Part shown: in pieces, positions 1-64,000 of the stretch | Numbering within the stretch: the stretch's first letter is position 1 | Layout of the letters: every line of letters starts with the position of its first letter | Origin: Rossellomorea marisflavi | GTDB lineage: Bacteria; Bacillota; Bacilli; Bacillales; Bacillaceae_B | DNA: 64,000 bases | Direction: 5' to 3' | NCBI RefSeq assembly: GCF_009806575.1 | Contig: NZ_CP047095.1 | Coordinates: 2,484,001 to 2,548,000 of the forward strand | Program-made: the position numbers and the translations under genes | The notes under the pieces: model-generated | What the model saw: the letters and a program-made list of their open reading frames with translations, nothing else | What the model was told of the DNA's origin: nothing | Databases searched by the model: none

Positions 1-563
1 GGGCATACCATATTCACCGTGATGCCGTTGGCGGCTTCTTCCATTGCAAGGGTCCTCGTAAAGGATGCAAGCCCCGCCTTGGCAGCTGCAAAGGCAGAGC
101 GGTAGATCCATCCCGGAGCCGTCTCCACGCGGTCATAGCCGAAGGTGACGATCCTACCCCAGCCTTTTCCACGCATATGTGGGATCAAGAGTCTGGTTAA
201 GTAAAACACCGCATTGAGGTTGCCTGCGATGATATAATTCCATTCACCCGGACTGTACTCATCAAACGTCTTTCGATCTTTGACGAAGGGACCTGCGTTG
301 TGTATGAGAATATCGACTCCTTCGACCTCATGTGACAGTTCTTCCACCATCCGGGAACAGTCCGCCTCGTCCGCGATGTCACCCTTGACAGAAAAGACCC
401 TGTTTCCATATGTATCATGAAGCTGTTTTGTAAGCTCCTGCACTTCTTCTTCATGTTTTCGATAATTGAGTATGACGGTGTGTCCTTTTCGGGAAAATTC
501 TTCTGCTGTTTTCTTTCCGATCCCCTTCGAACCACCAGTAATGAACACTACTTTTTCTTTCAT
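1..563 (-). CDS. SDR family oxidoreductase, 3' end cut by window
   Basis: About 187 residues are present; the C-terminus lies beyond base 1. The N-terminus has the Rossmann dinucleotide motif TGGSKGIG (residues 9-16) and there is an NAGP motif near residue 91, both typical of FabG-like short-chain dehydrogenases/reductases that use NAD(P)H. The start is ATG at 563; an in-frame TTG directly before it is the alternative, with GGAG upstream. Oddity: the usual catalytic Tyr-X3-Lys reads FAAAK, so the tyrosine is phenylalanine, and no serine stands at the usual place before it (VTFGYD). A nearby Tyr lies eight residues before the Lys. The SDR fold is certain. The substrate is unknown, and the altered active site suggests a specialised or non-canonical enzyme. 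Confidence 0.85.
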   Translation of the reverse strand, partial: MKEKVVFITGGSKGIGKKTAEEFSRKGHTVILNYRKHEEEVQELTKQLHDTYGNRVFSVKGDIADEADCSRMVEELSHEVEGVDILIHNAGPFVKDRKTFDEYSPGEWNYIIAGNLNAVFYLTRLLIPHMRGKGWGRIVTFGYDRVETAPGWIYRSAFAAAKAGLASFTRTLAMEEAANGITVNMVC

Positions 564-646
564 CAAGCTAGATCCACTCCACGTCTCACTTTATACCTTA
601 ATAGTATGGACCAGAGGGCCGAAATGCAAATGTAAGCTCTTTTTTA

Positions 647-693
647 TTCACGAATGAACGCCCGGGTACCATACCCGGGCGTTCATTCGTGAA
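647..693. terminator. perfect 22-bp hairpin after the CAP gene
   Basis: Arms 647-668 and 672-693 are exactly complementary, with a 3-base loop. The right arm starts 4 bases past the stop codon of the leftward CAP gene, so termination or 3' protection of that mRNA is likely. The minus strand has no clear U-run after the stem, only A-rich sequence, so it is not a textbook intrinsic terminator. Confidence 0.6.
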
Positions 694-697
694 TCGA

Positions 698-1495
698 TTA
701 TTTGCTGATGAATTGTTGTGTCCAGTAGTTACCTTCTTCAACATAACCCACACCGATGTGTGTATAGTCTGAGCTCATGATGTTTTTGCGGTGTCCTTCA
801 CTGTTCATCCATGCTTGAACGACTTCTTCAGGTGTCTGTTGACCCTGGGCGATGTTTTCACCTGCCGCTTTGTATTGGATTCCGAATTGCTTCATCATGT
901 CGAATGGAGATCCGTAAGTCGGGCTGTTGTGATCGAAGTAGTTGTTCTTTTGCATATCTTTTGACTTTTCCTTCGCAACCTTGCTCAACTCGGCATCCAC
1001 TTTCAAAGCAGGAAGTCCTTGTTTCGCACGCTCTTGGTTTGTCAATTCCACTACTTTTTGCTCATACTGGCTCAATTGGCCGCTCTCATCAGAGGCTTTT
1101 TGCTCAGATTGCTTTGGTTGTTCCTGCTTTGCAGGTGCCTGTTGCTGCTGAGCTTTTGGCGCTTCTGCTTTTGGTGCATCTGCTTTTGGAGCTTGGGCTT
1201 GAGGAGCTTCCGCTTTAGGTGCCTCTGCTTTTGGTGCTTCCTGTTGATTTTCAGGTGCCGGAATGCTACCGTTCATGCAATCTTGTACGTTGATGGCTTT
1301 TCCATCCATTTGATATTTTGAAAGGATATCCTGCATCCATTTATTCAAATCTTCTTGATTAGCAAACTGTTGCGCATTCACGTTTGTATTTACTTTAGCC
1401 TGGTCCATTCCAGCGGCGTCTGCTTTGCCTCCGGCGAATGGTGCTGCAAGGAATGTAAATGCTGTTGCTGTCGTGATAACCAATTTCTTGTTCAT
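698..1495 (-). CDS. secreted CAP-domain protein, YkwD-like
   Basis: 265 residues. A signal peptide covers about residues 1-27 and ends in an ADA-A site. A linker of Ala-Pro-Lys-Glu/Gln repeats (about residues 88-135) follows, then a C-terminal CAP/SCP domain (about 145-265). The CAP domain shows LTNQERAKQGL, NNYFDHNSP, GENIAQGQ and GHRKNIM, with the conserved His and Glu residues. This is the architecture of Bacillus YkwD and of SafA-like exported CAP proteins. Such proteins are extracellular; their biochemical role in bacilli is poorly defined. The start is ATG with GGAGG about 10 bases upstream. The low-complexity linker probably spans the cell wall. The gene has a long, structured 5' leader (see 1572-1716). 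Confidence 0.9.
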   Translation of the reverse strand: MNKKLVITTATAFTFLAAPFAGGKADAAGMDQAKVNTNVNAQQFANQEDLNKWMQDILSKYQMDGKAINVQDCMNGSIPAPENQQEAPKAEAPKAEAPQAQAPKADAPKAEAPKAQQQQAPAKQEQPKQSEQKASDESGQLSQYEQKVVELTNQERAKQGLPALKVDAELSKVAKEKSKDMQKNNYFDHNSPTYGSPFDMMKQFGIQYKAAGENIAQGQQTPEEVVQAWMNSEGHRKNIMSSDYTHIGVGYVEEGNYWTQQFISK

Positions 1496-1571
1496 AGGTG
1501 TGTGTGCCTCCTTAATGAATGTGTTTTTCCTGGTGCAAAAACATCATACCATCAAGTTTTTGTTACATTTA

Positions 1572-1716
1572 CGGGAGATGTTGGCAGCTCACCGATAATT
1601 GTCGGGATTGAAAGACAATTCTCCTCTAGTACTTTAGTAATCACCGAAACTAAAGGGTATAAAGACTCACCGGATGGTTTGCTTTCATTTCCAACACAAG
1701 AAATTCATCTCTCCCG
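1572..1716 (-). promoter_or_regulatory. candidate structured 5' leader of the CAP gene
   Basis: This fills most of the 323-base gap 1496-1818, which has no gene. Read leftward, bases 1716-1706 (CGGGAGAGATG) can pair with 1580-1572 (CATCTCCCG), closing about 120 bases. Inside are two perfect 7-bp hairpins: 1655-1649 with 1638-1632 (CTTTAGT/ACTAAAG) and 1620-1614 with 1603-1597 (AATTGTC/GACAATT). The hexamer CGGTGA occurs three times. A weak promoter (TTGTCA at 1750-1745, AT-rich -10 near 1722-1728) would start the RNA just before the closing stem. I could not match it to ydaO, GEMM, M-box, S-box or other riboswitch consensuses I know. Confidence 0.4.
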
Positions 1717-1818
1717 CACCTAATAATTACCTGAACAAGAAGATTGACAACTTTATGAACGGCGTTCCTCTGTGACATTTGTTACAGGTTTTTTTCAATG
1801 ATTTCTATATGAAGCAGC

Positions 1819-2085
1819 TCAGATCAACTCTGACATGACCAGTATATGACACTGTATCAGTTTCTCTTTTACTTCTGCCGGAAAGGGAGAGTCACTAATT
1901 CGTTTGGTGGCCAAATAGAACTTGTCCAACGGTCCCTTTCTGATCCGGGGGTGGCTGAACTCATCCTGAAGCTCCCGCTTGATTGCTTCGCGGAGGACCT
2001 CCAGCGGCTCCCTGCCCCCATGCTCGAGGCGGCGGCCCTTATACATGTTCCTATATGCTTCCAGAAGTTCTTCGGATGTCATCAT
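1819..2085 (-). CDS. small conserved-looking hypothetical protein (88 aa)
   Basis: 88 residues, highly charged, no signal peptide or membrane segment and no domain I recognise. It is supported by a good ribosome site (AAGGAG) just before two consecutive ATG codons, and by Bacillus-like codon use. The second ATG (2082) has the better spacing. It stands alone between the CAP gene and the divergently read zinc-ribbon gene. The predicted mainly helical, soluble character suggests a cytoplasmic protein; no function is proposed. Confidence 0.65.
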   Translation of the reverse strand: MMTSEELLEAYRNMYKGRRLEHGGREPLEVLREAIKRELQDEFSHPRIRKGPLDKFYLATKRISDSPFPAEVKEKLIQCHILVMSELI

Positions 2086-2157
2086 TTCCTCTCCTTTTTA
2101 CATATTATCTGATTTATCAAGGTACACTATCCATAAAACCCGAAAGGTGGAATCTCG

Positions 2158-2400
2158 ATGTCGACACCATACCGTTGTCCGAGTTGTAAAACAAATCGCA
2201 CCCGTTTCAACATTATACAGCAGCTCTCTCAGAGTGTTAAACTGGACCCTGCTTCCGGAGAAGTGGTGCAACAATACGAAAGTGGTCAGTTGGAACCCTT
2301 TCACCTGGCCTATAATGGACCCGATAAGAAGATTCAATGCGCTGCATGCGGACTTGTGGAAGACGAAATGACCTTTAAAAAGTTCGGGGAGTCCCACTGA
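2158..2400 (+). CDS. small zinc-ribbon protein
   Basis: 80 residues with two Cys pairs, CPSC near residue 7 and CAAC near residue 61, spaced as in a zinc ribbon. The motif suggests structural zinc and perhaps nucleic-acid or protein binding. I do not recognise a named family. The start ATG follows AAAGGTGG. A bidirectional hairpin (2418-2451) separates it from the convergent efflux gene. It is probably monocistronic. Confidence 0.75.
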
Positions 2401-2417
2401 GATGGTATCATGAATCC

Positions 2418-2451
2418 AAAAAGCTGACCCTTTCACAGGATCAGCTTTTTT
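2418..2451. terminator. bidirectional intrinsic terminator
   Basis: AAAAAGCTGA pairs with TCAGCTTTTT, giving a stem flanked by A-run and T-run. It can end both the rightward zinc-ribbon gene and the leftward efflux gene. Confidence 0.85.
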
Positions 2452-2452
2452 G

Positions 2453-4054
2453 TTATTCATTAACAGCTTTTTGTGGTTCGCTCTCTTCTTTATTGCTCAT
2501 CCGCAAAGGGATTTCCTGGATGAAGAAGGTCAACAGGAACCCGGCGAAGAGGATGATCGCCCCAATAAGGAAGACGTTCGTCAATGCGTAGCTCAGTGCT
2601 TCCCTCACACCTGATATGATCGTATCAAATACACCGCTCAGTTCTGAAGGAAGCGTCTTTTCTATTTCTTTGAGCTTGTCGGCACTCATGATCAATTGTG
2701 GATCCTGGAGTTTTTCGAGCCCCTTTGCAGCGTCCGGGTTGGACAGGAGGGGCGATTCTTTGACCGCTCCCATCTGCTCACTCATCTTATTCGCCATGGA
2801 CTGGTTCATGACGGTTCCCATGATGGCCACCCCGATTGTTCCGCCAATTTGACGGAAAAGCTGTGTGGCTGCCGTCGCGACTCCAAGGAACTGGTGGGCA
2901 ACGGCGTTCTGCACGGTCAGGGTGAAGACCGGGAAGCTAAGCCCGAGTCCGGTGCCGACGATGATGATATTGATCAGGGCCCTGGCATTCGTCGTGTCAG
3001 TATCCATGAATGACAAAAGAACCATCCCGCTGCTCATCACAAAAAGTCCGATAAGGGCCAGGAACTTGTATCGCCCCGTTTTGGTGATGATCTGACCGCC
3101 GATGGCACTGGCGAGCACCATGCTGAGGGTCATCGGCATCATGACGAGTCCCGACTTGGTGGCGGATGTTCCCATGACCCCCTGAATGAAGAAGGGCATG
3201 TACATGATGGCACCGAACATCCCGGCCCCAAGGATGAAACCGATCATATTGGACAGGGTGAAGATCCTGTTTTTAAACAGACCAAGGGGCAGTACCGGAT
3301 TCGACGCATTCTTCTCAGTGACGATGAAGAGGATCAGTGCGATGATGGCACCTCCAAGGAGGCCGAGTATCTGGACAGACAGCCAATCATAGTCATTCCC
3401 GCTCCATGTGAACGCAAGGAGAAGCGGGATGATGGTGAGTGAGAGCATGACGGAGCCCAGATAGTCCACCTTCTGCCCTTTTTTTGCCTTCTGGGATGGA
3501 AACATTTTATAAATCATGCCAAAAGCGATGAAGCCTACCGGCAGGAATACCCAGAATACCCAGTGCCAATTGGCATTATCGACGATCCAACCACCCAGGG
3601 TTGGCCCAAAGACGCTGGCAAGACCGAAAACCGAACTCATGAGTCCCTGCCATTTCCCGCGCTCTCTCGGAGGGAACAGATCCCCTACTGCAGTGAAGGC
3701 CGTGGACATGATCATCCCTGCACCGAAGCCTTGGATGCCCCGGAATAGGATGAGCTGAAAGATCGATCCCGATAGACCATTCAGGAAGGAGCCGACCATG
3801 AACACCCCGATTCCGAGAAGGATGAACGGTTTACGCCCGTACATATCCGACAGTTTTCCCACCAGGATGGCCGTGACCGAGCTGGTGAGCATGAAAATGG
3901 TGAAGACCCAGCTATAGTAATCCATTCCACCGATTTCGGAAATGATCCTTGGAAGCGCCGTACCGACAATGGTCTGATTCAATGCGGCGAATAACATAGC
4001 TGACATGATGGCGATCATGATCATGACTTTCTTTTTATGTTCCAAATGTTCCAA
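2453..4054 (-). CDS. MFS drug:H+ antiporter, DHA2 (14-TM) family
   Basis: 533 residues, the usual length of 14-helix DHA2 transporters (EmrB/QacA, Bacillus Bmr3/Mdr-like). The motif A signature GKLSDMYGRKP lies in the loop after TM2, and many hydrophobic segments span the rest. It probably exports toxic organic compounds using the proton gradient. The start is TTG at 4054, with AGGAGG eight bases upstream. The gene lies just downstream of a MarR gene in the same direction, but a hairpin separates the two. A likely own promoter sits in the gap (TTGAAC near 4086-4091, TATAGG near 4062-4067). Regulation by the neighbouring MarR protein is an inference from position. The substrate is unknown. Confidence 0.9.
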   Translation of the reverse strand: MEHLEHKKKVMIMIAIMSAMLFAALNQTIVGTALPRIISEIGGMDYYSWVFTIFMLTSSVTAILVGKLSDMYGRKPFILLGIGVFMVGSFLNGLSGSIFQLILFRGIQGFGAGMIMSTAFTAVGDLFPPRERGKWQGLMSSVFGLASVFGPTLGGWIVDNANWHWVFWVFLPVGFIAFGMIYKMFPSQKAKKGQKVDYLGSVMLSLTIIPLLLAFTWSGNDYDWLSVQILGLLGGAIIALILFIVTEKNASNPVLPLGLFKNRIFTLSNMIGFILGAGMFGAIMYMPFFIQGVMGTSATKSGLVMMPMTLSMVLASAIGGQIITKTGRYKFLALIGLFVMSSGMVLLSFMDTDTTNARALINIIIVGTGLGLSFPVFTLTVQNAVAHQFLGVATAATQLFRQIGGTIGVAIMGTVMNQSMANKMSEQMGAVKESPLLSNPDAAKGLEKLQDPQLIMSADKLKEIEKTLPSELSGVFDTIISGVREALSYALTNVFLIGAIILFAGFLLTFFIQEIPLRMSNKEESEPQKAVNE

Positions 4055-4121
4055 TTCATTCCCCTCCTATACCATTCGGTTGCAAAATAGTTCAACGAGT
4101 GAAGTAATGGGCAGAAAAGGA

Positions 4122-4150
4122 GGGGCGACCGGATCGTTCCGGTCATCCCC
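4122..4150 (-). terminator. intrinsic terminator after marR-type gene
   Basis: Read leftward, GGGGATGACCGG pairs with CCGGTCGCCCC, then a T-rich stretch (TCCTTTTC). It starts 4 bases past the regulator's stop codon, so the efflux gene probably has its own promoter. Confidence 0.7.
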
Positions 4151-4153
4151 TTC

Positions 4154-4582
4154 CTACGAATGACGTTTCGGATGACTTAACAGCTTTTCAAATAGATGCG
4201 TGAAAATGCGGATTTCTTCCTCATCGAACGTGTGGAACAGATCCTGGAAATACTCCGATTTCCGCTCTTCACATTTGGCCAGTACTTCCTCACCACTTTT
4301 GGTGATCTGCAGCTCTACGACCCGGCGATCTTCATTGGATCTTTGTCTCGTGATATGTGATTTTTCTACGAGGGCATCGGTGATGGAAGTGATGTGGCTC
4401 GCTGAAACTTCCATCCTCTTTGATATTTCCGAGGACTTCAGGGCCCCGTTCTCACGAATGAGCTGAAGGACACGGAATTCCCCATTGGATAGGTATTGTC
4501 CGAAGATGTTTCTCACATCTGCCTTCATCATTCGGAATACGGATACGAATAATCGCTCTAACTCAAATAAGTCTTTCCCCAA
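4154..4582 (-). CDS. MarR family transcriptional regulator
   Basis: 142 residues, typical MarR length. The winged helix covers about residues 30-100. A recognition-helix region (MEVSASHITSITDALVEK) is followed by a wing with the RSNEDRRVVEL signature (D-x-R-x). Such proteins bind palindromes as dimers and release DNA on ligand binding. The start is TTG at 4582, with AAAGG about 11 bases upstream. It lies upstream of a DHA2 efflux gene in the same direction, the standard arrangement for local control of a pump. Its own promoter is followed by a TGAAT-A-ATTCA palindrome (see 4636-4664), which suggests autoregulation. Confidence 0.9.
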   Translation of the reverse strand: MGKDLFELERLFVSVFRMMKADVRNIFGQYLSNGEFRVLQLIRENGALKSSEISKRMEVSASHITSITDALVEKSHITRQRSNEDRRVVELQITKSGEEVLAKCEERKSEYFQDLFHTFDEEEIRIFTHLFEKLLSHPKRHS

Positions 4583-4607
4583 TTCTAATCGACCTTTCCT
4601 ACGGTTA

Positions 4608-4664
4608 TTGAATAATTCAGTGTGTTAACTATTAAATCATAGACCTTTTTCCTCTTCTTGTCAA
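4608..4664 (-). promoter_or_regulatory. sigma-A promoter of the marR-type gene with candidate operator
   Basis: TTGACA (4664-4659) and TATGAT (4641-4636), spacing 17, form a near-consensus promoter. Downstream of the -10 lies the palindrome TGAATAATTCA (4608-4618). It sits where a MarR dimer could block elongation or initiation. Confidence 0.65.
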
Positions 4665-5567
4665 TCATCTTTCCAGGCTTTTAAGGGAGGAGATGATCCG
4701 TTCCCGATCAAGTCCTTCGCCGATGACGACAAAGTTGGTCGGGTAGTTCATGTCCCCAGGCATGTATAGGGGCATGCCGTATGAGTATTGGAAGAGCGTC
4801 GGGTGCTTCCTTCCCTGAAGCGGAATATAGCCTTTCATCCTATAGATGGACTCTTGATGGGCATGGACCCATTTTTCAAAGTCTTCACCGCTCACCCCCG
4901 CTTCAAACGTATGGACGACCGCCTGAAGCGTCAGGGTATGGCCTTCTCCCCCCTCATAACGATCTTTTTTCGTCATGGAGGTGATGGCCTCTACAGGCAC
5001 TTTCGAATGGCTCGTTAAATAAATCGAAGCGCCTGGATTCAGTTGTTGAAGATCATACGCAAACGTCCCCTGTTCCATTTCAGTCAAAAGGTCAACCTTG
5101 TTGGCGACAAGGAAACTTGCATGACGGATCTGTTCCCTCATGAGGTGTAGGACAGAAGGACTGAAACTCCCCCGTTCTCTCCATTGAAGACCGTCGACCA
5201 CGGTGAGGATGCCCTTGAAGTCGAAACGATCTGCAAAAAGCGGTGAGAGAATCGAGTCGACCACCTCTACAGGATGGGCGGCACCCGTCGTTTCGATGAC
5301 CAATGCACCGAAATCTTCCTTCATCAGCAGATCTTGAAGCTGGGATTCAAGTTTATCCGAGAGGGTGCAGCAGATGCATCCGTCAAGCATCTCCCTCAAA
5401 GCCGTATCTTGATCCACTTCATCGCTGTCGATCGAGACACTTCCAAGCTCATTCATCAGGACCGCGGGTTTTGTCCCCTCTGCTTTCAATGATTCGAGCA
5501 ACCCTTTCAGCAAGGTTGTCTTTCCGCTTCCGAGGAAGCCCGATAATATGTAGACATCTTTCTTCAT
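4665..5567 (-). CDS. CobW/COG0523 family GTPase (zinc-related metallochaperone type)
   Basis: 300 residues. The P-loop GFLGSGKTT is at residues 10-18, the family metal-binding motif CICC at 64-67, an IETTG switch region follows, and NKVD comes near residue 155. A C-terminal CobW_C domain follows. COG0523 GTPases deliver or manage metals, often zinc (ZagA/YciC, YjiA), using GTP hydrolysis. The ATG at 5567 is chosen because AGAGGA lies eight bases upstream; an in-frame GTG at 5594 would place that ribosome site inside the gene. I saw no clear Zur box upstream, so the metal specificity is open. It is transcribed towards the marR-type gene and probably monocistronic. Confidence 0.88.
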   Translation of the reverse strand: MKKDVYILSGFLGSGKTTLLKGLLESLKAEGTKPAVLMNELGSVSIDSDEVDQDTALREMLDGCICCTLSDKLESQLQDLLMKEDFGALVIETTGAAHPVEVVDSILSPLFADRFDFKGILTVVDGLQWRERGSFSPSVLHLMREQIRHASFLVANKVDLLTEMEQGTFAYDLQQLNPGASIYLTSHSKVPVEAITSMTKKDRYEGGEGHTLTLQAVVHTFEAGVSGEDFEKWVHAHQESIYRMKGYIPLQGRKHPTLFQYSYGMPLYMPGDMNYPTNFVVIGEGLDRERIISSLKSLER

Positions 5568-5782
5568 GAATACGTTCCTCTTTTCTTTTTTCACCGGACT
5601 ACAAAGACTCTATGATCAATCATTCCTTCGGATTCACGGTGATAGTCTCTATATACTATTTTAGTCAATTCGAGCCGTTATGACAATGAAAGCAATCCCC
5701 CCTGATTTTCAGGACACAGCCATAAAGGGCGACCTGGCGCATAAAATGTAGGTATAGACCAAAGGAAAAGAGGTCGACCCCA

Positions 5783-6496
5783 TTGTTTCATGACAAGATT
5801 GTGCCTCAGACATTGAAGGAATTCCTGATCAGCCCGTCTAGGGAGAACCTGAAAGAATTGTTGTTGAATAATACGGGTGAATCGGATTATGTTGACTTCA
5901 AATCCAGCTGGGTCGAGTGGACCAAGCTTGCCAAGCATATCCTAGCGATCTCGAATTCAGGCGGTGGGTGCCTGATCCTCGGGGTCAGACAGGAAGATGA
6001 CGGCAGTCTTACACTGAGAGGGCTGGCGGATGAAGACTTTTATGATAAAGCCGATGTGGACAATAAGCTTCAACATTTACTTCCGAGTTATCTTACGTAC
6101 AGGACGGAAGATTACCTTTTCCCGAGTGAAGTTGATCCCCTGTTGCACTCAAAACGCTTTCAGGCCCTGATTATTGAATATGATCCCCGGTATGTCCCCT
6201 TCACTTCTGTCGTCACCAAGGGGGAACTCAGGGACGGGGCCATCTATGTGAGACAAGGCACGAAAACCATCGAAGCAGGGAATGAACATCTTGTAGATAT
6301 CATCATGAAGAAGGTTCACTTGAACGGCTTTGAAAGGAGCATGAAATCCCTTGAAGAGCACCTCACGGATTTACGGACGTTGCTCAGGGAGTTCCACTCT
6401 TCCCAGGATGATCTATATCGACATTATGTGGGGGAATGGATCACGAGAAAAAAACAGAAAATCGAAAAGGTACTCGGTCTCGATACCTTTCCATAA
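5783..6496 (+). CDS. AlbA_2/Schlafen-type DNA-binding domain protein
   Basis: 237 residues. Residues about 30-150 match the AlbA_2 (formerly AAA_4) fold: an acidic DYVDFK strand, then HILAISNSGGG and LILGV, the signature of Schlafen-like divergent nucleic-acid-binding domains. The remaining residues are charged and helical. There is no ATPase module, unlike the many fusion proteins with this domain. The start is TTG at 5783 with GAGG nine bases upstream. It is an isolated gene between the CobW gene and ctpB. The family includes regulators and defence-associated proteins; a specific role cannot be assigned. Confidence 0.75.
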   Translation: MFHDKIVPQTLKEFLISPSRENLKELLLNNTGESDYVDFKSSWVEWTKLAKHILAISNSGGGCLILGVRQEDDGSLTLRGLADEDFYDKADVDNKLQHLLPSYLTYRTEDYLFPSEVDPLLHSKRFQALIIEYDPRYVPFTSVVTKGELRDGAIYVRQGTKTIEAGNEHLVDIIMKKVHLNGFERSMKSLEEHLTDLRTLLREFHSSQDDLYRHYVGEWITRKKQKIEKVLGLDTFP

Positions 6497-6497
6497 C

Positions 6498-6528
6498 AAA
6501 AAAATGCCCCGGTACGTCACCGGGGCAT
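6498..6528 (-). terminator. intrinsic terminator of ctpB
   Basis: ATGCCCCGGT pairs with ACCGGGGCAT around a 5-base loop, followed on the minus strand by a run of seven T. It lies just past the ctpB stop. The stem may also end the convergent AlbA_2 gene. Confidence 0.85.
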
Positions 6529-6536
6529 CATGATGA

Positions 6537-8012
6537 TCAATTCTTCTTATTGAGCTGTTCCACTGCTTTTTTGAACTGTGGATCGTTCTTCTGCAGTTTT
6601 TCCCTCAAGCTATCCATCAGCTGAATGATTGTATCGGAATCAAGCTTTCCGGTGACCTTCAGCTTTTTGCTTTCCTGGAACTTCTCCACTGCCTTCGTTG
6701 TGTCTTCGTCGTAATAGCCATCAACGTTACCAGGGTTGAAGTCAAGGGCATTCAGCATCTGTTCTGCTGTCTTCACCTGATCGGAAAGGTCTGATTCCTT
6801 CAGTTCCTTGTCAGGATTCAAGTATGGCAATTCAGCATAATCCGGCATCTTCACTTCCACGGTCGGCTTGATTCCCTTCTCATGGATCCAGTTGCCATCC
6901 GGGGTCAGCCACTTGGCAGTCGTGAATTTCATGTTGGATCCGTCCTTGAACTCTTCAGCCGTCTGTACGGTTCCTTTCCCGAACGTCTTCGTTCCGATCA
7001 ACGGGATGTCATTGGATTCACTTACGGCAGCCGCAAGGATCTCGGCCGCACTGGCACTGCCCCCATCGATGAGGACGGCTGTAGGGATATCGATTTTATC
7101 TCCGCCCTCAGCAACGTATTTCTCGACTTTGCCGTTACTGTCCTCCACCTGGAACATCACTTCCCCTTCAGGTACGAAGAGGTTTGAGATCTTGATGGCC
7201 TGGTCCAAAAGCCCACCTGGGTTCTGCCTTAGGTCGAGGACCACCTTTTTCATGCCCTTATCGTTCATTTCATTCAATGCCTCTGTCAGTTCCTTATACG
7301 TGTGCTCAGAGAATGAAGTGATCTGGATCTTCGCGACCCCATCCCCTTCCATTTCTGCATACACGGTCTCAATTGGGATCTCATCACGGGTGATGGTCAC
7401 TTCCATTGATTTGTCCTGACCCGGCCGCTGCACGGTGAGGGTGACTTTCGAGCCTTTTTCCCCTCTGATCAACAGAACGGCTTCCGATACGGACATCCCT
7501 TGGATGCTTTTATCGTCGACCTTCAGGATCTTATCGTTCGGTTTGAGTCCTGCCGATTCGGCGGGTGACCCTTTAATCGGGGATACGATGGCGATATAGC
7601 CGTCTTTCTCCTGGATTTCAGCTCCGATTCCTTCAAAAGAAGATGAGATGCTCTCATCGAATTTCTTCGCTTCATCTTTGTCCATATAATCGGAGTACGG
7701 ATCCCCCACGCTTTCGATCATGCCGTTGATCGCGCCGTCGATGAGCGTATCTTTATCAAGGTCCTTGTAATAATTCTCGTTCAGTTTGTCATAAGCGTCG
7801 TATAGCTTCGTGAATTCCGATCGATCGGTCACTCCGACATTCACGGCTTTTTCATCACCGAAGGCCAGGGCAAAGGTGGTGATTCCTGCTGTGGCGAATA
7901 CGAGGATGAAAATCAGCATGACGAATTTAAATTTCTTCATTTTAATGACATTCGATTCTTGCTGGGGTGATTGATCTGTCTTGTCCTGTTCCAATGCTTC
8001 CACCACTTTCAT
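6537..8012 (-). CDS. ctpB: carboxy-terminal processing protease CtpB (S41 family)
   Basis: 491 residues. A membrane anchor covers about residues 27-50, a PDZ domain about 120-200, and an S41 peptidase core about 215-400. The serine of GGSASAAE is at 319 and the lysine of FGKGTVQ at 346. A C-terminal peptidoglycan-binding domain lies at about 402-475. This order and length match Bacillus CtpB/CtpA. In B. subtilis, CtpB is a mother-cell-exported protease that cleaves SpoIVFA and so helps activate sigma-K; the sequence alone does not separate CtpB from the CtpA paralogue. The annotated ATG lacks a strong Shine-Dalgarno site, so the exact start is uncertain. It acts outside the membrane. Confidence 0.85.
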   Translation of the reverse strand: MKVVEALEQDKTDQSPQQESNVIKMKKFKFVMLIFILVFATAGITTFALAFGDEKAVNVGVTDRSEFTKLYDAYDKLNENYYKDLDKDTLIDGAINGMIESVGDPYSDYMDKDEAKKFDESISSSFEGIGAEIQEKDGYIAIVSPIKGSPAESAGLKPNDKILKVDDKSIQGMSVSEAVLLIRGEKGSKVTLTVQRPGQDKSMEVTITRDEIPIETVYAEMEGDGVAKIQITSFSEHTYKELTEALNEMNDKGMKKVVLDLRQNPGGLLDQAIKISNLFVPEGEVMFQVEDSNGKVEKYVAEGGDKIDIPTAVLIDGGSASAAEILAAAVSESNDIPLIGTKTFGKGTVQTAEEFKDGSNMKFTTAKWLTPDGNWIHEKGIKPTVEVKMPDYAELPYLNPDKELKESDLSDQVKTAEQMLNALDFNPGNVDGYYDEDTTKAVEKFQESKKLKVTGKLDSDTIIQLMDSLREKLQKNDPQFKKAVEQLNKKN

Positions 8013-8101
8013 TGCTATGTATCATCGTGTTTTCGACTGGTCATGAAGCCCATAAGGCCATCATGAGATTATAACCTCTTCATTCTATCAGCTTTTATCC
8101 A

Positions 8102-8686
8102 TTAGCGAAAGGAAAATCCATCATTATGGGTAGGATATGCCAAAAGTGTCGTAAAAAAACCGACCGTGCTGATGGCGACCAGCGAATGAAGGAATGCTTC
8201 CCCTCCGATGATCGAAAGACCAGCCAAAAGAACGATGCTGTCAAAGAGGAAGATGACCTTCCCGGGATTGAGTCCGAATCCCCTCCCGAGGAGCTGTGCC
8301 AGCAAATCGCTGCCCCCAGTCGCTGCCCCCACCCTCAACATCAATCCGATCCCGATCCCGACGGTAGCACCACCAAGCAGTGCACACCCCAAGGGGGGCA
8401 GGTATACGCGGTCGCTCAAGGGCCGTAGCCAGTCAATCATCAGGGAGGAGAACCACAGGCCGTGGACACTTCGATAGAATAGGCTGCGATCTTTATAAAA
8501 GGCAATGGCATAGAGGGGGATGCTTAAACCGATGATTGTCAGCCCCGGCGGCAGGCCAAACCAGTAATAGGTCAGGAGCCCGAGCCCGATCATGCCTCCA
8601 TCAAGAAAATGATGGGGCACGAAAAACATATTGATCCCTGAAGCCACGAGCAGGCTGCCGATTGCGATCGAGATACCCGATTTCAT
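8102..8686 (-). CDS. YitT-family membrane protein
   Basis: 194 residues with five or six hydrophobic segments and the family pattern DGGMIGLGLLTYYWFGLPPG and GAATGGSDLLAQL. This is the YitT/YczE (DUF161-type) integral membrane family. It is shorter than the usual YitT proteins (about 280 residues) because the C-terminal cytoplasmic DUF2179 domain is absent. Family function is not firmly established. The ATG at 8686 follows a strong GGGGGGAG site. It is read in the same direction as ctpB with a 90-base gap. The reduced size could mark a distinct subfamily. Confidence 0.8.
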   Translation of the reverse strand: MKSGISIAIGSLLVASGINMFFVPHHFLDGGMIGLGLLTYYWFGLPPGLTIIGLSIPLYAIAFYKDRSLFYRSVHGLWFSSLMIDWLRPLSDRVYLPPLGCALLGGATVGIGIGLMLRVGAATGGSDLLAQLLGRGFGLNPGKVIFLFDSIVLLAGLSIIGGEAFLHSLVAISTVGFFTTLLAYPTHNDGFSFR

Positions 8687-8758
8687 GTTTGCTCCCCCCC
8701 TTGTCCTGCCAACTACCCCTAGTCTATGTAGGTGAGCCTGGATTCAGACATAAAGAAA

Positions 8759-9035
8759 TAGGTTGGGACAAAACAAAAAGGTTCCATTTTATGACGAACA
8801 CGATCAGTATGGGTTCTTAATACAGTTCATGATTTCCGTGCAAGACTTCGCTTTCGGCGGGTAGCCCGTGAGCCACCTCGGCATGAGTCTCTCATAAGCT
8901 ACTTTTCCCGCAGGAGTCTCCGTTTTGCACTCAAATCAACCGATGAAAACAAATTAAAAGCCCGAATTCATTTGCCTGATCGCAGGCAAATGAATTCGGG
9001 CTTTACTATGACTAAAACACGTTTGTCACAGCCTA
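8759..9035. repeat. 277-bp intergenic repeat element with terminal inverted repeats
   Basis: This fills most of the gap 8687-9040. The left end TAGGTTGGGACAAAAC (8759-8774) and right end GTTTGTCACAGCCTA (9021-9035) are imperfect inverted copies (TAGGyTGkGACAAA). The middle (about 8840-8945) carries CTTCGCTTTCGGCGGG, then GTGAGCC, CCTCGG, CCGCAGGAGTCTCC and TTGCACTC. I recognise this order from a repeat seen between genes in many Bacillaceae genomes. A perfect 22-bp hairpin (8957-9004) lies inside the right part. No reading frame is present, so it looks like a non-autonomous, MITE-like unit. It ends 6 bases from the yodJ stop codon. Confidence 0.7.
8957..9004 (-). terminator. perfect 22-bp hairpin, likely yodJ terminator
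   Basis: Arms 8957-8978 and 8983-9004 are fully complementary around a 4-base loop. Read leftward the stem is followed by TTTTAATTTGTTTTC. It lies downstream of yodJ and inside the intergenic repeat, so the repeat may supply the gene's terminator. Confidence 0.75.
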
Positions 9036-9040
9036 GTTCA

Positions 9041-9880
9041 TCATATTTCCTTCACATGATCAAAATATTCTTCCAACGTCCAATCCTTATCATACATGAC
9101 CTTGGCCGCTTCTTTTCCGACATAGCGGAAGTGCCACGGTTCATATTGATATTTCGTGATGTCTTCCTTGTCTTCAGGGTAGCGAAGGATGAATCCGTAC
9201 TCATGGGCATGCTCGGCAAGCCATTTTCCTTCCTTGGTTTCCCCGAACGGGATATCGATTTGGAATTGATGGCTTTGACTTGAAATATCCATGGCCAAGC
9301 CCGACTGGTGTTCACTGTTTCCAGGAGGAGCGACGGCCATTACCGCTTTTTTCTCTCCATATTGTTCTTTCTCCCTGTCGAGGAGCATTTTTTGATAATC
9401 ATACGACCTGTATCCGGAGATAGCGGTCAGATAAAGATTGTCCTTTTTGGCACCGGCGAACATGTCTTCAAGATGTTCTGCCGCTTCTTTACGCAGATGG
9501 GCTTTTTCCAGGTCCTCTTCGCCGAAAACGAACGGAACGTCCGGACGTACGAGGTCATCCGGTTTGTATTCACCCAGCCCATAATCCTTATTGACCATGG
9601 CGAGGATGTTGGAAGGGTTCTGGATGATGGCATGGCCATCCACTTCCTTGATATCGTTGAAGAACCGGGCATCCAACTGAAGCTCAGGAGGGACGGTCTC
9701 TTCCGGTGCGGAGGCTTTTTCCTGTTCATCCGCAGGTGTTTGTTCAGGTTTTTTTTCGTCTTGTTGTTTTTCTTCTGTCTGATCTTTTTTACCTGTAAGA
9801 TCATTAGACCAGTCCTTGACTTGCTGACATCCTGAAAGCAGGACGAGGGATGCAGCAGAGACCATGATGATCTTTTTCAT
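9041..9880 (-). CDS. yodJ: M15 D-alanyl-D-alanine carboxypeptidase lipoprotein, YodJ-like
   Basis: 279 residues. The lipobox LLSGC is at residues 14-18, so it is a membrane-anchored lipoprotein. A Lys/Glu/Gln-rich linker (about 30-65) leads to a VanY/M15B domain with SEHQSGLAMDIS (zinc His and Asp) and EPWHFRYVG (second His). M15 enzymes remove the terminal D-Ala from peptidoglycan stem peptides. The start ATG follows AGGTGA. It is followed in the same direction by the repeat/terminator, and preceded by deoD, as yodJ is in B. subtilis. Confidence 0.9.
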   Translation of the reverse strand: MKKIIMVSAASLVLLSGCQQVKDWSNDLTGKKDQTEEKQQDEKKPEQTPADEQEKASAPEETVPPELQLDARFFNDIKEVDGHAIIQNPSNILAMVNKDYGLGEYKPDDLVRPDVPFVFGEEDLEKAHLRKEAAEHLEDMFAGAKKDNLYLTAISGYRSYDYQKMLLDREKEQYGEKKAVMAVAPPGNSEHQSGLAMDISSQSHQFQIDIPFGETKEGKWLAEHAHEYGFILRYPEDKEDITKYQYEPWHFRYVGKEAAKVMYDKDWTLEEYFDHVKEI

Positions 9881-9961
9881 ACTTTCACCTAGTTTCTATT
9901 TTGATTGCATTTAACATATTACCATTAATTTTTGATTCTGTAAGCAGGAGAAACTTCACAA

Positions 9962-10003
9962 AATAAAGACTGCGCTCCCCCAAGTTTTGGGAAAACGCAG
10001 TCT
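9962..10003 (-). terminator. intrinsic terminator of deoD
   Basis: AGACTGCG (9967-9974) pairs with CGCAGTCT (9996-10003), with extra inner pairing of CCCAA/TTGGG. Read leftward the stem is followed by TTTATTTTG. Confidence 0.8.
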
Positions 10004-10016
10004 ATTCAGCATGATG

Positions 10017-10724
10017 TTACGCCTTGATGGCCGCTTCAAGGGCCACTTCGATCATATCGTTGAAGGTAGTCTGTCTTTCATCTGCAGAAGTTTCTTCACC
10101 TGTGATGATGTGATCGCTCACCGTCAGGACGCTCAGTGCATTCCGGCCGTATTTGGCAGCCAATGTGTAAAGGGCGCTTGTCTCCATTTCAATGGCAAGG
10201 ATTCCGTACTGTGCCCACTTCTCATGTTCTGCATTGTCGTTATAGAACATGTCAGCCGTGAAGACATTTCCCACCTTCAGGCTCAACCCTTTTTCCAGCC
10301 CACTGTCGTAAGCACGTTTGAGAAGGTCGAAGTTTGCCGTCGGGGCATAGTCGATGCCATTGAAGGTCAGACGGTTCATTTGGGAATCGGTAGAAGATGT
10401 CATGGCGAGGATCACATCCCTGACTTTCACATCTTTTTGGATTGCGCCGCATGTCCCGACCCGGATCAGGTTCTGCACATTGTAGCTCTGCATCAATTCA
10501 TTGATATAGATCGAGATCGACGGGACACCCATACCTGTTCCCTGGACCGAAATCCGTTGTCCTTTGTATGTTCCCGTATATCCAAACATATTGCGGACTT
10601 CATTGTAGCAGACAGGATTGTCCAGAAACGTCTCAGCTATATATTTTGCCCGTAGGGGATCTCCCGGTAAAAGGACCGTTTCTGCAATTTCGTTTTCTTT
10701 CGCACCAATATGTACACTCACCAT
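10017..10724 (-). CDS. deoD: purine-nucleoside phosphorylase DeoD
   Basis: 235 residues, the size of the hexameric bacterial PNP. Landmarks are [13 protein letters not shown] at the start, [14 protein letters not shown] (phosphate binding), [27 protein letters not shown] (ribose/base binding) and [12 protein letters not shown] with the catalytic Asp. It splits purine (deoxy)ribonucleosides with phosphate into base and (deoxy)ribose-1-phosphate for salvage. The start may be ATG 10724 or the GTG directly after it (better spacing to AGGAGG). It lies between yodJ and yodL, conserved order with B. subtilis. Its own terminator follows. Confidence 0.97.
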
Positions 10725-10815
10725 TCATTCCTCCTGATTGTAGGTCTATGAACCTCCATTGTAATCCTTTTCAACGGTCGTGACAATGGGGGAGGAGAAA
10801 ATGGTGAATGGGATA

Positions 10816-11136
10816 TTACTGAAGGATGACCCTGTTCACCTGGGCCCAGCCATCGGATTGAAGACGATAATAGAAATGCCCCTTCCTTCCCTCATCGATG
10901 AAGACGATGTCTCTCGAGGTCAGGTATCGGCCCTTGAAATCCTTCGGCATCAGGTCGGACACATTGAACATGCGGAATGTTCGATAAAGGGCATCTGCAT
11001 GGTCATCTGCTTCAATGGATACTCGATACACATTTCGATAACCTTTATCTTCCCCGTAGGATGGCGTTTGGAAGATGGTCATATCATAGGTCGTACGGGA
11101 TCGCTTCGGGCGCATCATTCTATCAAGAGTCAGCAT
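10816..11136 (-). CDS. yodL: YodL-like protein
   Basis: 106 residues, no signal peptide or membrane segment, without a characterised domain. The identification as YodL rests on size and on position directly upstream of deoD, as in B. subtilis. B. subtilis YodL affects cell width through the MreB/elongasome pathway when overexpressed; that is knowledge of the family, not visible here. The ATG at 11136 is chosen because GGAGG lies seven bases before it, while the earlier in-frame ATG at 11142 is too close. Confidence 0.75.
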   Translation of the reverse strand: MLTLDRMMRPKRSRTTYDMTIFQTPSYGEDKGYRNVYRVSIEADDHADALYRTFRMFNVSDLMPKDFKGRYLTSRDIVFIDEGRKGHFYYRLQSDGWAQVNRVILQ

Positions 11137-11224
11137 GGTCATCCCTCCAAAAGATCTTTTCAGATGTATTAGACAAACGAGCTGTCGAATCCTTCATCGA
11201 CTGGTGGGAACCTTTGTCGAAACG

Positions 11225-11998
11225 TTATGAGCAGACGCGGTCGATAGCCTTCTGGATGATCCGTTTAAGGTCAGGTGCATCTGAGGCATTCACGTGAAGT
11301 GTGACGATCGTTTCGTCCATATCAAGTGCTTCCGCCAAGAAGCCCCCGAGTCCCCTTGCCCTGCGATCCACTTCAAGGAGAATTTCCACCCTGTCCCTGG
11401 ACTGCTCGTTGAACATGACTTCCAATTCGTCCAGCTTGCCCGCATAAGGTCCGTTCATGGGGACGAACTCAAACTCCTGGATGAAGGGATACTGTCTCCG
11501 AAGACGTTTCGGTGCTTGTTCACACTCCACTTTCCGCGTTCTGAAACCGAGCTCCTGAATTGCGGAGAGAACTGATTCCTTCAGAGGGTGAGGGGCGATC
11601 TCGATATAATCCTTATCTTTAGGATCAATGGAATTTTTAATATCCATACCCGTTGATACCCAGACTTTCGTATTGCCGTAGGTGACGGGTGTTTCATAAG
11701 ACAAATCAAAGGCGAAAGGGATCTCTTTCCTCTCATTCCCGTTGATGATGAACGGTTCCGCGACCTTAATTTTCTGGATGATCGCATGATCCGTGAACTT
11801 TTTATCATCAGATTCACGGATGTACGTGGTATGCAGGGTGAGATAGATGGCATCCACCTCCTGCTGCGTGCTTCCTCCCTTGATCTCGATCATGCCTTGT
11901 ATCCTTTCACCGGCCACATAGTGTGACTTCTCCAGCACTGTGTCCACCGTTGCAGCCCCGATACCGATTGTAGCGAGGACTTTATTAAAAAACGACAT
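11225..11998 (-). CDS. spo0M: sporulation control protein Spo0M
   Basis: 257 residues, the length of Spo0M, with an arrestin-like N-terminal domain. Landmarks include an N-terminal VLATIGIGAATVDTVLEK, a VAGERIQGMIEIKGG strand pair and a C-terminal acidic DMDETIVTL region. Spo0M is a cytoplasmic beta-sandwich protein linked to sporulation control and cell shape. The ATG follows GGAGGGGG. A sigma-H-type promoter candidate precedes it (12043-12070), in line with the known sigma-H dependence of B. subtilis spo0M. In B. subtilis this gene is elsewhere on the chromosome and yodM stands here, so the local order is rearranged. Confidence 0.93.
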   Translation of the reverse strand: MSFFNKVLATIGIGAATVDTVLEKSHYVAGERIQGMIEIKGGSTQQEVDAIYLTLHTTYIRESDDKKFTDHAIIQKIKVAEPFIINGNERKEIPFAFDLSYETPVTYGNTKVWVSTGMDIKNSIDPKDKDYIEIAPHPLKESVLSAIQELGFRTRKVECEQAPKRLRRQYPFIQEFEFVPMNGPYAGKLDELEVMFNEQSRDRVEILLEVDRRARGLGGFLAEALDMDETIVTLHVNASDAPDLKRIIQKAIDRVCS

Positions 11999-12042
11999 GT
12001 TGGTTCCCCCTCCGGAAATAGTTACAGACTTCCTTTAAGATG

Positions 12043-12070
12043 TTTCTCCCCTCTCGTCCCATAATCCTTC
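12043..12070 (-). promoter_or_regulatory. candidate sigma-H promoter of spo0M
   Basis: GAAGGATTA (12070-12062) fits the sigma-H -35 pattern RnAGGAwww. GAGAAA (12048-12043) fits five of six positions of the -10 pattern RnGAAT. The spacer is 13 bases, about one more than usual. It ends 44 bases before the spo0M start. Confidence 0.45.
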
Positions 12071-12171
12071 TTTTTATCGTGCAGATGGATCAGTATTGCC
12101 AAGTCCGGGGTATAATGCCTCGATGAATAAAATAGCTTAAGAGTACATGATTCAAGAAAGGAGCGGGAGTC

Positions 12172-13245
12172 ATGTCACGAAAAATGCGCGGTACTGTCAT
12201 CAACGGGACCATTCCCCTGCTGCCTGTCCAGGAAGTTGAAGTCATCCTTCAGCCTTGGCAAGAGGATCAACCCATCCTATTCTTTCCCGATGACAGGAAG
12301 AGGCTTCATCACATGGAAGGGCAGACAACCCTCGGGAACAGGGATAATTTGACCCGCACGGCGAGATATTTGAGCTTCTACCGGAAACACCCGGAGATCC
12401 ATTGGGTATTCCTTGCCCATATGGTATCACGGAACGCCGGCTATTATATGACCGATCTCCGGGGGAGCCTTCTATCGGGTGTCATGCCAAGAAGGATCCA
12501 GAGAGAATTCTTTTCGTTCCTTGAAACATGCAATGCGGCGATCTTTGAGGATGCCTATCCCCAGCTGATGCTTTATGAAGAATGGAAGGAGAGGGGGTCA
12601 TGCAACTGGTCCCTCCTGTCAAAATTCCAGGTATCGTCCTTCATGAAGCCTTTTTGGCAGGCATTTTTCAAATCGGGTGATAGCAGCCTTCTCACAACTG
12701 CACTGATCATCAATGAACAGATGCTCATCGAAAATCGGATCGTTTCACAGTGGATGGACCAGAAAGATCTGACCAGGTGGTTATTCACCCTTCAGGATTC
12801 ACTCGGTCTCACATCGATTCTTTTCCCATACGGAGAAGGTCCTTCCCATTCCCTGGCCGGCCAAATAATCTATGGATTTGACGATGTCCACGCGCGGATC
12901 GAGGCAGGTAAGAAGCTTTACAGGATCTTATTCCACCCTCACATCCATCAGTCTTCCCTTCGATACGCCCTTTTGCGGCGCCATACCGCTTCCCGGCAGG
13001 ATTACTGGCCCAGGGTGTATTCGAACACCCCCTCAAACATCCGTACATTATACAGCCCCCGCCTGGTGGACGCATGGCCGGATGCAATCCGCCTGCCCTA
13101 TCCATCTCGCGATTGGTACAAAGGTGACCCGTCGGAGATCAAGCGGCATCTTATGGCCATCCCCCCTCCAGGCACTTTCACGCTGACGAAACGTTGGAGG
13201 AAGGCTGTATCGGGTATGCTGAAATCATCCTCAAAGGACTATTGA
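12172..13245 (+). CDS. DUF2515 family protein, YppC-like
   Basis: 357 residues, rich in aromatic and basic residues, no signal peptide. NLTRTARYLSFYRKHPEIHW and FLAHMVSRNAGYYMTDLRG resemble the DUF2515 (B. subtilis YppC) family. The function is unknown. The start ATG is preceded by AAAGGAG at eight bases; TATAAT at 12111-12116 may be its -10. It reads away from spo0M and towards yozD. It interrupts the yod gene order found in B. subtilis. Confidence 0.75.
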   Translation: MSRKMRGTVINGTIPLLPVQEVEVILQPWQEDQPILFFPDDRKRLHHMEGQTTLGNRDNLTRTARYLSFYRKHPEIHWVFLAHMVSRNAGYYMTDLRGSLLSGVMPRRIQREFFSFLETCNAAIFEDAYPQLMLYEEWKERGSCNWSLLSKFQVSSFMKPFWQAFFKSGDSSLLTTALIINEQMLIENRIVSQWMDQKDLTRWLFTLQDSLGLTSILFPYGEGPSHSLAGQIIYGFDDVHARIEAGKKLYRILFHPHIHQSSLRYALLRRHTASRQDYWPRVYSNTPSNIRTLYSPRLVDAWPDAIRLPYPSRDWYKGDPSEIKRHLMAIPPPGTFTLTKRWRKAVSGMLKSSSKDY

Positions 13246-13271
13246 CCGGTGGTCCCACCCAAAGACACAGC

Positions 13272-13302
13272 AAAAAGAGGGTCCCATCCAAGGGCTCCCT
13301 CT
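13272..13302 (-). terminator. intrinsic terminator of yozD
   Basis: AGAGGG/CCCTCT stem with further G-C pairs, followed leftward by CTTTTTGCTG. It may also serve the convergent yppC-like gene. Confidence 0.65.
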
Positions 13303-13316
13303 CCTAATTCCGGCCA

Positions 13317-13496
13317 CTATTCTACTTCTTCTTCCCATTCCTCATCGATGATGGACTTGGCAATCAAATACTCGAAAGTGATATCAGCTAGTTCTTCGAT
13401 TTCGGCTTCCGAAGGGACAAAGCCTCTTTCGACCAACTCTTTCATAAAGAAATCCGCAATTTCCTCCGTATCGATAAAGACTTCGATTTCTCGCAT
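13317..13496 (-). CDS. yozD: YozD-like small acidic protein
   Basis: 59 residues, very acidic, ending EEEWEEEVE-like (EEWEEEVE). The length and the REIEVFIDTEEIADFF start fit B. subtilis YozD, a YozD-family protein of unknown role encoded in the same yod region. The ATG at 13496 has AAAGGGGG ten bases upstream; a longer TTG-started frame at 13520 would contain that site. A large inverted repeat lies upstream, shared with the divergent small gene at 13639. Confidence 0.8.
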   Translation of the reverse strand: MREIEVFIDTEEIADFFMKELVERGFVPSEAEIEELADITFEYLIAKSIIDEEWEEEVE

Positions 13497-13530
13497 AAGA
13501 TCGCCCCCTTTGATTCTCAATTTATGAGCC

Positions 13531-13579
13531 GTCCTCCCAGGTTATGACTATAAAAAAGTTTTCATAACATGGGAGGGAC
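13531..13579. repeat. inverted repeat between divergent small genes
   Basis: GTCCTCCCAGGTTATGA (13531-13547) and TCATAACATGGGAGGGAC (13562-13579) are complementary except for one mismatch and one extra base, around a 14-base A/T-rich centre. The repeat lies between yozD (leftward) and the 53-residue membrane gene (rightward). It may be an operator for both, or the base of a hairpin in one leader. Confidence 0.6.
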
Positions 13580-13638
13580 GGGCATACACTCTACTATTCA
13601 ATCACGAACCGGACTGGTTCATAGAGGAGTGGAGTCAA

Positions 13639-13800
13639 TTGTTGAATAAAGCGCTAAAGGTAATGGAAAAAAATGAAGATGAAGTGGAAACGACGATCCT
13701 GAAGGGAATGCAGTGGATCCTCCGCTTCATCTTGATCTCATTCATGATCCTCAGTATTCCCTTGTTCCTCTATCTCATGTGGATGATTCCTTCTTTATGA
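13639..13800 (+). CDS. small single-pass membrane protein (53 aa)
   Basis: 53 residues, starting TTG at 13639 (or the next TTG, 13642) with GAGGAG about nine bases upstream. The first 22 residues are charged (EKNEDEVETT). They are followed by a 25-residue hydrophobic helix ending at LMWMIPSL at the C-terminus, so a cytoplasmic N-terminus with one membrane anchor is likely. The stop overlaps the convergent yodN stop region by 6 bases. No family recognised with certainty. It may be a sporulation or envelope small protein; that is only an inference from its neighbours. Confidence 0.65.
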   Translation: MLNKALKVMEKNEDEVETTILKGMQWILRFILISFMILSIPLFLYLMWMIPSL

Positions 13801-14436
13801 TTCGTGGCTTGAGTGGGACTTGAGCTGTTCCAGGACATGATCCATCTTGCTCTTATAAACAGGGTCATTGAATAATTCATAGAGAAGCTTGTAGTCATTA
13901 TAGTGATCCAATAGTTGATCGATCCAGTTCGGCTTCTGACCCGTCGGGGAAGGGAGCTTTTTCGTTTTCATCCCCTTCTTCGCCGGAAAGACAAACCCAT
14001 ATTTCTTGATGAATGCCTCGGCCTGACCTTCATCGGCCACGAGGGTGATTTCGTTTTCATCCGCTTCCAGCCATTCTCCGTCTGTGACCCTCATCAGCTC
14101 ATAGATGACGTCTTCCCATGCATCATCTTTATAGCGCCAGATTTCAGTGCGAAAGCCCACAATTTTGAACAGGTCTTCGTCATATCCCTTCACGACCACC
14201 AGATCGCCGAATAGGAATTTGTATTCGATATCGATCTGTTCCTGTTCGAATATATATCCATCATACGATTCAAGGAGTTCGAGTGCGGATTCCTTGAACA
14301 GTCCTTCACTCTCATTTACTTCGTAGAGGAATTCCCCGTCGATTTTCTTAATATCGGTTATCTTTCCGACTGTCCCATATATGGTCACGACCACCGTTTC
14401 ACCAACCCTGAACCTGGGATCTTTTCGCTTTTTCAT
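13795..14436 (-). CDS. yodN: YodN-like hypothetical protein
   Basis: 213 residues, acidic, soluble. The N-terminus has a KOW/SH3-like beta-rich pattern (RVGETVVVTIYGTVGKI, then GDLVVVKGYDEDLFKI), suggesting two small barrel modules. The basic C-terminal half contains LPSPTGQKPNWIDQLLDHYN. The YodN name rests on position between yozD and yozE and on size. No function is known. The start ATG lies shortly after a weak GGGGAG site. It ends convergently on the 53-residue membrane gene. Confidence 0.7.
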   Translation of the reverse strand: MKKRKDPRFRVGETVVVTIYGTVGKITDIKKIDGEFLYEVNESEGLFKESALELLESYDGYIFEQEQIDIEYKFLFGDLVVVKGYDEDLFKIVGFRTEIWRYKDDAWEDVIYELMRVTDGEWLEADENEITLVADEGQAEAFIKKYGFVFPAKKGMKTKKLPSPTGQKPNWIDQLLDHYNDYKLLYELFNDPVYKSKMDHVLEQLKSHSSHES

Positions 14437-14533
14437 TCTCCCCTCACCCTAATCGACTTTTTTATATGATATGCAGGGACCCTTGTATCGGTAAACAAGA
14501 TTTACGTTTCAACAACAGATCGCAGAGTTGAAG

Positions 14534-14568
14534 AAAGGCCGGGAAATGACAGCAGTCCCCGGCCTTTT
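14534..14568 (-). terminator. intrinsic terminator of yozE
   Basis: AAAGGCCGGG pairs with CCCCGGCCTTT; read leftward the stem is followed by CTTCAAC, a weak T-tract. It lies about 50 bases past the yozE stop. Confidence 0.6.
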
Positions 14569-14617
14569 GGTTATTTACAGCGCGTTTACGCTTATGAAAA
14601 TGTGCGGATGCCTGCCC

Positions 14618-14842
14618 TCAGGCTTTTTCATCCTGCAGATACATCTCCCACGCACGGTCGAAGATGACCATGCTGTCGAGATAATGGCCGTTGAATTCCA
14701 GGTAGGAACTGATTTCATCGTATTCCCCGGAGTGTTTCGGAAACGCATGATCATCGTAGGCAGCATTGGCAAATGCTGTGAGATCATCCTTTGCAGAGGG
14801 TTGCCTATGCTTCATCAGGTAGTGGTAAAATGATTTTCTCAC
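14618..14842 (-). CDS. yozE: YozE (UPF0346) SAM-like protein
   Basis: 74 residues, the standard size of the YozE_SAM_like family. RKSFYHYLMKHR at the N-terminus, FANAAYDDHAFPKHS in the middle and YLEFNGHYLDSMVIFDRAW near the end are family landmarks. It is a small all-helical domain of unknown function, possibly a nucleic-acid or protein adaptor. It follows yokU in the same direction, with a terminator after it, as in the B. subtilis yozE-yokU-kamA neighbourhood. Confidence 0.92.
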   Translation of the reverse strand: MRKSFYHYLMKHRQPSAKDDLTAFANAAYDDHAFPKHSGEYDEISSYLEFNGHYLDSMVIFDRAWEMYLQDEKA

Positions 14843-14927
14843 TGGCCTTCACCTATCCTTCAATTCGTTTCCTAAAAGGATAGCCGATGATATTCCGTTC
14901 GTAAAGGGAAAGGTTTCGGACCCGGTG

Positions 14928-15212
14928 CTAAAACCGGAAGTAATTCTTTTTTAAGAATCTGGGCATCTGCAGCAATTCATCAAAACGTACAGCTTTTGGA
15001 ATCGTCTTGGTGTCCATGAGCATGAGCTGATCTTCGATGTCCATGATGACCTCTTCCTCCTGATATTCCATGCCGCACGACCGGCAAAGGATACCAGGGA
15101 CCTCATGGATTTCAATCGATCTTGTACCGTCGGGAAGTTCCCAATAGACGGTCGTCACGGAATCTGTCACATTGCCGGCGCACCATTCACACGTCTTTCC
15201 ATCTTCGGTCAT
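14928..15212 (-). CDS. yokU: YokU family protein (zinc-finger like)
   Basis: 94 residues. Two Cys pairs, CEWC near residue 8 and CRSC near residue 43, suggest a zinc-binding N-terminal module; the C-terminal part is helical. This is the YgiT/MqsA-like zinc-finger type found in YokU. Its start overlaps the kamA stop by 4 bases (ATGA type), so it is translationally coupled to kamA and made with the lysine-aminomutase enzymes. Its precise role is unknown. Confidence 0.88.
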   Translation of the reverse strand: MTEDGKTCEWCAGNVTDSVTTVYWELPDGTRSIEIHEVPGILCRSCGMEYQEEEVIMDIEDQLMLMDTKTIPKAVRFDELLQMPRFLKKNYFRF

Positions 15213-16639
15213 TTTTCATTCCCCTCCTTAGGGGGAGACTGGTTTTCCATTTTGGATAGCATCGCCTGGTGCTTCTTCTCCTTCAGTTGATCCCGCTTGT
15301 CTCTGAAATTCTTCAGGGAATGATGATCAGGGTTCTCTTCATATGCCTTTCTGCGTTCAAGGCGTTTCAGACCTGATGGCGTAAGGGATGCGTGGGTATC
15401 GTGCATGAGCCCTGCAATGCCGATGGTAGGCTCCTTCAGTTCCTCATCATGATAGATTCCCTTAAAGTACTCGTCTGCCCTCCCAGCTACATAGCCTTCC
15501 GGTTCAGGATAGGTGGAAATGACACCCTCGAAGTTCCTCACCACTACTTTCGATGCACTCTGGGAAATCAGATAGTTCGGTTGAAGGGAGATCTTCCCTC
15601 CTCCTCCCGGTGCATCGAGGACGAAGGTCGGCACCGCGTATCCCGACGTATGCCCCCTTAGCCCCTCGATGATCTCCAGCCCTTTGGAAACAGGGGCACG
15701 GAAATGCCCGATTCCCTCGGAAAGGTCACACTGATAGATATAGTATGGGCGCACCCTGATCTTCACCAGGTCATGCATGAGCTTCTTCATGATCGGAACG
15801 CTGTCATTGATGCCGGCCAGGATGACTGCCTGATTACCGACCGGTACCCCTGCATCTGCAAGCATCTCGCACGCCTTCTTCGATTCCTCAGTGATTTCAA
15901 TCGACGTATTGAAGTGGGTATTCAGCCACACCGGATGATACTTCTTCAGGATGGAACATAGATTCTCAGTGATCCGCTGCGGGAATACCACGGGCGCACG
16001 CGTTCCGATCCGGATGATCTCGACATGGGGGATCTCCCTCAGGTTCTTCAGGATGTATTCAAGGATCTGGTCATTGATGAGAAGCCCATCCCCGCCGGAT
16101 AGCAAAACATCCCGTACGGCAGGGGTATTCCTGATATAGTCGATCGCTGCATCGAGCTGCTTTTTGGGCACACCCATTCCGATCTGTCCGGAAAACCTCC
16201 TTCTCGTGCAGTAGCGGCAATACATGGAACATTGATTGGTCACGAGGAATAGAACACGATCCGGATAGCGGTGGGTGAGTCCCGGCACAGGAGAATCTTC
16301 ATCTTCATGAAGAGGGTCCTCCAGGTCATATCTCGTTTTGTTGATTTCCTGTCCGATCGGCACCGATTGCATGCGGATTGGACAGCGCGGATCATCCTCA
16401 TTCATGAGCCAGGCGTAGTAAGGGGTGATATTCAGCGGGATCGTCTTAGTCGAAATCTTGACTCCCTCTTCTTCTTCAGGAGTCAGATTGACCACCTTTT
16501 TCAAATCATCAAGGGTCCTGATCGTATTGGTAAGCTGCCAAAGCCAATTCGACCATTGGTCCTCCGTGACATCTTTCCATAAATCGATTTCCTTCCAATG
16601 CCTCTTAGGGGAATACAGATTCATTTTCAAATAAAACAC
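15209..16639 (-). CDS. kamA: lysine 2,3-aminomutase
   Basis: Up to 476 residues. The radical-SAM cluster motif is at Cys137, Cys141 and Cys144 (CSMYCRYC). PLP-binding GGGGK and the YYIYQCDLSEGIGHFR substrate region follow. The enzyme uses S-adenosylmethionine, a 4Fe-4S cluster and PLP to convert L-lysine to L-beta-lysine in the cytoplasm. The charged C-terminal tail (KRDQLKEKKHQ) is like B. subtilis KamA. The start is uncertain: GTG 16639, TTG 16630 or ATG 16624, all with weak ribosome sites; the last gives the usual N-terminus (MNLYSPKRHW). It lies 31 bases downstream of ablB and is coupled to yokU. Position in the yodTSRQP cluster points to sporulation-phase lysine metabolism. Confidence 0.96.
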   Translation of the reverse strand: MFYLKMNLYSPKRHWKEIDLWKDVTEDQWSNWLWQLTNTIRTLDDLKKVVNLTPEEEEGVKISTKTIPLNITPYYAWLMNEDDPRCPIRMQSVPIGQEINKTRYDLEDPLHEDEDSPVPGLTHRYPDRVLFLVTNQCSMYCRYCTRRRFSGQIGMGVPKKQLDAAIDYIRNTPAVRDVLLSGGDGLLINDQILEYILKNLREIPHVEIIRIGTRAPVVFPQRITENLCSILKKYHPVWLNTHFNTSIEITEESKKACEMLADAGVPVGNQAVILAGINDSVPIMKKLMHDLVKIRVRPYYIYQCDLSEGIGHFRAPVSKGLEIIEGLRGHTSGYAVPTFVLDAPGGGGKISLQPNYLISQSASKVVVRNFEGVISTYPEPEGYVAGRADEYFKGIYHDEELKEPTIGIAGLMHDTHASLTPSGLKRLERRKAYEENPDHHSLKNFRDKRDQLKEKKHQAMLSKMENQSPPKEGNEK

Positions 16640-16670
16640 CCGCTTTGCTCAAAATTAAACCTGAACGCCA

Positions 16671-17501
16671 TCAACGGCTCAGGTCTTTTTCCCAAATATT
16701 CATGTCTTCCATTTTGTCGAAGATGATGCAATTATTCGCCAATCGCCCCGTATACCTATAGCCGAGCTGCCAAAACGCCGCATTCATACCGGGTGAAAGG
16801 GATCTGGCGATCGTATAGGAACAGAAAATCTTTCTCTCCACGAGCTCACGTTCAAGGCGGAGCAGCAGATGCTTCATGTGTCCGCCCTTTCTGTGCGAGG
16901 GACTCGTTGCGCAGTCGGTCAGCTCTGCATTGCCGAACGTAAGGTTTACTTCTGCCGACGCTGCACTGATGATGGCCCCGTTTTCTTCGATGCATACAAA
17001 GATTGTCCCATTTTCCATCGAGTGTCGGATATAGCTGGGATCATGGAGAGGAACCGGATACACCTCAAATACAGCACGGTATAGGTCAGCAAGCTGATCA
17101 GCGTGGCTCTCCCCACAAACCTTGATCTCCGGTTCCGGTGAAACCGCCCCCCCTTTCTTTTTCATGATCGCCTGGAGAATGTCATCCTCCTTTTTCCAGT
17201 AAGAACTGTTACGCCGTTCGTCCGTCAGGAACTTGCTCATCCAGATCGCTTCGCTTCCGTTGAAATAAGCAGATAATCTTCCTTCTATCACGTATCCCTC
17301 TTCCGTCAGGCAACCACACTGACTCTTCTTCGCTTTGACAATGATTTTTTCATACGCCCCCGATCGGCACTCTTCCTCCACATATCGGATGAGCTGGTCG
17401 ACACTGCCGTTGATTTCATCGATCCGCATCCGGCGATTCGGGAGATCTTTATAGATGGATGCCTTTCCGTGTGTCAGGGTGATGGTTTCATATGTTTGCA
17501 T
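16671..17501 (-). CDS. ablB: beta-lysine N6-acetyltransferase AblB/YodP
   Basis: 276 residues, with a C-terminal GNAT fold (about 125-265). The acetyl-CoA motif region ATSPSHRKGGHMKHLLLRLE is intact (Q/RxxGxG/A-like, here RKGGHM). The N-terminal half has the family's ILQAIMKKKG and AIWMSKFL. The enzyme acetylates beta-lysine made by KamA, giving N-epsilon-acetyl-beta-lysine, an osmolyte in archaea and some bacteria; in spore-formers it may instead be an intermediate of breakdown. It is read in one direction with kamA (31-base gap). Upstream, 168 bases of A/T-rich sequence separate it from yodQ. That gap could hold a promoter, but I see no convincing one. Confidence 0.92.
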   Translation of the reverse strand: MQTYETITLTHGKASIYKDLPNRRMRIDEINGSVDQLIRYVEEECRSGAYEKIIVKAKKSQCGCLTEEGYVIEGRLSAYFNGSEAIWMSKFLTDERRNSSYWKKEDDILQAIMKKKGGAVSPEPEIKVCGESHADQLADLYRAVFEVYPVPLHDPSYIRHSMENGTIFVCIEENGAIISAASAEVNLTFGNAELTDCATSPSHRKGGHMKHLLLRLERELVERKIFCSYTIARSLSPGMNAAFWQLGYRYTGRLANNCIIFDKMEDMNIWEKDLSR

Positions 17502-17669
17502 AGCAGCCTCCCCTTTTTACCAACATATGAATGGTCCCGGAGGGTTATGAAGTCTTCTTACAAGACCTTTACCCATAAATAGACAGGTCATGATGAATTT
17601 TACTTTTTATTTTGAATTTTTTGTTTTTTTATTTTGACAGATAGCGACAACCGCTTATATTACCTTCCG

Positions 17670-18930
17670 TCATACGGGCTGATTGCACCATTCAACGATG
17701 AATCCAGCCAGGATCTCTGCCGACTTGAATACACTCTCAAGCTCAATGGATTCATCTGCGTCATGGGCAAGTTCCGTCGTCCCGGGTCCAAACACAGCCA
17801 CCGGTATCCCGGCCCCTTTGGATAGGATCCCCCCGTCGGTTCCCCAAGGGGAAGCTTCGATGACCGGCCGGACCGAGCACACCTTCTGGAACTCTTCCGA
17901 AAGCGTTTGAATCAATGAATGGCCGGGCTCAAGACTTCCAGGCTGCCATCTGCCACCGAACCACTCGATCTCCACAGGGTGATGATCGAACCACTCATCG
18001 ATCTTCTTCAGATCTCCAAGCGCATCGATCAATTCGTCCTCTACCGATTCCATATCCTCCCATGGTCCGACGCCGATCCTTCCTTCAATGATGGCCACAT
18101 CCGGGACACTTGATGGCCATTCACCGCTGGAAATCTTCCCGATATTAATGGGCAGGGGAATCGGAATCTTATCATACAGCGGGTCATCCACACGATCGTT
18201 TCGATCCCTTTCCAGTTCATGGAGCCTCTGGATGACGGTGACCGCATTGTCGATCGCACTCACCCCTTCATACCTTGTGCCGCCATGGGCCGACTTCCCC
18301 TTCACCTTCAACCTGAACCACATGGAGCCCTGCTGCTTCGGAAAGATCTTCATATTCGTGGGTTCCGGGATGATGGCGCCATCAGCTACATACCCCCTCT
18401 GAAGGGCCGCAAGTGTCCCTGCGCCCCGCTCTCTTCTTCGATGACGCTCTGAAAGATCACCGACCCCTTCAATGGAATCGCGAGGCTTTGGACCGCTTCG
18501 ATGGCCAGAAGAAGGGACGCTGTGCCTCCTTTCATATCGGTGGAGCCGCGTCCATATAAGCGCCCGTTCTCCACCTTTCCACTATAGGGATCATCACTCC
18601 AGTCCTTTTTGTCCCCCGCAGGCACAACATCGATATGGCCGTTTAAGATCAGGCTTTTCCCTCCCCCGTCCCCTTCAGGACTCCCACGACATTGGGGTTG
18701 CCTGTAAAGTGTTCACGGTCGCATCGATAAAAGGGATGGCACTCCACTTCCGTTCGATCAATCTCCCATATATCCAGGTCCATTCCGAGCTTCCGGCATT
18801 TCTCAATGATCACTGCCTGTGCTCCCGCTTCATTTCCCCTGATGCTGTCCTCCTGAACCAGACGTTGAAGAAACGCAATGGTTTCTTTCCTTCGTTCCGC
18901 TATGGCCTGTGCAATATGATGTCGCTGCAC
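17670..18930 (-). pseudogene. yodQ: YodQ-like M20 deacetylase, broken by two frameshifts
   Basis: The three parts together match a full-length M20 peptidase/deacetylase (ArgE/DapE type, about 420 residues), in three successive frames. The first part ends at 18649 after KGTGEGK. The correct continuation (SLILNGHIDVVP, with a zinc His) is in another frame; one base is missing within GGGAAAA near 18655-18662. The second part ends near 18386; the switch falls at GGGG near 18427-18430, before GTLAALQRGYV. Both are single-base losses in homopolymers. All other residues look conserved (GRGSTDMKGG, EEESG, SAHGG), so decay is recent or the sequence has errors. The start is GTG 18930, eight bases after GGAGG. 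An intact enzyme would hydrolyse an N-acyl intermediate of the pathway. Confidence 0.85.
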
Positions 18931-18943
18931 GGTCATCCCCTCC

Positions 18944-19609
18944 TTATCCTTCCAAGAACAACACATTCGGATCTACGGAAAAGTCTGCTTCTGTCGATGA
19001 GCGGATGTCTTCGATGGAAAAAGGCTTGAAGATCTCCTTCAGTACCATCTCTCCGTTCTCAAATCGGAATACCGCCTGATCCGTGATGATCATGGAGACG
19101 CACTCCTTCGCTGTTAATGGGAGTGTACATTCCCGCAGGATCTTGGGCCCACCGAATTTATCCGTGTGGGTCATGACGACGATGACCCTGCGGGCGCACG
19201 CTGCGAGCTCCGTCGCTCCTCCCATCCCAGGGACCTTCTTCCCAGGGATGATCCAATTCGCCAAATCGCCCTTCCCGCTCACCTGCAGGGAGCCGAGTAT
19301 CGTCAAATCGATGAGTCCCCTCCGGATCATGGCAAACGCCACCGCGCTGTCTGTGAATGCCCCTCCCTTCACCAGGGTGACGGGGTACCCCCCTGCATTA
19401 CAGAGGGTTGGATCCTCACGACCTTTTTCAGGTGCTTCCCCGATCCCTATGATCCCGTTTTCCGATTGAAAGAGGACCGGAAATCCTCCTGGAAGAAAAT
19501 CTGGTACCAGACTCGGGATCCCGATTCCGAGATTGACGACCGTATTTTCTTCTACTTCCTGAGCTGCCCTCCTTGCCAGGCGCTCTTTCAAACCGTTTCC
19601 CACACCCAT
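18944..19609 (-). CDS. yodR: CoA-transferase beta subunit, YodR
   Basis: 221 residues, the size of 3-oxoacid/acetoacetate CoA-transferase subunit B (ScoB/AtoA). VNLGIGIPSLVPDFL lies at the N-terminus, and the catalytic-glutamate motif QSENGIIG follows. GGAFTDSAVAFAMIRRG and GAMDL-like (GSLQVSGKGDLANW) regions are present. It forms a heteromer with YodS and moves CoA between a short-chain acid and an acyl-CoA, with a glutamyl-CoA intermediate. ATG 19609 (AAGGAG ten bases before) overlaps the yodS end by 22 bases, so the two are translationally coupled. The substrate is inferred to be a lysine-derived keto or amino acid. Confidence 0.93.
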   Translation of the reverse strand: MGVGNGLKERLARRAAQEVEENTVVNLGIGIPSLVPDFLPGGFPVLFQSENGIIGIGEAPEKGREDPTLCNAGGYPVTLVKGGAFTDSAVAFAMIRRGLIDLTILGSLQVSGKGDLANWIIPGKKVPGMGGATELAACARRVIVVMTHTDKFGGPKILRECTLPLTAKECVSMIITDQAVFRFENGEMVLKEIFKPFSIEDIRSSTEADFSVDPNVLFLEG

Positions 19610-20286
19610 CTCCAATCGACTCCTTCCGACGGTACAATGTAGTCGACAAATACACCTGATGTCACGACTTCTTCAGGATCCAATTCACCGAAGGGAACAA
19701 TCTGCTCCGCTTCAACGATGGTGATATCAGAAGCCATGGCAACGACGGGGTTCGTGTTCCTCGCACTCTTATCAAAGATGAGATTACCGAATGTGTCTGC
19801 CGCTTTTGCCATGACGATCCCCACTTCCGCCGTCAGGGCCGTTTCAATCAGACATTTCTCCCCATTCAGCAGAACGGTCTGCTTCCCCTGATGCAGGTAG
19901 GGGTCGTCATAACCGATCCTGGTGACAATCGCCTGAATCCCGACTCCGCCTGCCCGGATGCGCTCGGCAAGGATCCCCTGGGGCGAAAACTCTACTTCGA
20001 GCTCGCCATCCCCCATCATCTTTCCTGCAATCGGATTCGATCCGATATGGGAGGCAATCACCTTCTTCACCCGCTTTGCCGCCACCAGCTGTCCGATGCC
20101 GATATGTGGGAACCCTGTATCATTCCCGATGATGGTGAGATCCTTCACTCCCCATGTCAGCACATGCTTGACGATGGTCGGTGGTGTCCCGATTCCGCCG
20201 AATCCACCAAACATCAGGTGCATTCCGTCCCTGAAGAGCGGCTTTATCTCTTCAAAACCCGATAGCTTGCTTTTAAGAACGCCCAT
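19588..20286 (-). CDS. yodS: CoA-transferase alpha subunit, YodS
   Basis: 232 residues. GGFGGIGTPPTIVKHVL (family glycine-rich N-terminal motif), an EVEFSPQGILAERIRAGG region and the GEKCLIETAL segment identify CoA-transferase family I subunit A (ScoA/AtoD). It pairs with YodR. ATG 20286 lies just past the yodT stop (20292-20294), with AAGGAG nine bases upstream; a longer in-frame start at 20304 would overlap yodT and lacks spacing. Gene overlap on both sides indicates one transcript yodT-S-R-Q. Confidence 0.93.
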   Translation of the reverse strand: MGVLKSKLSGFEEIKPLFRDGMHLMFGGFGGIGTPPTIVKHVLTWGVKDLTIIGNDTGFPHIGIGQLVAAKRVKKVIASHIGSNPIAGKMMGDGELEVEFSPQGILAERIRAGGVGIQAIVTRIGYDDPYLHQGKQTVLLNGEKCLIETALTAEVGIVMAKAADTFGNLIFDKSARNTNPVVAMASDITIVEAEQIVPFGELDPEEVVTSGVFVDYIVPSEGVDWRWVWETV

Positions 20287-20291
20287 CCTTC

Positions 20292-21599
20292 CTACTCCTT
20301 CCATTCTGCCGCAGACTCCCTCAACGCCGCTTTCAACCGCAGGCAGATTTCCTCCAGGTCCCCCTTTGAGCTGTTAAGGGGGGGAGCGATCATGATGGCG
20401 GACCCACTCCTTCCGTCGACGCCTGCTGCGGCAGGATATAGAAGGATCCCATTTTGGATCCCCTTCTTGACAATCAGGGATGTGAATGAACTCCCAGCCC
20501 CCTCCACCATTTCTAGTCCGATGAGGAGGCCCTTCCCACGGACCTCCTCGATAAACGGGAATTCGCCTTTGAGCTTTTCAAGGAGATTGCGCATATACGT
20601 TCCTTTTGATTGGACTTGTGAAATGATGTCCTCTTTATCAATCAATTTCAGTACTGCAAGGGCTGCTGCTGCGGATAGAGGATTGCCGCTGAATGTGTGA
20701 CCGCTCATGACGACCTTCGACCCGCTGAGAACGGGATTCATTACCCGGTCAGAGACGAGTGTGGCCGCAATGGGAGCATACCCGGCACTCAACCCCTTCC
20801 CGATTGTGACGATATCTGCTTCCACCCCGGATTGCTCAAGCGTCAGAAACGTACCCGTCCGTCCACATCCGGTCATGACTTCATCGGAAATGTAGAGGAT
20901 ATCGTGGTGATCACAGATTTCCCGGATCCTCTTCTCATATCCCTTCGGAGGAACAATCGCGCCCCCTGCAGCACCGATGACGGGCTCAGCAACAAAGGCG
21001 GCGATTTGATCACTTCCGATACGGCGGATCATGGTATCGAGTTGGTCTGCACAGAATAATCCGCAAGAGGGATATTCTTTACCGAAAGGACAGCGAAGGC
21101 AATACGGGGGCTCCACCGTCGGCCAGTCCCCTAGATGACTGTCGAAACGTTCCCGCCTGACAGGATGACCGGACGCAGACAGCGCACCCATCGTGATGCC
21201 ATGGTAGCTCAACCATCGTGATAGAATACGAGTCTTCGAGGATCTACCCTGCTCCTGCCAATGCTGAATCGCAATCTTGATCGCCGTCTCTACTGCTTCC
21301 GATCCACTGTTGACAAAGAAACTCCAGGCATACCCCGTCTTTTCATATAAGAATGCCGCCAGCTCCTCGGCAGGCTGATTGCTGAACTGCGAGCGATAGA
21401 CGAACGCTACCTTATTTCCCTGCTGGACGATCGACTGCAGGATATCTTCCATCCCGTGACCCAGATTCGCGGTAACGGCCCCTGAACACGCATCAATATA
21501 TTCTTGTCCACTATCATCATACAAATAGATCCCTTTCCCATAATCGATCGTCGGATAATATTCACCGATAAGCGGCTTGATCAAATGTGAACGAAGCAT
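20292..21599 (-). CDS. yodT: class III aminotransferase, YodT
   Basis: 435 residues, fold-type I PLP enzyme of aminotransferase class III. FFVNSGSEAVETAIK, WLSYHGITMGALSASGH, YISDEVMTGCGRTG (Asp contacting PLP) and TIGKGLSAGYAPI with the PLP lysine are all intact. It probably transaminates an omega- or beta-amino intermediate (beta-lysine or an acylated form) before CoA transfer. The start ATG 21599 follows AGGAGG at six bases; an upstream in-frame extension to 21683 has no ribosome site. It is the first gene of the leftward cluster. Homologous B. subtilis genes belong to the mother-cell sigma-E programme; I found no convincing sigma-E promoter upstream. Confidence 0.93.
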   Translation of the reverse strand: MLRSHLIKPLIGEYYPTIDYGKGIYLYDDSGQEYIDACSGAVTANLGHGMEDILQSIVQQGNKVAFVYRSQFSNQPAEELAAFLYEKTGYAWSFFVNSGSEAVETAIKIAIQHWQEQGRSSKTRILSRWLSYHGITMGALSASGHPVRRERFDSHLGDWPTVEPPYCLRCPFGKEYPSCGLFCADQLDTMIRRIGSDQIAAFVAEPVIGAAGGAIVPPKGYEKRIREICDHHDILYISDEVMTGCGRTGTFLTLEQSGVEADIVTIGKGLSAGYAPIAATLVSDRVMNPVLSGSKVVMSGHTFSGNPLSAAAALAVLKLIDKEDIISQVQSKGTYMRNLLEKLKGEFPFIEEVRGKGLLIGLEMVEGAGSSFTSLIVKKGIQNGILLYPAAAGVDGRSGSAIMIAPPLNSSKGDLEEICLRLKAALRESAAEWKE

Positions 21600-21953
21600 A
21601 GCGTCCCTCCTGAACGGATAATAATCTCTCTTTGTTCGATCTGGTTGGAGGCGATACATCAACCATCGATCCGGTAAATCCACGATTATTCAGCAGGATT
21701 TCAGCGGACACCATGTGTTGATAAGTGAAGTCCTTCTCCACTATATTTATGTTGAGATCTTGGAATCTTTCGTCTTCCTTAAAAAAACTTTGATTTCGTC
21801 CGAATCCCCCGCGCAGGATAATAGTCCCGAAAAATTCTCCCTTTTTCGACAATTTGATGGATTGACCACTAGATTAATCCTATGTATACAGTTAAAATAA
21901 TGGTAAGTTCAACCTGTCATACTACTTTTTTCTTATATAAGGAGGGGGAAACG
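21600..21953. other. divergent intergenic region, yodT / chemoreceptor
   Basis: 354 bases without a supported gene. It holds the strong promoter of the rightward chemoreceptor (21862-21890) and must hold the leftward yodT promoter. CATAAATA (read leftward, about 21754-21747) is a weak sigma-E-like -10 without a clear -35. A 96-residue leftward frame here has no ribosome site and overlaps yodT. Confidence 0.5.
21862..21890 (+). promoter_or_regulatory. sigma-A promoter of the chemoreceptor gene
   Basis: TTGACC (21862-21867) and TATACA (21885-21890) are separated by 17 bases. The start codon lies about 60 bases downstream. No sigma-D motif (TAAA-N15-GCCGATAT) was seen, which is unusual for a chemotaxis receptor. 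Confidence 0.6.
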
Positions 21954-23720
21954 GTGAAGAAAAAAATAAAACACCGAGATAAAAAGAAAGAAAAAGAGAA
22001 AAAGGGAAAGAAAAGCCCTTACTTTCGATCCATTCGCGGAAAAGTCGTCTTATCATTCAGCGTTCTTGCTGTCATCATATGGGTCCTAGCCTATACTTCC
22101 TATCTGAACACAACCAAGCTTGAAGCCGAAATGGACAAACTGATTGAATCGGACATGGCCATAGATGCCAAATCAAAGGATCTGTCCCGGCTGCTCAATG
22201 AAATCGAGATCGGTGAACAAGGTTATGTGATTACGGGTGCGAGCGGGTTCCTTGCTCCGTATGATAATGGAAAAAAACAAGTGAATGAGAATTTGGCAGA
22301 GTTAAAGAAGCTACTGAAAGACAACCCTGATCAAATGAGCAAGCTCGATAAAATCGACAAGCAGTACTCTTTCTGGATCCAATTCGTCGACCGGGTGATT
22401 GATAAAAGGGAAACAGCTGGCTTTAAAGAAGCCGCAGCCCTCGTGGAAACCGGAACCGGTAAGAAGTACATAGACGGGATCCGCTCCTATGTGGATATGA
22501 TCACGGAGACCCAGGAGAAAGATCTTGGAAAACGGATGGATTCCCTCAACACGCTGGTGATGAATTCCAAGATCATCACGGGGAGCCTGTCCTTGTTGGC
22601 CATCATCCTCATCGTCATCTTCAGCCTATGGTTGTCGAGGACGATCCTGAAGAATACACGTAAAATCAGTGAATCCATCCTTGAAATCGCCGATGCCGGT
22701 GGAGACTTGACGAAGCGCATCCACGTCAAGAGCCGCGATGAGCTTGGCGGCCTCGCAGAGGATACGAATAAGCTGATTGCAGGCATTTCCGTCCTCGTCC
22801 GCCAGGTGACTGAAATGGCTGAAAACGTGTCGGCAAGCTCCCAGGAACTGCTTGCTTCTGCAGAGGAAACTTCTCACACGATCTCATCCATTGCTGAAAC
22901 GTCAAGTGAAATTGCGGCAGGCAGTGAAGACACCACCTCCCGTATGTCTGCTTCACTGCAAAAGATGAATAGCCTTGAAGAAGCTTCCCGCTTCCTGTTC
23001 CAGCAGGCGGAGCAAGTGAAGTCCACTGCGATCGGGATGAAGAATGCAGCCGAAAAAGGCGGGGAATCCGTCCGTGAATCCTCTGAGAAGATGCAGGGAA
23101 TCGAAGAAACAATGGCGCACACAACCCGGACCGTCGAGGCCCTCGGAAAACGTTCATCTGAAATATCCGCCATCATTGCAACCATCACGGATATTTCAGA
23201 ACAAACCAATCTCCTTGCACTGAATGCCGCCATTGAAGCCGCTCGTGCAGGAGAGCACGGACGCGGATTCGCCGTGGTGGCCGATGAAGTACGAAAGCTT
23301 GCTGAACAATCAAGGGATGCAGCAAAAGGTGTGACGGGAATCGTCCACAGCATCCAAGAGGAAGTTGATCTCATCATTGACCAGAATGCCGAAGGGGTGA
23401 AAGAAGTCATCGCTGGAGTGGAAACAACCAATTTGACCAACTCTGCTCTCAAGGATATCCTCAAGCACACTGAGAGAACTTCTGCCGTGGTAGAAGAAAT
23501 GGTAGGACATATCCATGAAACGCTGAACCTTTCTCAGGAAGTGGCTTCATCCTTTGCCGCCGTAAACGAAATCAGTGAGTCCACGGCCGCCAATACCGAA
23601 ACAACAGCGGCCGCGGCCGAAGAAGGTTCCGCTGCTATGGAACAAGTGACGGCAAGTGCCTCAGAGCTCTCAAAGCAAGCGGAGGCACTAAAAGGGATCA
23701 TCTCGAACTTCAAGATTTGA
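21954..23720 (+). CDS. methyl-accepting chemotaxis protein with CHASE3 sensor
   Basis: 588 residues. A very basic N-terminal tail comes first (about 1-22, Lys/Glu-rich). TM1 lies at about 30-50, then an extracellular four-helix CHASE3-type sensor ([16 protein letters not shown]) to about residue 205. TM2, a HAMP domain and the cytoplasmic signalling coiled coil follow. The signalling tip [38 protein letters not shown] is near-consensus and binds CheA/CheW. GTG 21954 is the start, with AAGGAGG eight bases before; an ATG at 21882 would extend it without a ribosome site. It is a standalone gene with a good terminator. The ligand is unknown. Confidence 0.95.
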
Positions 23721-23765
23721 GAAGCCACCACCGACCGGGTAGACCAGAGAAAAGATCAACACAAC

Positions 23766-23803
23766 ACAAAAACCACGCCTGGAGTTCCAAGCGTGGTTTT
23801 TGT
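23766..23803. terminator. bidirectional intrinsic terminator
   Basis: ACAAAAACCACGC (23766-23778) pairs exactly with GCGTGGTTTTTGT (23791-23803). A- and T-runs at each side fit termination of the chemoreceptor and of the leftward YjcZ gene. Confidence 0.88.
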
Positions 23804-23887
23804 ATGTGCAAAGGTGTATTCATGCCTCCCATCCATAGGACGGTAAATTTCTTCCCCTGGATCCAGCGGGAGCTTCTGTTTGTTTTA

Positions 23888-24037
23888 TCAATCCCCGCAG
23901 TAGCAAACGGCTCCAATAATGATCAATAAAATGAAAAGGACGACAATCAGGGCAAATCCGCCTGAATAGCCACCTGTCGGATAGCCATAGCCATACCCGC
24001 CCTGGTAACATGGGTCACAACCGTATCCATAATTCAC
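23888..24037 (-). CDS. YjcZ-family small sporulation-type membrane peptide
   Basis: 49 residues. A Gly/Tyr-rich head (repeated GYG, GGY) carries two Cys, followed by a hydrophobic helix ([17 protein letters not shown]) and the tail CYCGD. This is the pattern of the YjcZ/tiny transmembrane protein family found many times in Bacillus spore-formers. GTG at 24037 has AAGGAG eight bases upstream. It is monocistronic. Family members are commonly annotated as sporulation proteins; localisation to forespore or coat is not shown by this sequence. Confidence 0.85.
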
Positions 24038-24130
24038 GTAAACCACTCCTTAAGGTTAAGTGATTGAATCATATTTCTATACACTGTATGTCAATCACCC
24101 ACAAAAGGTTTGTGTTTTTCCCCAAAAGAA

Positions 24131-24160
24131 AAGAGGACCGGCTACGGTAGCCCGGTCCCC
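24131..24160 (-). terminator. intrinsic terminator of the PTS IIA gene
   Basis: GGACCGGGCTA pairs with TAGCCGGTCC (one bulge), followed leftward by TCTTTTCTTTTGGGG. It lies a few bases past the stop codon. Confidence 0.8.
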
Positions 24161-24165
24161 TCACA

Positions 24166-24666
24166 TCATTTTGCAGAAATCTCCAGGATTTCTCCGCTTC
24201 CTGCCTCTACCTTGGCTCCGTCCTTTTTCACAAGCTCGCCCATATCGTCCCCATTAGTCAAAATGACCGGAGTGATGGTGCTCTTGGCCTTTTCTTCCAC
24301 CAGGCCGACGTCAAACGTAATTAGAGGGTCGCCCGCTTTCACCTTGGCACCTTCAGACACATGGGCCTCGAACCCCTCTCCTTTCATGGAGACAGTTTCA
24401 AGACCGATATGGATGAGCAGTTCCGCTCCGTTTGCTGCTTTGATCCCGACTGCGTGCTTGGTTGGGAAAAGCTGCATGATTTCTCCGTCTACCGGGGAAA
24501 CCACTTTTCCATTATCGGGTACGATTGCGATCCCGTCCCCCATCATTTTCTGAGAGAACACTGGATCCGGTACTTCTTCCAGTGATTTGATTGTCCCCGA
24601 CAAAGGAGCAACGACCGAGATTGTTTTAGGGCTTTCTTCTTTTTTACCGAATAATTTTTTAAACAT
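24166..24666 (-). CDS. PTS glucose-type EIIA component
   Basis: 166 residues: one EIIA-Glc domain (Crr/YpqE type) without EIIB or EIIC. VVAPLSGTIKSLEEVPDPVFS at the start, KHAVGIKAANGAELLIHIGLETV (phosphorylated His in LLIHIG) and GLVEEKAKSTITPVILTN are diagnostic. HPr phosphorylates the histidine, and the phosphate then passes to an EIIB elsewhere. In B. subtilis, ypqE also lies beside msrAB (yppP/yppQ). Start uncertain: ATG 24666 chosen over ATG 24678, both near a weak AGGA site. It follows msrB in the same direction (about 70 bases), so it may be cotranscribed with msrA-msrB. Confidence 0.93.
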   Translation of the reverse strand: MFKKLFGKKEESPKTISVVAPLSGTIKSLEEVPDPVFSQKMMGDGIAIVPDNGKVVSPVDGEIMQLFPTKHAVGIKAANGAELLIHIGLETVSMKGEGFEAHVSEGAKVKAGDPLITFDVGLVEEKAKSTITPVILTNGDDMGELVKKDGAKVEAGSGEILEISAK

Positions 24667-24736
24667 ATCATTCACCATCCTACTGTATATTTACACCTAT
24701 GTACTCCGCCATAAACCTGGCGGATTGCTCTTCGAT

Positions 24737-25162
24737 TCAATCAAAGAGCTTTTTAAATTCCCCGTAGCCTTCTTCTTCAAGTTTCTCCAGCGGGATGAAC
24801 CTGAGAGCGGCCGAATTGATGCAGTAACGGAGACCGGCCGGACCAGGACCGTCATCAAAGACATGCCCGAGATGGGAATCGGCTTCTTTGGACCGGACCT
24901 CTGTCCGTACCATAAAATGACTCCTGTCTTGTTTTTCGACGATGTCTTCCTTTTGGATCGGTTTTGTGAAGCTGGGCCATCCGCAGCCAGCGTCGTATTT
25001 ATCCCGTGAGCTGAAAAGGGCTTCACCGGACACGACATCCACATAGATACCATCAGAGAAGTGGTCCCAATACTCATTCCTGAATGGAGGCTCGGTTCCA
25101 TTGTTTTGTGTCACTTCATACTGTTCTGCTGTGAGTTTATTTTTTAGCTCTTCTTTACTCAT
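24737..25162 (-). CDS. msrB: peptide-methionine (R)-S-oxide reductase MsrB
   Basis: 141 residues. [34 protein letters not shown] and the catalytic [11 protein letters not shown] (Cys near 116) are the MsrB signature. The CxxC pairs for zinc found in many MsrB proteins are absent, as in B. subtilis YppQ. It reduces the R-form of methionine sulfoxide in proteins using thioredoxin. Its start overlaps the msrA stop by 4 bases, so the two are translationally coupled and cover both sulfoxide stereoisomers. Confidence 0.96.
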
Positions 25163-25701
25163 CCTTCATCCCTCCAATGATGCTGAATGAATCCGGCGCG
25201 GCCGGATCCTATGCTGTATTGACGATAGTGTGTGGGATTCTTTTTATAGTAATCCTGGTGATATTCCTCTGCTGGGTAGAACTCGGATGCAGGGAGGATC
25301 TTGGTTGCGATCGGCTGACTGAATCGCCCCGAAGCAGCGAGTGCCTGCTTTGAAGCCTCCGCAGCCTCCTTCTGGCTGTCATCATGATAAAAGATGACGG
25401 TCTGATACGATTGCCCCCGATCATGGAACTGCCCTCCGGGATCAGTCGGATCGATCTGCTGCCAGTAGAGCTCCAGCAACTTTTCATATGGGAATACATC
25501 GGGATCATATTCGATCTGCACTGCTTCATAATGTCCGGTTGTCTCAGAGCATACCTGACGGTAAGTCGGATTCTTGACATGCCCTCCCGTATAACCGGAT
25601 GTGATGCCGTAAATACCAGGCTGTTCATCGAATGGTTTGACCATGCACCAGAAACATCCCCCGGCGAAGGTCGCCCATTTTTTCTTCTTATCACCCGTCA
25701 T
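25159..25701 (-). CDS. msrA: peptide-methionine (S)-S-oxide reductase MsrA
   Basis: 180 residues with the active site GGCFWC near residues 14-19, [15 protein letters not shown] and [12 protein letters not shown], all standard for MsrA. It reduces S-methionine sulfoxide, restoring oxidised proteins. ATG 25701 is chosen (AAAGGG eight bases before); an upstream GTG at 25710 overlaps that site. It is first of msrA-msrB, with PTS IIA downstream. Confidence 0.96.
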
Positions 25702-25841
25702 GATCAACACCCTTTTCTTTTCGTGATTTCATACTGTAAGTGTACCCCAAATGCATTGAAAAGTTAAACAATCCGCCTTCCGGGACTTCGTACCGAGGTA
25801 ATGTCCGGAAGATTCGATGAACCCGGCCTGTAAAGTAAAAA

Positions 25842-25886
25842 GTCCCTTTAAAGAGGGTGTTCGCACACCTCGTATTTAAAAGGGAC
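25842..25886 (-). terminator. intrinsic terminator of rsgA
   Basis: GTCCCTTTAAA pairs with TTTAAAAGGGAC and an inner GAGGGTGT/CACACCTC stem closes a 3-base loop. Read leftward it is followed by TTTTTACTTTAC. It lies in the 278-base gap between rsgA and msrA. Confidence 0.8.
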
Positions 25887-25979
25887 CAGACCGTTATCAT
25901 GAGTAAACCCTGTACCGGCTCTTCTCTTTCCCGATCATTGGTATTTCATCATCCGGTCAATGAGGAAGGTGGCGCTGCT

Positions 25980-27020
25980 TCAGTTTTTCCGCTTCTTGCT
26001 CATGCTCTTCCATTTTTTCCTCTCGAGGGACTCGAGGCGCTTATTCCCCCGCCTTTCCATGTAGGCGATTTCCCGCTGCAGCTTTTCATAGTGAAGATAT
26101 CGATCCTCACTCAACACCCCTTCCTCGATGGCGAGTCTGATGGCACAGCCTGGTTCACCACCGTGTGAGCAGTCATTGAAACGGCAGGAGCGTGCGAGCT
26201 CCTCCACGTCGTTGAACTGGGTGGACAGACCTTCGCTTCCGTGGAGGATCTGTATCTCCCTCATGCCTGGCGTATCGATAAGCGCCGCTCCCGAATCGAG
26301 GAGGAAGAGCTCCCGATGGGTCGTGGTATGCCTTCCTTTATCATCCGAATGCCTGACTTCCTTCGTTTTCTGCAGGCTTTCTTGAAGGAGTTCATTTGTC
26401 AGGGTGGATTTTCCCACTCCGGAAGAGCCCGTCAAGGCTACGGTCTTACCAGGGGTAAGATACGGATACAGCGCCTCCAACCCTGTCCGGTCCAGAGAAC
26501 TGATGGCCATGACGGGCACCCCAAGAAGCGCAGCCTCCACTTCAGAAACCCGTTCAACCGCATCGGGGCAGACGTCGGCCTTCGTCAGGATCACAACGGG
26601 GGTTGCACCGCTCTCCCAGCACAGGATGACGTATCGCTCGATGCGATGAAGATTAAGATCGTCATTCAATGAGCTCAGAATGAAGACCGTGTCAATATTC
26701 GCAGCAATGATTTGCTCCTCTGCCTCATTCCCCGCCATTTTCCGTGAGAACTTGCTCTTCCTGGGAAGGACACGCTCGATGATTGCCTCATCCTTCCTGA
26801 TTGCCACCCAGTCACCGACTGCTGGAAGATCTTCGCGGGAGTCTGATTGGAACCTCATCTTTCCTGTGACCTGACACAGTAATCCTTCTTCCACGTCAGT
26901 CATCACTTTATAGAATCCTTTTTGTTCCGTGACCACCCGTGCCACTTCCATATGTTCTTCAAGATAGGGGGCATATTCCTCCCTGGCACTGCTGAAAATG
27001 ATTGATTTATATTGATTCAA
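25980..27020 (-). CDS. rsgA: ribosome small-subunit-dependent GTPase RsgA
   Basis: 346 residues. An N-terminal OB-fold precedes a circularly permuted GTPase: LTKAD (G4) comes before GSSGVGKST (G1, about 199-207) and DTPGMR (G3). The C-terminal zinc module CRFNDCSHGGEPGC keeps all ligands, and a Lys/Arg-rich tail follows. RsgA checks late 30S maturation and hydrolyses GTP on the ribosome. The protein is longer than B. subtilis YloQ (298) and outside the prkC neighbourhood, so it may be the second, larger RsgA type of bacilli. The start is TTG 27020 with GGGAGGA upstream. A terminator hairpin and a small ORF precede it in the same transcript (see 27036-27244). Confidence 0.93.
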   Translation of the reverse strand: MNQYKSIIFSSAREEYAPYLEEHMEVARVVTEQKGFYKVMTDVEEGLLCQVTGKMRFQSDSREDLPAVGDWVAIRKDEAIIERVLPRKSKFSRKMAGNEAEEQIIAANIDTVFILSSLNDDLNLHRIERYVILCWESGATPVVILTKADVCPDAVERVSEVEAALLGVPVMAISSLDRTGLEALYPYLTPGKTVALTGSSGVGKSTLTNELLQESLQKTKEVRHSDDKGRHTTTHRELFLLDSGAALIDTPGMREIQILHGSEGLSTQFNDVEELARSCRFNDCSHGGEPGCAIRLAIEEGVLSEDRYLHYEKLQREIAYMERRGNKRLESLERKKWKSMSKKRKN

Positions 27021-27035
27021 TGGTATTTCCTCCCT

Positions 27036-27072
27036 AAAATAAAAAATCCATCCGCGTTCATCACGCAGACGG
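27036..27072 (-). terminator. intrinsic terminator in the rsgA leader (attenuator)
   Basis: Read leftward, CCGTCTGCGT (27072-27063) pairs with ACGCGGATGG (27057-27048), two G-U pairs allowed, around GATGA. ATTTTTTATTTT follows. It ends only about 15 bases before the rsgA start, so it must control entry into rsgA. The loop side GCGTGATGAA (27066-27057) is also complementary to the leader ORF at 27131-27122. Confidence 0.75.
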
Positions 27073-27108
27073 ATTCTCCTTCAGGCAGAATGATCCCTGT
27101 TAATCCCG

Positions 27109-27183
27109 TTAGAGCACGGAAGCGTGATGAATGTGGTGTTTGTATCGGTATGTGTGGTTGAATGCTTCAGTCGTGAATCCCAT
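27109..27183 (-). CDS. His-rich leader peptide ORF upstream of rsgA
   Basis: 24 codons from ATG 27183, with AGG eight bases upstream; an in-frame ATG at 27189 would add two residues. The peptide has five histidines, four of them in the run HHIHH, and ends ASVL. It lies on the leader RNA between a good promoter (27217-27244) and the terminator (27036-27072). Base pairing links its start region, its His codons and the terminator. These features suggest a regulatory uORF, not a functional protein. A conserved peptide function is the alternative. Confidence 0.6.
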   Translation of the reverse strand: MGFTTEAFNHTYRYKHHIHHASVL

Positions 27184-27192
27184 ATTCATCAC
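27121..27192 (-). promoter_or_regulatory. mutually exclusive pairing segments of the rsgA attenuator
   Basis: Segment 1, GTGATGAAT (27192-27184, over the uORF start), is complementary to segment 2, ATTCATCAC (27132-27124, inside the uORF). Segment 2 (TTCATCACGC, 27131-27122) is also perfectly complementary over 10 bases to segment 3 (GCGTGATGAA, 27066-27057), the 5' side of the terminator. So 1:2 with the terminator (off) and 2:3 (on) exclude each other. This is the layout of ribosome-mediated attenuators. Confidence 0.6.
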
Positions 27193-27216
27193 CTGCTCTC
27201 TTTTGTCGTTATTCAA

Positions 27217-27244
27217 ATTATATCATCATTATTCCGAAGTGCAA
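27217..27244 (-). promoter_or_regulatory. sigma-A promoter of the rsgA leader
   Basis: TTGCAC (27244-27239) and consensus TATAAT (27222-27217) with a 16-base spacer. Predicted start near 27210, about 25 bases before the leader ORF. Confidence 0.7.
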
Positions 27245-27253
27245 GAATATTTT

Positions 27254-27281
27254 CACCGTTTGGGCGATTGTGCATATTCTA
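27254..27281 (+). promoter_or_regulatory. candidate sigma-K (or sigma-E) promoter of the DUF4397 gene
   Basis: CACC (27254-27257), a 15-base spacer and CATATTCTA (27273-27281) match the sigma-K pattern mACm - CATAnnnTA. The start codon lies 35 bases further. It suggests late mother-cell expression. It lies back to back with the rsgA promoter. Confidence 0.45.
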
Positions 27282-27315
27282 TCCTGTCAAGTCTGTACGA
27301 AGGAGAGATGTCTTC

Positions 27316-28056
27316 ATGAGCCAAGAACAATATTTGAATAAAGCCGCGATGTATGATCTTTTGTCCTGCTACTACAAATATTCCAATCCGAATATGCACC
27401 ATCATTATTATCTGAAACACCTTAAATATATGAGGCTTGCCCTGGAAGCCCAGAGAGCCGATCTGACGACGGCTGCCCAACCGAGCTATGTCCGGGTATT
27501 CCACGGAGTACCGGATGCCGGTGAGGTCGATGTTTATGTCAATGGTCACCGCGTCCTGCGGAAACTCGCATTCAAGGATGTCAGCGACTACCTCACCCTG
27601 CCGGGGGGCAAATACCATATTGATGTGTATCCGACAGGAACCAGTACAGAAACGATCATCAGCAAAAAGGTAAAAGTCGATCCGGGTAAGGCATACACGT
27701 TGGCAGCAGCAGGAACCACGAAAAAGCTGCAGCTCCTTCCGTATGTGGATGAACCTGGTGTCCCTGCCGGTGAAACGAAAGTGAAATTCATCCACCTTTC
27801 ACCGGATGCCCCTGCCGTTGACATCGCGGTCAAAGGAAGAGATGTCATCTTCCCGAATGTCTCCTTTAAGCAGGCAACGGAATACCTGGGATTGACTCCG
27901 ATGACCGTCGACCTCGAAGTCAGGCCGGCAGGATCAAAGGACGTTGTCCTGTCCATCCCTGATGTCAAATTCGAGGCGAATCAGGCCTATACGATCATTG
28001 CAGCGGGCTTCGCAGGCGGCGAGCCTGCCCTGGAAGCTGTGCTCATCAACGGATAA
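27316..28056 (+). CDS. DUF4397 domain protein
   Basis: 246 residues. A His/Tyr-rich head of about 55 residues (HHHYYLKHLKY) precedes two tandem beta-sandwich repeats of about 95 residues. Each starts VRVFHGVPDAGEVDVYVNG or VKFIHLSPDAPAVDIAVKG, the DUF4397 signature. No signal peptide is present, unlike many exported DUF4397 proteins. ATG 27316 has AAGGAG ten bases upstream; longer in-frame starts lack one. The upstream sigma-K-like promoter hints at a spore-coat or mother-cell role (inference). Function unknown. Confidence 0.85.
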   Translation: MSQEQYLNKAAMYDLLSCYYKYSNPNMHHHYYLKHLKYMRLALEAQRADLTTAAQPSYVRVFHGVPDAGEVDVYVNGHRVLRKLAFKDVSDYLTLPGGKYHIDVYPTGTSTETIISKKVKVDPGKAYTLAAAGTTKKLQLLPYVDEPGVPAGETKVKFIHLSPDAPAVDIAVKGRDVIFPNVSFKQATEYLGLTPMTVDLEVRPAGSKDVVLSIPDVKFEANQAYTIIAAGFAGGEPALEAVLING

Positions 28057-28063
28057 ATAAGAA

Positions 28064-28092
28064 AGAAGGCAGCCGGAAGGCTGCCTTCTTTT
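28064..28092. terminator. bidirectional intrinsic terminator
   Basis: AGAAGGCAGCC pairs with GGCTGCCTTCT around GGAA; T-rich on both exits. It separates the convergent DUF4397 and ypmS genes and reaches the ypmS stop. Confidence 0.88.
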
Positions 28093-28684
28093 AGTTTTGC
28101 AGGGCGCGATCAACGGGAACGAGCAATCGGAAGGAGATACGGTCATCCTTCAAATTGAACTCATTGGCGCGCACCTTGATGTCGCTCTTCAGCTCCATAT
28201 CCTGAAGGGCCACGTAGATTTCTTCATCATTTGGTCGAATCTTCACCCACTCGGGGAAATTATAGGAGTCCCTTACGATTTTAAGCACGTAGGAGACCGG
28301 TAATTTGAGTTTACCCAGTGAGATGGATTTCTGCTTCAGCAGGATATCCCCATTCTCTAGGGCTTCCGGTTCGAATGTCAATTTAAAATCCAGATTCGAG
28401 GTGAACACCGGTACGGAACCGATGAGTTCGACATCATCTTTCAGCTGTACCCCGTAATCAACCGGGCCATCCATGCCCTCTTCTTCAATATAATGCTCGA
28501 TGATCAGGTTCAGATCCTCTTTGTCTGTCTGGATATTGAATCCGACATCATTGTTCTCATCAGGATTCCCTTTAGGGACCGGGTCGTCCTTGATCGGTGC
28601 AGACACCATGATCAGGAGGACGATGATCACTGCCAACATCAGCCCGGCTAAAGCAAAGAACCCCACTTTCCATTTGCTCTTCAT
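28091..28684 (-). CDS. ypmS: YpmS family membrane-anchored protein
   Basis: 197 residues. A short basic N-terminus and one hydrophobic helix (about 9-31) anchor it, with the rest outside the cell. The extracellular part has DLNLIIEHYIEE, GPVDYGVQLKDDVELIGSVPVF and SLGKLKLPVSYVLKIV, as in the YpmS (DUF2140) family. Its role is not known; YpmS-like domains may bind lipids or sugars. It lies directly downstream of ypmR, 14 bases apart, forming a ypmR-ypmS pair as in B. subtilis. Confidence 0.88.
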   Translation of the reverse strand: MKSKWKVGFFALAGLMLAVIIVLLIMVSAPIKDDPVPKGNPDENNDVGFNIQTDKEDLNLIIEHYIEEEGMDGPVDYGVQLKDDVELIGSVPVFTSNLDFKLTFEPEALENGDILLKQKSISLGKLKLPVSYVLKIVRDSYNFPEWVKIRPNDEEIYVALQDMELKSDIKVRANEFNLKDDRISFRLLVPVDRALQN

Positions 28685-28698
28685 GGCGACTCCTCTTC

Positions 28699-29508
28699 CT
28701 ATTGATTTTTCTCTTTACGCGTCAACGAAGCTAATGTTTCCCCCTTCGTCATCCTTTTAAACATGCGCTCTGCAATGAGCTCATACCCATCGTCATTCGG
28801 ATGGAAATAATCCTCGAACAGCAATTCATCCCCGGCATCGATGAAGAGATCGTCAATCTCGACGAACAGGGAACGATCATAGTCATCCAGCACCTCACGA
28901 CTTCCTTCATTCCAGCTATCAATGATTTCTTCCACCTCTTCAATATCGGAGAACCAGGTGTTGAAAGGGTTATATAGCCCGACAAGGACGATTCCGGCAT
29001 CTGGATTATATTCCCTGATCGTATCAAGGATTTCTTTCAGGCGTTCCTGATAGGCAATTTGCTCCTGTTGAAAGACATCAAGCTTCAGCTTGGAAAGATT
29101 CTGCTTGAAGATCTTCATGACATCATTGCCTCCGATCGTGATCATGACCACGTCGGATTTTTCAATGGATGATTTCACTTCTTCGGTTTTGATCTTTTTC
29201 AACAATTGATCCGTCCGATTTCCCCTGATGCCATAATTATGGAACTCGGCATCCTTCACACCATCGGTGGATTCAAGAAGCTTCTCAAGATAAGGAACAT
29301 ATCCCCCGCTGTTGGTACTGTCTCCAACCCCCTGGGTCAGGGAATCCCCGACAGAGGTGACATTCATATTCTTCGGAATGAACGCTTCTGGAGGCTGGTC
29401 TTTTTCCCAGTCGGAAACCTGCCTCGAAACATGCTTCGCCGCATCTTCTATGGAACACCCCGATAAGAAAAATACAAAAGCGAGAATGAGGACACCCCAT
29501 TTTTTCAT
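28699..29508 (-). CDS. ypmR: SGNH/GDSL-hydrolase lipoprotein YpmR
   Basis: 269 residues. The lipobox FLSGC lies within the first 20 residues, so it is a surface lipoprotein. SGNH blocks are intact: GDSLTQGVGDS (nucleophile Ser), GIRGN, ITIGGNDVM (Gly and Asn) and FHPNDDGYELIA (His). It is an extracytoplasmic esterase or lipase of unknown substrate. Start uncertain among GTG 29517, ATG 29511 and ATG 29508; the last has the best spacing to GAGG. Operon with ypmS. Confidence 0.92.
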   Translation of the reverse strand: MKKWGVLILAFVFFLSGCSIEDAAKHVSRQVSDWEKDQPPEAFIPKNMNVTSVGDSLTQGVGDSTNSGGYVPYLEKLLESTDGVKDAEFHNYGIRGNRTDQLLKKIKTEEVKSSIEKSDVVMITIGGNDVMKIFKQNLSKLKLDVFQQEQIAYQERLKEILDTIREYNPDAGIVLVGLYNPFNTWFSDIEEVEEIIDSWNEGSREVLDDYDRSLFVEIDDLFIDAGDELLFEDYFHPNDDGYELIAERMFKRMTKGETLASLTRKEKNQ

Positions 29509-29775
29509 CATATTCACCTCGCCTTTCCTTTATATATAGTATATCACTCTTCATTCAGACCGAAACATGATCCAGACGTTTTGAAGTTACTAGTGTATCA
29601 GATAAAGAGGCATCCCGGCAATAAGTCCCTGTCCCGACCAGAAGGTGAAGGCGCATACAATCCAACTTCCGATTTGTGACAAAACGTTCAACATTCTATG
29701 ACTATTGTATGTATGGCACTCTGATAAATGAATGTTACAATTCAATTACATACGATAGAGGAGGAGGTTTTTAAA

Positions 29776-30267
29776 TTGAAGCAACGTCAAGTGTTTATCT
29801 CTTTTTTCATGGTGATGACGCTCCTCATCGCCGGATGTTCCGAAGAGGAAAAAACAACAGAGGAGCATGATCACGAAAGCCATGCAGTCATGAATGAGGA
29901 CATCCAGGAAGAAACCTCATCACCGGAGATCCTCCCTTCATTCCTTGACGGGAAAGAGGATACAATGAAGACGATTTATGCGGCATCGGCTCAGCATCAG
30001 GAACTTCTTGAATACATACCGTGCTACTGCGGATGCGGTGATTCTGCCGGACATAAAAGCAATTTCAACTGCTTTGTCCAACAGAAGAATGGCGAGAAGA
30101 CCACATGGGATGACCATGGGACCCGCTGTGGGGTATGCCTGGAAATTGCGGCCGAATCCATCGTCGAATATAACAAGGGCAAGTCCATCAAGGAGATTCG
30201 CAAGACCATCGATGAGAAGTACAATGAGGGCTATGCGAAGCCGACGCCTACCCCGATGCCTTCCTGA
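29776..30267 (+). CDS. PCYCGC-motif lipoprotein
   Basis: 163 residues. The signal peptide ends at a lipobox (LIAGC), an acidic linker rich in Glu and His follows, and then the core domain with PCYCGCGDSAGHKSNFNCF and GTRCGVCLEIA. This is the PCYCGC family of Bacillaceae lipoproteins; the clustered cysteines and His-rich linker suggest metal binding (inference). The start is TTG 29776 with GGAGG eight bases upstream. It is monocistronic with a strong terminator. Function unknown. Confidence 0.85.
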   Translation: MKQRQVFISFFMVMTLLIAGCSEEEKTTEEHDHESHAVMNEDIQEETSSPEILPSFLDGKEDTMKTIYAASAQHQELLEYIPCYCGCGDSAGHKSNFNCFVQQKNGEKTTWDDHGTRCGVCLEIAAESIVEYNKGKSIKEIRKTIDEKYNEGYAKPTPTPMPS

Positions 30268-30271
30268 TTGC

Positions 30272-30307
30272 AAAAAAGGACGAAAGCCTGGGCTTTCGTC
30301 CCTTTTT
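30272..30307. terminator. bidirectional intrinsic terminator
   Basis: AAAAAGGACGAAAGCC pairs with GGCTTTCGTCCCTTTTT (one offset base). It separates the PCYCGC gene and the convergent degV-family gene. Confidence 0.88.
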
Positions 30308-30309
30308 GA

Positions 30310-31152
30310 TCAATCCGTATAATAAGTGAAGCCGATTGCCCCGATCCCCGTGTGGGTGCTGATGATCGGTGTGGTGACGCCGATATCGAATTGATCATAT
30401 CCGGTCTTTTCGGCAATTTTTAATTTAAGGTTCTGGGCAAGGGCCAATCCATCGGCATGACAGAGCCCGACACCTTTGATCGTTTTGCCCTTCACATCCT
30501 CCATGAACTGTTGCACAAGGAATTTCACGACCTGGGTGTGACTCCTGACTTTTGCGACGGGAGTATATTCTCCGCCTGCAAGGGAAGCAATCGGCTTGAT
30601 GTTCAGCAGGGAGCCGATCATGGCTTTCCCCTTTCCGATACGCCCACCCTTGACGAGGTTCTCGAGCGTGTCCACTACCACATAAAGCTGTGTCTTCTCC
30701 CGGATTTCCGTAATGGCCTCCAGGATGTCCTCCACACCTTTTCCTTCTTTGGCAAGCCTCGCCGCCTCGATCACCTGAAAACCGAGTCCCCGCGAAATGA
30801 ACCGGGAGTCGACAACCGTTACATCCGTCTCGGTAATTTCGGCAGCGGACTCAGCGGACCGGACCGTTCCACTCATGCCGCCCGTCATATGGATGGAAAT
30901 CACTTTCGATCCATCTTTCCCGAGCTCGTCATATAGCTCTGCGAATACCCCTGCTGAAGGCTGTGAGCTTTTAGGAAGTTCATCCGATGCTTTCATCTTT
31001 TCCAGGAACATTTCAGGTGAAAGATCCACTCTATCTAAATAGGTTTCCCCTTCGATGAAGATCGAAAGTGGAACCACATGTATATCCAAGTCCCCGATCA
31101 TGTCTTCCGATAAGTCTGCTGTTGAATCAGTTACAATTTTGATTTTCTCCAT
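30310..31152 (-). CDS. DegV family fatty-acid-binding protein
   Basis: 280 residues. KIVTDSTADLS at the N-terminus, TSQPSAG-like (KSSQPSAGVFAELYD), HMTGGMSGTVRSAES and a KGGRIGKGKAMIGSLL segment are standard DegV landmarks. DegV/FakB proteins bind a fatty acid and present it to FakA for phosphorylation; there is no fakA here. A second DegV gene lies at 40849, so the window has two. The start is ATG 31152; an upstream ATG at 31161 is possible. Confidence 0.93.
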   Translation of the reverse strand: MEKIKIVTDSTADLSEDMIGDLDIHVVPLSIFIEGETYLDRVDLSPEMFLEKMKASDELPKSSQPSAGVFAELYDELGKDGSKVISIHMTGGMSGTVRSAESAAEITETDVTVVDSRFISRGLGFQVIEAARLAKEGKGVEDILEAITEIREKTQLYVVVDTLENLVKGGRIGKGKAMIGSLLNIKPIASLAGGEYTPVAKVRSHTQVVKFLVQQFMEDVKGKTIKGVGLCHADGLALAQNLKLKIAEKTGYDQFDIGVTTPIISTHTGIGAIGFTYYTD

Positions 31153-31295
31153 GTTAGCCACATCCTATCTTCCTTATCCCTCTCATTATAGCGTGCTTTG
31201 TTTGAGATTTAAATAGATGAAAAGGATTTCACCGTTTCTACACAAAACGGGCTTCCATGACTTCGCCGCGAATCACCCGGCCACATACGAATAAA

Positions 31296-31331
31296 GTGCC
31301 ACTGCAAAGCTCTATAGCTAAGCAGCGGCAC
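31296..31331 (-). terminator. intrinsic terminator of ypmP
   Basis: GTGCCGCTGC pairs with GCAGTGGCAC (one G-U pair), followed leftward by TTTATTCG. It lies about 10 bases past the stop. Confidence 0.75.
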
Positions 31332-31340
31332 CCTACCCGG

Positions 31341-31586
31341 TCAAGCGTTGTTCTTCAGCTCTTCTGATTGATAAATCTTTTCGAATTCCGACCATTTCAA
31401 CGTTCTCTTCAAGTATTCCCTGAAACTGTAGGTCCCTGGTCCCTGCTTATGCAGGCTGCCCAGATAAAGCCGCAGCCTCATATTCACTGTGAACCAGTGG
31501 GGGTGATCATTTCTCATGACCGGGATCCCGTGGACCTTAATCTTCTGTCCATACTTTGTTTTGAACTCAATGGTTTTTGTCAGCAA
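31341..31586 (-). CDS. ypmP: DUF2535 family protein, YpmP-like
   Basis: 81 residues, basic, beta-rich then helical. EFKTKYGQKIKVHGIPV and LRLYLGSLHKQGPGTYSFREYL match the DUF2535 (YpmP) family, about 83 residues in B. subtilis, where it also lies near yplQ. No function is known. In B. subtilis, ilvA is next to it; here that gene is absent and hemolysin III follows directly upstream in the opposite direction. Confidence 0.85.
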   Translation of the reverse strand: MLTKTIEFKTKYGQKIKVHGIPVMRNDHPHWFTVNMRLRLYLGSLHKQGPGTYSFREYLKRTLKWSEFEKIYQSEELKNNA

Positions 31587-31770
31587 AGTATCAATCCTCT
31601 TTTATGCCCGTCTGTACTCCTATTATACCTCAATTCCCACTGCAGAATATGTCAAAACCTACACTGGTAAAAAATTTATCTCCCCATCCCTTTAATGTGA
31701 TAAAGTTTGCATTCGCTCCCCAAGAGATTTATCATGGAGGGACAATCCCATTCAGAAAGGATGTTTTTGA

Positions 31771-32409
31771 TTGACCTATGATTTCGATTTTTCAAACTGG
31801 AAGGAAGAGATAGCCAACGCCATCACCCATGGAATCGGCTTGATTATGAGTATCCCAGCGCTCATCATGCTGGTTGTTTTCGCCGTGGATAAAGGTTCGG
31901 CTTGGCACGTGGTCAGCTTCTCCATATTTGGTGCATCCATGATCCTTCTCTATCTCTTCTCCACTCTCCTTCACAGCTTTAAACCCTCTAAGGCAAAGAA
32001 TGTTTTCGCTGTCCTGGATCATTCAGCCATCTATGTGCTCATCGCCGGCACTTACACACCCCTTATGCTCGTGAGCGTGAGAAGTGCCCTTGGTTGGACA
32101 TTATTCGGGATTGTATGGGGGCTTGCCATCGTCGGAATCATCTTCAAGTGTTACTTCGTGGACCGATTTCAAATCGTATCGACCCTCTTCTACCTTGTCA
32201 TGGGGTGGCTCGTGCTTGCGGCCATCAAGCCTCTTTATGCAAGTCTCACTCCTGCGGGATTTGATCTGTTGCTTACGGGCGGTATCCTCTATTCTGTCGG
32301 AGCCGTCTTCTACGTGTGGAAGAAGATTCCTTACAATCATGCCATTTGGCATCTGTTCGTACTGGCAGGCAGCAGCTTCATGTACTTCTGCATCCTGTTC
32401 TACGTATGA
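31771..32409 (+). CDS. yplQ: hemolysin III / YplQ-type PAQR membrane protein
   Basis: 212 residues with seven hydrophobic helices. EEIANAITHGIGLIMS, FSTLLHSF, HSAIYVLIAGTYTPL and YNHAIWHLFVLAGSSFMYF carry the conserved His/Asp residues of the HlyIII/PAQR superfamily. Family members may be metal-dependent membrane hydrolases; the hemolysin name is historical. The start is TTG 31771 with AAGGA nine bases before. It is monocistronic with a strong terminator. Confidence 0.93.
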   Translation: MTYDFDFSNWKEEIANAITHGIGLIMSIPALIMLVVFAVDKGSAWHVVSFSIFGASMILLYLFSTLLHSFKPSKAKNVFAVLDHSAIYVLIAGTYTPLMLVSVRSALGWTLFGIVWGLAIVGIIFKCYFVDRFQIVSTLFYLVMGWLVLAAIKPLYASLTPAGFDLLLTGGILYSVGAVFYVWKKIPYNHAIWHLFVLAGSSFMYFCILFYV

Positions 32410-32420
32410 GTGCACTGCAA

Positions 32421-32460
32421 AAAAAGCAGTCAGCCCACAATTGGGGCTGACTGCTTTTTT
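32421..32460. terminator. bidirectional intrinsic terminator
   Basis: AAAAAGCAGTCAGCCC pairs with GGGCTGACTGCTTTTT. It separates yplQ and the convergent thyA-dfrA operon and touches the dfrA stop. Confidence 0.9.
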
Positions 32461-32945
32461 CATTTACGTATGAAGATCTTGAACTCATAATCATAGGGAT
32501 TTTTTTCGTCTTTCAATCCCTTTTCCGATTCTACAAGGGTGAAATCATCCCAAGGGACTTCTGCCATATGGGTATCACCTTCGAAGGCGTGGTGGATCGT
32601 GGTCACATAGAGTTTATCCGCATAGGGCAGGAACTGCTCGTACACGTTGCTTCCACCGATGATGAACGTCTCCCCCTGCTTTTTATCAGCAAATGCCAAG
32701 ACCTCTTCCACGTGATGGAAGACCGTGCATTCATCATGGGTGAAAGAAGCATTCCTCGTCAGGATCACATTCTCCCTTCCAGGCAGCGGCTTGCCGAACG
32801 ATTCGAATGTCTTCCTTCCCATCACCACCGGATGACCCAGTGTCGTCCGTTTGAAGAACTTAAGATCTTCCGGTATGCGCCAAGGCAGGGCATTGTCCTT
32901 GCCGATCAACCCGTTTTCATCCATTGCCCAGATAAATGAAATCAT
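32460..32945 (-). CDS. dfrA: dihydrofolate reductase
   Basis: 161 residues. [32 protein letters not shown] (split: [24 protein letters not shown]), [11 protein letters not shown] and [13 protein letters not shown] are DHFR landmarks. The Asp in PEDL protonates the substrate. It reduces dihydrofolate to tetrahydrofolate with NADPH. Its start overlaps the thyA stop by 4 bases, coupling regeneration of folate to thymidylate synthesis. Trimethoprim target; no change suggesting resistance is evident. Confidence 0.97.
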
Positions 32946-33736
32946 ACAGACACGACTCCTTTGATATGGGGATGCGGATCATACCCGCTCAAGGTGAAAT
33001 CTTCAAACCGGAATCCGAAGATATCCTTCACGTCAGGATTGATCTCGAGCTTCGGAAGAGGACGTGGCTCCCTTGTCAGCTGCAGGTTCACCTGTTCCAC
33101 ATGGTTCTGATAGATATGAACATCGCCGAATGTATGCACGAATTCACCCGGTTCGAGATCGCATACCTGAGCCACCATCATGGTAAGGAGGGCATACGAT
33201 GCAATGTTGAACGGGACACCGAGGAAGACATCGGCAGACCGCTGGTAGAGCTGACAGGACAGCTTGCCATCCGAGATGTAGAATTGGAACAAACAATGGC
33301 ACGGCGGTAGGGCCATGGAATCTACATCTGCTACGTTCCAAGCACTGACGATCATTCGTCTGGAGTCTGGATTATTCTTGATGGTGGTGATGAGGTTTTT
33401 AATCTGATCGATCGTTTTCCCATCTTTTCCAGGCCAAGATCTCCACTGATGGCCATAGACCGGTCCAAGCTCGCCGTTTTCATCGGCCCACTCATTCCAG
33501 ATCCTTACCCCGTTGTCCTGCAGATATTTCACATTGGTATCCCCATTCAGGAACCAGAGAAGTTCATGGATGATCGATTTGACGTGAAGCTTCTTCGTTG
33601 TAACGAGAGGAAACCCTTCCTGAAGATCGAATCTCATCTGATAGCCGAAGGTACTGATCGTACCCGTACCAGTCCTGTCCCCTTTTTCCGTACCATTATC
33701 AAGTACATGCCTGCATAAATCTAAATATTGTTTCAT
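32942..33736 (-). CDS. thyA: thymidylate synthase ThyA (short, 264-aa type)
   Basis: 264 residues, the E. coli/ThyB-like short class. [30 protein letters not shown], the catalytic [10 protein letters not shown] (Cys146), [20 protein letters not shown] and [10 protein letters not shown] are intact. It methylates dUMP to dTMP using methylene-tetrahydrofolate, releasing dihydrofolate for DfrA encoded next. It is the first gene of thyA-dfrA, as thyB-dfrA is in B. subtilis. Confidence 0.98.
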
Positions 33737-34117
33737 CTGTGATCACCTTCATATCTTATTGATTGGCCTTCGTCATCTTGACCGGTCCATAGCTGCAAAA
33801 GACTATTTTACCAGAAAGAACGAGAATATCATATGATGACGATCAGCGACACTTTATCAATAGTGTACATGATTGCTCTTCCCCCCACAATGCTTGCAAA
33901 GGGATCGGGTAAAGAAGCACGCCAAGATACCGTTTTATTCGTCCGGAAAATCACTTGAGTTAACATGGACCTCTATCATCCGGTTTCAGCAGGGATCAAG
34001 GAATATATCATTGTATGAATTCCATATCCCGTGTATGTGATCCTTCAGCATACTGAAGTTCCCCACCCGATTTCTTTACCTATGAATAAGAGTCGGGGAT
34101 CGGAGGACGGGCCCCGC
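33737..34117. other. intergenic region without a supported gene
   Basis: 381 bases between thyA and the Nudix gene (both leftward). A TAAAAT at 33808-33803 could be the thyA -10, without a clear -35. CTTCAGCATACTGAAG (34043-34058) is a small hairpin lacking a T-run. I see no reading frame with a ribosome site and no known RNA. Confidence 0.5.
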
Positions 34118-34603
34118 TTATATCCTTCTCTTGGATTTCACTTTAAATTCCGGCTTGGTTACGTAGTCCATATACTGAACGCTGCCCTCAAAATCTACAT
34201 AAGTCTGATAGCGCGTACGAAGGGCCGGGGTGGATATCAAGTTCATCACTTCCCCTTTATCGACCCAGCGTGCCTCTGATGTTTCATCCGATGTGGTGAA
34301 TTCACCGCCCAGGGGTTTGCAAACAAAATCAAACATCACTTTAGTAGGGACGATCTTCACCCCGCTATGTCCCTCATACGTGGCTGTATTCGAAAAAACG
34401 CCCACCAAATGGGAAACCATCACATCCATCCCGCTTTCTTCTTTAATTTCTCTTACCACTCCGTCGATCAGGTTTTCCCCGACCTCTATCTGACCTCCCG
34501 GAAACACCCACTGACCATCACGACGGGTTTTCACTAACAGAATCTCATCTTTCGCATTCTCAACAAAACCCGCAGCAGCAACAATATGCACCGGCATTTG
34601 CAT
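34118..34603 (-). CDS. Nudix hydrolase
   Basis: 161 residues. The Nudix box GGQIEVGENLIDGVVREIKEESG fits GX5EX7REUXEEXGU (here written in pieces: GGQIEVGE, VVREIKEESG), near residues 39-61. It hydrolyses a nucleoside diphosphate linked to another group; the substrate cannot be told. A C-terminal basic tail (KVKSKRR) follows. ATG 34603 has GGAGG eight bases upstream; longer in-frame starts would include that site. It stands alone between thyA and ypjP. Confidence 0.88.
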   Translation of the reverse strand: MQMPVHIVAAAGFVENAKDEILLVKTRRDGQWVFPGGQIEVGENLIDGVVREIKEESGMDVMVSHLVGVFSNTATYEGHSGVKIVPTKVMFDFVCKPLGGEFTTSDETSEARWVDKGEVMNLISTPALRTRYQTYVDFEGSVQYMDYVTKPEFKVKSKRRI

Positions 34604-34792
34604 CCCATTCTCCTCCAATAAACGTCCACCCTCCCTCGTTCCGTCAAAGGGAAATGGAAGTAGTGACTTACGCATACGATTCTTTTACCCACACCCGCCT
34701 TCGCGATGCCCCCCGGACCTATACCATTGTCATCCCTGTCACGGAGGATCCATTTTCAAGCAGGCATATGGGTTTCAACGTGAAAACACATA

Positions 34793-34822
34793 TAAAAAAA
34801 GCGCGATCATCGTGCATCGCGC
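34793..34822 (-). terminator. intrinsic terminator of ypjP
   Basis: GCGCGAT (34801-34807) pairs with ATCGCGC (34816-34822); leftward exit has seven or more T. It lies about 10 bases past the ypjP stop. Confidence 0.85.
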
Positions 34823-34831
34823 AACTTCCTA

Positions 34832-35422
34832 TTATGAAAGGCTCCTCCACTGCGGAGGCATATTCTTATTCCAATAGATGCTTCCAAGATCATGATGGGC
34901 CATGAATTGATCATGTGCAGTATGATAGTGGAAGTTGAAATAATATCCGTCTTTTGGCGGGTGATCCTTCCTTACATGAAACCGGATCACGTCTTTTCCG
35001 GTACGGCTGTCGTAAATGTGAAAGATTTTCTCCGTCTTGACGTATTCCGGCACCTCTGAAATGACAAGTGAGCTCAAGTCTTCATCAGGAAAATCAGTAG
35101 CGGTCCTTGCAATGGCTTTTTCAAGATTCGGAAGCACGACCGATCTGAATTCATCTTCGATCACAGGCTTGATTTTCGTGCCGAATTTTTCATAAGAATG
35201 AAGTTCAGCCTGAGCCATGATGGTTTCCAGGAAGGCCTCCCTTGAAAGGGTCCCTTCTTCTTCCACAGGATCTTCCGTACTCGATTCGAAGGTGGATGAT
35301 TTTCCGTTGCCTTTTGCAAGGGCGTGATTGTCCTCATTCAGGAATGGCTGGGTCGGGGAAACCAGACCGAATGTCAGGATGGATAATAGAATGAAAAACG
35401 ATTTTTTGATCCAGATCGACAT
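34832..35422 (-). CDS. ypjP: YpjP-like exported protein
   Basis: 196 residues. A signal-like hydrophobic N-terminus (IKKSFFILLSILTFGLV) is followed by a short acidic linker and a domain with HSYEKFGTKIKPVIEDEF, FHVRKDHPPKDGYYFNFHYH and AHHDLGSIYW. Size and position fit B. subtilis YpjP, located near thyB-dfrA. Its role is unknown; it is probably exported. ATG 35422 has GAAAGGA about nine bases upstream. Confidence 0.82.
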   Translation of the reverse strand: MSIWIKKSFFILLSILTFGLVSPTQPFLNEDNHALAKGNGKSSTFESSTEDPVEEEGTLSREAFLETIMAQAELHSYEKFGTKIKPVIEDEFRSVVLPNLEKAIARTATDFPDEDLSSLVISEVPEYVKTEKIFHIYDSRTGKDVIRFHVRKDHPPKDGYYFNFHYHTAHDQFMAHHDLGSIYWNKNMPPQWRSLS

Positions 35423-35645
35423 AGGGAACGTCCTTTCTTTTTTGGTAGCGTATATCGTCGTTGGTAGGGTCATTTTGTTTTTTTATTGGATGATCGTGCC
35501 CGCAGGATGAACGGGTCACAGACTGATTATCTATCATTATACTATCTTTTCTGAAAAAGTGGTGAAAAAGCTTTCATTTTCCGAGGATAACATGCTCCCG
35601 ATGTGGTAGTATAGGATTAGAAGTATGTGTAAAGGAGAGAAAAAG

Positions 35646-35723
35646 ATGGATACTGGCTTGATGATCAGCATTGGTTTTTTACTATTGTTAGGATATTTTT
35701 GCGTATTGGCCGTTACCGATTGA
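35646..35723 (+). CDS. 25-residue membrane peptide
   Basis: ATG 35646 has AAAGGAG eight bases upstream, an excellent site. The product is a short polar head (MDTG), one hydrophobic helix of about 18 residues (SIGFLLLLGYFCVLAV) and TD at the end. A strong bidirectional terminator starts 3 bases past the stop, so a complete small transcription unit is present. No family recognised. It could be a small subunit of a membrane complex or a toxin-like peptide; I see no antisense RNA gene. Confidence 0.6.
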   Translation: MDTGLMISIGFLLLLGYFCVLAVTD

Positions 35724-35725
35724 GT

Positions 35726-35767
35726 AAAAAAGGACCCGGAAGCATTGGCTTCCGGGTCCCTTTTTTT
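35726..35767. terminator. bidirectional intrinsic terminator
   Basis: AAAAAAGGACCCGGAAGC pairs with GCTTCCGGGTCCCTTTTTT (offset by one base). It serves the 25-residue gene and the convergent ypiP-like gene. Confidence 0.9.
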
Positions 35768-35775
35768 CCATTCCG

Positions 35776-36558
35776 TCATGGCAGATCGATAAAGCCATAG
35801 TGAAATTTCGATGAAGGTCTGATCAGGACCTTGAAGTGGTGTTCATCGAACAAAGTCGAACGGAAATGTTCTTTCAAGAGCACCCTCCTTTTCGCCACCC
35901 GTTTTGCTTCCTCCACCGTTTCATGGGTGAGCCGTTCATAATGGGCCCAGCTCCGGATCGGGTTGATACCTTGGGAATCGGTCAAGCCTTCTTCAAACAT
36001 GGGATCGAAGTAGACAACGTCGAAGGAGTCATCCGGCAGTTCCTTCAAGAAGGACTGTGACAGACCATCGATCACCTTGACCCTCCTCATGGCATCATTG
36101 AGCTCAGGCAGTGGGGATACCCACTCCTTCATTCCACGTTTGAGGATATGGGCGACATACGGATTGGCTTCGACTCCCGTTACAGATCCGGTCCGGCCGA
36201 CCACCGCGCTCGCGATGATGCTATCGGATGCGAGGCCCAATGTGCAGTCGAGCATGGTCATTCCCTTTTTCAATCCTGCCGCTTCAATGAACGGATCGGA
36301 TTCTCCCCTAAGGACTCTTTTGATCCGGAATGAAGCGGAGTTCGGATGGAAGAAGAAAGGCTGCTCACCCCTCCGATGAAGCTCATCCCGCTCTTTCCCC
36401 AGGACCAGACAGTCTGCCTGATGGAGGTTCATATAATTGGCGATGGACCTTTTCTTCCGTTCAATATAGGGGATCTGGAACTCCTCTGCAAGGGTTTTAG
36501 CCCTCAACTTGACGGATTCATCGGCCCTGCCAGAGGTTGTAACGAACATCTCTTCCAT
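35776..36558 (-). CDS. ypiP: RsmJ-like SAM methyltransferase, YpiP-like
   Basis: 260 residues. An N-terminal basic region (IPYIERKKRSI) precedes a class I methyltransferase core with LDCTLGLASDSIIAS (SAM-binding glycine motif), a VTGVEANPYVA acidic strand and the VVYFDPMFEE catalytic DPMF/DPPY-type motif. E. coli RsmJ methylates 16S rRNA G1516; the DPMF motif suggests a related N2-guanine target here. ATG 36558 (AGG eight bases before) is preferred to GTG 36567. In B. subtilis it lies between ilvD and ypjQ; ilvD is missing here. Confidence 0.82.
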   Translation of the reverse strand: MEEMFVTTSGRADESVKLRAKTLAEEFQIPYIERKKRSIANYMNLHQADCLVLGKERDELHRRGEQPFFFHPNSASFRIKRVLRGESDPFIEAAGLKKGMTMLDCTLGLASDSIIASAVVGRTGSVTGVEANPYVAHILKRGMKEWVSPLPELNDAMRRVKVIDGLSQSFLKELPDDSFDVVYFDPMFEEGLTDSQGINPIRSWAHYERLTHETVEEAKRVAKRRVLLKEHFRSTLFDEHHFKVLIRPSSKFHYGFIDLP

Positions 36559-36591
36559 TTGATTCACCTGTTTTCCTGATAAAGTCTCTAC

Positions 36592-36623
36592 ATAAAAAAG
36601 GACGGATGGCCAAATGCCATCCG
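36592..36623 (-). terminator. intrinsic terminator of brxA
   Basis: CGGATGGC (36603-36610) pairs with GCCATCCG (36616-36623); leftward exit TCCTTTTTTATG. Located just past the brxA stop. Confidence 0.85.
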
Positions 36624-36630
36624 CTGCCTT

Positions 36631-37062
36631 TTAGCAGTGTTGCTCGAACGCACCCGTCAAATTGGAGATGATGCTGCCGATATCATGGTCTTCGATTTCT
36701 TCACGAGGGATGAAATGGACGACTTCCTTTCCTTTCAGGAGTGCCATGGAAGGAGAGGACGGCTCATAGCCCTTGAAGTATTCGCGCATCTTCACCGTCG
36801 CTTCTTTGTCCTGTCCTGCAAATACCGTGACAAGATGATCCGGTGCCTTGTCATTCAATACCGATTGCGTCGCAGCCGGACGGGCAAGTCCTGCTGCACA
36901 TCCGCAAACCGAATTCACGACAACGAGGGTCGTTCCTTCCGCTGCTTCCATAAAGGTTTCTACTTCCTCTTCATCCTTCAATTCTTTGAATCCTGCTCCA
37001 GTCAGCTCTTGTCTCATAGGCTGTACAAGCTGCCTCATATATTCTTCATATGCCATTGACAT
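36631..37062 (-). CDS. brxA: bacilliredoxin BrxA/YphP
   Basis: 143 residues, UPF0403/DUF1094 thioredoxin-like fold. The redox motif CGC (Cys53, Cys55) is in VVNSVCGCAAGLARPA. Bacilliredoxins remove bacillithiol from S-bacillithiolated proteins after oxidative stress. The C-terminal half ends in GAFEQHC. It lies 17 bases downstream of ypgR in the same direction, as yphP lies beside ypgR in B. subtilis, so BrxA is preferred to the paralogue BrxB. Confidence 0.92.
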   Translation of the reverse strand: MSMAYEEYMRQLVQPMRQELTGAGFKELKDEEEVETFMEAAEGTTLVVVNSVCGCAAGLARPAATQSVLNDKAPDHLVTVFAGQDKEATVKMREYFKGYEPSSPSMALLKGKEVVHFIPREEIEDHDIGSIISNLTGAFEQHC

Positions 37063-37078
37063 AATGTCATCATCCTTT

Positions 37079-38197
37079 CTAGTCTTTTTGTGAACGGGCT
37101 TCGGTCATTTGCTTCCAAACGGATCCTTTGGCTTCTTCTCCGCCTTCAATCCTCTCGATGGCCATCTTCACCTGCAGCCTTACTTCGAACTCTGGATCAT
37201 GTTCTGCATCCTTCAGTCCACCGAGTGCGCTCTCATCACCGACTTCATACAGATACATGGCGGCACGCCAACGGACCAGCTTGCTCTTATCTTTGAGGGC
37301 GAGTGTCATGACCGGAATTGCCTGGGTGAATCCGAGATCCGAAAGACAATCGCCCGCCGTGCGCCTGACAGACACAGATGAGTCCTCCAGTCCTTTATAT
37401 AAAAGGGGAAGGACTTTTTCGTCCTCGATCATCCCTGCATAGACGACGGCAAGCCTGCGGATCGACACTTTCTCATCGTCCAGTGCCTTTTCCAGGAGGG
37501 GAAGGTCTTCAACTGTCGGATCTTCCATTGCATCAAGACGCTCATAGCGAATTTTCCAATCCGCATCTTCAAGATCAGCAAGAGTGAGCTTACGTCTTTT
37601 CCTCGGCTCGGGGATGGTGGTATCACCAGCCTGCTCGACCAGTTCCTTCAGGCGTCTTTCAGGGAAGGCGGCCTGTAGTTCATCGATTACCTGGGCCCCG
37701 ATTTCCTCCAGGTCACCGTACCGGACACCATAGTCCTTCCATTTCCGGAGCAGGACGACATTGTCCCCTTCTTTTTGGGCCTGACCGATGGCCTCGATAT
37801 AGGCTTCCGGAAGAGAGAAGCGTTTTTCAGCTTCCCCGTCCGTCAGCTTGACCTGCATCGGGATTCCTTTGAACATCTGTACGGACACATTGACCTCTCC
37901 GAAATGTTCTTCCATTTCCCCCGATTCCGACTGGGCTCCTTCTTCACCAAAAGCCTGTCTTACTTCTGATAGAAGGGACTGCCAGTCATATTTGGCATTC
38001 CGTTCAACGGCAAGGAAATCCGCGACATGATAGACCCCTTTGATCCCTTCTATGGAAAGGATGGTTTTGATGACGGGAGGTGCCCCGTCCGCCTGGTCCT
38101 TTTTATAATTATTGCTCCGGCCCGCCTTCAATTCTTCGTCGAGAAGAACCTTCATCGTATTCGGACTCGGAGTCGGTTCGATCGAGAGTATCCTCAC
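37079..38197 (-). CDS. ypgR: conserved virulence factor C-like protein, YpgR
   Basis: 372 residues. An N-terminal Nfu/NifU-N-like domain (ILSIEPTPSPNTMKVLL, FLAVERNAKYDWQSLL) is followed by HEAT repeats (about 215-345: VSIRRLAVVYAGM, VSVRRTAGDCLSDLG, LVRWRAAMYLYEVG). This is the YpgR/CvfC family; in Staphylococcus aureus cvfC affects virulence expression. The Nfu-like head and HEAT tail suggest a protein scaffold, perhaps linked to Fe-S assembly (inference). GTG 38197 follows AAGGGGAG. It is transcribed with brxA. Confidence 0.9.
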   Translation of the reverse strand: MRILSIEPTPSPNTMKVLLDEELKAGRSNNYKKDQADGAPPVIKTILSIEGIKGVYHVADFLAVERNAKYDWQSLLSEVRQAFGEEGAQSESGEMEEHFGEVNVSVQMFKGIPMQVKLTDGEAEKRFSLPEAYIEAIGQAQKEGDNVVLLRKWKDYGVRYGDLEEIGAQVIDELQAAFPERRLKELVEQAGDTTIPEPRKRRKLTLADLEDADWKIRYERLDAMEDPTVEDLPLLEKALDDEKVSIRRLAVVYAGMIEDEKVLPLLYKGLEDSSVSVRRTAGDCLSDLGFTQAIPVMTLALKDKSKLVRWRAAMYLYEVGDESALGGLKDAEHDPEFEVRLQVKMAIERIEGGEEAKGSVWKQMTEARSQKD

Positions 38198-38268
38198 TGT
38201 ATGCTCCCCTTTCTCAAGATCTTTTCCTCATTTTATCATAACGTGTGCTTTCCGCTAAATGATCGGTC

Positions 38269-40146
38269 CTACTCGGCGAATTCGGACAGATAGCTCCAGC
38301 GCTCGATAAGGTGTTCTAGCTGTTCGTTGAGCTTGGCACTCTCGTCCATAAGCTGTTGTGCTTTCGTGAAATCACTGCCGATTCCCTGAAGTTCCATATT
38401 GACCTGTTCGATCCTTGATTCGATGTCCGCCATCTTGTCTTCCAGCTCATCCCATTCCCTTTTTTCCATATAGGATAGGCGTTTCTTCTCTTTCTGGACT
38501 GCCTGGGGAGCCGGTTCCTTCTTCGTGGCCTGGGGTTTGACGGCTGCCTGCTGAGATCGTTCAAGGTATTCGGTATATTCCCCTATATAGGAATCGATGC
38601 TTCCCTGCCCGTTGAAGATCAAGAGCTCTCTTGCCGTCTTGTCAAGGAAATAGCGATCATGTGATACGGTGATGACCACGCCGGTAAATTCATGGATATA
38701 ATCCTCTAGGACCGTCAATGTTTCCGTATCAAGGTCATTCGTCGGCTCATCCAGAAGCAGGACATTGGGTTTCCCCATGAGGAGCCTCAAAAGGAACAGT
38801 CTCCTCTTCTCTCCACCGGAAAGCTTCCGTATCAGGGTCCCATGGGTGCTCATCGGGAACAGGAACCGCTCGAGCATGGATGTGACTGAAATTTGCTCAC
38901 CCTTATCGGTGGTCACGTACTCCCCAGCCTCCCTGAGATATTCGATCATCCTCATGTTTTCATCAAGTTCTTCATGTTCTTGCGTATAATAGGCAATCTT
39001 TACGGTTTGACCGGTCATAAGTTCACCGGAGGTCAACTCCTCGCGGCCGGCAAGGATGTTCAGGAGCGTGGACTTGCCGCTGCCGTTTTTCCCGACAATC
39101 CCGATCCGGTCCTTGGGCTTGATGAGCCGGTTGTATCCGTCAAGGATGACATTCCCCTGGAAGGTCTTCACAGCATCCTTCAATTCGAATACCTGCTTCC
39201 CGAGGCGGTCACCGCCGATGGAAACCTCCATCTCCTGATTTCTAGTGCCTGATCCCTTCGCATCCTCCAGTTCATCAAAGCGCTGGATGCGTGCTTTTTG
39301 CTTGGTGGAACGGGCCTTTGCGCCCCTCCTCATCCAGGCAAGCTCACGGCGGTAGAGGTTGTTCTGCTTGATTGACTGTTGCCGTTCATTTTCTTCCCGG
39401 ACGGCTTTGGCTTCGATGAAGTCGGCATAGTTCCCTTTATAATGGAACAGCTTCCCGCCATCCAGTTCAAAGATGCGATTCGTGACCGCGTCAAGGAAAT
39501 AGCGGTCATGTGTAACCAACAGGACCGATCCATTGTATCTGCCCAGGTAATCTTCCAGCCATTTGATGGACTGATAGTCGAGATGGTTCGTCGGCTCGTC
39601 CAAAATGAGAAGGTCCGGGGTCTCGATTAGCACTCCGGCTAGTGCGACACGCTTCTTCTGCCCACCGGATAATTCCCCCATGCGCTTGGAGAACTCGGTG
39701 ATGCCGAGCTTGGTCAGAATCGCTTTGGCTTCTGCACTCGCTTCCCAGGCATTCAGAGTATCCATCTCTTTCTGTGCGTTCATGAATTCAGACTGGATCC
39801 CTTCATTTTCATAGCCGTTTTCCATTTGGAGGAGGGCCGATTCGTATCTCCTCATGGCCTTCATCACAGCGGCCTCCCCTTTGAAGATCTGCTGAAGGAC
39901 CGACAGATCAGGATCGAAGGATGGATCTTGAGGAAGATACGCGATCCTGTAGTCATTCGGCTTCATGATTTCGCCTGAATCACCTTCTTCTATGCCGGCA
40001 ATCAGTTTCAACAGACTCGACTTACCCGTTCCATTGACGCCGATGAGGCCGACGCGCTCCCTTTCTGCAATGGAGAAGGAGATCGCATTGAAGATCGTCT
40101 TCTCCCCATATGTTTTCGACAGGTGTTCTCCTGTAATCATTCTCAT
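38269..40146 (-). CDS. ABC-F ATPase (Uup/YfmR type)
   Basis: 625 residues: two ATP-binding cassettes without membrane domains. Walker A motifs GVNGTGKSSLL and GKNGSGKSTLL, signatures LSGGQKKR and LSGGEKRR, and Walker B LILDEPTNHLD and LLLDEPTNDLD are all present. A coiled-coil C-terminal domain (after about 540; rich in Lys/Glu) matches Uup/YfmR. Such proteins bind the ribosomal E-site; YfmR and Uup help with stalled or problematic translation. ATG 40146 overlaps the upstream ypgQ stop. Resistance-type (ARE) ABC-F proteins are less likely given this length and tail. Confidence 0.9.
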   Translation of the reverse strand: MRMITGEHLSKTYGEKTIFNAISFSIAERERVGLIGVNGTGKSSLLKLIAGIEEGDSGEIMKPNDYRIAYLPQDPSFDPDLSVLQQIFKGEAAVMKAMRRYESALLQMENGYENEGIQSEFMNAQKEMDTLNAWEASAEAKAILTKLGITEFSKRMGELSGGQKKRVALAGVLIETPDLLILDEPTNHLDYQSIKWLEDYLGRYNGSVLLVTHDRYFLDAVTNRIFELDGGKLFHYKGNYADFIEAKAVREENERQQSIKQNNLYRRELAWMRRGAKARSTKQKARIQRFDELEDAKGSGTRNQEMEVSIGGDRLGKQVFELKDAVKTFQGNVILDGYNRLIKPKDRIGIVGKNGSGKSTLLNILAGREELTSGELMTGQTVKIAYYTQEHEELDENMRMIEYLREAGEYVTTDKGEQISVTSMLERFLFPMSTHGTLIRKLSGGEKRRLFLLRLLMGKPNVLLLDEPTNDLDTETLTVLEDYIHEFTGVVITVSHDRYFLDKTARELLIFNGQGSIDSYIGEYTEYLERSQQAAVKPQATKKEPAPQAVQKEKKRLSYMEKREWDELEDKMADIESRIEQVNMELQGIGSDFTKAQQLMDESAKLNEQLEHLIERWSYLSEFAE

Positions 40147-40781
40147 TGTGGACCATTCCATTCTATAGTGAATTGCCTGATGAAGTCTTTCATGACTGCA
40201 TGGCGCTCTTCTGCGAGGCGTTTTCCCGTCGGTGTCAGCATTAGGTCTTTCAACTTGAACAGTTTCTCATGGAAATGATTGATGCTTGTGGAAGGATCAT
40301 TCCTGTATTCATCGTTCGTCATTCGCTCCCTGACGGGAAGATCGGGAAGATGGATGGGTTGGCCCTTCCACCCTCCATAGGCGAAAACCCTTGAAATGCC
40401 GATTGCACCCATGGCATCAAGACGGTCTGCATCCCTGAGCACCTTTGCTTCAGGTAATACGGGGTCATCGGTGCTTCCACCTTTGAACCCCATGGAGTGT
40501 ATCACTTCCCGGATCGTCTCCAAGGTCTCTATTGTAACAGGCAACTGACGGAGCCACCCCTCAAGCTTCCTTGTTCCTTCACCGAGTGTCGGATTGAGCT
40601 TTTCGTCGGCCACGTCGTGGAGGATCGCCGCCCACTCTAAGACGTCTCGATCTCCAATTTGGTCTTCTTCTGCTATGTATAAAGCGAGCTTCCTCACGCG
40701 CTCAAGATGATGCCAGTCATGACCACCAGGGTCGAGACCATACGTCCGGCGCATCTGTTCCATCAGATCAAGCTTATTCAA
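40143..40781 (-). CDS. ypgQ: HD-domain phosphohydrolase, YpgQ-like
   Basis: 212 residues. The metal-binding HD motif HDWHHLERV, ILHDVADEK and a later DADRLDAMGAIG are intact. Such HD hydrolases act on nucleotides; B. subtilis YpgQ is a manganese-dependent pyrophosphohydrolase. A TTG at 40781 (AAAGGTG eight bases upstream) is chosen; the long open extension to 40931 overlaps the degV gene and its terminator, and lacks a ribosome site. The stop overlaps the ABC-F start (translational coupling). Confidence 0.87.
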   Translation of the reverse strand: MNKLDLMEQMRRTYGLDPGGHDWHHLERVRKLALYIAEEDQIGDRDVLEWAAILHDVADEKLNPTLGEGTRKLEGWLRQLPVTIETLETIREVIHSMGFKGGSTDDPVLPEAKVLRDADRLDAMGAIGISRVFAYGGWKGQPIHLPDLPVRERMTNDEYRNDPSTSINHFHEKLFKLKDLMLTPTGKRLAEERHAVMKDFIRQFTIEWNGPQ

Positions 40782-40831
40782 AACCCTCACACCTTTCACC
40801 CCATTGTACCAATTTCCCCTTCCCATTTGAA

Positions 40832-40864
40832 GAAAAAGAGCGGAAGGCTTAAGCCTTTCCGCTC
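40832..40864 (-). terminator. intrinsic terminator overlapping the degV-family stop
   Basis: GAGCGGAAAGGCTT pairs with AAGCCTTCCGCTC (one bulged base) and is followed leftward by TTTTTCTTC. The gene's last codons form part of the stem. Confidence 0.85.
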
Positions 40865-41694
40865 CCAATTTCCTCGTACCAGCTGATCCCAAGTGTATCC
40901 GAGCCCGCATGAATCCCGATAACGGCAGCAAGGGGATAGGGAGAGAAGTGAATCTTGGGAAATTCCTCCCTGAGTTCCTCCATCCACTTGTTGGCTTCCT
41001 CCCTGTTCAATCCATAGAGGATGAATGCCTCCCTGACATTGGAAGCAGAGAGCCGTTCTTTCATAAGGGCAAGGCCCTTCCGGTGATTCCTTACCCGTTG
41101 ATCGACGGAAAGCTTCCCGTCACGGATGCTGAGAAGAGGTTTGATGTGAAGCATGCTTCCGAGAAAAAAACTGAGGCCGCTCATCCTTCCGCTCCTATGA
41201 AGCTGTTCAAGACTTCCCACCATCACAAACGTCCTTGACTGTGCAGCTCTTTCTTCAAGGCGGGTTTTGATCTCTTCATGCGAGACACCCTCCCGGTCAA
41301 GGTCCTGCCCATAACAGATGAGATCCGTCAGAGGATAGGATAGGATCTTGGAATCCACGCAGTAGATGGCTGGGAAATCCTCTTTCATCAGATCCGCCGC
41401 CTGGACCGCCGAAGCATACGTGCCGCTGAAATGGGATGAAACATGTACAGAGAAGATGGCATCATGATCTTTAGCCAATTCCTCATACAAAGAGGCAAAT
41501 GTCCCGATGGACGGCTGGGAGGTCTTGCCGGCCACCCGTTCCTCCTCCAGCTTTTCGTATAACCCTTCCAGCGTCAGGTCTACTCCATCCAAATATTCAC
41601 GATCCCCAAAGCTGATATGCATGGGAACCACATGGAAGTCTTCAATGCCATCCCCCACAAATGCTGTGCTGTCTGTCACCCAGGCCACTTTCAT
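40849..41694 (-). CDS. DegV family protein, second copy
   Basis: 281 residues. VAWVTDSTAFVGDG, a KTSQPSIGTFASLYEEL segment, HVSSHFSGTYASAVQAADLM and LHRSGRMSGLSFFLGSMLHIKP identify a DegV/FakB-type fatty-acid-binding protein. It diverges from the copy at 30310 and probably binds a different fatty acid. ATG 41694. The stop is embedded in its terminator hairpin, so expression is separate from ypgQ. Confidence 0.92.
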   Translation of the reverse strand: MKVAWVTDSTAFVGDGIEDFHVVPMHISFGDREYLDGVDLTLEGLYEKLEEERVAGKTSQPSIGTFASLYEELAKDHDAIFSVHVSSHFSGTYASAVQAADLMKEDFPAIYCVDSKILSYPLTDLICYGQDLDREGVSHEEIKTRLEERAAQSRTFVMVGSLEQLHRSGRMSGLSFFLGSMLHIKPLLSIRDGKLSVDQRVRNHRKGLALMKERLSASNVREAFILYGLNREEANKWMEELREEFPKIHFSPYPLAAVIGIHAGSDTLGISWYEEIGSGKA

Positions 41695-41734
41695 CTGGAC
41701 GACCCCCTTTTTCCCTACTATATGTGAATTCCTT

Positions 41735-42214
41735 TTATTTCAGAAGCGATTCGATGGAATGAGCCACCATTTTAATCACATCATCGACCATTTCCTCTGT
41801 AATGACCCTGAAGAATGTGAGGATGCCTTCCACCCGGGTCTCCCCATGTGATGAAGAGATGGTGAGCCATTCCCATGAGGTTCCTTGCCCCCAAAACTCT
41901 TCCAGAGCGTTACGGGATGACAGGAGGGATTCATCGCCCAGGTAGGTGAACGCTATAACGGCACCTGCACGATTCCCCCTGACAAAACCATTCCGTTCAG
42001 CCAAGAAGTGACCGGCATCGGCCTTCAGTTCCAGACGGACAGACGCTCCCTGTGTTCCTTTCAACCGATACTGTATCTGATACTTTCTCTCATAATGGGC
42101 GAAATCGAAGAGATCCTTGCGATCAACGATGTCGATTTCCCCGCCGAGATCGAAGTCATAGACGGCACCTTCCAGTACCACCTTCAAATTATCAAATGCC
42201 GTAGGGTCGAACAT
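41735..42214 (-). CDS. hypothetical protein beside fhs
   Basis: 159 residues, acidic, no signal peptide or membrane helix. The beta-rich middle (YQIQYRLKGTQGASVRLELKA) and helical C-terminus suggest a compact soluble domain; I recognise no family. It starts 17 bases downstream of fhs in the same direction and is likely cotranscribed, which could point to one-carbon metabolism, but this is weak. A purine-rich site (GGAGGGG) precedes the ATG at 42214. Confidence 0.7.
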   Translation of the reverse strand: MFDPTAFDNLKVVLEGAVYDFDLGGEIDIVDRKDLFDFAHYERKYQIQYRLKGTQGASVRLELKADAGHFLAERNGFVRGNRAGAVIAFTYLGDESLLSSRNALEEFWGQGTSWEWLTISSSHGETRVEGILTFFRVITEEMVDDVIKMVAHSIESLLK

Positions 42215-42231
42215 CTCTCCCCCTCCTCTCG

Positions 42232-43920
42232 TTAAAACAGGCCGATGGCCCTGCCATCGGAAGCCACGTCCATTTGATTGGCCGCCGGTGATTTCGGCAG
42301 GCCAGGCATGGTCATGACGTCACCGGTCAGGGCGACGATGAATCCAGCACCGATCTTTGGCTTCAATTCCCTGATCGTAATTCTGAATCCAGATGGGCGG
42401 CCAAGTTTAACAGGATCATCAGACAGTGAATATTGAGTCTTCGCCATACATACAGGATGGCCTCCCCATCCTTCTGATTCGAATTGCTCGATCTGTTTAA
42501 ATGCCTTCGGGGAAAAGTCGACTCCCTCGGCACCATAGACCGTCATGGCAATTTTTTCGATCTTTTCGGAAATTGAATCTGTCAGCTCATAGATCGGCTT
42601 CAAGACTTTTTTGTTCGTCTCGATTTCTGATAGGACTTTTTCGGCAAGCTCCAGTCCCCCTTCGCCGCCGTTGGCCCAAACATCGGTAAGGGCAACAGAC
42701 ACACCACGGTCTTCACACCACTTCTTCAACAGGGTGATTTCAGTTTCACTATCGGTGATGAACCGGTTGATGGCCACTACATAAGGTACCTCGAATGCCT
42801 CGAGAGTTTCCATATGCTTCTCGAGATTGGCCAGACCCACTTCTAGTGCCTTTGTATTTTCCGTTGCCAGTTCCATCTTATTGACCCCTCCGTGCATCTT
42901 CAGGGCGCGTATGGTGGCAACTAATACAACGGCGGAAGGGGCAATGCCTGCCGCCCTGCTCTTGATATTCAGGAACTTCTCGGCACCGAGATCCGCTCCG
43001 AAGCCCGATTCCGTCACAACATAGTCGCCGAGCTTCATGGCTGTACGCGTGGCCATGACACTGTTGCACCCATGGGCGATATTGGCGAAAGGACCACCAT
43101 GCACCAGTGCAGGAGTGTGCTCGATGGTCTGTACCAGATTTGGTTTAAGGGCATCCTTCAACAGGAGGGTAAGAGCCCCCTCTACCCCAAGGTCTCTGAC
43201 GTAGACGGGCTTACGGTCATATCCATAGGCGATGACCATGCCGGCAAGCCTGTCTTTCAGTTCATCCAGGCTGTTTGACAGACACAGGACGGCCATGATT
43301 TCGGAAGCCACCGTGATATCAAAACCTTCTTCACGCGGTACACCTTGAACCGGCCCTCCGAGACCGATGACTGTATGCCGCAGGGCCCGGTCATTCATAT
43401 CAAGCGCACGCTTCCATACGATTCTCCGCGGGTCGATCCCGAGCTCGTTTCCTTGATGGATATGATTATCGAGGAGGGCGGCCAGGGCATTATTGGCAGA
43501 TGTGATGGCATGGATGTCCCCGGTGAAATGGAGATTGATGTCTTCCATCGGGACGACCTGGGCATATCCACCTCCAGCTGCCCCTCCTTTGATCCCCATC
43601 GTGGGGCCGAGTGAAGGCTCCCTCATGGCGATGATGGACTGTTTCCCCAGACGGGTCAGGGCATCCCCAAGTCCTACTGTCACCGTGGATTTCCCCTCAC
43701 CCGCAGGGGTCGGATTGATGGATGTGACCAGAATCACCTTTCCTTCAGACGCCCCCTTGCGTTTTTCGATCGCGTCAAAGGTGATTTTGCCTTTGAACCT
43801 GCCGTAAAGCTCGACTTCATCCTCTGCAAGGCCGATGGATGCAGCGATGTCCAAGATCGGATGTAGCTCGGCTTCCTGTGCGATGGTAATATCGGATTTC
43901 ACTTGTTTCGTCGTTGTCAT
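42232..43920 (-). CDS. fhs: formate-tetrahydrofolate ligase
   Basis: 562 residues, full family length. The P-loop-like [48 protein letters not shown] and [15 protein letters not shown] are the FTHFS signatures. It makes 10-formyl-tetrahydrofolate from formate, ATP and tetrahydrofolate, feeding purine and formyl-methionine synthesis. B. subtilis 168 lacks fhs, so its presence here is a difference in this otherwise syntenic stretch. A single downstream gene follows. No folate riboswitch fits in the short 5' gap. Confidence 0.97.
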
Positions 43921-43973
43921 ATATGTGTCACCTACTCATGAAAGATAGAATCATTCCATTATTCTATCATGAT

Positions 43974-44648
43974 TCAGCCGGATGATGTAAACATGAACAG
44001 CGTCATGAATGACAGTGCCTGCTTCAGCTCATGATCGAGTCCTGTGACAATGTCCCCTTTCACACCTTTCTTGAATACCCATTCTTCATCCACAGCCTCC
44101 CATCCAAGCTCGTTTGAAAGTTTCACGAGCTCCCATGGCATCATGGTATTGCACACCGCTTTCCCGCCCGTCAATCGGGGAAAAGCATTCTCCCTTGGAT
44201 GTGCCGTCGGACCGAGGAGCCCGATTACGATGTACCCCCCGGGGGCCACTACCCGTTCCACCTCTTTAAGCGCCTTGAGTGGATCTTCCACCCACTCGAT
44301 GGAATTGATGGCCATCACACCATTGAATGCATGATCATGGAAGGGCATGGACGTCAGATCACCCTGGACGAAACGAAGATCTTCCTCTTCGTATCGCTTC
44401 GCAAGATCGATCATATTGTTTGAAAAATCCATTCCTGTCACTTCGTAGCCCGCTTGCCGCAACAGATGGGAACCGGCCCCGTCACCACAGCCGAGATCCC
44501 CTATGTGAGAAGCTTTCTTAACATGCTTCTCCACGAAAGGCAAAATCTGTTTCCTGCTGCCTGTCAGCCACATCTCTTCGCTTCTGGAATGCCAGCTTCC
44601 CGCATTCCCCTCCCATTTTTCCTGTGCTGCCTTTGCCCAATCTTCCAT
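43974..44648 (-). CDS. class I SAM-dependent methyltransferase
   Basis: 224 residues. Motif I IGDLGCGDGAGSHLLRQAGYEVTG (glycine-rich DLGCGDG), an acidic TGMDFSNNMIDLA strand and GVMAINSIEWVEDPLKALKE are typical of UbiE/Ubi-like Methyltransf_11 proteins. It transfers methyl from S-adenosylmethionine to an unknown small molecule. ATG 44648 has AAAGGA nine bases upstream; longer frames to 44723 include it. Independent gene. Confidence 0.9.
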   Translation of the reverse strand: MEDWAKAAQEKWEGNAGSWHSRSEEMWLTGSRKQILPFVEKHVKKASHIGDLGCGDGAGSHLLRQAGYEVTGMDFSNNMIDLAKRYEEEDLRFVQGDLTSMPFHDHAFNGVMAINSIEWVEDPLKALKEVERVVAPGGYIVIGLLGPTAHPRENAFPRLTGGKAVCNTMMPWELVKLSNELGWEAVDEEWVFKKGVKGDIVTGLDHELKQALSFMTLFMFTSSG

Positions 44649-44788
44649 ATCGATCCATCCTTTCCCTGATTCTCTCTCCCTCCATTCGCGAAAAAGGGGG
44701 TAAAAACCTTCCTCCGAAAGCAAGTTATGAATCTGGTCATTTCAGTCCATACTAACATACGAACCTTTATGAAACAGGAGGAATCCTC

Positions 44789-44974
44789 ATGGAACAGATC
44801 GTCGCAGTACAGCGGAATCAAGCAGGCGGAATCATCAACTTCGAGACCTCATCTGGCCGCATCATTTCATACAGGAAAGCCGTGATGGAGGCGAATGAGG
44901 GCACACTCCGGTTCCCCCTCGGCGGTGATGCAGACCTGGATGATCAGTTCGACCAGTATCCTTCCATCTTTTGA
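44789..44974 (+). CDS. DUF3892 small protein
   Basis: 61 residues. EQIVAVQRNQAGGIINFETSSGR matches the DUF3892 family (shown here as QIVAVQRNQAGGIINF), small beta-rich proteins frequent in Bacillus. GGAGG lies nine bases before ATG. It ends at a strong terminator. Function unknown. Confidence 0.82.
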   Translation: MEQIVAVQRNQAGGIINFETSSGRIISYRKAVMEANEGTLRFPLGGDADLDDQFDQYPSIF

Positions 44975-44982
44975 TTCCAACT

Positions 44983-45022
44983 AAAAAGGGAAGGGCTGAA
45001 TATCGATCAGCCCTTCCCTTTA
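44983..45022. terminator. bidirectional intrinsic terminator
   Basis: AAAGGGAAGGGCTGA pairs with TCAGCCCTTCCCTTT around TATCGA-like sequence. It separates the DUF3892 gene and convergent mntR. Confidence 0.9.
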
Positions 45023-45029
45023 TGATTTA

Positions 45030-45446
45030 TTATTCGCTTCGATTTTGTATGACGCGGAGCTCTTCCACCCGCTTTTTGTCTTCTTCAAAATACTGTACGA
45101 GATCTCCGATCCGATCGATGGAATCCCAGCTGAGGTGATGCTCGATCCCCTCCACGTCTTCATAGATATGTTCGTCCTTCACGCCGATGACGGTCAGGAA
45201 TTGCTCCAGCAGTTCATGTCTATACACTAAACGTTTTCCAACTTTATTCCCTTTGGGAGTCAGAACGAGCCCACGGTATTTCTCATAAACGAGGTAGTCA
45301 TCCTTATCTAGCTTCTGCACCATTTTGGTTACTGAGGAGGGATGGACGGACAATGCCTCGGCAATATCCGATACTCTTGCGTATCCTTTATTCTCAATCA
45401 GCAAATAAATTTGTTCTATATAATCTTCCATGCTTGGTGTAGGCAT
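45030..45446 (-). CDS. mntR: manganese-responsive regulator MntR
   Basis: 138 residues, DtxR-family repressor. [17 protein letters not shown], a winged helix ([22 protein letters not shown]) and metal ligands in the dimerisation helices ([25 protein letters not shown]) match MntR. With Mn(II) bound it represses manganese uptake. It lies just downstream of mntABCD, and the mntA promoter carries an MntR-like box (49440-49454). Confidence 0.95.
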
Positions 45447-45517
45447 TCTGTACCCTCCAAATTCCCTTCAATATCATTAAAAGTTTACTATAAGAATTGA
45501 ATGAATACAACCCGCGC

Positions 45518-46393
45518 TTATCCCCTGCCCGCCCTCAAAACGGAAAATCGTGCCATCAGCCCATGGCGGGGTGACAGGATCCAGGTCAAGAGGAAAACCA
45601 AACCGGCGACGACTGCCATGCTCCCTGAGATGGATACATCCAGCCATTTGGCTGCATAGTAACCGGCGATGCTGTCGAATATGCCGATGATTACACTCAA
45701 TAAAATCATCCTCAGGTAGCGGTCGGTCCATAAATAGGCCGTGGCCCCAGGTGCGATGAGCATGGCCACCACCAGGATCGCCCCCACGCTGTCAAATGCC
45801 GATACGGTCGTAACGGAAACAAGGGTCATCATGACATAATGAAGGAGGAGGATGGGAAAGCCCATGGCTGCCGCCATACCCGGATCGAATGATGTCAGTT
45901 TGAACTCCTTGAAAAGCAGAAGGACCACGACAATATCGAGGAGCAGAACGGCTGTAAGCATCACTACCGATTTAGGCACCTCTCCAAGCACGGGCAGCAT
46001 CACCGTATCCCACGGGATGAAAGCAATCTCCCCCATCAGGGCGTGTTCCACGTCCAGATGGACATTCTGTGCGAACAAGGAAATCAGGATGACACCGATC
46101 GCGAAGAGGGTGGTGAATACCACACCGATCGAGGCATCCTCCTGTATGCCCTTCGCATTCAGCACCTGTATCAAATATGTGGTGAACAGACCGGCGGCGG
46201 CCGCCCCGATGAGCATGATGCCGCCGTTCAAGGACTGACTGATTAAGAAGGCAAGCACCAAGCCGAGAAGAACCGTGTGACTGATTGCGTCGGCAAGCAT
46301 CGCCATCTTCCTCAAGATGAGGAAACACCCCATCATTCCACAGGTCACCCCGACCAAAGCACCGGTAAGCAGGATCCAAAGCTCATATGTCAT
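45518..46393 (-). CDS. mntD: manganese ABC transporter permease MntD
   Basis: 291 residues, about eight or nine membrane helices, ABC-3 family. GCFLILRKMAMLADAISHTVLLG near the N-terminus and the FDPGMAAAMGFP cytoplasmic loop are the family hallmarks. It forms the membrane channel with MntC. Its start overlaps the mntC stop by 4 bases. The operon has two permeases, as in B. subtilis mntABCD. Confidence 0.94.
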   Translation of the reverse strand: MTYELWILLTGALVGVTCGMMGCFLILRKMAMLADAISHTVLLGLVLAFLISQSLNGGIMLIGAAAAGLFTTYLIQVLNAKGIQEDASIGVVFTTLFAIGVILISLFAQNVHLDVEHALMGEIAFIPWDTVMLPVLGEVPKSVVMLTAVLLLDIVVVLLLFKEFKLTSFDPGMAAAMGFPILLLHYVMMTLVSVTTVSAFDSVGAILVVAMLIAPGATAYLWTDRYLRMILLSVIIGIFDSIAGYYAAKWLDVSISGSMAVVAGLVFLLTWILSPRHGLMARFSVLRAGRG

Positions 46394-47649
46394 TGTCCTC
46401 TTACTCCTTTCAGCATGTAGGGATGGCGGTTGTATATGTCTTTTCTTTCCTGGATCAACACCATCAGGCTCTCATCGGAAGGCGCCTGATGTGCAGCTTC
46501 TTCCAACCAACCTTCTTCATAAGATGCCATTTCTGCAGGATACATCTCCTTCAGCTCACGGAGTTCATCCGTGTAAAGGATGTGGGTGGCTTGGAGACGC
46601 CCTTCTTCGGTCAGCCCGATCGTCTCCTCTTCAATGTTAATCCATCCGGAAAGCTTACAATGGTGTATGGCATCATGCATCTTTCGCTCATTGGTCCCCA
46701 GACGCACGTGCATCTCTGACATTTCCCATTGTCCGGCAAGGCATGCCTTCAACAGGCTCCGTCCGAGGAGGATCTTATCATTCCTTCTCCGTTCCATTCC
46801 TTTTGAGATCATCCCTTTTGATGGTGCGAACAGGATGGATATCACAAAGATCGAACTCGCTGTCAAGACGATGAACGGACCAGTGGAAAGCCCCTTCCCT
46901 GTTGCGCTGATGATGGTTCCGACGACACCGGATATGCCACCGAAGGCACCAGCGATGACGACCATCCGATGCAGGGAATCCGTCCAGTATCGTGCAGAGA
47001 TGGCAGGTGTAATCAATAATGCCGCCATCAGGATCACACCTACTGCCTGGATGCCGACGATGACCGTGATGACGAGGAGCGACAAGAACAAGAAGTTCAG
47101 ACGCTGGACCGGCAGTCCGATCCCTTTGGCAAACTGGGCATCGAACGTAACCAGCTTGAACTCTTTGAAAAGGACGGTGATCACCAGGATCATGACGAAG
47201 GCCGTCCCCCCCATCAACCAGACATCCTTGCCCACCAGGGAGGCTGCCTGACCGAAGATGAAGTGATCAAGGCCGCTTTGATTCCCGCTCGGCATCTGGG
47301 CCACTTTGGTCAAGAGGACGATCCCCAGGCCAAAAAAGACTGAAAGAAAGAGACAGATGGCCGTATCTTCCTTGATCTTGGACGTGCGTGTGACAGCCTG
47401 GATCAAGTAGGCCGCAATCAGTCCCGTGACAGCCGCTCCCACCAGTAGTCCGAAAAAGTCCTTCTCCCCCATGATCATGAAGGCGAGACATATGCCCGGT
47501 AGCGCACTGTGGGCTACGGCATCTCCTATGAGGCTCTGTTTCCTCAGAAGGGCGAAACTCCCCATCACCCCGCTTGCGATCCCGAGCAAGAGGGTGCTCA
47601 GGAGGACCCACTGGGTATTGCCGTCCTTCAAGATGCTTAACCATTCCAT
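46390..47649 (-). CDS. mntC: manganese ABC transporter permease MntC with C-terminal winged-helix domain
   Basis: 419 residues. The N-terminal 280 residues are an ABC-3 permease (GSFALLRKQSLIGDAVAHSALPG, FDAQFAKGIGLP). Residues about 285-405 form a soluble DtxR-like winged-helix extension (MSEMHVRLGTNERKMHDAIHHCKL, GLTEEGRLQATHI). The fusion is known in Bacillus MntC and may sense manganese at the transporter. It couples by overlap to mntD, and lies 16 bases downstream of mntB. Confidence 0.94.
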   Translation of the reverse strand: MEWLSILKDGNTQWVLLSTLLLGIASGVMGSFALLRKQSLIGDAVAHSALPGICLAFMIMGEKDFFGLLVGAAVTGLIAAYLIQAVTRTSKIKEDTAICLFLSVFFGLGIVLLTKVAQMPSGNQSGLDHFIFGQAASLVGKDVWLMGGTAFVMILVITVLFKEFKLVTFDAQFAKGIGLPVQRLNFLFLSLLVITVIVGIQAVGVILMAALLITPAISARYWTDSLHRMVVIAGAFGGISGVVGTIISATGKGLSTGPFIVLTASSIFVISILFAPSKGMISKGMERRRNDKILLGRSLLKACLAGQWEMSEMHVRLGTNERKMHDAIHHCKLSGWINIEEETIGLTEEGRLQATHILYTDELRELKEMYPAEMASYEEGWLEEAAHQAPSDESLMVLIQERKDIYNRHPYMLKGVRGQ

Positions 47650-47664
47650 TTCACACTTCCTCCT

Positions 47665-48402
47665 TCACCGGCTCCCGATCTTATCCAAAAAGGCGAGTTT
47701 TCCGCCATACGTACTTCTTAAATTCTCCATCGTGAAGACTTGCTCTGTCGGTCCGCACCCAATCACCCTGCGATTGAGCAGAAGGGTCCAATCAAAATAA
47801 TCGGTGACCGTCTGAAGATCATGATGCACCACCAAGACCGTCTTGCCCTGATCCTTCAGTTCGGTCAACAGGGCGATGATGGATTTTTCCGTTGCAGCAT
47901 CGACTCCTGCAAAAGGTTCATCCATGAAATAGACTTCGGTATCCTGCGCCAGTGCCCTGGCCAGGAAGACCCTTTGCTGCTGTCCTCCCGAAAGCTGGCT
48001 GATCTGTCTTCCGGCGAATTCCTCCATGCCTACCTGTTTCAAGCAATCCAGTGCAATCACGGTATCCTTCCTGGATGGAAGGCGAAACCAGCCGGTGTGC
48101 CGGTATCTCCCCATCCGCACGACATCAAGGGCATCCGTCGGAAAGTCCCAATCGACCGTCCCCCTCTGCGGTACGTATCCTACCTTATTGTACTTAGGGG
48201 AATACGGTTCACCCAGGACACTCACCTCTCCGGTGGAGCGCTGGACAAGGCCGAGGATCGCTTTCATCAATGTCGTCTTGCCCGCCCCGTTTGGCCCTAA
48301 TATCCCGATGATCACTCCCTTTGGCAATTCAAACGTTACATCGGACAATACCGGCTTTCGATGGTAGGCCACCGTCAAACCATTCACTTTTATCGACATC
48401 AT
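47665..48402 (-). CDS. mntB: manganese ABC transporter ATPase MntB
   Basis: 245 residues. Walker A GPNGAGKTTLM, signature LSGGQQQR, Walker B VYFMDEPFAGVD and switch His VVHHDLQ are intact. It powers MntC/MntD. Only 12 bases separate it from mntA. Confidence 0.96.
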   Translation of the reverse strand: MMSIKVNGLTVAYHRKPVLSDVTFELPKGVIIGILGPNGAGKTTLMKAILGLVQRSTGEVSVLGEPYSPKYNKVGYVPQRGTVDWDFPTDALDVVRMGRYRHTGWFRLPSRKDTVIALDCLKQVGMEEFAGRQISQLSGGQQQRVFLARALAQDTEVYFMDEPFAGVDAATEKSIIALLTELKDQGKTVLVVHHDLQTVTDYFDWTLLLNRRVIGCGPTEQVFTMENLRSTYGGKLAFLDKIGSR

Positions 48403-48414
48403 CTTCTCTTCCCC

Positions 48415-49338
48415 CTATTTCAACGCTTTCACGATTGTGTCCACATTATGCTTATACATCCCTATATAGGTTCCTGTTTCCGTCCCCTCTTTTCCCATGG
48501 CATCGGAATAAAGCTCACCGCCGAGCTCGATGTCTTTCCCCTTCTTTCTGACGCCCTCCATCACGGCTGTAATTGATTTCTCCGAGATGCTCGACTCGAC
48601 GAACACGGCCTTGATCTCCCTTTCGGCAAGGATCTCAACAAGCCCCTGAACATCGCCTAAGCCGAACTCGGCATCCGTACTCAAGCCTTGGAGTCCCATC
48701 ACTTCCATGTCATAGGCATCACCGAAATAGTGAAAAGCATCATGTGCCGTCACCAAGACGCGCTGCTCTTCGGGGATCGAGCCGATTTCCCCTTCAGCAT
48801 ATTCCTTCAATTCATCCAGCCTGTCGAAGTAGGCTTCTGTATTTTCCCTGTACTCCTCTTCATGGGCAGGATCCTCCTTGATCAATCCATCCCTTACCTC
48901 CGCGACAGCGATCTTCCAGAGATCGATATCAAACCACACGTGGGGATCCACAGCCGCTGCACTTGCTTCATCCGCACGAAGGCGTTCTTTTGGAATGCTT
49001 TCGGAAATGGCGTACGCAGGCTTCGTTTCGTTCACCTTTTCAAGCACTTCGAGCATCTTCCCTTCAAGATGAAGTCCGCTATAAAAGATAAGATCTGCTT
49101 CCTGAAGCTTTCCGATATCCGATTGTTTCGCTTTGTAAAGATGGGGGTCGACTCCTGGTCCCATCAACGTTTGTACCTCCACATGGTCCCCACCGACCTG
49201 TTTGACGGCATCCCCGATCTGACCGATCGTCGCCGTCACCTTCACCTTTCCACTCTCATCCGTTCCACTCTTCTGAGCACAGCCGCCCATCATCAGGGCA
49301 AATGCCAGCACCGTGGTAACCATGAACCTCCCTTTCAT
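48415..49338 (-). CDS. mntA: manganese-binding lipoprotein MntA
   Basis: 307 residues. Lipobox MMGGC ends the signal peptide. The cluster A-I binding fold shows GPGVDPHLYKAKQSD (His ligand), AVDPHVWFDI (second His), LVTAHDAFHYFG and the C-terminal FVESSISEK/GGELYSDAMG acidic ligands. It delivers Mn(II) (possibly Zn(II)) to MntBCD from the outer membrane face. ATG 49338 has GGAGG nine bases upstream. First gene of the operon. Confidence 0.95.
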   Translation of the reverse strand: MKGRFMVTTVLAFALMMGGCAQKSGTDESGKVKVTATIGQIGDAVKQVGGDHVEVQTLMGPGVDPHLYKAKQSDIGKLQEADLIFYSGLHLEGKMLEVLEKVNETKPAYAISESIPKERLRADEASAAAVDPHVWFDIDLWKIAVAEVRDGLIKEDPAHEEEYRENTEAYFDRLDELKEYAEGEIGSIPEEQRVLVTAHDAFHYFGDAYDMEVMGLQGLSTDAEFGLGDVQGLVEILAEREIKAVFVESSISEKSITAVMEGVRKKGKDIELGGELYSDAMGKEGTETGTYIGMYKHNVDTIVKALK

Positions 49339-49439
49339 TCGACCATTCCTCCCTTTCTCTCCACTTACCATATTCAATACTTTTACTCTTTGCCACTATT
49401 TTTGCTCAGGTTTATTTATTTTAACTATATCTATAAAAG

Positions 49440-49482
49440 TTTCCCTTGTGCAAATTTTAAAATGGAACCTCCCCATTGTCAA
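49440..49482 (-). promoter_or_regulatory. mntABCD promoter with MntR-like box
   Basis: TTGACA (49482-49477) and TAAAAT (49459-49454), spacing 17, is a near-consensus sigma-A promoter. TTTGCACAAGGGAAA (49454-49440) immediately follows the -10 and resembles MntR operators of Bacillus (TTTGCn-CaaGGGAAA type). Binding there would block transcription when manganese is plentiful. The whole upstream gap 49339-49681 is accounted for by this and the csp promoter. Confidence 0.75.
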
Positions 49483-49533
49483 TCCTGTTTTTTAAAGGAT
49501 TTGTAAAATTTACTCAAAAACCACCTCCTGATG

Positions 49534-49562
49534 TTGACTCGAAAAACGTCATATTGTATAGT
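49534..49562 (+). promoter_or_regulatory. cold-shock gene promoter
   Basis: TTGACT (49534-49539) and TATAGT (49557-49562), spacing 17. The 5' leader is about 110 bases, typical of csp genes, whose long leaders control mRNA stability and translation at low temperature. Confidence 0.7.
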
Positions 49563-49681
49563 AAAGACATCATTGAAGTGATCGATTAGTAGGCGCTTGC
49601 AAAAGCGGGAATATCAGCATTTCGTGATAAATATTTCCCACGGCACTCAATGTGCTTGAACGACTTAGGAGGATTTAGATT

Positions 49682-49882
49682 ATGCAGAATGGTAAAGTAA
49701 AATGGTTCAACAACGAAAAAGGTTTCGGTTTCATCGAAGTTGAAGGTGGAGACGACGTATTCGTACACTTCTCTGCTATTCAAGGTGACGGATTCAAGTC
49801 ACTTGAAGAAGGTCAAGACGTTTCTTTCGATATCGTTGAAGGAAATCGCGGACCACAAGCAGCAAACGTTGTAAAATTATAA
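49682..49882 (+). CDS. cold-shock protein (CspA family)
   Basis: 66 residues, one OB-fold cold-shock domain. [19 protein letters not shown] (RNP1 KGFGFIEV), DVFVHFSAI (RNP2) and the C-terminus [13 protein letters not shown] are near-identical to Bacillus CspB/C/D. It binds single-stranded RNA/DNA as chaperone. AGGAGG precedes the ATG, after a leader of about 110 bases. Confidence 0.97.
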
Positions 49883-49902
49883 TCCATAACCACCCATAAA
49901 TT

Positions 49903-49937
49903 AAAAAGGCATCGATCCTCCGGATCGATGCCTTTTT
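49903..49937. terminator. bidirectional intrinsic terminator
   Basis: AAAAAGGCATCGATCC pairs with GGATCGATGCCTTTTT around a 3-base loop. It lies between the csp gene and the leftward zinc-finger gene. Confidence 0.9.
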
Positions 49938-49938
49938 C

Positions 49939-50115
49939 TTATCCCAATCTTTCCCCGTAGCGTCGGATTTCCCTTCCTACTGTGCATTCTTCTATGCAAA
50001 AACGGTGGGCATGGGTTTTGCCATATTCCTTGCGGAAATGTGCCTTCAAGAGGCAACCCTTGCAATAAGCATCCGACAGCTCATCCACCTTATCAATCAG
50101 TTGTTTGCGGTCCAC
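49939..50115 (-). CDS. small zinc-finger-like protein, YpeQ-like
   Basis: 58 residues from GTG 50115. Cys pairs YCKGC (about 18-21) and CIEEC (about 40-44) with KTHAHRFC between them suggest a zinc site. GGAGG lies 12 bases before the start, a loose spacing. In size and position (next to a YpeP-like gene) it resembles B. subtilis YpeQ. Role unknown. Confidence 0.75.
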   Translation of the reverse strand: MDRKQLIDKVDELSDAYCKGCLLKAHFRKEYGKTHAHRFCIEECTVGREIRRYGERLG

Positions 50116-50180
50116 GTCCCGGTTTCACCTCCGCGTTCCATGTTCGTAATCTTTTATAGGATATAATGATCCGTGCTTCT

Positions 50181-50837
50181 TTATTCCAGACTTTTGTGGC
50201 TTTCCACCCTGGTTCCCTCAAGAGCCTGATTGGCAAGCTTATCGGCTTCCTTATTATCTTTCCGGCCGATCACGTGCAGAGAGGTTTTGAGCCTGCTTTT
50301 TTTGATAAGGGCTTCAGTCCTCTCCAGCCATTTTGCCAGACCGGCTTCATAGCATGGCCACTCTCCACCGAGCTGATTCAGCACTACCTGGGAGTCCCCG
50401 TAAATATCGCAAGGCTGGTTCTTGACCCCCAATTCCTGAAGGATTGAAAGGGCATAATGAAGAGCTGCATATTCCGCTTCATTATTGTTTTCAAGCGAAT
50501 CCAGCAGATCATTCCTCCGGATCCGGAAGGCTTCACCGCCCTTTTCATAATAAATGACGATCCCGATTCCTGTCATGGAGGATTCTTTATCAAAGCCCCC
50601 GTCAAAGTAAAGCCTGATGTTTTCCGGCTCCTTTTCCAGTTCTTCATTCAGCTTGATGAATTCCTTCCTCGTCCAGGATGATCCCATTTCATCGATGATT
50701 TCAAGGTCAAGCACCCTTCCGGTCTTCATGAGATCATCCACATGGATAAGGGTCTCCTTTCTTGGGAAAGGGCTGGATTCGAACCATACGGATGATTTTG
50801 TTTTTGTCTTATACGTAAATCGGATGCGCATATCCAC
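50181..50837 (-). CDS. RNase H-like protein, YpeP-like
   Basis: 218 residues. An N-terminal domain of about 70 residues (unknown) is joined to an RNase H fold with acidic residues in LYFDGGF, NNNEAEYAAL, IYGDSQVVL and KEADKLANQA, so the metal-ion site looks intact. In B. subtilis, ypeP and ypdQ-type proteins of this type exist in addition to the main RNases HII/HIII. GTG 50837 has AAGGAG nine bases upstream. It is divergent from the second RNase H-like gene at 50911. Confidence 0.85.
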   Translation of the reverse strand: MDMRIRFTYKTKTKSSVWFESSPFPRKETLIHVDDLMKTGRVLDLEIIDEMGSSWTRKEFIKLNEELEKEPENIRLYFDGGFDKESSMTGIGIVIYYEKGGEAFRIRRNDLLDSLENNNEAEYAALHYALSILQELGVKNQPCDIYGDSQVVLNQLGGEWPCYEAGLAKWLERTEALIKKSRLKTSLHVIGRKDNKEADKLANQALEGTRVESHKSLE

Positions 50838-50910
50838 GTTTCAACACTCCTTGGTTAGGTGATTGACTCCGTCCCTGCCCTGATATAAGGTAGGGAGGAG
50901 GTGAATGTGT

Positions 50911-51297
50911 ATGATCGAAGTGAACATCGATGGTGCGAGCGCAGGCAACCCTGGCCCGAGCGGTGCAGGTATCTTCATAAAAGAAAACGGAAAGATCACC
51001 ACTTTTTCTTTACCCTTGGGTACGATGGATAACCACTCGGCCGAGTTCACCGCCTGCCTGAAAGCGCTCGAGTATTGTACCGGAGAAAAGCCTGACATCG
51101 TATGGCTTCGCAGCGATTCACAAGCCGTGATCCAGGCGATTGAGAAGCGTTTTGTCCGTCATTCCGAATACAAACCGATCCTTGCAGCCATCCTTAAAGA
51201 AATCGATAAGCTGGATCTCTTCTTTTGCAAATGGATTCCAAGCAAGGAGAATAAGGCAGCAGATGATCTCGCACGAAAAGCCATCCGCTTGAACTAA
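50911..51297 (+). CDS. RNase HI family protein, YpdQ-like
   Basis: 128 residues, one RNase H fold. Acidic residues in VNIDGASAGNPG, HSAEFTACL, LRSDSQAVI and KAADDLARKA are present (D-E-D-D). The basic handle of E. coli RNase HI is absent, as in B. subtilis YpdQ, which was reported to lack normal RNase H activity. ATG 50911 has GGAGG nine bases upstream. It lies head to head with the ypeP-like gene, with the two promoters in the 73-base gap. Confidence 0.85.
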   Translation: MIEVNIDGASAGNPGPSGAGIFIKENGKITTFSLPLGTMDNHSAEFTACLKALEYCTGEKPDIVWLRSDSQAVIQAIEKRFVRHSEYKPILAAILKEIDKLDLFFCKWIPSKENKAADDLARKAIRLN

Positions 51298-51330
51298 AAG
51301 AAAAAGGAAGCCATTCGGCCTTCCTTTTTT
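51298..51330. terminator. bidirectional intrinsic terminator
   Basis: AAAAAGGAAG(G)CC-type stem with one bulge, ending CCTTCCTTTTTT. Between the ypdQ-like gene and the convergent 88-residue gene. Confidence 0.8.
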
Positions 51331-51597
51331 TCATGCCAGTCCCTGTGCATCCATCCACTTCAGAGCTTCCTTCCTGGAGGATATCCTCTGCGTATGGAGC
51401 CTTTCAAGGATGGACATATAAAAGCTGCTGTCGAATGCCTTCTGGGCCTTCAGGGTAATTTCAATGGCGCTGTTGACGACCTCATCAGATGCACCTGTAT
51501 ATTGTTTGCCGAAGTAGATGAAACCGATGGCATCTTCTTGAAATTTAAAACCCCTGTTTTCCAGATCAATCAGAAAATCCTCTGTTGTTTTTTTCAC
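51331..51597 (-). CDS. small hypothetical protein (possibly DUF6123 type)
   Basis: 88 residues from GTG 51597 (GAGG six bases before). The pattern IGFIYFGKQYTGA then helices ending RKEALKWMDAQGL recalls a Bacillus family annotated DUF6123; I am not certain. Soluble, mainly helical. It lies just downstream of yuiD, same direction. Confidence 0.7.
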   Translation of the reverse strand: MKKTTEDFLIDLENRGFKFQEDAIGFIYFGKQYTGASDEVVNSAIEITLKAQKAFDSSFYMSILERLHTQRISSRKEALKWMDAQGLA

Positions 51598-51621
51598 GTT
51601 TCTCCTCACCCTACTGAAGCG

Positions 51622-52092
51622 TTATCTGCTTTTCCGATTTCCCCCGATCCTATGGGAGAATAAACCTGTGATCACTCCGAGGACCGCCCCGCCTATCACT
51701 TCTTCCGGCTGATGTCCAAGCATCTCCTTCAAGCGTTTCGGCTGCTTCTCCTCAAAGGGGACCCCTTCATGTTCGTTTGCTTTCTGGACCAGATCATTCA
51801 AGCTGTTCACCTTTAAGGTGAGTTCACCCGTCTGTCTCCTGATTCCCTGGGCATCATACATGACGATGAGACCGAAAATGAATGCCAGGGCAAAATCCAT
51901 CGTCCTGAATCCTCTCTTCAGGGCAATGAATGTCGCAAGAGATGCGACCCCGGCGCTATGGGAGCTCGGCATCCCGCCGGTCTGGAAGAACACCCCTGCC
52001 TTCCATTTGCCCGATTTAAGGTAATGGAGCGGAATCTTGAGCCCCTGTGCCACGATGATGCTCAGTAAAGCGGTGATTATTCCTTTGTTCAT
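51622..52092 (-). CDS. yuiD: divergent PAP2 family membrane protein YuiD
   Basis: 156 residues. Hydrophobic helices and the motif GGMPSSHSAGVASL and a LGHQPEEVIGGAVLG segment identify the divergent PAP2 (DUF212) family. It is a membrane phosphatase-like protein of unknown substrate, perhaps a lipid phosphate. B. subtilis YuiD is 158 residues. Confidence 0.92.
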   Translation of the reverse strand: MNKGIITALLSIIVAQGLKIPLHYLKSGKWKAGVFFQTGGMPSSHSAGVASLATFIALKRGFRTMDFALAFIFGLIVMYDAQGIRRQTGELTLKVNSLNDLVQKANEHEGVPFEEKQPKRLKEMLGHQPEEVIGGAVLGVITGLFSHRIGGNRKSR

Positions 52093-52139
52093 GCCATCCC
52101 CTCCTTTGAGGATAGTGTGCCCTTAAGGATGGTTTCCTT

Positions 52140-53054
52140 TCATCCGGAAGCAGGAAGCATGACATTAGATCCCAGGAGGTATCGTCTGAGCACCTTCAGC
52201 TCCATTTCCTCCACTACATCGAGATGTTCTGAGGATACTTGGTTCCATACACATTCTGAAAGCTTCACATCCAGTGGAACCTCACAGTGGATTTCCGCCA
52301 ATTTCCTTGACAGGTGAAGCATATCCAGGTCGGCTTCGATTTTTTTCTTCTGGGAAGGTGTCAAGGAAGACAGGTTTTGAAGGATGCCTTCGATATCCCC
52401 GTGCTCCTGGATGAGTTTCATGGCTGTCTTTTCCCCGATCCCCTTGACTCCGGGATAGCCGTCACTCGTGTCACCCATGAGGGCCTTCACGTCGATGAAC
52501 TGTTGGGGCGTGATACCCTTTTCTTCTACAAACCCGTTCTTCGTATACGTTTTATAGTTCCCGAATCCTTTTTGAAGGAGCATGATTTCAATGCCATCGT
52601 CGAGTAGTTGCAGAAGGTCCTGATCACCGCTGACGACCGAAACCTTCCGTTCAACCTTGTATTCCTTTGCAAGGGTCCCGATGCAGTCATCCGCTTCATA
52701 ACCCGAGACTCCTACGTTTGAAAGATTGAATCGGCCGGCTACTTCTTTGGCAAGATCGAACTGGGGAATGAGCTCCACCGGCGGGGCATTCCGATTCGAT
52801 TTATAGTCCTCATATACTTCGTTCCTGAACGTTTTGCTCCCCATGTCCCAGCAGATGATGATATGCGTCGGATCAGCGTGTTCTGCTGCCATGAAGAGAT
52901 GCTTCATGAATCCCTGCACGCCGTTTGTCGGCAGCCCTTGTGAATTCACCATGAACTGACCGCTGACGGCCGTTGCAAAAAAGGAACGGAATAAAAGCGC
53001 CATTCCGTCCACTAATAATATATGCTCTTGTCTTGATTCCAAACTGAACACCAC
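52140..53054 (-). CDS. ypcP: 5'-3' exonuclease, YpcP-like
   Basis: 304 residues. LLVDGMALLFRSFFA, CWDMGSKTFRNEVYEDYKSNR, GYEADDCIGTLA, VSGDQDLLQLL and KALMGDTSDGYPGVKGIGEKTA (H3TH) are the acidic and helix motifs of the FEN/PolA-N-terminal 5'-nuclease family. It is a stand-alone 5'-3' exonuclease that removes flaps or RNA primers, acting redundantly with PolA. Start uncertain: GTG at 53054 or a nearby TTG, both with weak ribosome sites. Confidence 0.92.
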   Translation of the reverse strand: MVFSLESRQEHILLVDGMALLFRSFFATAVSGQFMVNSQGLPTNGVQGFMKHLFMAAEHADPTHIIICWDMGSKTFRNEVYEDYKSNRNAPPVELIPQFDLAKEVAGRFNLSNVGVSGYEADDCIGTLAKEYKVERKVSVVSGDQDLLQLLDDGIEIMLLQKGFGNYKTYTKNGFVEEKGITPQQFIDVKALMGDTSDGYPGVKGIGEKTAMKLIQEHGDIEGILQNLSSLTPSQKKKIEADLDMLHLSRKLAEIHCEVPLDVKLSECVWNQVSSEHLDVVEEMELKVLRRYLLGSNVMLPASG

Positions 53055-53098
53055 TTTTCATCAAATTCGATGAATACAGTATACCACAGATGTACGGC

Positions 53099-53941
53099 TT
53101 ACTGGTTGGAAATACCCGGATTCGCTACTTTGTTTCCAGGGTAAGAAACCCAGTCGCTGTAGCTTCCGGCGTATAATCTGACGTCTTCGAATCCCGATTC
53201 AAGCATGGAGATGATATTCGGCGTGGCCGTGATCCCGGAGCCGCAATAAACGATGACCCGCTGTTGTTTATCCATACCGGCGTATCGTTGCTTCTGGATT
53301 TCAGGATCAAGGTATCTTCCTTCCGACAGTGCATCAAACCATGGAAGATTGACGGCACCCGGTATATGACCCGCTACACGGTCGAGGGGTTCTTCCTCTC
53401 CGCAATATCTCTCACTGCTCCTTGAATCGATGAGGACCACATCACTCTCTCCCTCTGCAATGGCCCTCACTTCCTCTACCCCTGCGATCATGTACTCTTT
53501 TATGGTCGGTTGATAGTGCCTTTCCCTGGGGGAAGGCACTTCTTTTGTGACTGGAAAATCGTTTCTCTTCCATTCTTTTAAACCTCCATCCATTACATAG
53601 ACCCTTTCATGGCCGATGAAGCGGAACAGCCACCAGGCCCTTGCAGCCGGTGCAGCATCCCCTCCATCATAGAGGACAACGGTCGAATCTTGTTGGATGC
53701 CTGCTTTTCCGACCTTATCGACAAATAGAGCTATATCCGGAAGAGGATGACGTCCGCCGTGGGTTTGGACTGGACCGCTTAGATCCTGTCCTAGGTCGAA
53801 GTGGACAGCGCCCGGTATATGCTCTTCATGATAGAGGCCTGCCCCTTCACCGGTGGACAGGACAGCTTGACAATCGACCATTGCGAGGGATGGATCCTCT
53901 AAATGTTCGAAGACCCACTCGCAGTTTTTGATGAAATTCAT
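53099..53941 (-). CDS. sulfurtransferase (tandem rhodanese)
   Basis: 280 residues, two rhodanese domains. The second has the active loop IVYCGSGITAT (catalytic Cys near 237), matching 3-mercaptopyruvate/thiosulfate sulfurtransferases (CG[S/T]G[V/I]T). The first domain is inactive (VLYDGGDAA). It moves sulfur to cyanide or thiols. ATG 53941 overlaps the preceding small gene by 3 bases and has AGAGG nine bases upstream. Confidence 0.92.
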   Translation of the reverse strand: MNFIKNCEWVFEHLEDPSLAMVDCQAVLSTGEGAGLYHEEHIPGAVHFDLGQDLSGPVQTHGGRHPLPDIALFVDKVGKAGIQQDSTVVLYDGGDAAPAARAWWLFRFIGHERVYVMDGGLKEWKRNDFPVTKEVPSPRERHYQPTIKEYMIAGVEEVRAIAEGESDVVLIDSRSSERYCGEEEPLDRVAGHIPGAVNLPWFDALSEGRYLDPEIQKQRYAGMDKQQRVIVYCGSGITATPNIISMLESGFEDVRLYAGSYSDWVSYPGNKVANPGISNQ

Positions 53942-54129
53942 GATTTCCATCCTCTCTTCTCCATTAATTTGACGACCTGCTCCTTAGGCACCCAGCAGTC
54001 GAACCGGTAGGAAGGCCGAGTGTCGAAGCCAAGGCGGGCACATATGTAGCGCGTGCCCCCGTTCTCTTTATAAGCACGGAAGTGGATGCAGGTGGCACAG
54101 ACGTGGAAGGGATTAGGCTCCTTCTTCAT
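53938..54129 (-). CDS. small Cys-containing protein between dynA and sulfurtransferase
   Basis: 63 residues. CATCIHF and YICARLGF plus FDCWVP give four or five cysteines in zinc-finger-like spacing. Its start lies 17 bases inside dynA and its end overlaps the sulfurtransferase start, so it is translationally coupled with both. Conserved look, function unknown. Possibly a metal-binding adaptor. Confidence 0.8.
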   Translation of the reverse strand: MKKEPNPFHVCATCIHFRAYKENGGTRYICARLGFDTRPSYRFDCWVPKEQVVKLMEKRGWKS

Positions 54130-57100
54130 GGCTCAAGCCCTCCAATCGGGCAAGATCCGCTGCCAGACTTTCAAGGTCCTGCACTTCCGCCGTCACGTTG
54201 ATGAGGGAGTCGAGTTGCTCTGACAGCTGTTCCTGTGAATCCACCATCAGCTTTTCATGATCCCTCTCCAAAAGCGATGCCGCCCACTTTGTCAGGCGTG
54301 TTTCTTCTGTTGAAAGATAAACATCTGCAGGAGACGAAAGGGATTTTTCCACTTTTTCTTGAATTTCTTTCTTCCCGCCCTTCTCAAAGAAGTGCTTTGG
54401 ATTTTTGAACGAGTGAAACGCACTCTTCACGTCTGCTTCCTGAAGTCCTTCGGAGAACTCAATAGATGGTCGCTCATCAAAATCGGGCTGGATCAGATAA
54501 AGTTCTGGTTCCAATGCTTTGATCCGCCTTTCCAACTCCTCAAGCTTCCCTTTCAATGCCCGGTCGATGAACCGTTCGGTCCGGAGGGAGGTCGCCCTCA
54601 TTTCCTGTGCAAAATCATAGGAGATGCTCCGCGTCAATTCTTCAGTTCCAGCTGAGATGGCTTTTTCCGGATTCCCATTTGAAGGAAATCTTCCCGGATG
54701 GAAGGCTTCCTTGAAGAAATCGGGGAGCCTGTAAAACACCCTTTGCTTCACATAGTGCAGGAGCTCTGAGAGTTCTTGACGCATTTCTACGAGAAGCGGG
54801 TCTGGTGTTTCCGTGTTCAGGATGCGCAGGACGTTCTCTTTTGTTTCCAAAAGATGCTCCCTGCGCCTTTCTTTCGATACCTGATCCGTTGAGGCGAATT
54901 CCACCCACTGGCGGAACCTGTTGTAGCCCCTTTCCCATTCATGGATGGCGGCATCGATGCTCATCTGGACGAGTTCCTCTTCTATGAAGGTGTGGAAGGC
55001 CTCCCTGAATGGGATCATGCCGGAGGCCGCTTCTTCCCGCATGGCCTGAAGGGAAGAGACTCCGTGAATGCGCGGGAAGCGGATGCCATACTGCAGGAGC
55101 TGAGACTCCACGTAGCCCAGGACCTCGTCTTTTTCTTCTTCATTAGCGGCAAGGTCGATGGCGTTCACGATGAAGAACATTTTATCAAGCTCGAACGAGT
55201 CCTTCACCCTTCCAAGCTGAATGAGGAACTCCCTGTCGGCTTTGGCAAAAGCGTGATTGTAATACGTAACGAAAAGGACGGCATCCGCATTCTTGATGTA
55301 CTCGAATGCGACTCCGGTATGACGTGCATTGATGGAATCGGCACCCGGCGTATCCACCAGGGTGATCCCCTGCCGTGTAAGGGGACAATCGAAATAAAGA
55401 TCAATGCTTTCAACAAAACATGATCGTGATTCATTGGCTACATAAGTGCGGTACTCGTCGATCGACACAAGCTTGACGGAGCCGAGATCGGCTGCAAGCT
55501 TTTCATACCCGGAGTGGAAGGCCGACAGGAAGGACCGATGGACATTTTCCCGATCCTTCGACTGAAGGATTGATGGAATCAACGAGTAGGCTGCCTCCAG
55601 TGAATCCACCCTTTCACCGAAATGAGAAAGGGAGTGATTCAGATCACCAAGCATCTGCTCGGGTGATTTGATATGAACATCGGCAGTCTGATGCACGTGA
55701 TCATCGGAAACCGGACAGATCCTGTTGATGGAAGCCGTGGTGGGGTTCGGACTCACAGGCAAGACCGATTGTCCAAGGAGGGCATTGGCAAAGGAAGATT
55801 TGCCTGCGCTGAATGCCCCGAACAAAGCGATCGTGAATGATTGATCGAGGATGCGCTCCCTTTTCCCCCTGAGAAACCCTGCGGTTCTCCGGAATCCTTC
55901 ATATTTTGAGAATACCTCTTCAAGGACGGTCAATTTTCGGGCGGCCTCCTCCTTCGTTATACGGCCAGCCGATTCGTTCGCACGATCGGGGATCTCCGTA
56001 TGAATCTCCTCACCCACGTCGGAGGAAGGTTTTTCAAGTTCTTCCTCACTGCGGTAATGAGAATCCCTGATGTCCCACTTCTTCAACCATGATGACACGA
56101 CACCCTCCGATATGGCCGAATCTCCCGCTCCTTCACGGATACGGTTTGCTTGCTCGAGCCGCTCTTCTTTGATCTGATTCCATTTCAGGAACACAGCCGT
56201 TTTTTCCTGAACAGTCCGGAGTTCTTCTTCCATGTGCTCATTTTCATCCATGAATGCGGTGTCGATTTCTTCTGTCATTTCTTCCATGAGGACATTGGTC
56301 TTCAATCGGCACCTCTTCTTGATCTCTTCTGCCAGTTCATTGCAGTATTGAAGAACGTAATCACCATTCAGTCCGGCTCCCTCGCGGATCACACCCGTAA
56401 TGAAAGCCGAGTCCACTTCAAGAGACAATTGGTCCCATCTCTCGATGAATTGTCCGGAAAGACCGGCACTTTTGGCTAATTTTTTCCCCAGGGTCCTGAT
56501 ATGCCACTGAAGCTGTGAGTCGATTCTGCTGTTGAGATCGGACAGGAAAGCCCCAAGCCTTGTCTCCTTCTCTTCTTCGGTTTTTTGCCCTGCGAAAAGG
56601 AAGCCTATTTTGAATCCTTTCTGACGGCTTTCAAGGAACCGCTCTGCCAGTTCCCTCGTTTCAAAAGGCATGAGATACGCATTCTTCAGGATATCGGTCC
56701 GCTCCTCTTCGAATGTATTCCTTATTCCTGTCCTGGCCAATAATCGGTCGAGGAGTTCGTTCTCAAGGATGAACGCACTGTCCATATCTTCCCATTCACT
56801 GTTATCAAGTCCGCTCTCTTCCTTTACCTGATCGAGCTTGCTTTTGTACCATTCATCATGCTCCTGTATCAACTGGGAGAGGGAAGCTTGAAGGGATTCT
56901 GCGATAAGGGATTTTCTGTTCGAAACCTGTCTTTCAACAAGCTGCTCCAGTTCAGGCAGGTCATTCCCTTCCATATCGGGCTTCCTCAGACTCGTATAGA
57001 AAATACCTTCCGGCTCGACTCCCCATGATCCAAACGCATCCTTCACAGCGGTTTTGAACGTCTCGAAGGAGATTTCCGTTTCGTTATGTTTGTCGATCTG

Positions 57101-57697
57101 ATTGATCACAAGGTACTGCTTCACTCCGTGCAGGCTCAGTTCCCGGGTGAATTCGAAGTTCACCTGTGATTGGACATGGTTGTAATCCATCACGTAAAAT
57201 ACCGCATCCGCCAGATGCAGGGCAGACTCCGTCGACAGACGATGAGCGTCATCTGTACTGTCTACTCCCGGAGTATCGAGGATGGATACATCTTTATCCA
57301 TATTCGATCTGCCGATTTCAACCGAATATACATCACGATCCTTGCACCATTCCCGCACTTTGTCTTCATCATATGGGGCAGGAATGAAGACGGGATACTG
57401 ATGATGATAGTAGATCTTGGCATAGTCGGAATCCGTTTTCTTCACCTTAACCAGATTGGCACTGGTCGGTATGGGGGATGCAGGAAGGACACTGTCGCCG
57501 ATGAGGTGATTGATCATGCTGGATTTTCCTGCGGAAAAATGTCCGCAGAATGCAAGGATGAGCTCCTCCCCATGCATTTTTTCAGCCAGGCGTTCCGCTT
57601 TCTCAACCCGTTCTTCATCGCCCGCCAAACGGAATCGCTCACTGAGGGAAGCGATTGTTTGCATGGATGTATGTATGGTTCGTTTCGTCGTATTCAT
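54113..57697 (-). CDS. dynA: dynamin-like protein DynA (YpbR)
   Basis: 1194 residues, near the length of B. subtilis DynA (1193). It has two dynamin-type GTPase modules: GHFSAGKSS at residues 52-60 with LDTPGVDS, and GAFSAGKSS near 625 with LVDTPGADS. Each is followed by long helical stalk regions rich in Glu/Arg. The fused two-head protein binds and fuses membranes, and helps the cell survive phage attack and membrane stress. ATG 57697. It is followed by the overlapping 63-residue gene and a sulfurtransferase. Confidence 0.97.
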   Translation of the reverse strand: MNTTKRTIHTSMQTIASLSERFRLAGDEERVEKAERLAEKMHGEELILAFCGHFSAGKSSMINHLIGDSVLPASPIPTSANLVKVKKTDSDYAKIYYHHQYPVFIPAPYDEDKVREWCKDRDVYSVEIGRSNMDKDVSILDTPGVDSTDDAHRLSTESALHLADAVFYVMDYNHVQSQVNFEFTRELSLHGVKQYLVINQIDKHNETEISFETFKTAVKDAFGSWGVEPEGIFYTSLRKPDMEGNDLPELEQLVERQVSNRKSLIAESLQASLSQLIQEHDEWYKSKLDQVKEESGLDNSEWEDMDSAFILENELLDRLLARTGIRNTFEEERTDILKNAYLMPFETRELAERFLESRQKGFKIGFLFAGQKTEEEKETRLGAFLSDLNSRIDSQLQWHIRTLGKKLAKSAGLSGQFIERWDQLSLEVDSAFITGVIREGAGLNGDYVLQYCNELAEEIKKRCRLKTNVLMEEMTEEIDTAFMDENEHMEEELRTVQEKTAVFLKWNQIKEERLEQANRIREGAGDSAISEGVVSSWLKKWDIRDSHYRSEEELEKPSSDVGEEIHTEIPDRANESAGRITKEEAARKLTVLEEVFSKYEGFRRTAGFLRGKRERILDQSFTIALFGAFSAGKSSFANALLGQSVLPVSPNPTTASINRICPVSDDHVHQTADVHIKSPEQMLGDLNHSLSHFGERVDSLEAAYSLIPSILQSKDRENVHRSFLSAFHSGYEKLAADLGSVKLVSIDEYRTYVANESRSCFVESIDLYFDCPLTRQGITLVDTPGADSINARHTGVAFEYIKNADAVLFVTYYNHAFAKADREFLIQLGRVKDSFELDKMFFIVNAIDLAANEEEKDEVLGYVESQLLQYGIRFPRIHGVSSLQAMREEAASGMIPFREAFHTFIEEELVQMSIDAAIHEWERGYNRFRQWVEFASTDQVSKERRREHLLETKENVLRILNTETPDPLLVEMRQELSELLHYVKQRVFYRLPDFFKEAFHPGRFPSNGNPEKAISAGTEELTRSISYDFAQEMRATSLRTERFIDRALKGKLEELERRIKALEPELYLIQPDFDERPSIEFSEGLQEADVKSAFHSFKNPKHFFEKGGKKEIQEKVEKSLSSPADVYLSTEETRLTKWAASLLERDHEKLMVDSQEQLSEQLDSLINVTAEVQDLESLAADLARLEGLSHEEGA

Positions 57698-57835
57698 AGG
57701 ACAATCCTCTTTTCAAAACGAGTTATGGTAACGCTTCTATTTTAGCGCATTTCCATCTTATTCTCTATGATATTCTCCCTTGAAGTGTTTGGTTTACCCA
57801 ATCTGCTTCTCCCCTGACTCTGATGCTTTTCCACA

Positions 57836-57864
57836 TAAAAAAACCATCCTTTCTGGATGGTTTT
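57836..57864. terminator. intrinsic terminator
   Basis: AAAACCATCC pairs with GGATGGTTTT around TTTCT; leftward exit is T-rich (seven T). It lies past the 54-residue membrane gene. Confidence 0.85.
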
Positions 57865-57869
57865 GAATG

Positions 57870-58034
57870 TTATCGAGTCGTTTCGTTCGGGATGAGATTG
57901 GACCCTGAGACGGTTCGCTTCTCGAACTTCAATGCCGTTTTACGCGGTTTTTCAGCTTTCATCATGTTGGACAATACATATTTCATCACAAATCCGTATA
58001 CCAGCACTGTCAGTAGTACAAGAAACCAAACCAT
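57870..58034 (-). CDS. small single-pass membrane protein (54 aa)
   Basis: 54 residues from ATG 58034 (AAGGAG nine bases before). One hydrophobic helix at the N-terminus (VWFLVLLTVLVYGFVM), then a basic tail KPRKTALKFEKRTV. No family recognised. It has a terminator and lies between dynA and bpsB. Confidence 0.65.
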   Translation of the reverse strand: MVWFLVLLTVLVYGFVMKYVLSNMMKAEKPRKTALKFEKRTVSGSNLIPNETTR

Positions 58035-58096
58035 ATACGTCCACTCCTTAATGAGAATCATCTTCAATTAGATCTTATCAAAAACGATAATCATTT

Positions 58097-58663
58097 TCAA
58101 TAAGAATCGCTATTTTTTCTGAAAACAGGGTATCCCCTTGTCTTTCCATGCTTATCACGGTAGTCGGTTTCACTTCTCAAAGCCCTCTCTTCTTCCGGGA
58201 TCCTGACGGAAAGCATCCACTGATTGAGGAGGGAGAACAGGACCATCGTAAGATAGGCATTGAAAAGGAGCGGGATGAGGATGAGCTCCAAGGTGACGAT
58301 AAGATAATTGGGATGCCTGAAATACCGGTATGGGCCTCTTGCCACAACGTGGGCCCCCTTGCAAACGATGATCTTCGTATTCCAGTAGCGTCCGAGGGAA
58401 AATATGGCCCACACCCTCCCACACTGCACCAGGAGGAATAGGGCGAACAAAGGAATCCAATAGGGATTCAAACTGAAGCCTGAGCTCCATGCTTCCAGGA
58501 GAAGGACAAGGAAGAAAGCTGTATGCATGGCCACCATCCATTTGTAATGCATCTGTCCGTATTCTATACCTCCCCGCTCCTTCATCCATTTTTCATTGGA
58601 ATGGGCGATGATGAGTTCTCCCAGCCTCTGGAGGATCAGGATGAGGAATATGACACCAAACAT
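58097..58663 (-). CDS. bpsB: BpsB-type isoprenylcysteine methyltransferase family enzyme
   Basis: 188 residues, four or five membrane helices. The C-terminal RGPYRYFRHPNYLIV motif with the conserved His and NxxH context marks the ICMT/PEMT family. In B. subtilis, BpsB (YpbQ) methylates alkylpyrones made by BpsA. ATG 58663 (GGGAGG seven bases before) lies 2 bases past the bpsA stop, so it is translationally coupled. It presumably acts on the membrane lipids made by BpsA. Confidence 0.92.
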   Translation of the reverse strand: MFGVIFLILILQRLGELIIAHSNEKWMKERGGIEYGQMHYKWMVAMHTAFFLVLLLEAWSSGFSLNPYWIPLFALFLLVQCGRVWAIFSLGRYWNTKIIVCKGAHVVARGPYRYFRHPNYLIVTLELILIPLLFNAYLTMVLFSLLNQWMLSVRIPEEERALRSETDYRDKHGKTRGYPVFRKNSDSY

Positions 58664-58665
58664 GT

Positions 58666-59736
58666 TCATCCCTCCCACCTGAGCAACAATAGTTCGGAGC
58701 TGAATCCCGGTCCAAGTGCCATGGCAAGGCCCAGCTCCCCATCCTTTCCTGCATGCAGCATTTCCTTCATCACATACAGGATCGTTGCGGACGACATATT
58801 CCCGTATTCCTGCAGGACAGCAAGTGTCGGGGCCAACATGGCTTTGGCGAACCCGAGTGATTTTTCATACGCATCGAGCACTTTCTTCCCCCCGGGGTGG
58901 GCGACGAATTGCCGGATATCGGCAAGGCCCACTCCTTCTTTTCGGAGGAACTCTTCCACATTCGGTCTCAGCCATGTTTCTACGAGATTTGGGATGGACT
59001 TCGAAAATACGACATACAGTCCTTCATTCCTGACTTCCCACCCCATGACGTCCAGAGAGTCCCGCAGGAGGGTTGAACGAGTCGAGATGACCCGAGGGAG
59101 CGGCTTATATCGTTTTTGCAGGAGGGGACTTTCATCTCCGCACAGGACGGCACACCCGATACCGTCGGCAAATAAGGATGTCCCGATCAGATTGCTTTTG
59201 GACCGGTCCCCGTGCTGGAAGGTGAGGGAACAAAGTTCGATGGCGAGAACGAGCACCGTAGAGGATGGAAAGGCACGGCAATACTCATTGGCCCTTGCCA
59301 GGCCGCTCGCTCCTCCTGCGCAGCCGAGACCCCAGATCGGGATTCGTTTAATATGTGGATCAAGACCGAGCTCATTCATGATCCTTGCTTCGATGGAAGG
59401 TGTCGCAATCCCAGAGGTGGAGATGGTGAATATCGCCTCCACGGGGCCACCCCCTATCGTTTCAAGCGCTTTTGTTACAGCCTCTTTGCCGTATTTCACA
59501 GCCAGCTCGATGTATTCCCCATTTTTCTCTTCGAAGGAGTGCGGACTGCCGAACCACTCCAAATCCTTTACAAAATACCTGCTGTTGATCTCCCCATTTT
59601 GGAATACGGTCAACAGTCGGTCGATATCTTTGAAACTTTCCTGAAAAAGCTGTTTGGCGAAAACAGACGCATCCTCCTGATCGATCCGATGCGGGGGGAT
59701 CGCCGTTTCAACTGAATAGATGACAGGCACGCTCAA
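58666..59736 (-). CDS. bpsA: type III polyketide synthase BpsA
   Basis: 356 residues, chalcone/stilbene-synthase-like. The active Cys is 139 in WGLGCAGGASG; a His near 287 (VAHPGGKK) and the Asn of GNMSSATI complete the triad. Bacillus BpsA makes alkylpyrones from fatty acyl-CoA and malonyl-CoA. The product is methylated by BpsB encoded next. ATG 59736. Confidence 0.96.
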   Translation of the reverse strand: MSVPVIYSVETAIPPHRIDQEDASVFAKQLFQESFKDIDRLLTVFQNGEINSRYFVKDLEWFGSPHSFEEKNGEYIELAVKYGKEAVTKALETIGGGPVEAIFTISTSGIATPSIEARIMNELGLDPHIKRIPIWGLGCAGGASGLARANEYCRAFPSSTVLVLAIELCSLTFQHGDRSKSNLIGTSLFADGIGCAVLCGDESPLLQKRYKPLPRVISTRSTLLRDSLDVMGWEVRNEGLYVVFSKSIPNLVETWLRPNVEEFLRKEGVGLADIRQFVAHPGGKKVLDAYEKSLGFAKAMLAPTLAVLQEYGNMSSATILYVMKEMLHAGKDGELGLAMALGPGFSSELLLLRWEG

Positions 59737-59799
59737 TCCATCTCCTTATCTTACAGATATGGATAGAATCCCCTGTTCATGACGGAACCATGCATGCAC

Positions 59800-59925
59800 T
59801 CATGTCTTTTTAGGCTGATGGTGAAGGATGATATCAATTTCGGTATCCGCCATCGCCAGGCAGAATCTGCACGCCTGTTTCCTCACATAAAGAAAGCAGC
59901 AGTGGCTGCAATAAAACCGTTTCAT
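59800..59925 (-). CDS. tiny Cys-rich protein (41 aa)
   Basis: 41 residues from ATG 59925, with GGGGG eight bases upstream. Cys pairs CSHCC (6-10) and CRFC (19-22) suggest one zinc site; the tail DIILHHQPKKT carries two His. It lies between the bpsA gene and the oxidase operon promoter, reading leftward towards bpsA. Too small for the family to be clear. Confidence 0.6.
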   Translation of the reverse strand: MKRFYCSHCCFLYVRKQACRFCLAMADTEIDIILHHQPKKT

Positions 59926-60020
59926 ATTTCATTCCCCCAGTCCTTTTTAATACTATATGCCGAATTTCCTTCCTCAAGGCAACGAAATCTTCACGTTCTT
60001 CACATTCTGTTCAAAAGTAG

Positions 60021-60063
60021 TGTGACTTATATCACAGATGATTCCCCGCGGTTCAGCTAAGAT
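60021..60063 (+). promoter_or_regulatory. FNR/CRP-type site and -10 of the ba3 oxidase operon
   Basis: TGTGACTTATATCACA (60021-60036) is a perfect TGTGA-N6-TCACA palindrome, the consensus of Bacillus Fnr. TAAGAT (60058-60063) is a likely -10. With a start near 60070 the palindrome centre is at about -41.5, the class II activator position. No good -35 is present, as expected for activator-dependent promoters. Confidence 0.65.
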
Positions 60064-60099
60064 GATGGGGAAGGAACAATCAGGATTGGGGTGAAGAAG

Positions 60100-60222
60100 A
60101 TGAAAGATCCTCAAAAAAGAGATAGCTCCTTACAGGGGACCTTCGTGTCCGTACTGGTGTTGGGACTCTTTTTGGCGGTGAGCTGGATAGGGGTATTCTT
60201 ATTATTCATGTCGCGATTTTAA
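60100..60222 (+). CDS. cytochrome c oxidase subunit 2A-like small membrane protein
   Basis: 40 residues: a short polar head (KDPQKRDSSLQG), then one hydrophobic helix (TFVSVLVLGLFLAVSWIGV) and SRF at the end. Matching small subunits (IIa) accompany ba3-type oxidases in Bacillaceae and Thermus. ATG 60100 follows GGGGTGAAG. It is first in the operon, 18 bases before subunit II. Confidence 0.8.
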   Translation: MKDPQKRDSSLQGTFVSVLVLGLFLAVSWIGVFLLFMSRF

Positions 60223-60240
60223 CGCAGGGAGTGATTTGTC

Positions 60241-60717
60241 ATGCATATGCACCTTTATGAAAAATGGTGGTTGACGCTTGGGACGGGTGCCCTGATCCTT
60301 TTCTTGATCATTCTCGGCGTCAGCGCCTTTCATCAAGGCCATAAGCCACCGAGTGCCAAAGCGTATATCGATCCTGAACGGGTGGATGCAACGGCACCCT
60401 TCGACCAACCGGGCCTGAAAGAGGTGAGCGGAAAGGACTGGGATTATGAATTAGTGATCGTCGCCTCTGCTTTTCACTATGAGCCCGCGGAATTTACCGT
60501 TCCGAAGGGTTCAAAGGTAAAGATCATGGCTACAACCAAAGATGTGATCCACGGATTCGAAGTGGCGGGCACCAACATCAACATGATGCTTGAACCCGGG
60601 TACATCAGTGAATATGTGACCACCCTCGATCAGACAGGGGAATTCCTGATTGTGTGCAATGAATACTGCGGGGCGGGACACCATACGATGAAATCCATGC
60701 TGAAGGTGGTAGACTAA
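60241..60717 (+). CDS. cytochrome c oxidase subunit II (ba3 type, CuA)
   Basis: 158 residues. One N-terminal membrane anchor (about 13-35) and a cupredoxin domain. Copper ligands are in VIHGFEVAG and VCNEYCGAGHHTM (two Cys, His, Met), giving the binuclear CuA centre. It accepts electrons from cytochrome c and passes them to subunit I. Ends one base before the start of subunit I (GTG 60719). Confidence 0.95.
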   Translation: MHMHLYEKWWLTLGTGALILFLIILGVSAFHQGHKPPSAKAYIDPERVDATAPFDQPGLKEVSGKDWDYELVIVASAFHYEPAEFTVPKGSKVKIMATTKDVIHGFEVAGTNINMMLEPGYISEYVTTLDQTGEFLIVCNEYCGAGHHTMKSMLKVVD

Positions 60718-60718
60718 T

Positions 60719-62353
60719 GTGAAAAAGATGACTGACACGCGGGGTAGAAGCCTCTCTCTCGCCCATTTGTATGTCGCTTATACAGCCCTGGCACTGGGCG
60801 GACTGGCGGGTCTCCTGCAGGTTCTGGTCCGCTCAGGGGGCTTGACCCTGCCTGCAGGGATCGGCTACTATCAGATCCTTACCGTGCACGGGGTGCTTTT
60901 AGGGTTGATCCTCACCACTTTCTTCATTATCGGCTTCCTTCATGCCTCCATTATCCGGACTGCCGGCCCATACTCCAACAGGTCGATCGCATTGGGTTGG
61001 CTGGGGTTTTGGATCATGCTCACAGGGACACTCATGAGTGCCACCATGATCCTGTTGAATGAAGCCACCGTGCTCTATACATTTTATGCCCCGCTCCAGG
61101 CCCATTGGCTTTTTTACCTCGGCCTCACTTTGGTGATCGTGGGGAGCTGGCTATCCGGGGGTGCCATGATTTCCGCTTATCGTCACTGGAGGAAAGAACA
61201 CCCTGGTCAGACGAGCCCATTGTTGACCTTCATGGCGATTATCACGATCGTACTCTGGATCATTGCAACACTCGGGGTAGCGGGGACCGTGCTCTTTCAG
61301 CTTCTCCCTTGGTCCCTCGGCATCGTGGAGCGCGTCGATGTTCTCACAAGTCGTACGCTATTCTGGTATTTCGGTCATCCACTTGTGTATTTTTGGCTGC
61401 TTCCTGCTTATATGGCATGGTATGCCGTCATCCCGAAGGTCATCGGAGGCAGGGTGTTTTCAGACTCACTAGCAAGATTGTCATTTCTCTTGTTTTTGCT
61501 GTTCTCGATCCCCGTCGGATTCCATCATCAGCTGGTCGAACCTGGAATCGATGCCTTTTGGAAGTACCTCCAGGTTGTGCTCACATTCATGGTGGTCATC
61601 CCCTCCCTCATGACCGCCTTTTCTCTCTTTGCCACATTTGAAATCAGGGGGAGGGAGCTCGGGGCGAAGGGATTATTCGGCTGGATACGCAAGCTTCCCT
61701 GGAGGGATTCACGCTTTATGGTTCCCTTCATCGGGATGCTTGCTTTCATACCTGCCGGTGCAGGAGGATTGATCAACGCCTCCAATCAAATGAACCAGGT
61801 GGTCCACAACACCATCTGGGTGACGGGTCATTTCCACCTCACCCTTGCGACAACCGTCGTTTTGACGTTTTTCGGAATCTCCTATTGGCTCATCCCCCAC
61901 CTTACGGGACGGGTCCTGACAAAAGAGATGAACAGACTTGCCATCATCCAGGCAATCGTTTGGACTGTGGGGATGGGGATCATGTCCCTGTCCATGCACG
62001 CTGCCGGATTACTCGGAGCACCTCGAAGGTCCTCATTCTCCACTTACGGGGATGCCCCACAGGCACTCGGCTGGATCCCATATCAGGCAGCACAGGCAAT
62101 AGGAGGAACGATTCTTTTCATCGGCATCATCCTTGTCCTCTATATCGTAGTGAACCTTGCTTTCTTTGCCCCAAAAGGCAGCGAGGCATTTCCAGTCGCT
62201 GAATCCGGATCTGCACAGACCCCGAAAGCCCTTGAGGACTGGCGGATCTGGCTGACCATCCTCACCGCCCTGATCCTGATCGCTTACAGTGTCCCTTTCA
62301 TCGATATGATCCAACAGGCGCCCCCCGCCTCGAAGGGATATCGCCTTTGGTGA
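60719..62353 (+). CDS. cytochrome c oxidase subunit I, b(o/a)3 type
   Basis: 544 residues, about 13 helices of the heme-copper oxidase family. ILTVHGVLLGLILTTF carries the low-spin heme His, GHPLVYFWLLPAY the CuB His and Tyr region, HHQLVEPG a CuB His pair, and GHFHLTLATTV the heme His. The pattern fits type B (ba3) oxidases, such as Bacillus CbaA. It reduces O2 with high affinity. GTG 60719. A strong terminator follows. Confidence 0.95.
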   Translation: MKKMTDTRGRSLSLAHLYVAYTALALGGLAGLLQVLVRSGGLTLPAGIGYYQILTVHGVLLGLILTTFFIIGFLHASIIRTAGPYSNRSIALGWLGFWIMLTGTLMSATMILLNEATVLYTFYAPLQAHWLFYLGLTLVIVGSWLSGGAMISAYRHWRKEHPGQTSPLLTFMAIITIVLWIIATLGVAGTVLFQLLPWSLGIVERVDVLTSRTLFWYFGHPLVYFWLLPAYMAWYAVIPKVIGGRVFSDSLARLSFLLFLLFSIPVGFHHQLVEPGIDAFWKYLQVVLTFMVVIPSLMTAFSLFATFEIRGRELGAKGLFGWIRKLPWRDSRFMVPFIGMLAFIPAGAGGLINASNQMNQVVHNTIWVTGHFHLTLATTVVLTFFGISYWLIPHLTGRVLTKEMNRLAIIQAIVWTVGMGIMSLSMHAAGLLGAPRRSSFSTYGDAPQALGWIPYQAAQAIGGTILFIGIILVLYIVVNLAFFAPKGSEAFPVAESGSAQTPKALEDWRIWLTILTALILIAYSVPFIDMIQQAPPASKGYRLW

Positions 62354-62410
62354 CGGGAAGTAAGTGAGCATGGAGATGTGTTCACTGGTGTTTCGGAATA
62401 AAGAGGGATA

Positions 62411-62469
62411 AAAAAAATCCAAACGATGATTCGACTTTCCCTGGAGAAAGTCGAATCCGTTCGGATTTA
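62411..62469. terminator. terminator between oxidase operon and M32 gene
   Basis: AAATCC(A/G)AACG and GATTCGACTTTC each have complements across the loop (GAAAGTCGAATC, CGTTCGGATTT), a long composite stem with A-run and T-run flanks. Confidence 0.8.
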
Positions 62470-62495
62470 TATTGGTGCTAACCGCTTCGTCCTGA

Positions 62496-64000
62496 TCAGA
62501 GAGCATAGACGCCGGCATACTTCTCGATGAGGTAGTCCGCGAGGTATTTGGCATTCAAGCCCTCACCGGTGACGTCTTCAAGGATTTCCAATGGCTTCTT
62601 CAGTTTGCCCCATTGATGAACCCTCTCCGTCAACCATTCCTTCACGGGGACGAGATTCCCCTCTTCCAAAAGCTGATCGAAGTTCGGGATGTCTTCTCTC
62701 ATGGCTTCCCTGAACTGGGCAGCGTACATATACCCAAGTGCGTAGGAAGGGAAATACCCGAAGCTTCCTCCGGCCCAGTGCACATCCTGCAGGACTCCCT
62801 CCCCATCATGGGTTGGACGGATGCCGAGATATTCTTCATATTTTTCATTCCAGATGCGCGGGAGATCTTTTACTTCGATCTCGTCGTTGAAGAGACCTTT
62901 CTCGATTTCATATCGGATGATGATATGCAGGGCATACGTCAATTCATCTGCTTCGATCCGGATCAGGGAAGGCTTGGATTCATTGATGGCACGGTAAAAG
63001 GCTTCGAGGTCCACCTCATCGAATTGTCCGGTGCTGAAATCCTTCAATGTAGCATAGTTCTTTTTCCAGAAGGAAAGATTCCTGCCCACGAAATTTTCAT
63101 AGAAAAGTGACTGAGATTCGTGGATTCCCATGGAGGTACCTGTACAAAGAGGCGTCCCGATGAGCTTTTCTGATATATTTTGCTCATAGAGTGCATGGCC
63201 TCCTTCATGGATGGTACCGAAGACGGCCGTCCGCCAGTCTTTTTCATCGTATTTGGTGGTGACCCTTACATCCCCGGGATTCAAGCCGATGGCAAAGGGA
63301 TGGACCGTTTCATCGAGGCGCCCTGCACTGAAATCATACCCCATCTGCTCGAGGACCTTGAGACTGAATTCCTTTTGCTTTTCCTTAGGGAAATGATCGA
63401 AAAGGAACTCCGTCCGCGGCGCTTCTGCATTCGATATTTTATGTACGAGAGGGACGATTTTCCCTTTGAGGTCACTGAACACTTCATCCAGTACATCGAC
63501 CGTCACGCCTGGTTCGTATAAGTCGAGCAGGGTATCATATTTATTTTCTCCGTATCCCCAATAATCGATGAACCGTTTCGTAGTGGAAACCAATTTTTCA
63601 AGATACGGCTGGAACATAGAGAAGTCTCCTTTTTCTTTTGCCTCTTCCCAGATCCCTTCAGCTTTGGACTGAAGGACGACATAGTCCCGGTATTCCTTGG
63701 CCGGGATCTTCTTATTCCGGTCGTACTCCTTTTGACATTCTTCCAACAGGGCACACGTGATCTCATCAAGATTGTCGGCGACCAGCGTCAGCTTCGCCAG
63801 ATAGGCTGCCATCTCACTTGATGTGGACATTTCGAATACTTCAGACGAAAGCATCCCGATTACTTCGGAACGCTGTGAGGCACCCTTTTTCGGTGCACCC
63901 GTCCTCAAGTCCCAGAACATGAGTCCCAGTGCTTCATTATAGGCGCTCATCTTACTTGAGTATTCCTTGAATGCACCACTCACTTTTTTTATCTCTTCTT
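62496..64000 (-). CDS. ypwA: M32 carboxypeptidase (YpwA type), 5' end cut by window
   Basis: At least 495 residues. The zinc motif HEGGH (in IHEGGHALYEQ), DETVHPFAIGLNPGDVR and IHESQSLFYENF identify thermostable M32 carboxypeptidases. The frame stays open to base 64000, and alignment with YpwA suggests a few N-terminal residues are missing (EEIKKVSGA is open upstream of GTG 63983). No ribosome site precedes that GTG. It trims C-terminal amino acids in the cytoplasm with a zinc (or cobalt) ion. B. subtilis ypwA lies in the same region. Confidence 0.93.
   Translation of the reverse strand, partial: EEIKKVSGAFKEYSSKMSAYNEALGLMFWDLRTGAPKKGASQRSEVIGMLSSEVFEMSTSSEMAAYLAKLTLVADNLDEITCALLEECQKEYDRNKKIPAKEYRDYVVLQSKAEGIWEEAKEKGDFSMFQPYLEKLVSTTKRFIDYWGYGENKYDTLLDLYEPGVTVDVLDEVFSDLKGKIVPLVHKISNAEAPRTEFLFDHFPKEKQKEFSLKVLEQMGYDFSAGRLDETVHPFAIGLNPGDVRVTTKYDEKDWRTAVFGTIHEGGHALYEQNISEKLIGTPLCTGTSMGIHESQSLFYENFVGRNLSFWKKNYATLKDFSTGQFDEVDLEAFYRAINESKPSLIRIEADELTYALHIIIRYEIEKGLFNDEIEVKDLPRIWNEKYEEYLGIRPTHDGEGVLQDVHWAGGSFGYFPSYALGYMYAAQFREAMREDIPNFDQLLEEGNLVPVKEWLTERVHQWGKLKKPLEILEDVTGEGLNAKYLADYLIEKYAGVYAL

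Follow-up and report, generated by a model that had tools for sequence, protein, structure and literature searches.

The gene rsgA2 of Rossellomorea marisflavi, which encodes a second RsgA GTPase, is probably controlled by a ribosome-mediated transcription attenuator that would permit read-through while a stationary ribosome occupies the start codon of a short leader ORF. The leader is a real, conserved and gene-specific RNA element. It lies in a window of 64,000 nucleotides (contig NZ_CP047095.1, positions 2,484,001 to 2,548,000), to which all window coordinates below refer, and is read from the minus strand.

Results

The leader is preceded by a candidate promoter, TTGCAC-16-TATAAT (27217..27244, minus strand; TTGCAC at 27244-27239, TATAAT at 27222-27217), which the first-pass annotation had named at these coordinates. 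Both boxes are located there; however, the -35 box matches the consensus at only three of six positions, and the pair is absent from the list produced by a consensus scan. Among 35 members of the genus, 29 have a promoter-like pair (at least 9 of 12 positions) ahead of the leader ORF; relative to the leader ATG, its position is -60 to -62 in 26 of these 29. The Shine-Dalgarno (SD) sequence GCAGGTG of the leader ORF (27190..27196; duplex with the anti-SD, -9.4 kcal/mol) overlaps segment 1, the putative anti-antiterminator GTGATGAAT (27184..27192), which is positioned immediately 5' of the start codon. The ORF itself comprises 24 codons (MGFTTEAFNHTYRYKHHIHHASVL; 27109..27183, with the ATG at 27183 and the end at 27109) and includes segment 2, TTCATCACGC (27122..27131), the proposed 5' arm of the antiterminator. 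Segment 3, GCGTGATGAA (27057..27066), would serve both as the 3' arm of the antiterminator and as the 5' arm plus loop of an intrinsic terminator (27036..27079). The latter consists of a hairpin at 27079-27041 with the loop GATGA and a T-rich tail reaching to 27036, and it is followed by the SD sequence of rsgA2, AGGGAGG (27029..27035; score -10.0, including a penalty of 0.8 for the TTG start). All these minus-strand elements, that is, the 24-codon ORF, the three segments and the terminator, were recovered at the positions given in the first-pass annotation by direct reading and by recomputing the segment and hairpin coordinates. Judged by sequence, the leader thus has the anatomy of a translatable ORF with its own SD sequence 5' of an intrinsic terminator, translation being predicted.

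Segment 2 is perfectly complementary to 9 nt of the SD/start region (9 bp with segment 1) and to 10 nt of the terminator 5' arm and loop (segment 3). This double complementarity, part of the original proposal, was confirmed. When the segment-2 region was shuffled with dinucleotides preserved, only 7 of 5000 sequences had two perfect complements of this length. The leader folds more stably than shuffled sequences (z -4.74), and so does the terminator region (z -7.43). On the other strand, a divergent ORF of 245 amino acids (27319-28056) begins at a distance of some 75 bases from the promoter of the leader; it matched no NCBIfam family.

RsgA is a ribosome-assembly GTPase. The gene behind the leader (25980..27020, minus strand; TTG start at 27020) encodes a protein of 346 amino acids that scores 165.6 bits on TIGR00157 (cut-off 100), and its P-loop GSSGVGKST, its DTPG motif and the cysteines and histidine of its zinc finger align with the RsgA chain 2ykr_W. 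By family model, GTPase motifs and zinc finger, the product belongs to the RsgA/EngC GTPases. The target had simply been called rsgA; it is indeed an RsgA gene, but a second copy, for which we coined the name rsgA2, and the genome holds another that is not preceded by such a leader. RsgA2 is 31% identical to this other copy, which is encoded elsewhere and whose own upstream region contains no leader ORF by the rule given below; it was rejected as the target. Relatives of RsgA2 are about 40-57% identical in other families and the rest of the phylum, and 51-52% identical on one cyanobacterial and one Streptomyces plasmid, which suggests that RsgA2 represents an old, separate branch of RsgA proteins. 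The nearest named protein, like the nearest named locus, shows 93% identity and comes from R. marisflavi. With a limit of E 1e-60, RsgA2 was detected in 55 of 61 genomes (its own genome counted), in 108 of 250 genomes sampled from the class and, at E 1e-55, in 27 of 149 genomes from the phylum. RsgA-like genes also occur on 177 plasmid records, every one of them less than 60% identical. A role for a second RsgA was not described in the literature that we found. Downstream of rsgA2, on the same strand, lie msrA and msrB (24737-25710), which encode methionine sulfoxide reductases.

Conservation of the leader was assessed in 135 regions upstream of rsgA2. These comprise 59 regions from the 61 genomes, representing all RsgA2 copies therein with four second copies included, and 76 regions chosen by hand for family spread (54 from the class sample and 22 from the phylum sample). 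A leader ORF was called if it started with ATG, had an SD duplex of -6 or better, comprised 10-40 codons and was located within 330 nt. By this rule, which picks a wrong ORF in L006 and maybe in a few other leaders that were kept in the counts, 107 of the 135 regions contain a leader ORF. The corresponding figure for the other rsgA copy is 5 of 21 upstream regions (20 hand-picked ones and that of the genome itself), of which two have gene starts that look misplaced; these five were counted by the ORF rule alone. Inspected by eye, the ORF precedes 35 of 36 first copies of rsgA2 in the genus, the exception being G030. The region upstream of G030 belongs to the 28 that have no ORF by rule, as do those of three of the four second copies.

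The pairing segments were examined by asking whether a single 16-nt stretch in the later part of the ORF can pair well with two partners, the SD/start region and a stretch before rsgA2. Four of the 107 leader ORFs leave too little sequence for this test, resulting in 103 testable leaders. In 62 of these no more than 5 of 100 shuffles were as good, and in 50 no more than 1 of 100, where about 5 of 103 would be expected to pass by chance and related sequences are not independent of each other. Leaders that passed include 31 of 35 in the genus and 31 of 68 outside it, the latter distributed across 22 family codes; 41 of the 103 failed. When segments were swapped between 45 hand-picked lineages, a leader's own segment 2 ranked first in 19 cases, with about one expected by chance. 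The lineage of the window uses the pair GTGATGAAT/ATTCATCAC, most species of the genus pair AAAGTGGGT with ACTCACTTT, and four others (L020, L026, L028 and L029) pair AAAGCGG with CCGCTTT. Within the genus the segment sequences therefore differ yet remain complementary, and the comparison with relatives bears out the original proposal in that ORF, segments and terminator recur in altered form with their complementarity retained.

In the columns of a genus alignment, 23 of 28 rows are fully paired in the antiterminator and 19 of 28 in the pairing of segments 1 and 2; the window lineage, whose segments are shifted relative to the alignment columns, for that reason does not count among the fully paired rows. 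Column-wise covariation in this alignment was not above that of shuffles (covariation score 121 of 500). Despite this null result for columns, the compared sequences display mutually exclusive antiterminator and anti-antiterminator pairings whose segments co-vary between species. A test of the position of segment 1 was discarded as not discriminating: segment 2 paired best at the SD in 68 of 103 leaders and a reversed segment 2 did so in 60 of 103, a result for which composition accounts.

A covariance model built from 28 leaders of the genus and searched in the 61 genomes produced 42 matches. All 36 matches with E 0.022 or better are located directly upstream of rsgA2, and eight of them are leaders outside the training set. 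Of the six weaker matches (E 0.048-0.088), five lie elsewhere and one is antisense to a leader. The model misses most leaders of other families. Rfam yielded no match at gathering score in the window and 15 related loci.

The segments and their conservation also bear on a simpler reading, namely that the terminator is constitutive and insulates rsgA2, with the ORF and the pairings being incidental and the gene served by its own downstream start or by read-through at a fixed rate. In favour of this reading, the hairpin is highly stable (-24.4 kcal/mol), and some families possess a second hairpin, GACCGT..ACGGTC followed by a T-run, between the attenuator and rsgA2 (8 of 135 upstream regions: L039, L045, L047, L049, L050, L052, L053 and L054). 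However, mere insulation leaves unexplained why an ORF with its own promoter is conserved and why the segments change together, and we regard it as improbable. Where the fold model takes the second hairpin as the terminator, it is predicted to be unresponsive to a parked ribosome in L045 and responsive in L050.

Energy calculations were in line with an attenuator that responds to ribosome position. The first-pass annotation had held that the pairing of segments 1 and 2 together with the terminator excludes the pairing of segments 2 and 3, and the two folds behaved accordingly in the models. For the window leader without a ribosome, the 1:2 pairing plus terminator is predicted at -51.2 kcal/mol and the antiterminator at -42.5 kcal/mol; with a parked ribosome, represented by masking the RNA to a point 16 nt beyond the start codon, the values are -36.4 and -33.6 kcal/mol, respectively. 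Since the finished terminator stays better by 2.8 kcal/mol despite the parked ribosome, read-through must be kinetic. With the ribosome parked, the antiterminator is predicted to prevail until RNA synthesis reaches about 27044, a position inside the T-run. For RNA 3' ends of 27058-27052 it predicts the antiterminator to be favoured even without a ribosome, with the 1:2/terminator fold regaining at 27048. Given this transient preference, both the on and the off state would depend on timing. At the 3' end tested, the probability of the terminator, P(terminator), drops merely to about 0.5 in the window.

A usable terminator was assigned by the rule of our script in 65 of the 103 tested leaders. 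In an ensemble model, placing the ribosome at the start codon instead of the stop codon lowered P(terminator) by more than 0.2 in 47 of these 65, comprising 31 of 33 in the genus and 16 of 32 outside it. The remaining 18 of 65 had no such drop, and P(terminator) rose by more than 0.2 in 2 of the 65. Among shuffled segment-2 regions, 9% show the drop. Ribosome position would thus alter the choice between the two folds in these models.

The codon at which a ribosome is most effective was located by sliding a footprint of 30 nt through the ORF of the 47 responsive leaders, which had been selected for their response to a start-parked ribosome and not for the width of the responsive stretch. Mean P(terminator) was 0.17, 0.22, 0.47, 0.53, 0.70, 0.75 and 0.84 with codons 1 to 7 in the P site, and 0.75-0.99 beyond. 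The modelled effect is mostly lost past about codon 6. A stall early in the ORF had been proposed to open the terminator; it does so in the fold models, which narrow the effective region to codons 1 and 2 or so (up to 4). As modelled, the leader would detect whether its start codon is occupied.

In agreement with such a detector, neither a conserved motif nor a conserved codon run was found among the leader peptides compared. The stretches that are shared (SARQLT in most members of the genus, AQPS in several families, AEIV in clostridial leaders) mostly fall on the RNA pairing segments, so constraints on peptide and RNA are not fully separable. The layout had been likened to that of amino-acid and antibiotic attenuators, and while the anatomy of a leader-ORF attenuator stands, the peptides compared contain neither the conserved run of regulatory codons of his- and trp-type attenuators (five His in the window, three in the nearest relatives and no run elsewhere in the genus) nor the conserved arrest motif of macrolide (+X+/RLR) leaders. 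A drug- or amino acid-specific attenuator, in which ribosomes stall at codons within the ORF as in hflXr-like or his leaders, could nevertheless be suspected from the window peptide, where an RYK (a macrolide-type +X+ motif) is combined with those His residues within 24 codons; a few other peptides of the genus have +X+ triplets at other positions (KKR in L028, KNR in L038 and L040). The two nearest relatives, however, have QYE and QYQ in place of RYK, most other peptides of the genus have neither a +X+ triplet nor a His run, and the fold model answers to codons 1-4 rather than to the middle of the ORF. We therefore consider stalling within the ORF very improbable, and a His or +X+ peptide was rejected as a general signal because it is not conserved across the genus.

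Lineages without a clear terminator were looked at separately. In several of them, among which are clostridial leaders such as L120, L124 and L127 and that of Listeria monocytogenes, the end of the leader ORF and the SD sequence of rsgA2 are alternative sites that a C-rich stretch can mask. We picked by eye 29 leaders as being without a clear terminator (28 plus that of L. monocytogenes), although the terminator script assigned a hairpin to three, namely L059, L063 and L113. In 12 of the 29, a ribosome at the start codon instead of the stop codon is predicted to free the rsgA2 SD sequence by more than 0.2; the change is smaller in the others, and its direction is opposite in L060 (-0.13) and L. 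monocytogenes (-0.27). These models are suggestive only; some lineages may control translation of rsgA2 instead of termination. In L. monocytogenes (NZ_LR134403.1; L195:2290-2440) the RsgA2-like gene adjoins pnp and is 46.5% identical over the match. Its short ORF (MAIVKMENLIINTGVFYL) and a GCTCC/GGAGC pair facing the SD sequence resemble a translational version, for which the model gives opposite switching.

Discussion

The following sequence of events is proposed for the attenuator in front of rsgA2. Transcription would start at the leader promoter and generate an RNA whose SD/start region constitutes segment 1. If there is no ribosome, or if ribosomes have moved past the first codons, segments 1 and 2 are predicted to pair, the terminator would form and transcription would stop before rsgA2. 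A ribosome or 30S complex at codon 1 or 2 would hide segment 1, and the freed segment 2 could then pair with segment 3 before the 3' arm of the terminator emerges, such that polymerase reads on. As neither a peptide motif nor a run of codons is conserved, an amino acid or peptide arrest is unlikely to be the signal; for the same reason start-codon occupancy itself is the likely one, and by analogy with toiL, tetracyclines, pleuromutilins or a failure of initiation might bring it about. The RsgA2 produced would, as judged from its family, act on the affected 30S subunits.

The same attenuator might serve an internal signal. Immature or defective 30S subunits stuck on the leader SD sequence would let the supply of RsgA2 follow the load of faulty 30S subunits, which amounts to homeostasis rather than a drug response. 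In support of this, segment 1 coincides with the leader SD/start region, RsgA acts on late 30S particles according to an abstract on YjeQ/RsgA, and the fold model requires just that codons 1-2 be occupied. Homeostasis and drug response may, however, both hold, and we judge the purely internal signal possible but rather unlikely. Returning to the inducing signal in the form that we favour, a leader ORF start held by a ribosome, drugs may be among its causes, as suggested by analogy with the systems discussed below.

Among the matches listed in the open-access literature, no title or abstract opening has a leader of rsgA as its subject; a term-seq study was reportedly published by Dar et al. in 2016. 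Several described systems resemble the rsgA2 leader in part, rli80-hflXr of Listeria and toiL of E. coli most closely. As outlined in PMC6310831, rli80-hflXr of Listeria likewise combines a leader ORF, an anti-antiterminator, an antiterminator and a terminator before the gene of a ribosome-associated GTPase paralog; induction by lincomycin was shown there, start-codon and segment mutations were tested, and regulation was ribosome dependent. It differs in that its ORF has 14 codons and contains RLR, whereas in the rsgA2 leader no motif is conserved, the SD region makes up segment 1 and the target is RsgA, that is, a factor of the 30S side (PMC6310831). The E. coli uORF toiL offers a parallel for the signal that we propose. 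According to PMC12121999, tetracycline holds ribosomes at start codons, and both tetracycline and retapamulin act via toiL, which senses the start-codon-held ribosomes through altered base-pairing. The consequences there are different, as the toiL-topAI system regulates a toxin-antitoxin gene first at translation and subsequently through Rho-dependent termination, with no intrinsic terminator in the model given in the abstract (PMC12121999). A conserved uORF with RNA structure before a ribosome-associated GTPase gene is also represented by uORFC-6-1 upstream of hflX in Bacillales (51 representatives in PMC8632094). In that case, however, the RLR peptide is conserved and the gene is a different one, the term 'rsgA' occurring 0 times in the main text of PMC8632094. 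The terms GTPase, yloQ and engC are likewise absent from the passages of PMC2965389 that were consulted.

An independent hint that second RsgA proteins are tied to antibiotic stress comes from Streptomyces, where WblC is reported to activate one RsgA/EngC paralog: in the account of WblC/WhiB7 in PMC7157823, SCO6149 and SCO5211 are among the paralog pairs with one WblC- and tetracycline-dependent member. Unlike the rsgA2 leader, this control is exerted by a transcription factor, with no RNA leader in that account (PMC7157823). RsgA has also been tabulated in a biosynthetic cluster for protein-synthesis inhibitors (PMC9290621), and E. coli RsgA is described as inactivating ribosomes against phage T4 (PMC10475562). 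In Enterococcus faecium, RsgA fell under chloramphenicol as reported in PMC12441150, where either RsgA copy may be concerned; this counts against the drug reading.

It is tempting to go one step further. Tentatively, and with more doubt than confidence, we suggest that across Bacillota RsgA2 might be an inducible rescue or resistance factor for ribosomes trapped in initiation, a 30S counterpart of HflXr. The leader would then be a general sensor of start-codon occupancy in which the SD region acts as anti-antiterminator, the peptide is irrelevant, and one and the same logic, depending on the lineage, operates a terminator or blocks access to the ribosome-binding site of rsgA2.

If the proposed control is correct, a widespread second RsgA would gain a job as a protein made only when ribosomes are held at gene starts, and a ribosome-assembly factor would be tied to ribosome-blocking stress, likely including antibiotics. 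The group of attenuator-controlled ribosome factors (HflXr, ARE-ABCF, Erm) would thereby be extended to the small subunit. The leader could moreover report initiation-blocking drugs independently of peptide sequence, and the reason why many Bacillota keep two RsgA proteins would become directly testable.

RsgA2-like genes in two plasmid settings are worth recording. On a plasmid of Lysinibacillus fusiformis (L196:1905-3427) such a gene is located directly 5' of the fosfomycin-resistance gene fosM; no comparable leader ORF was obvious by eye upstream of it. A plasmid of the cyanobacterium Leptolyngbya boryana (L197:1810-1955) carries an RsgA2-like gene accompanied by a CCTCCC stretch and by a short ORF that a strong SD sequence precedes, and because of this arrangement the leader may extend beyond Bacillota.
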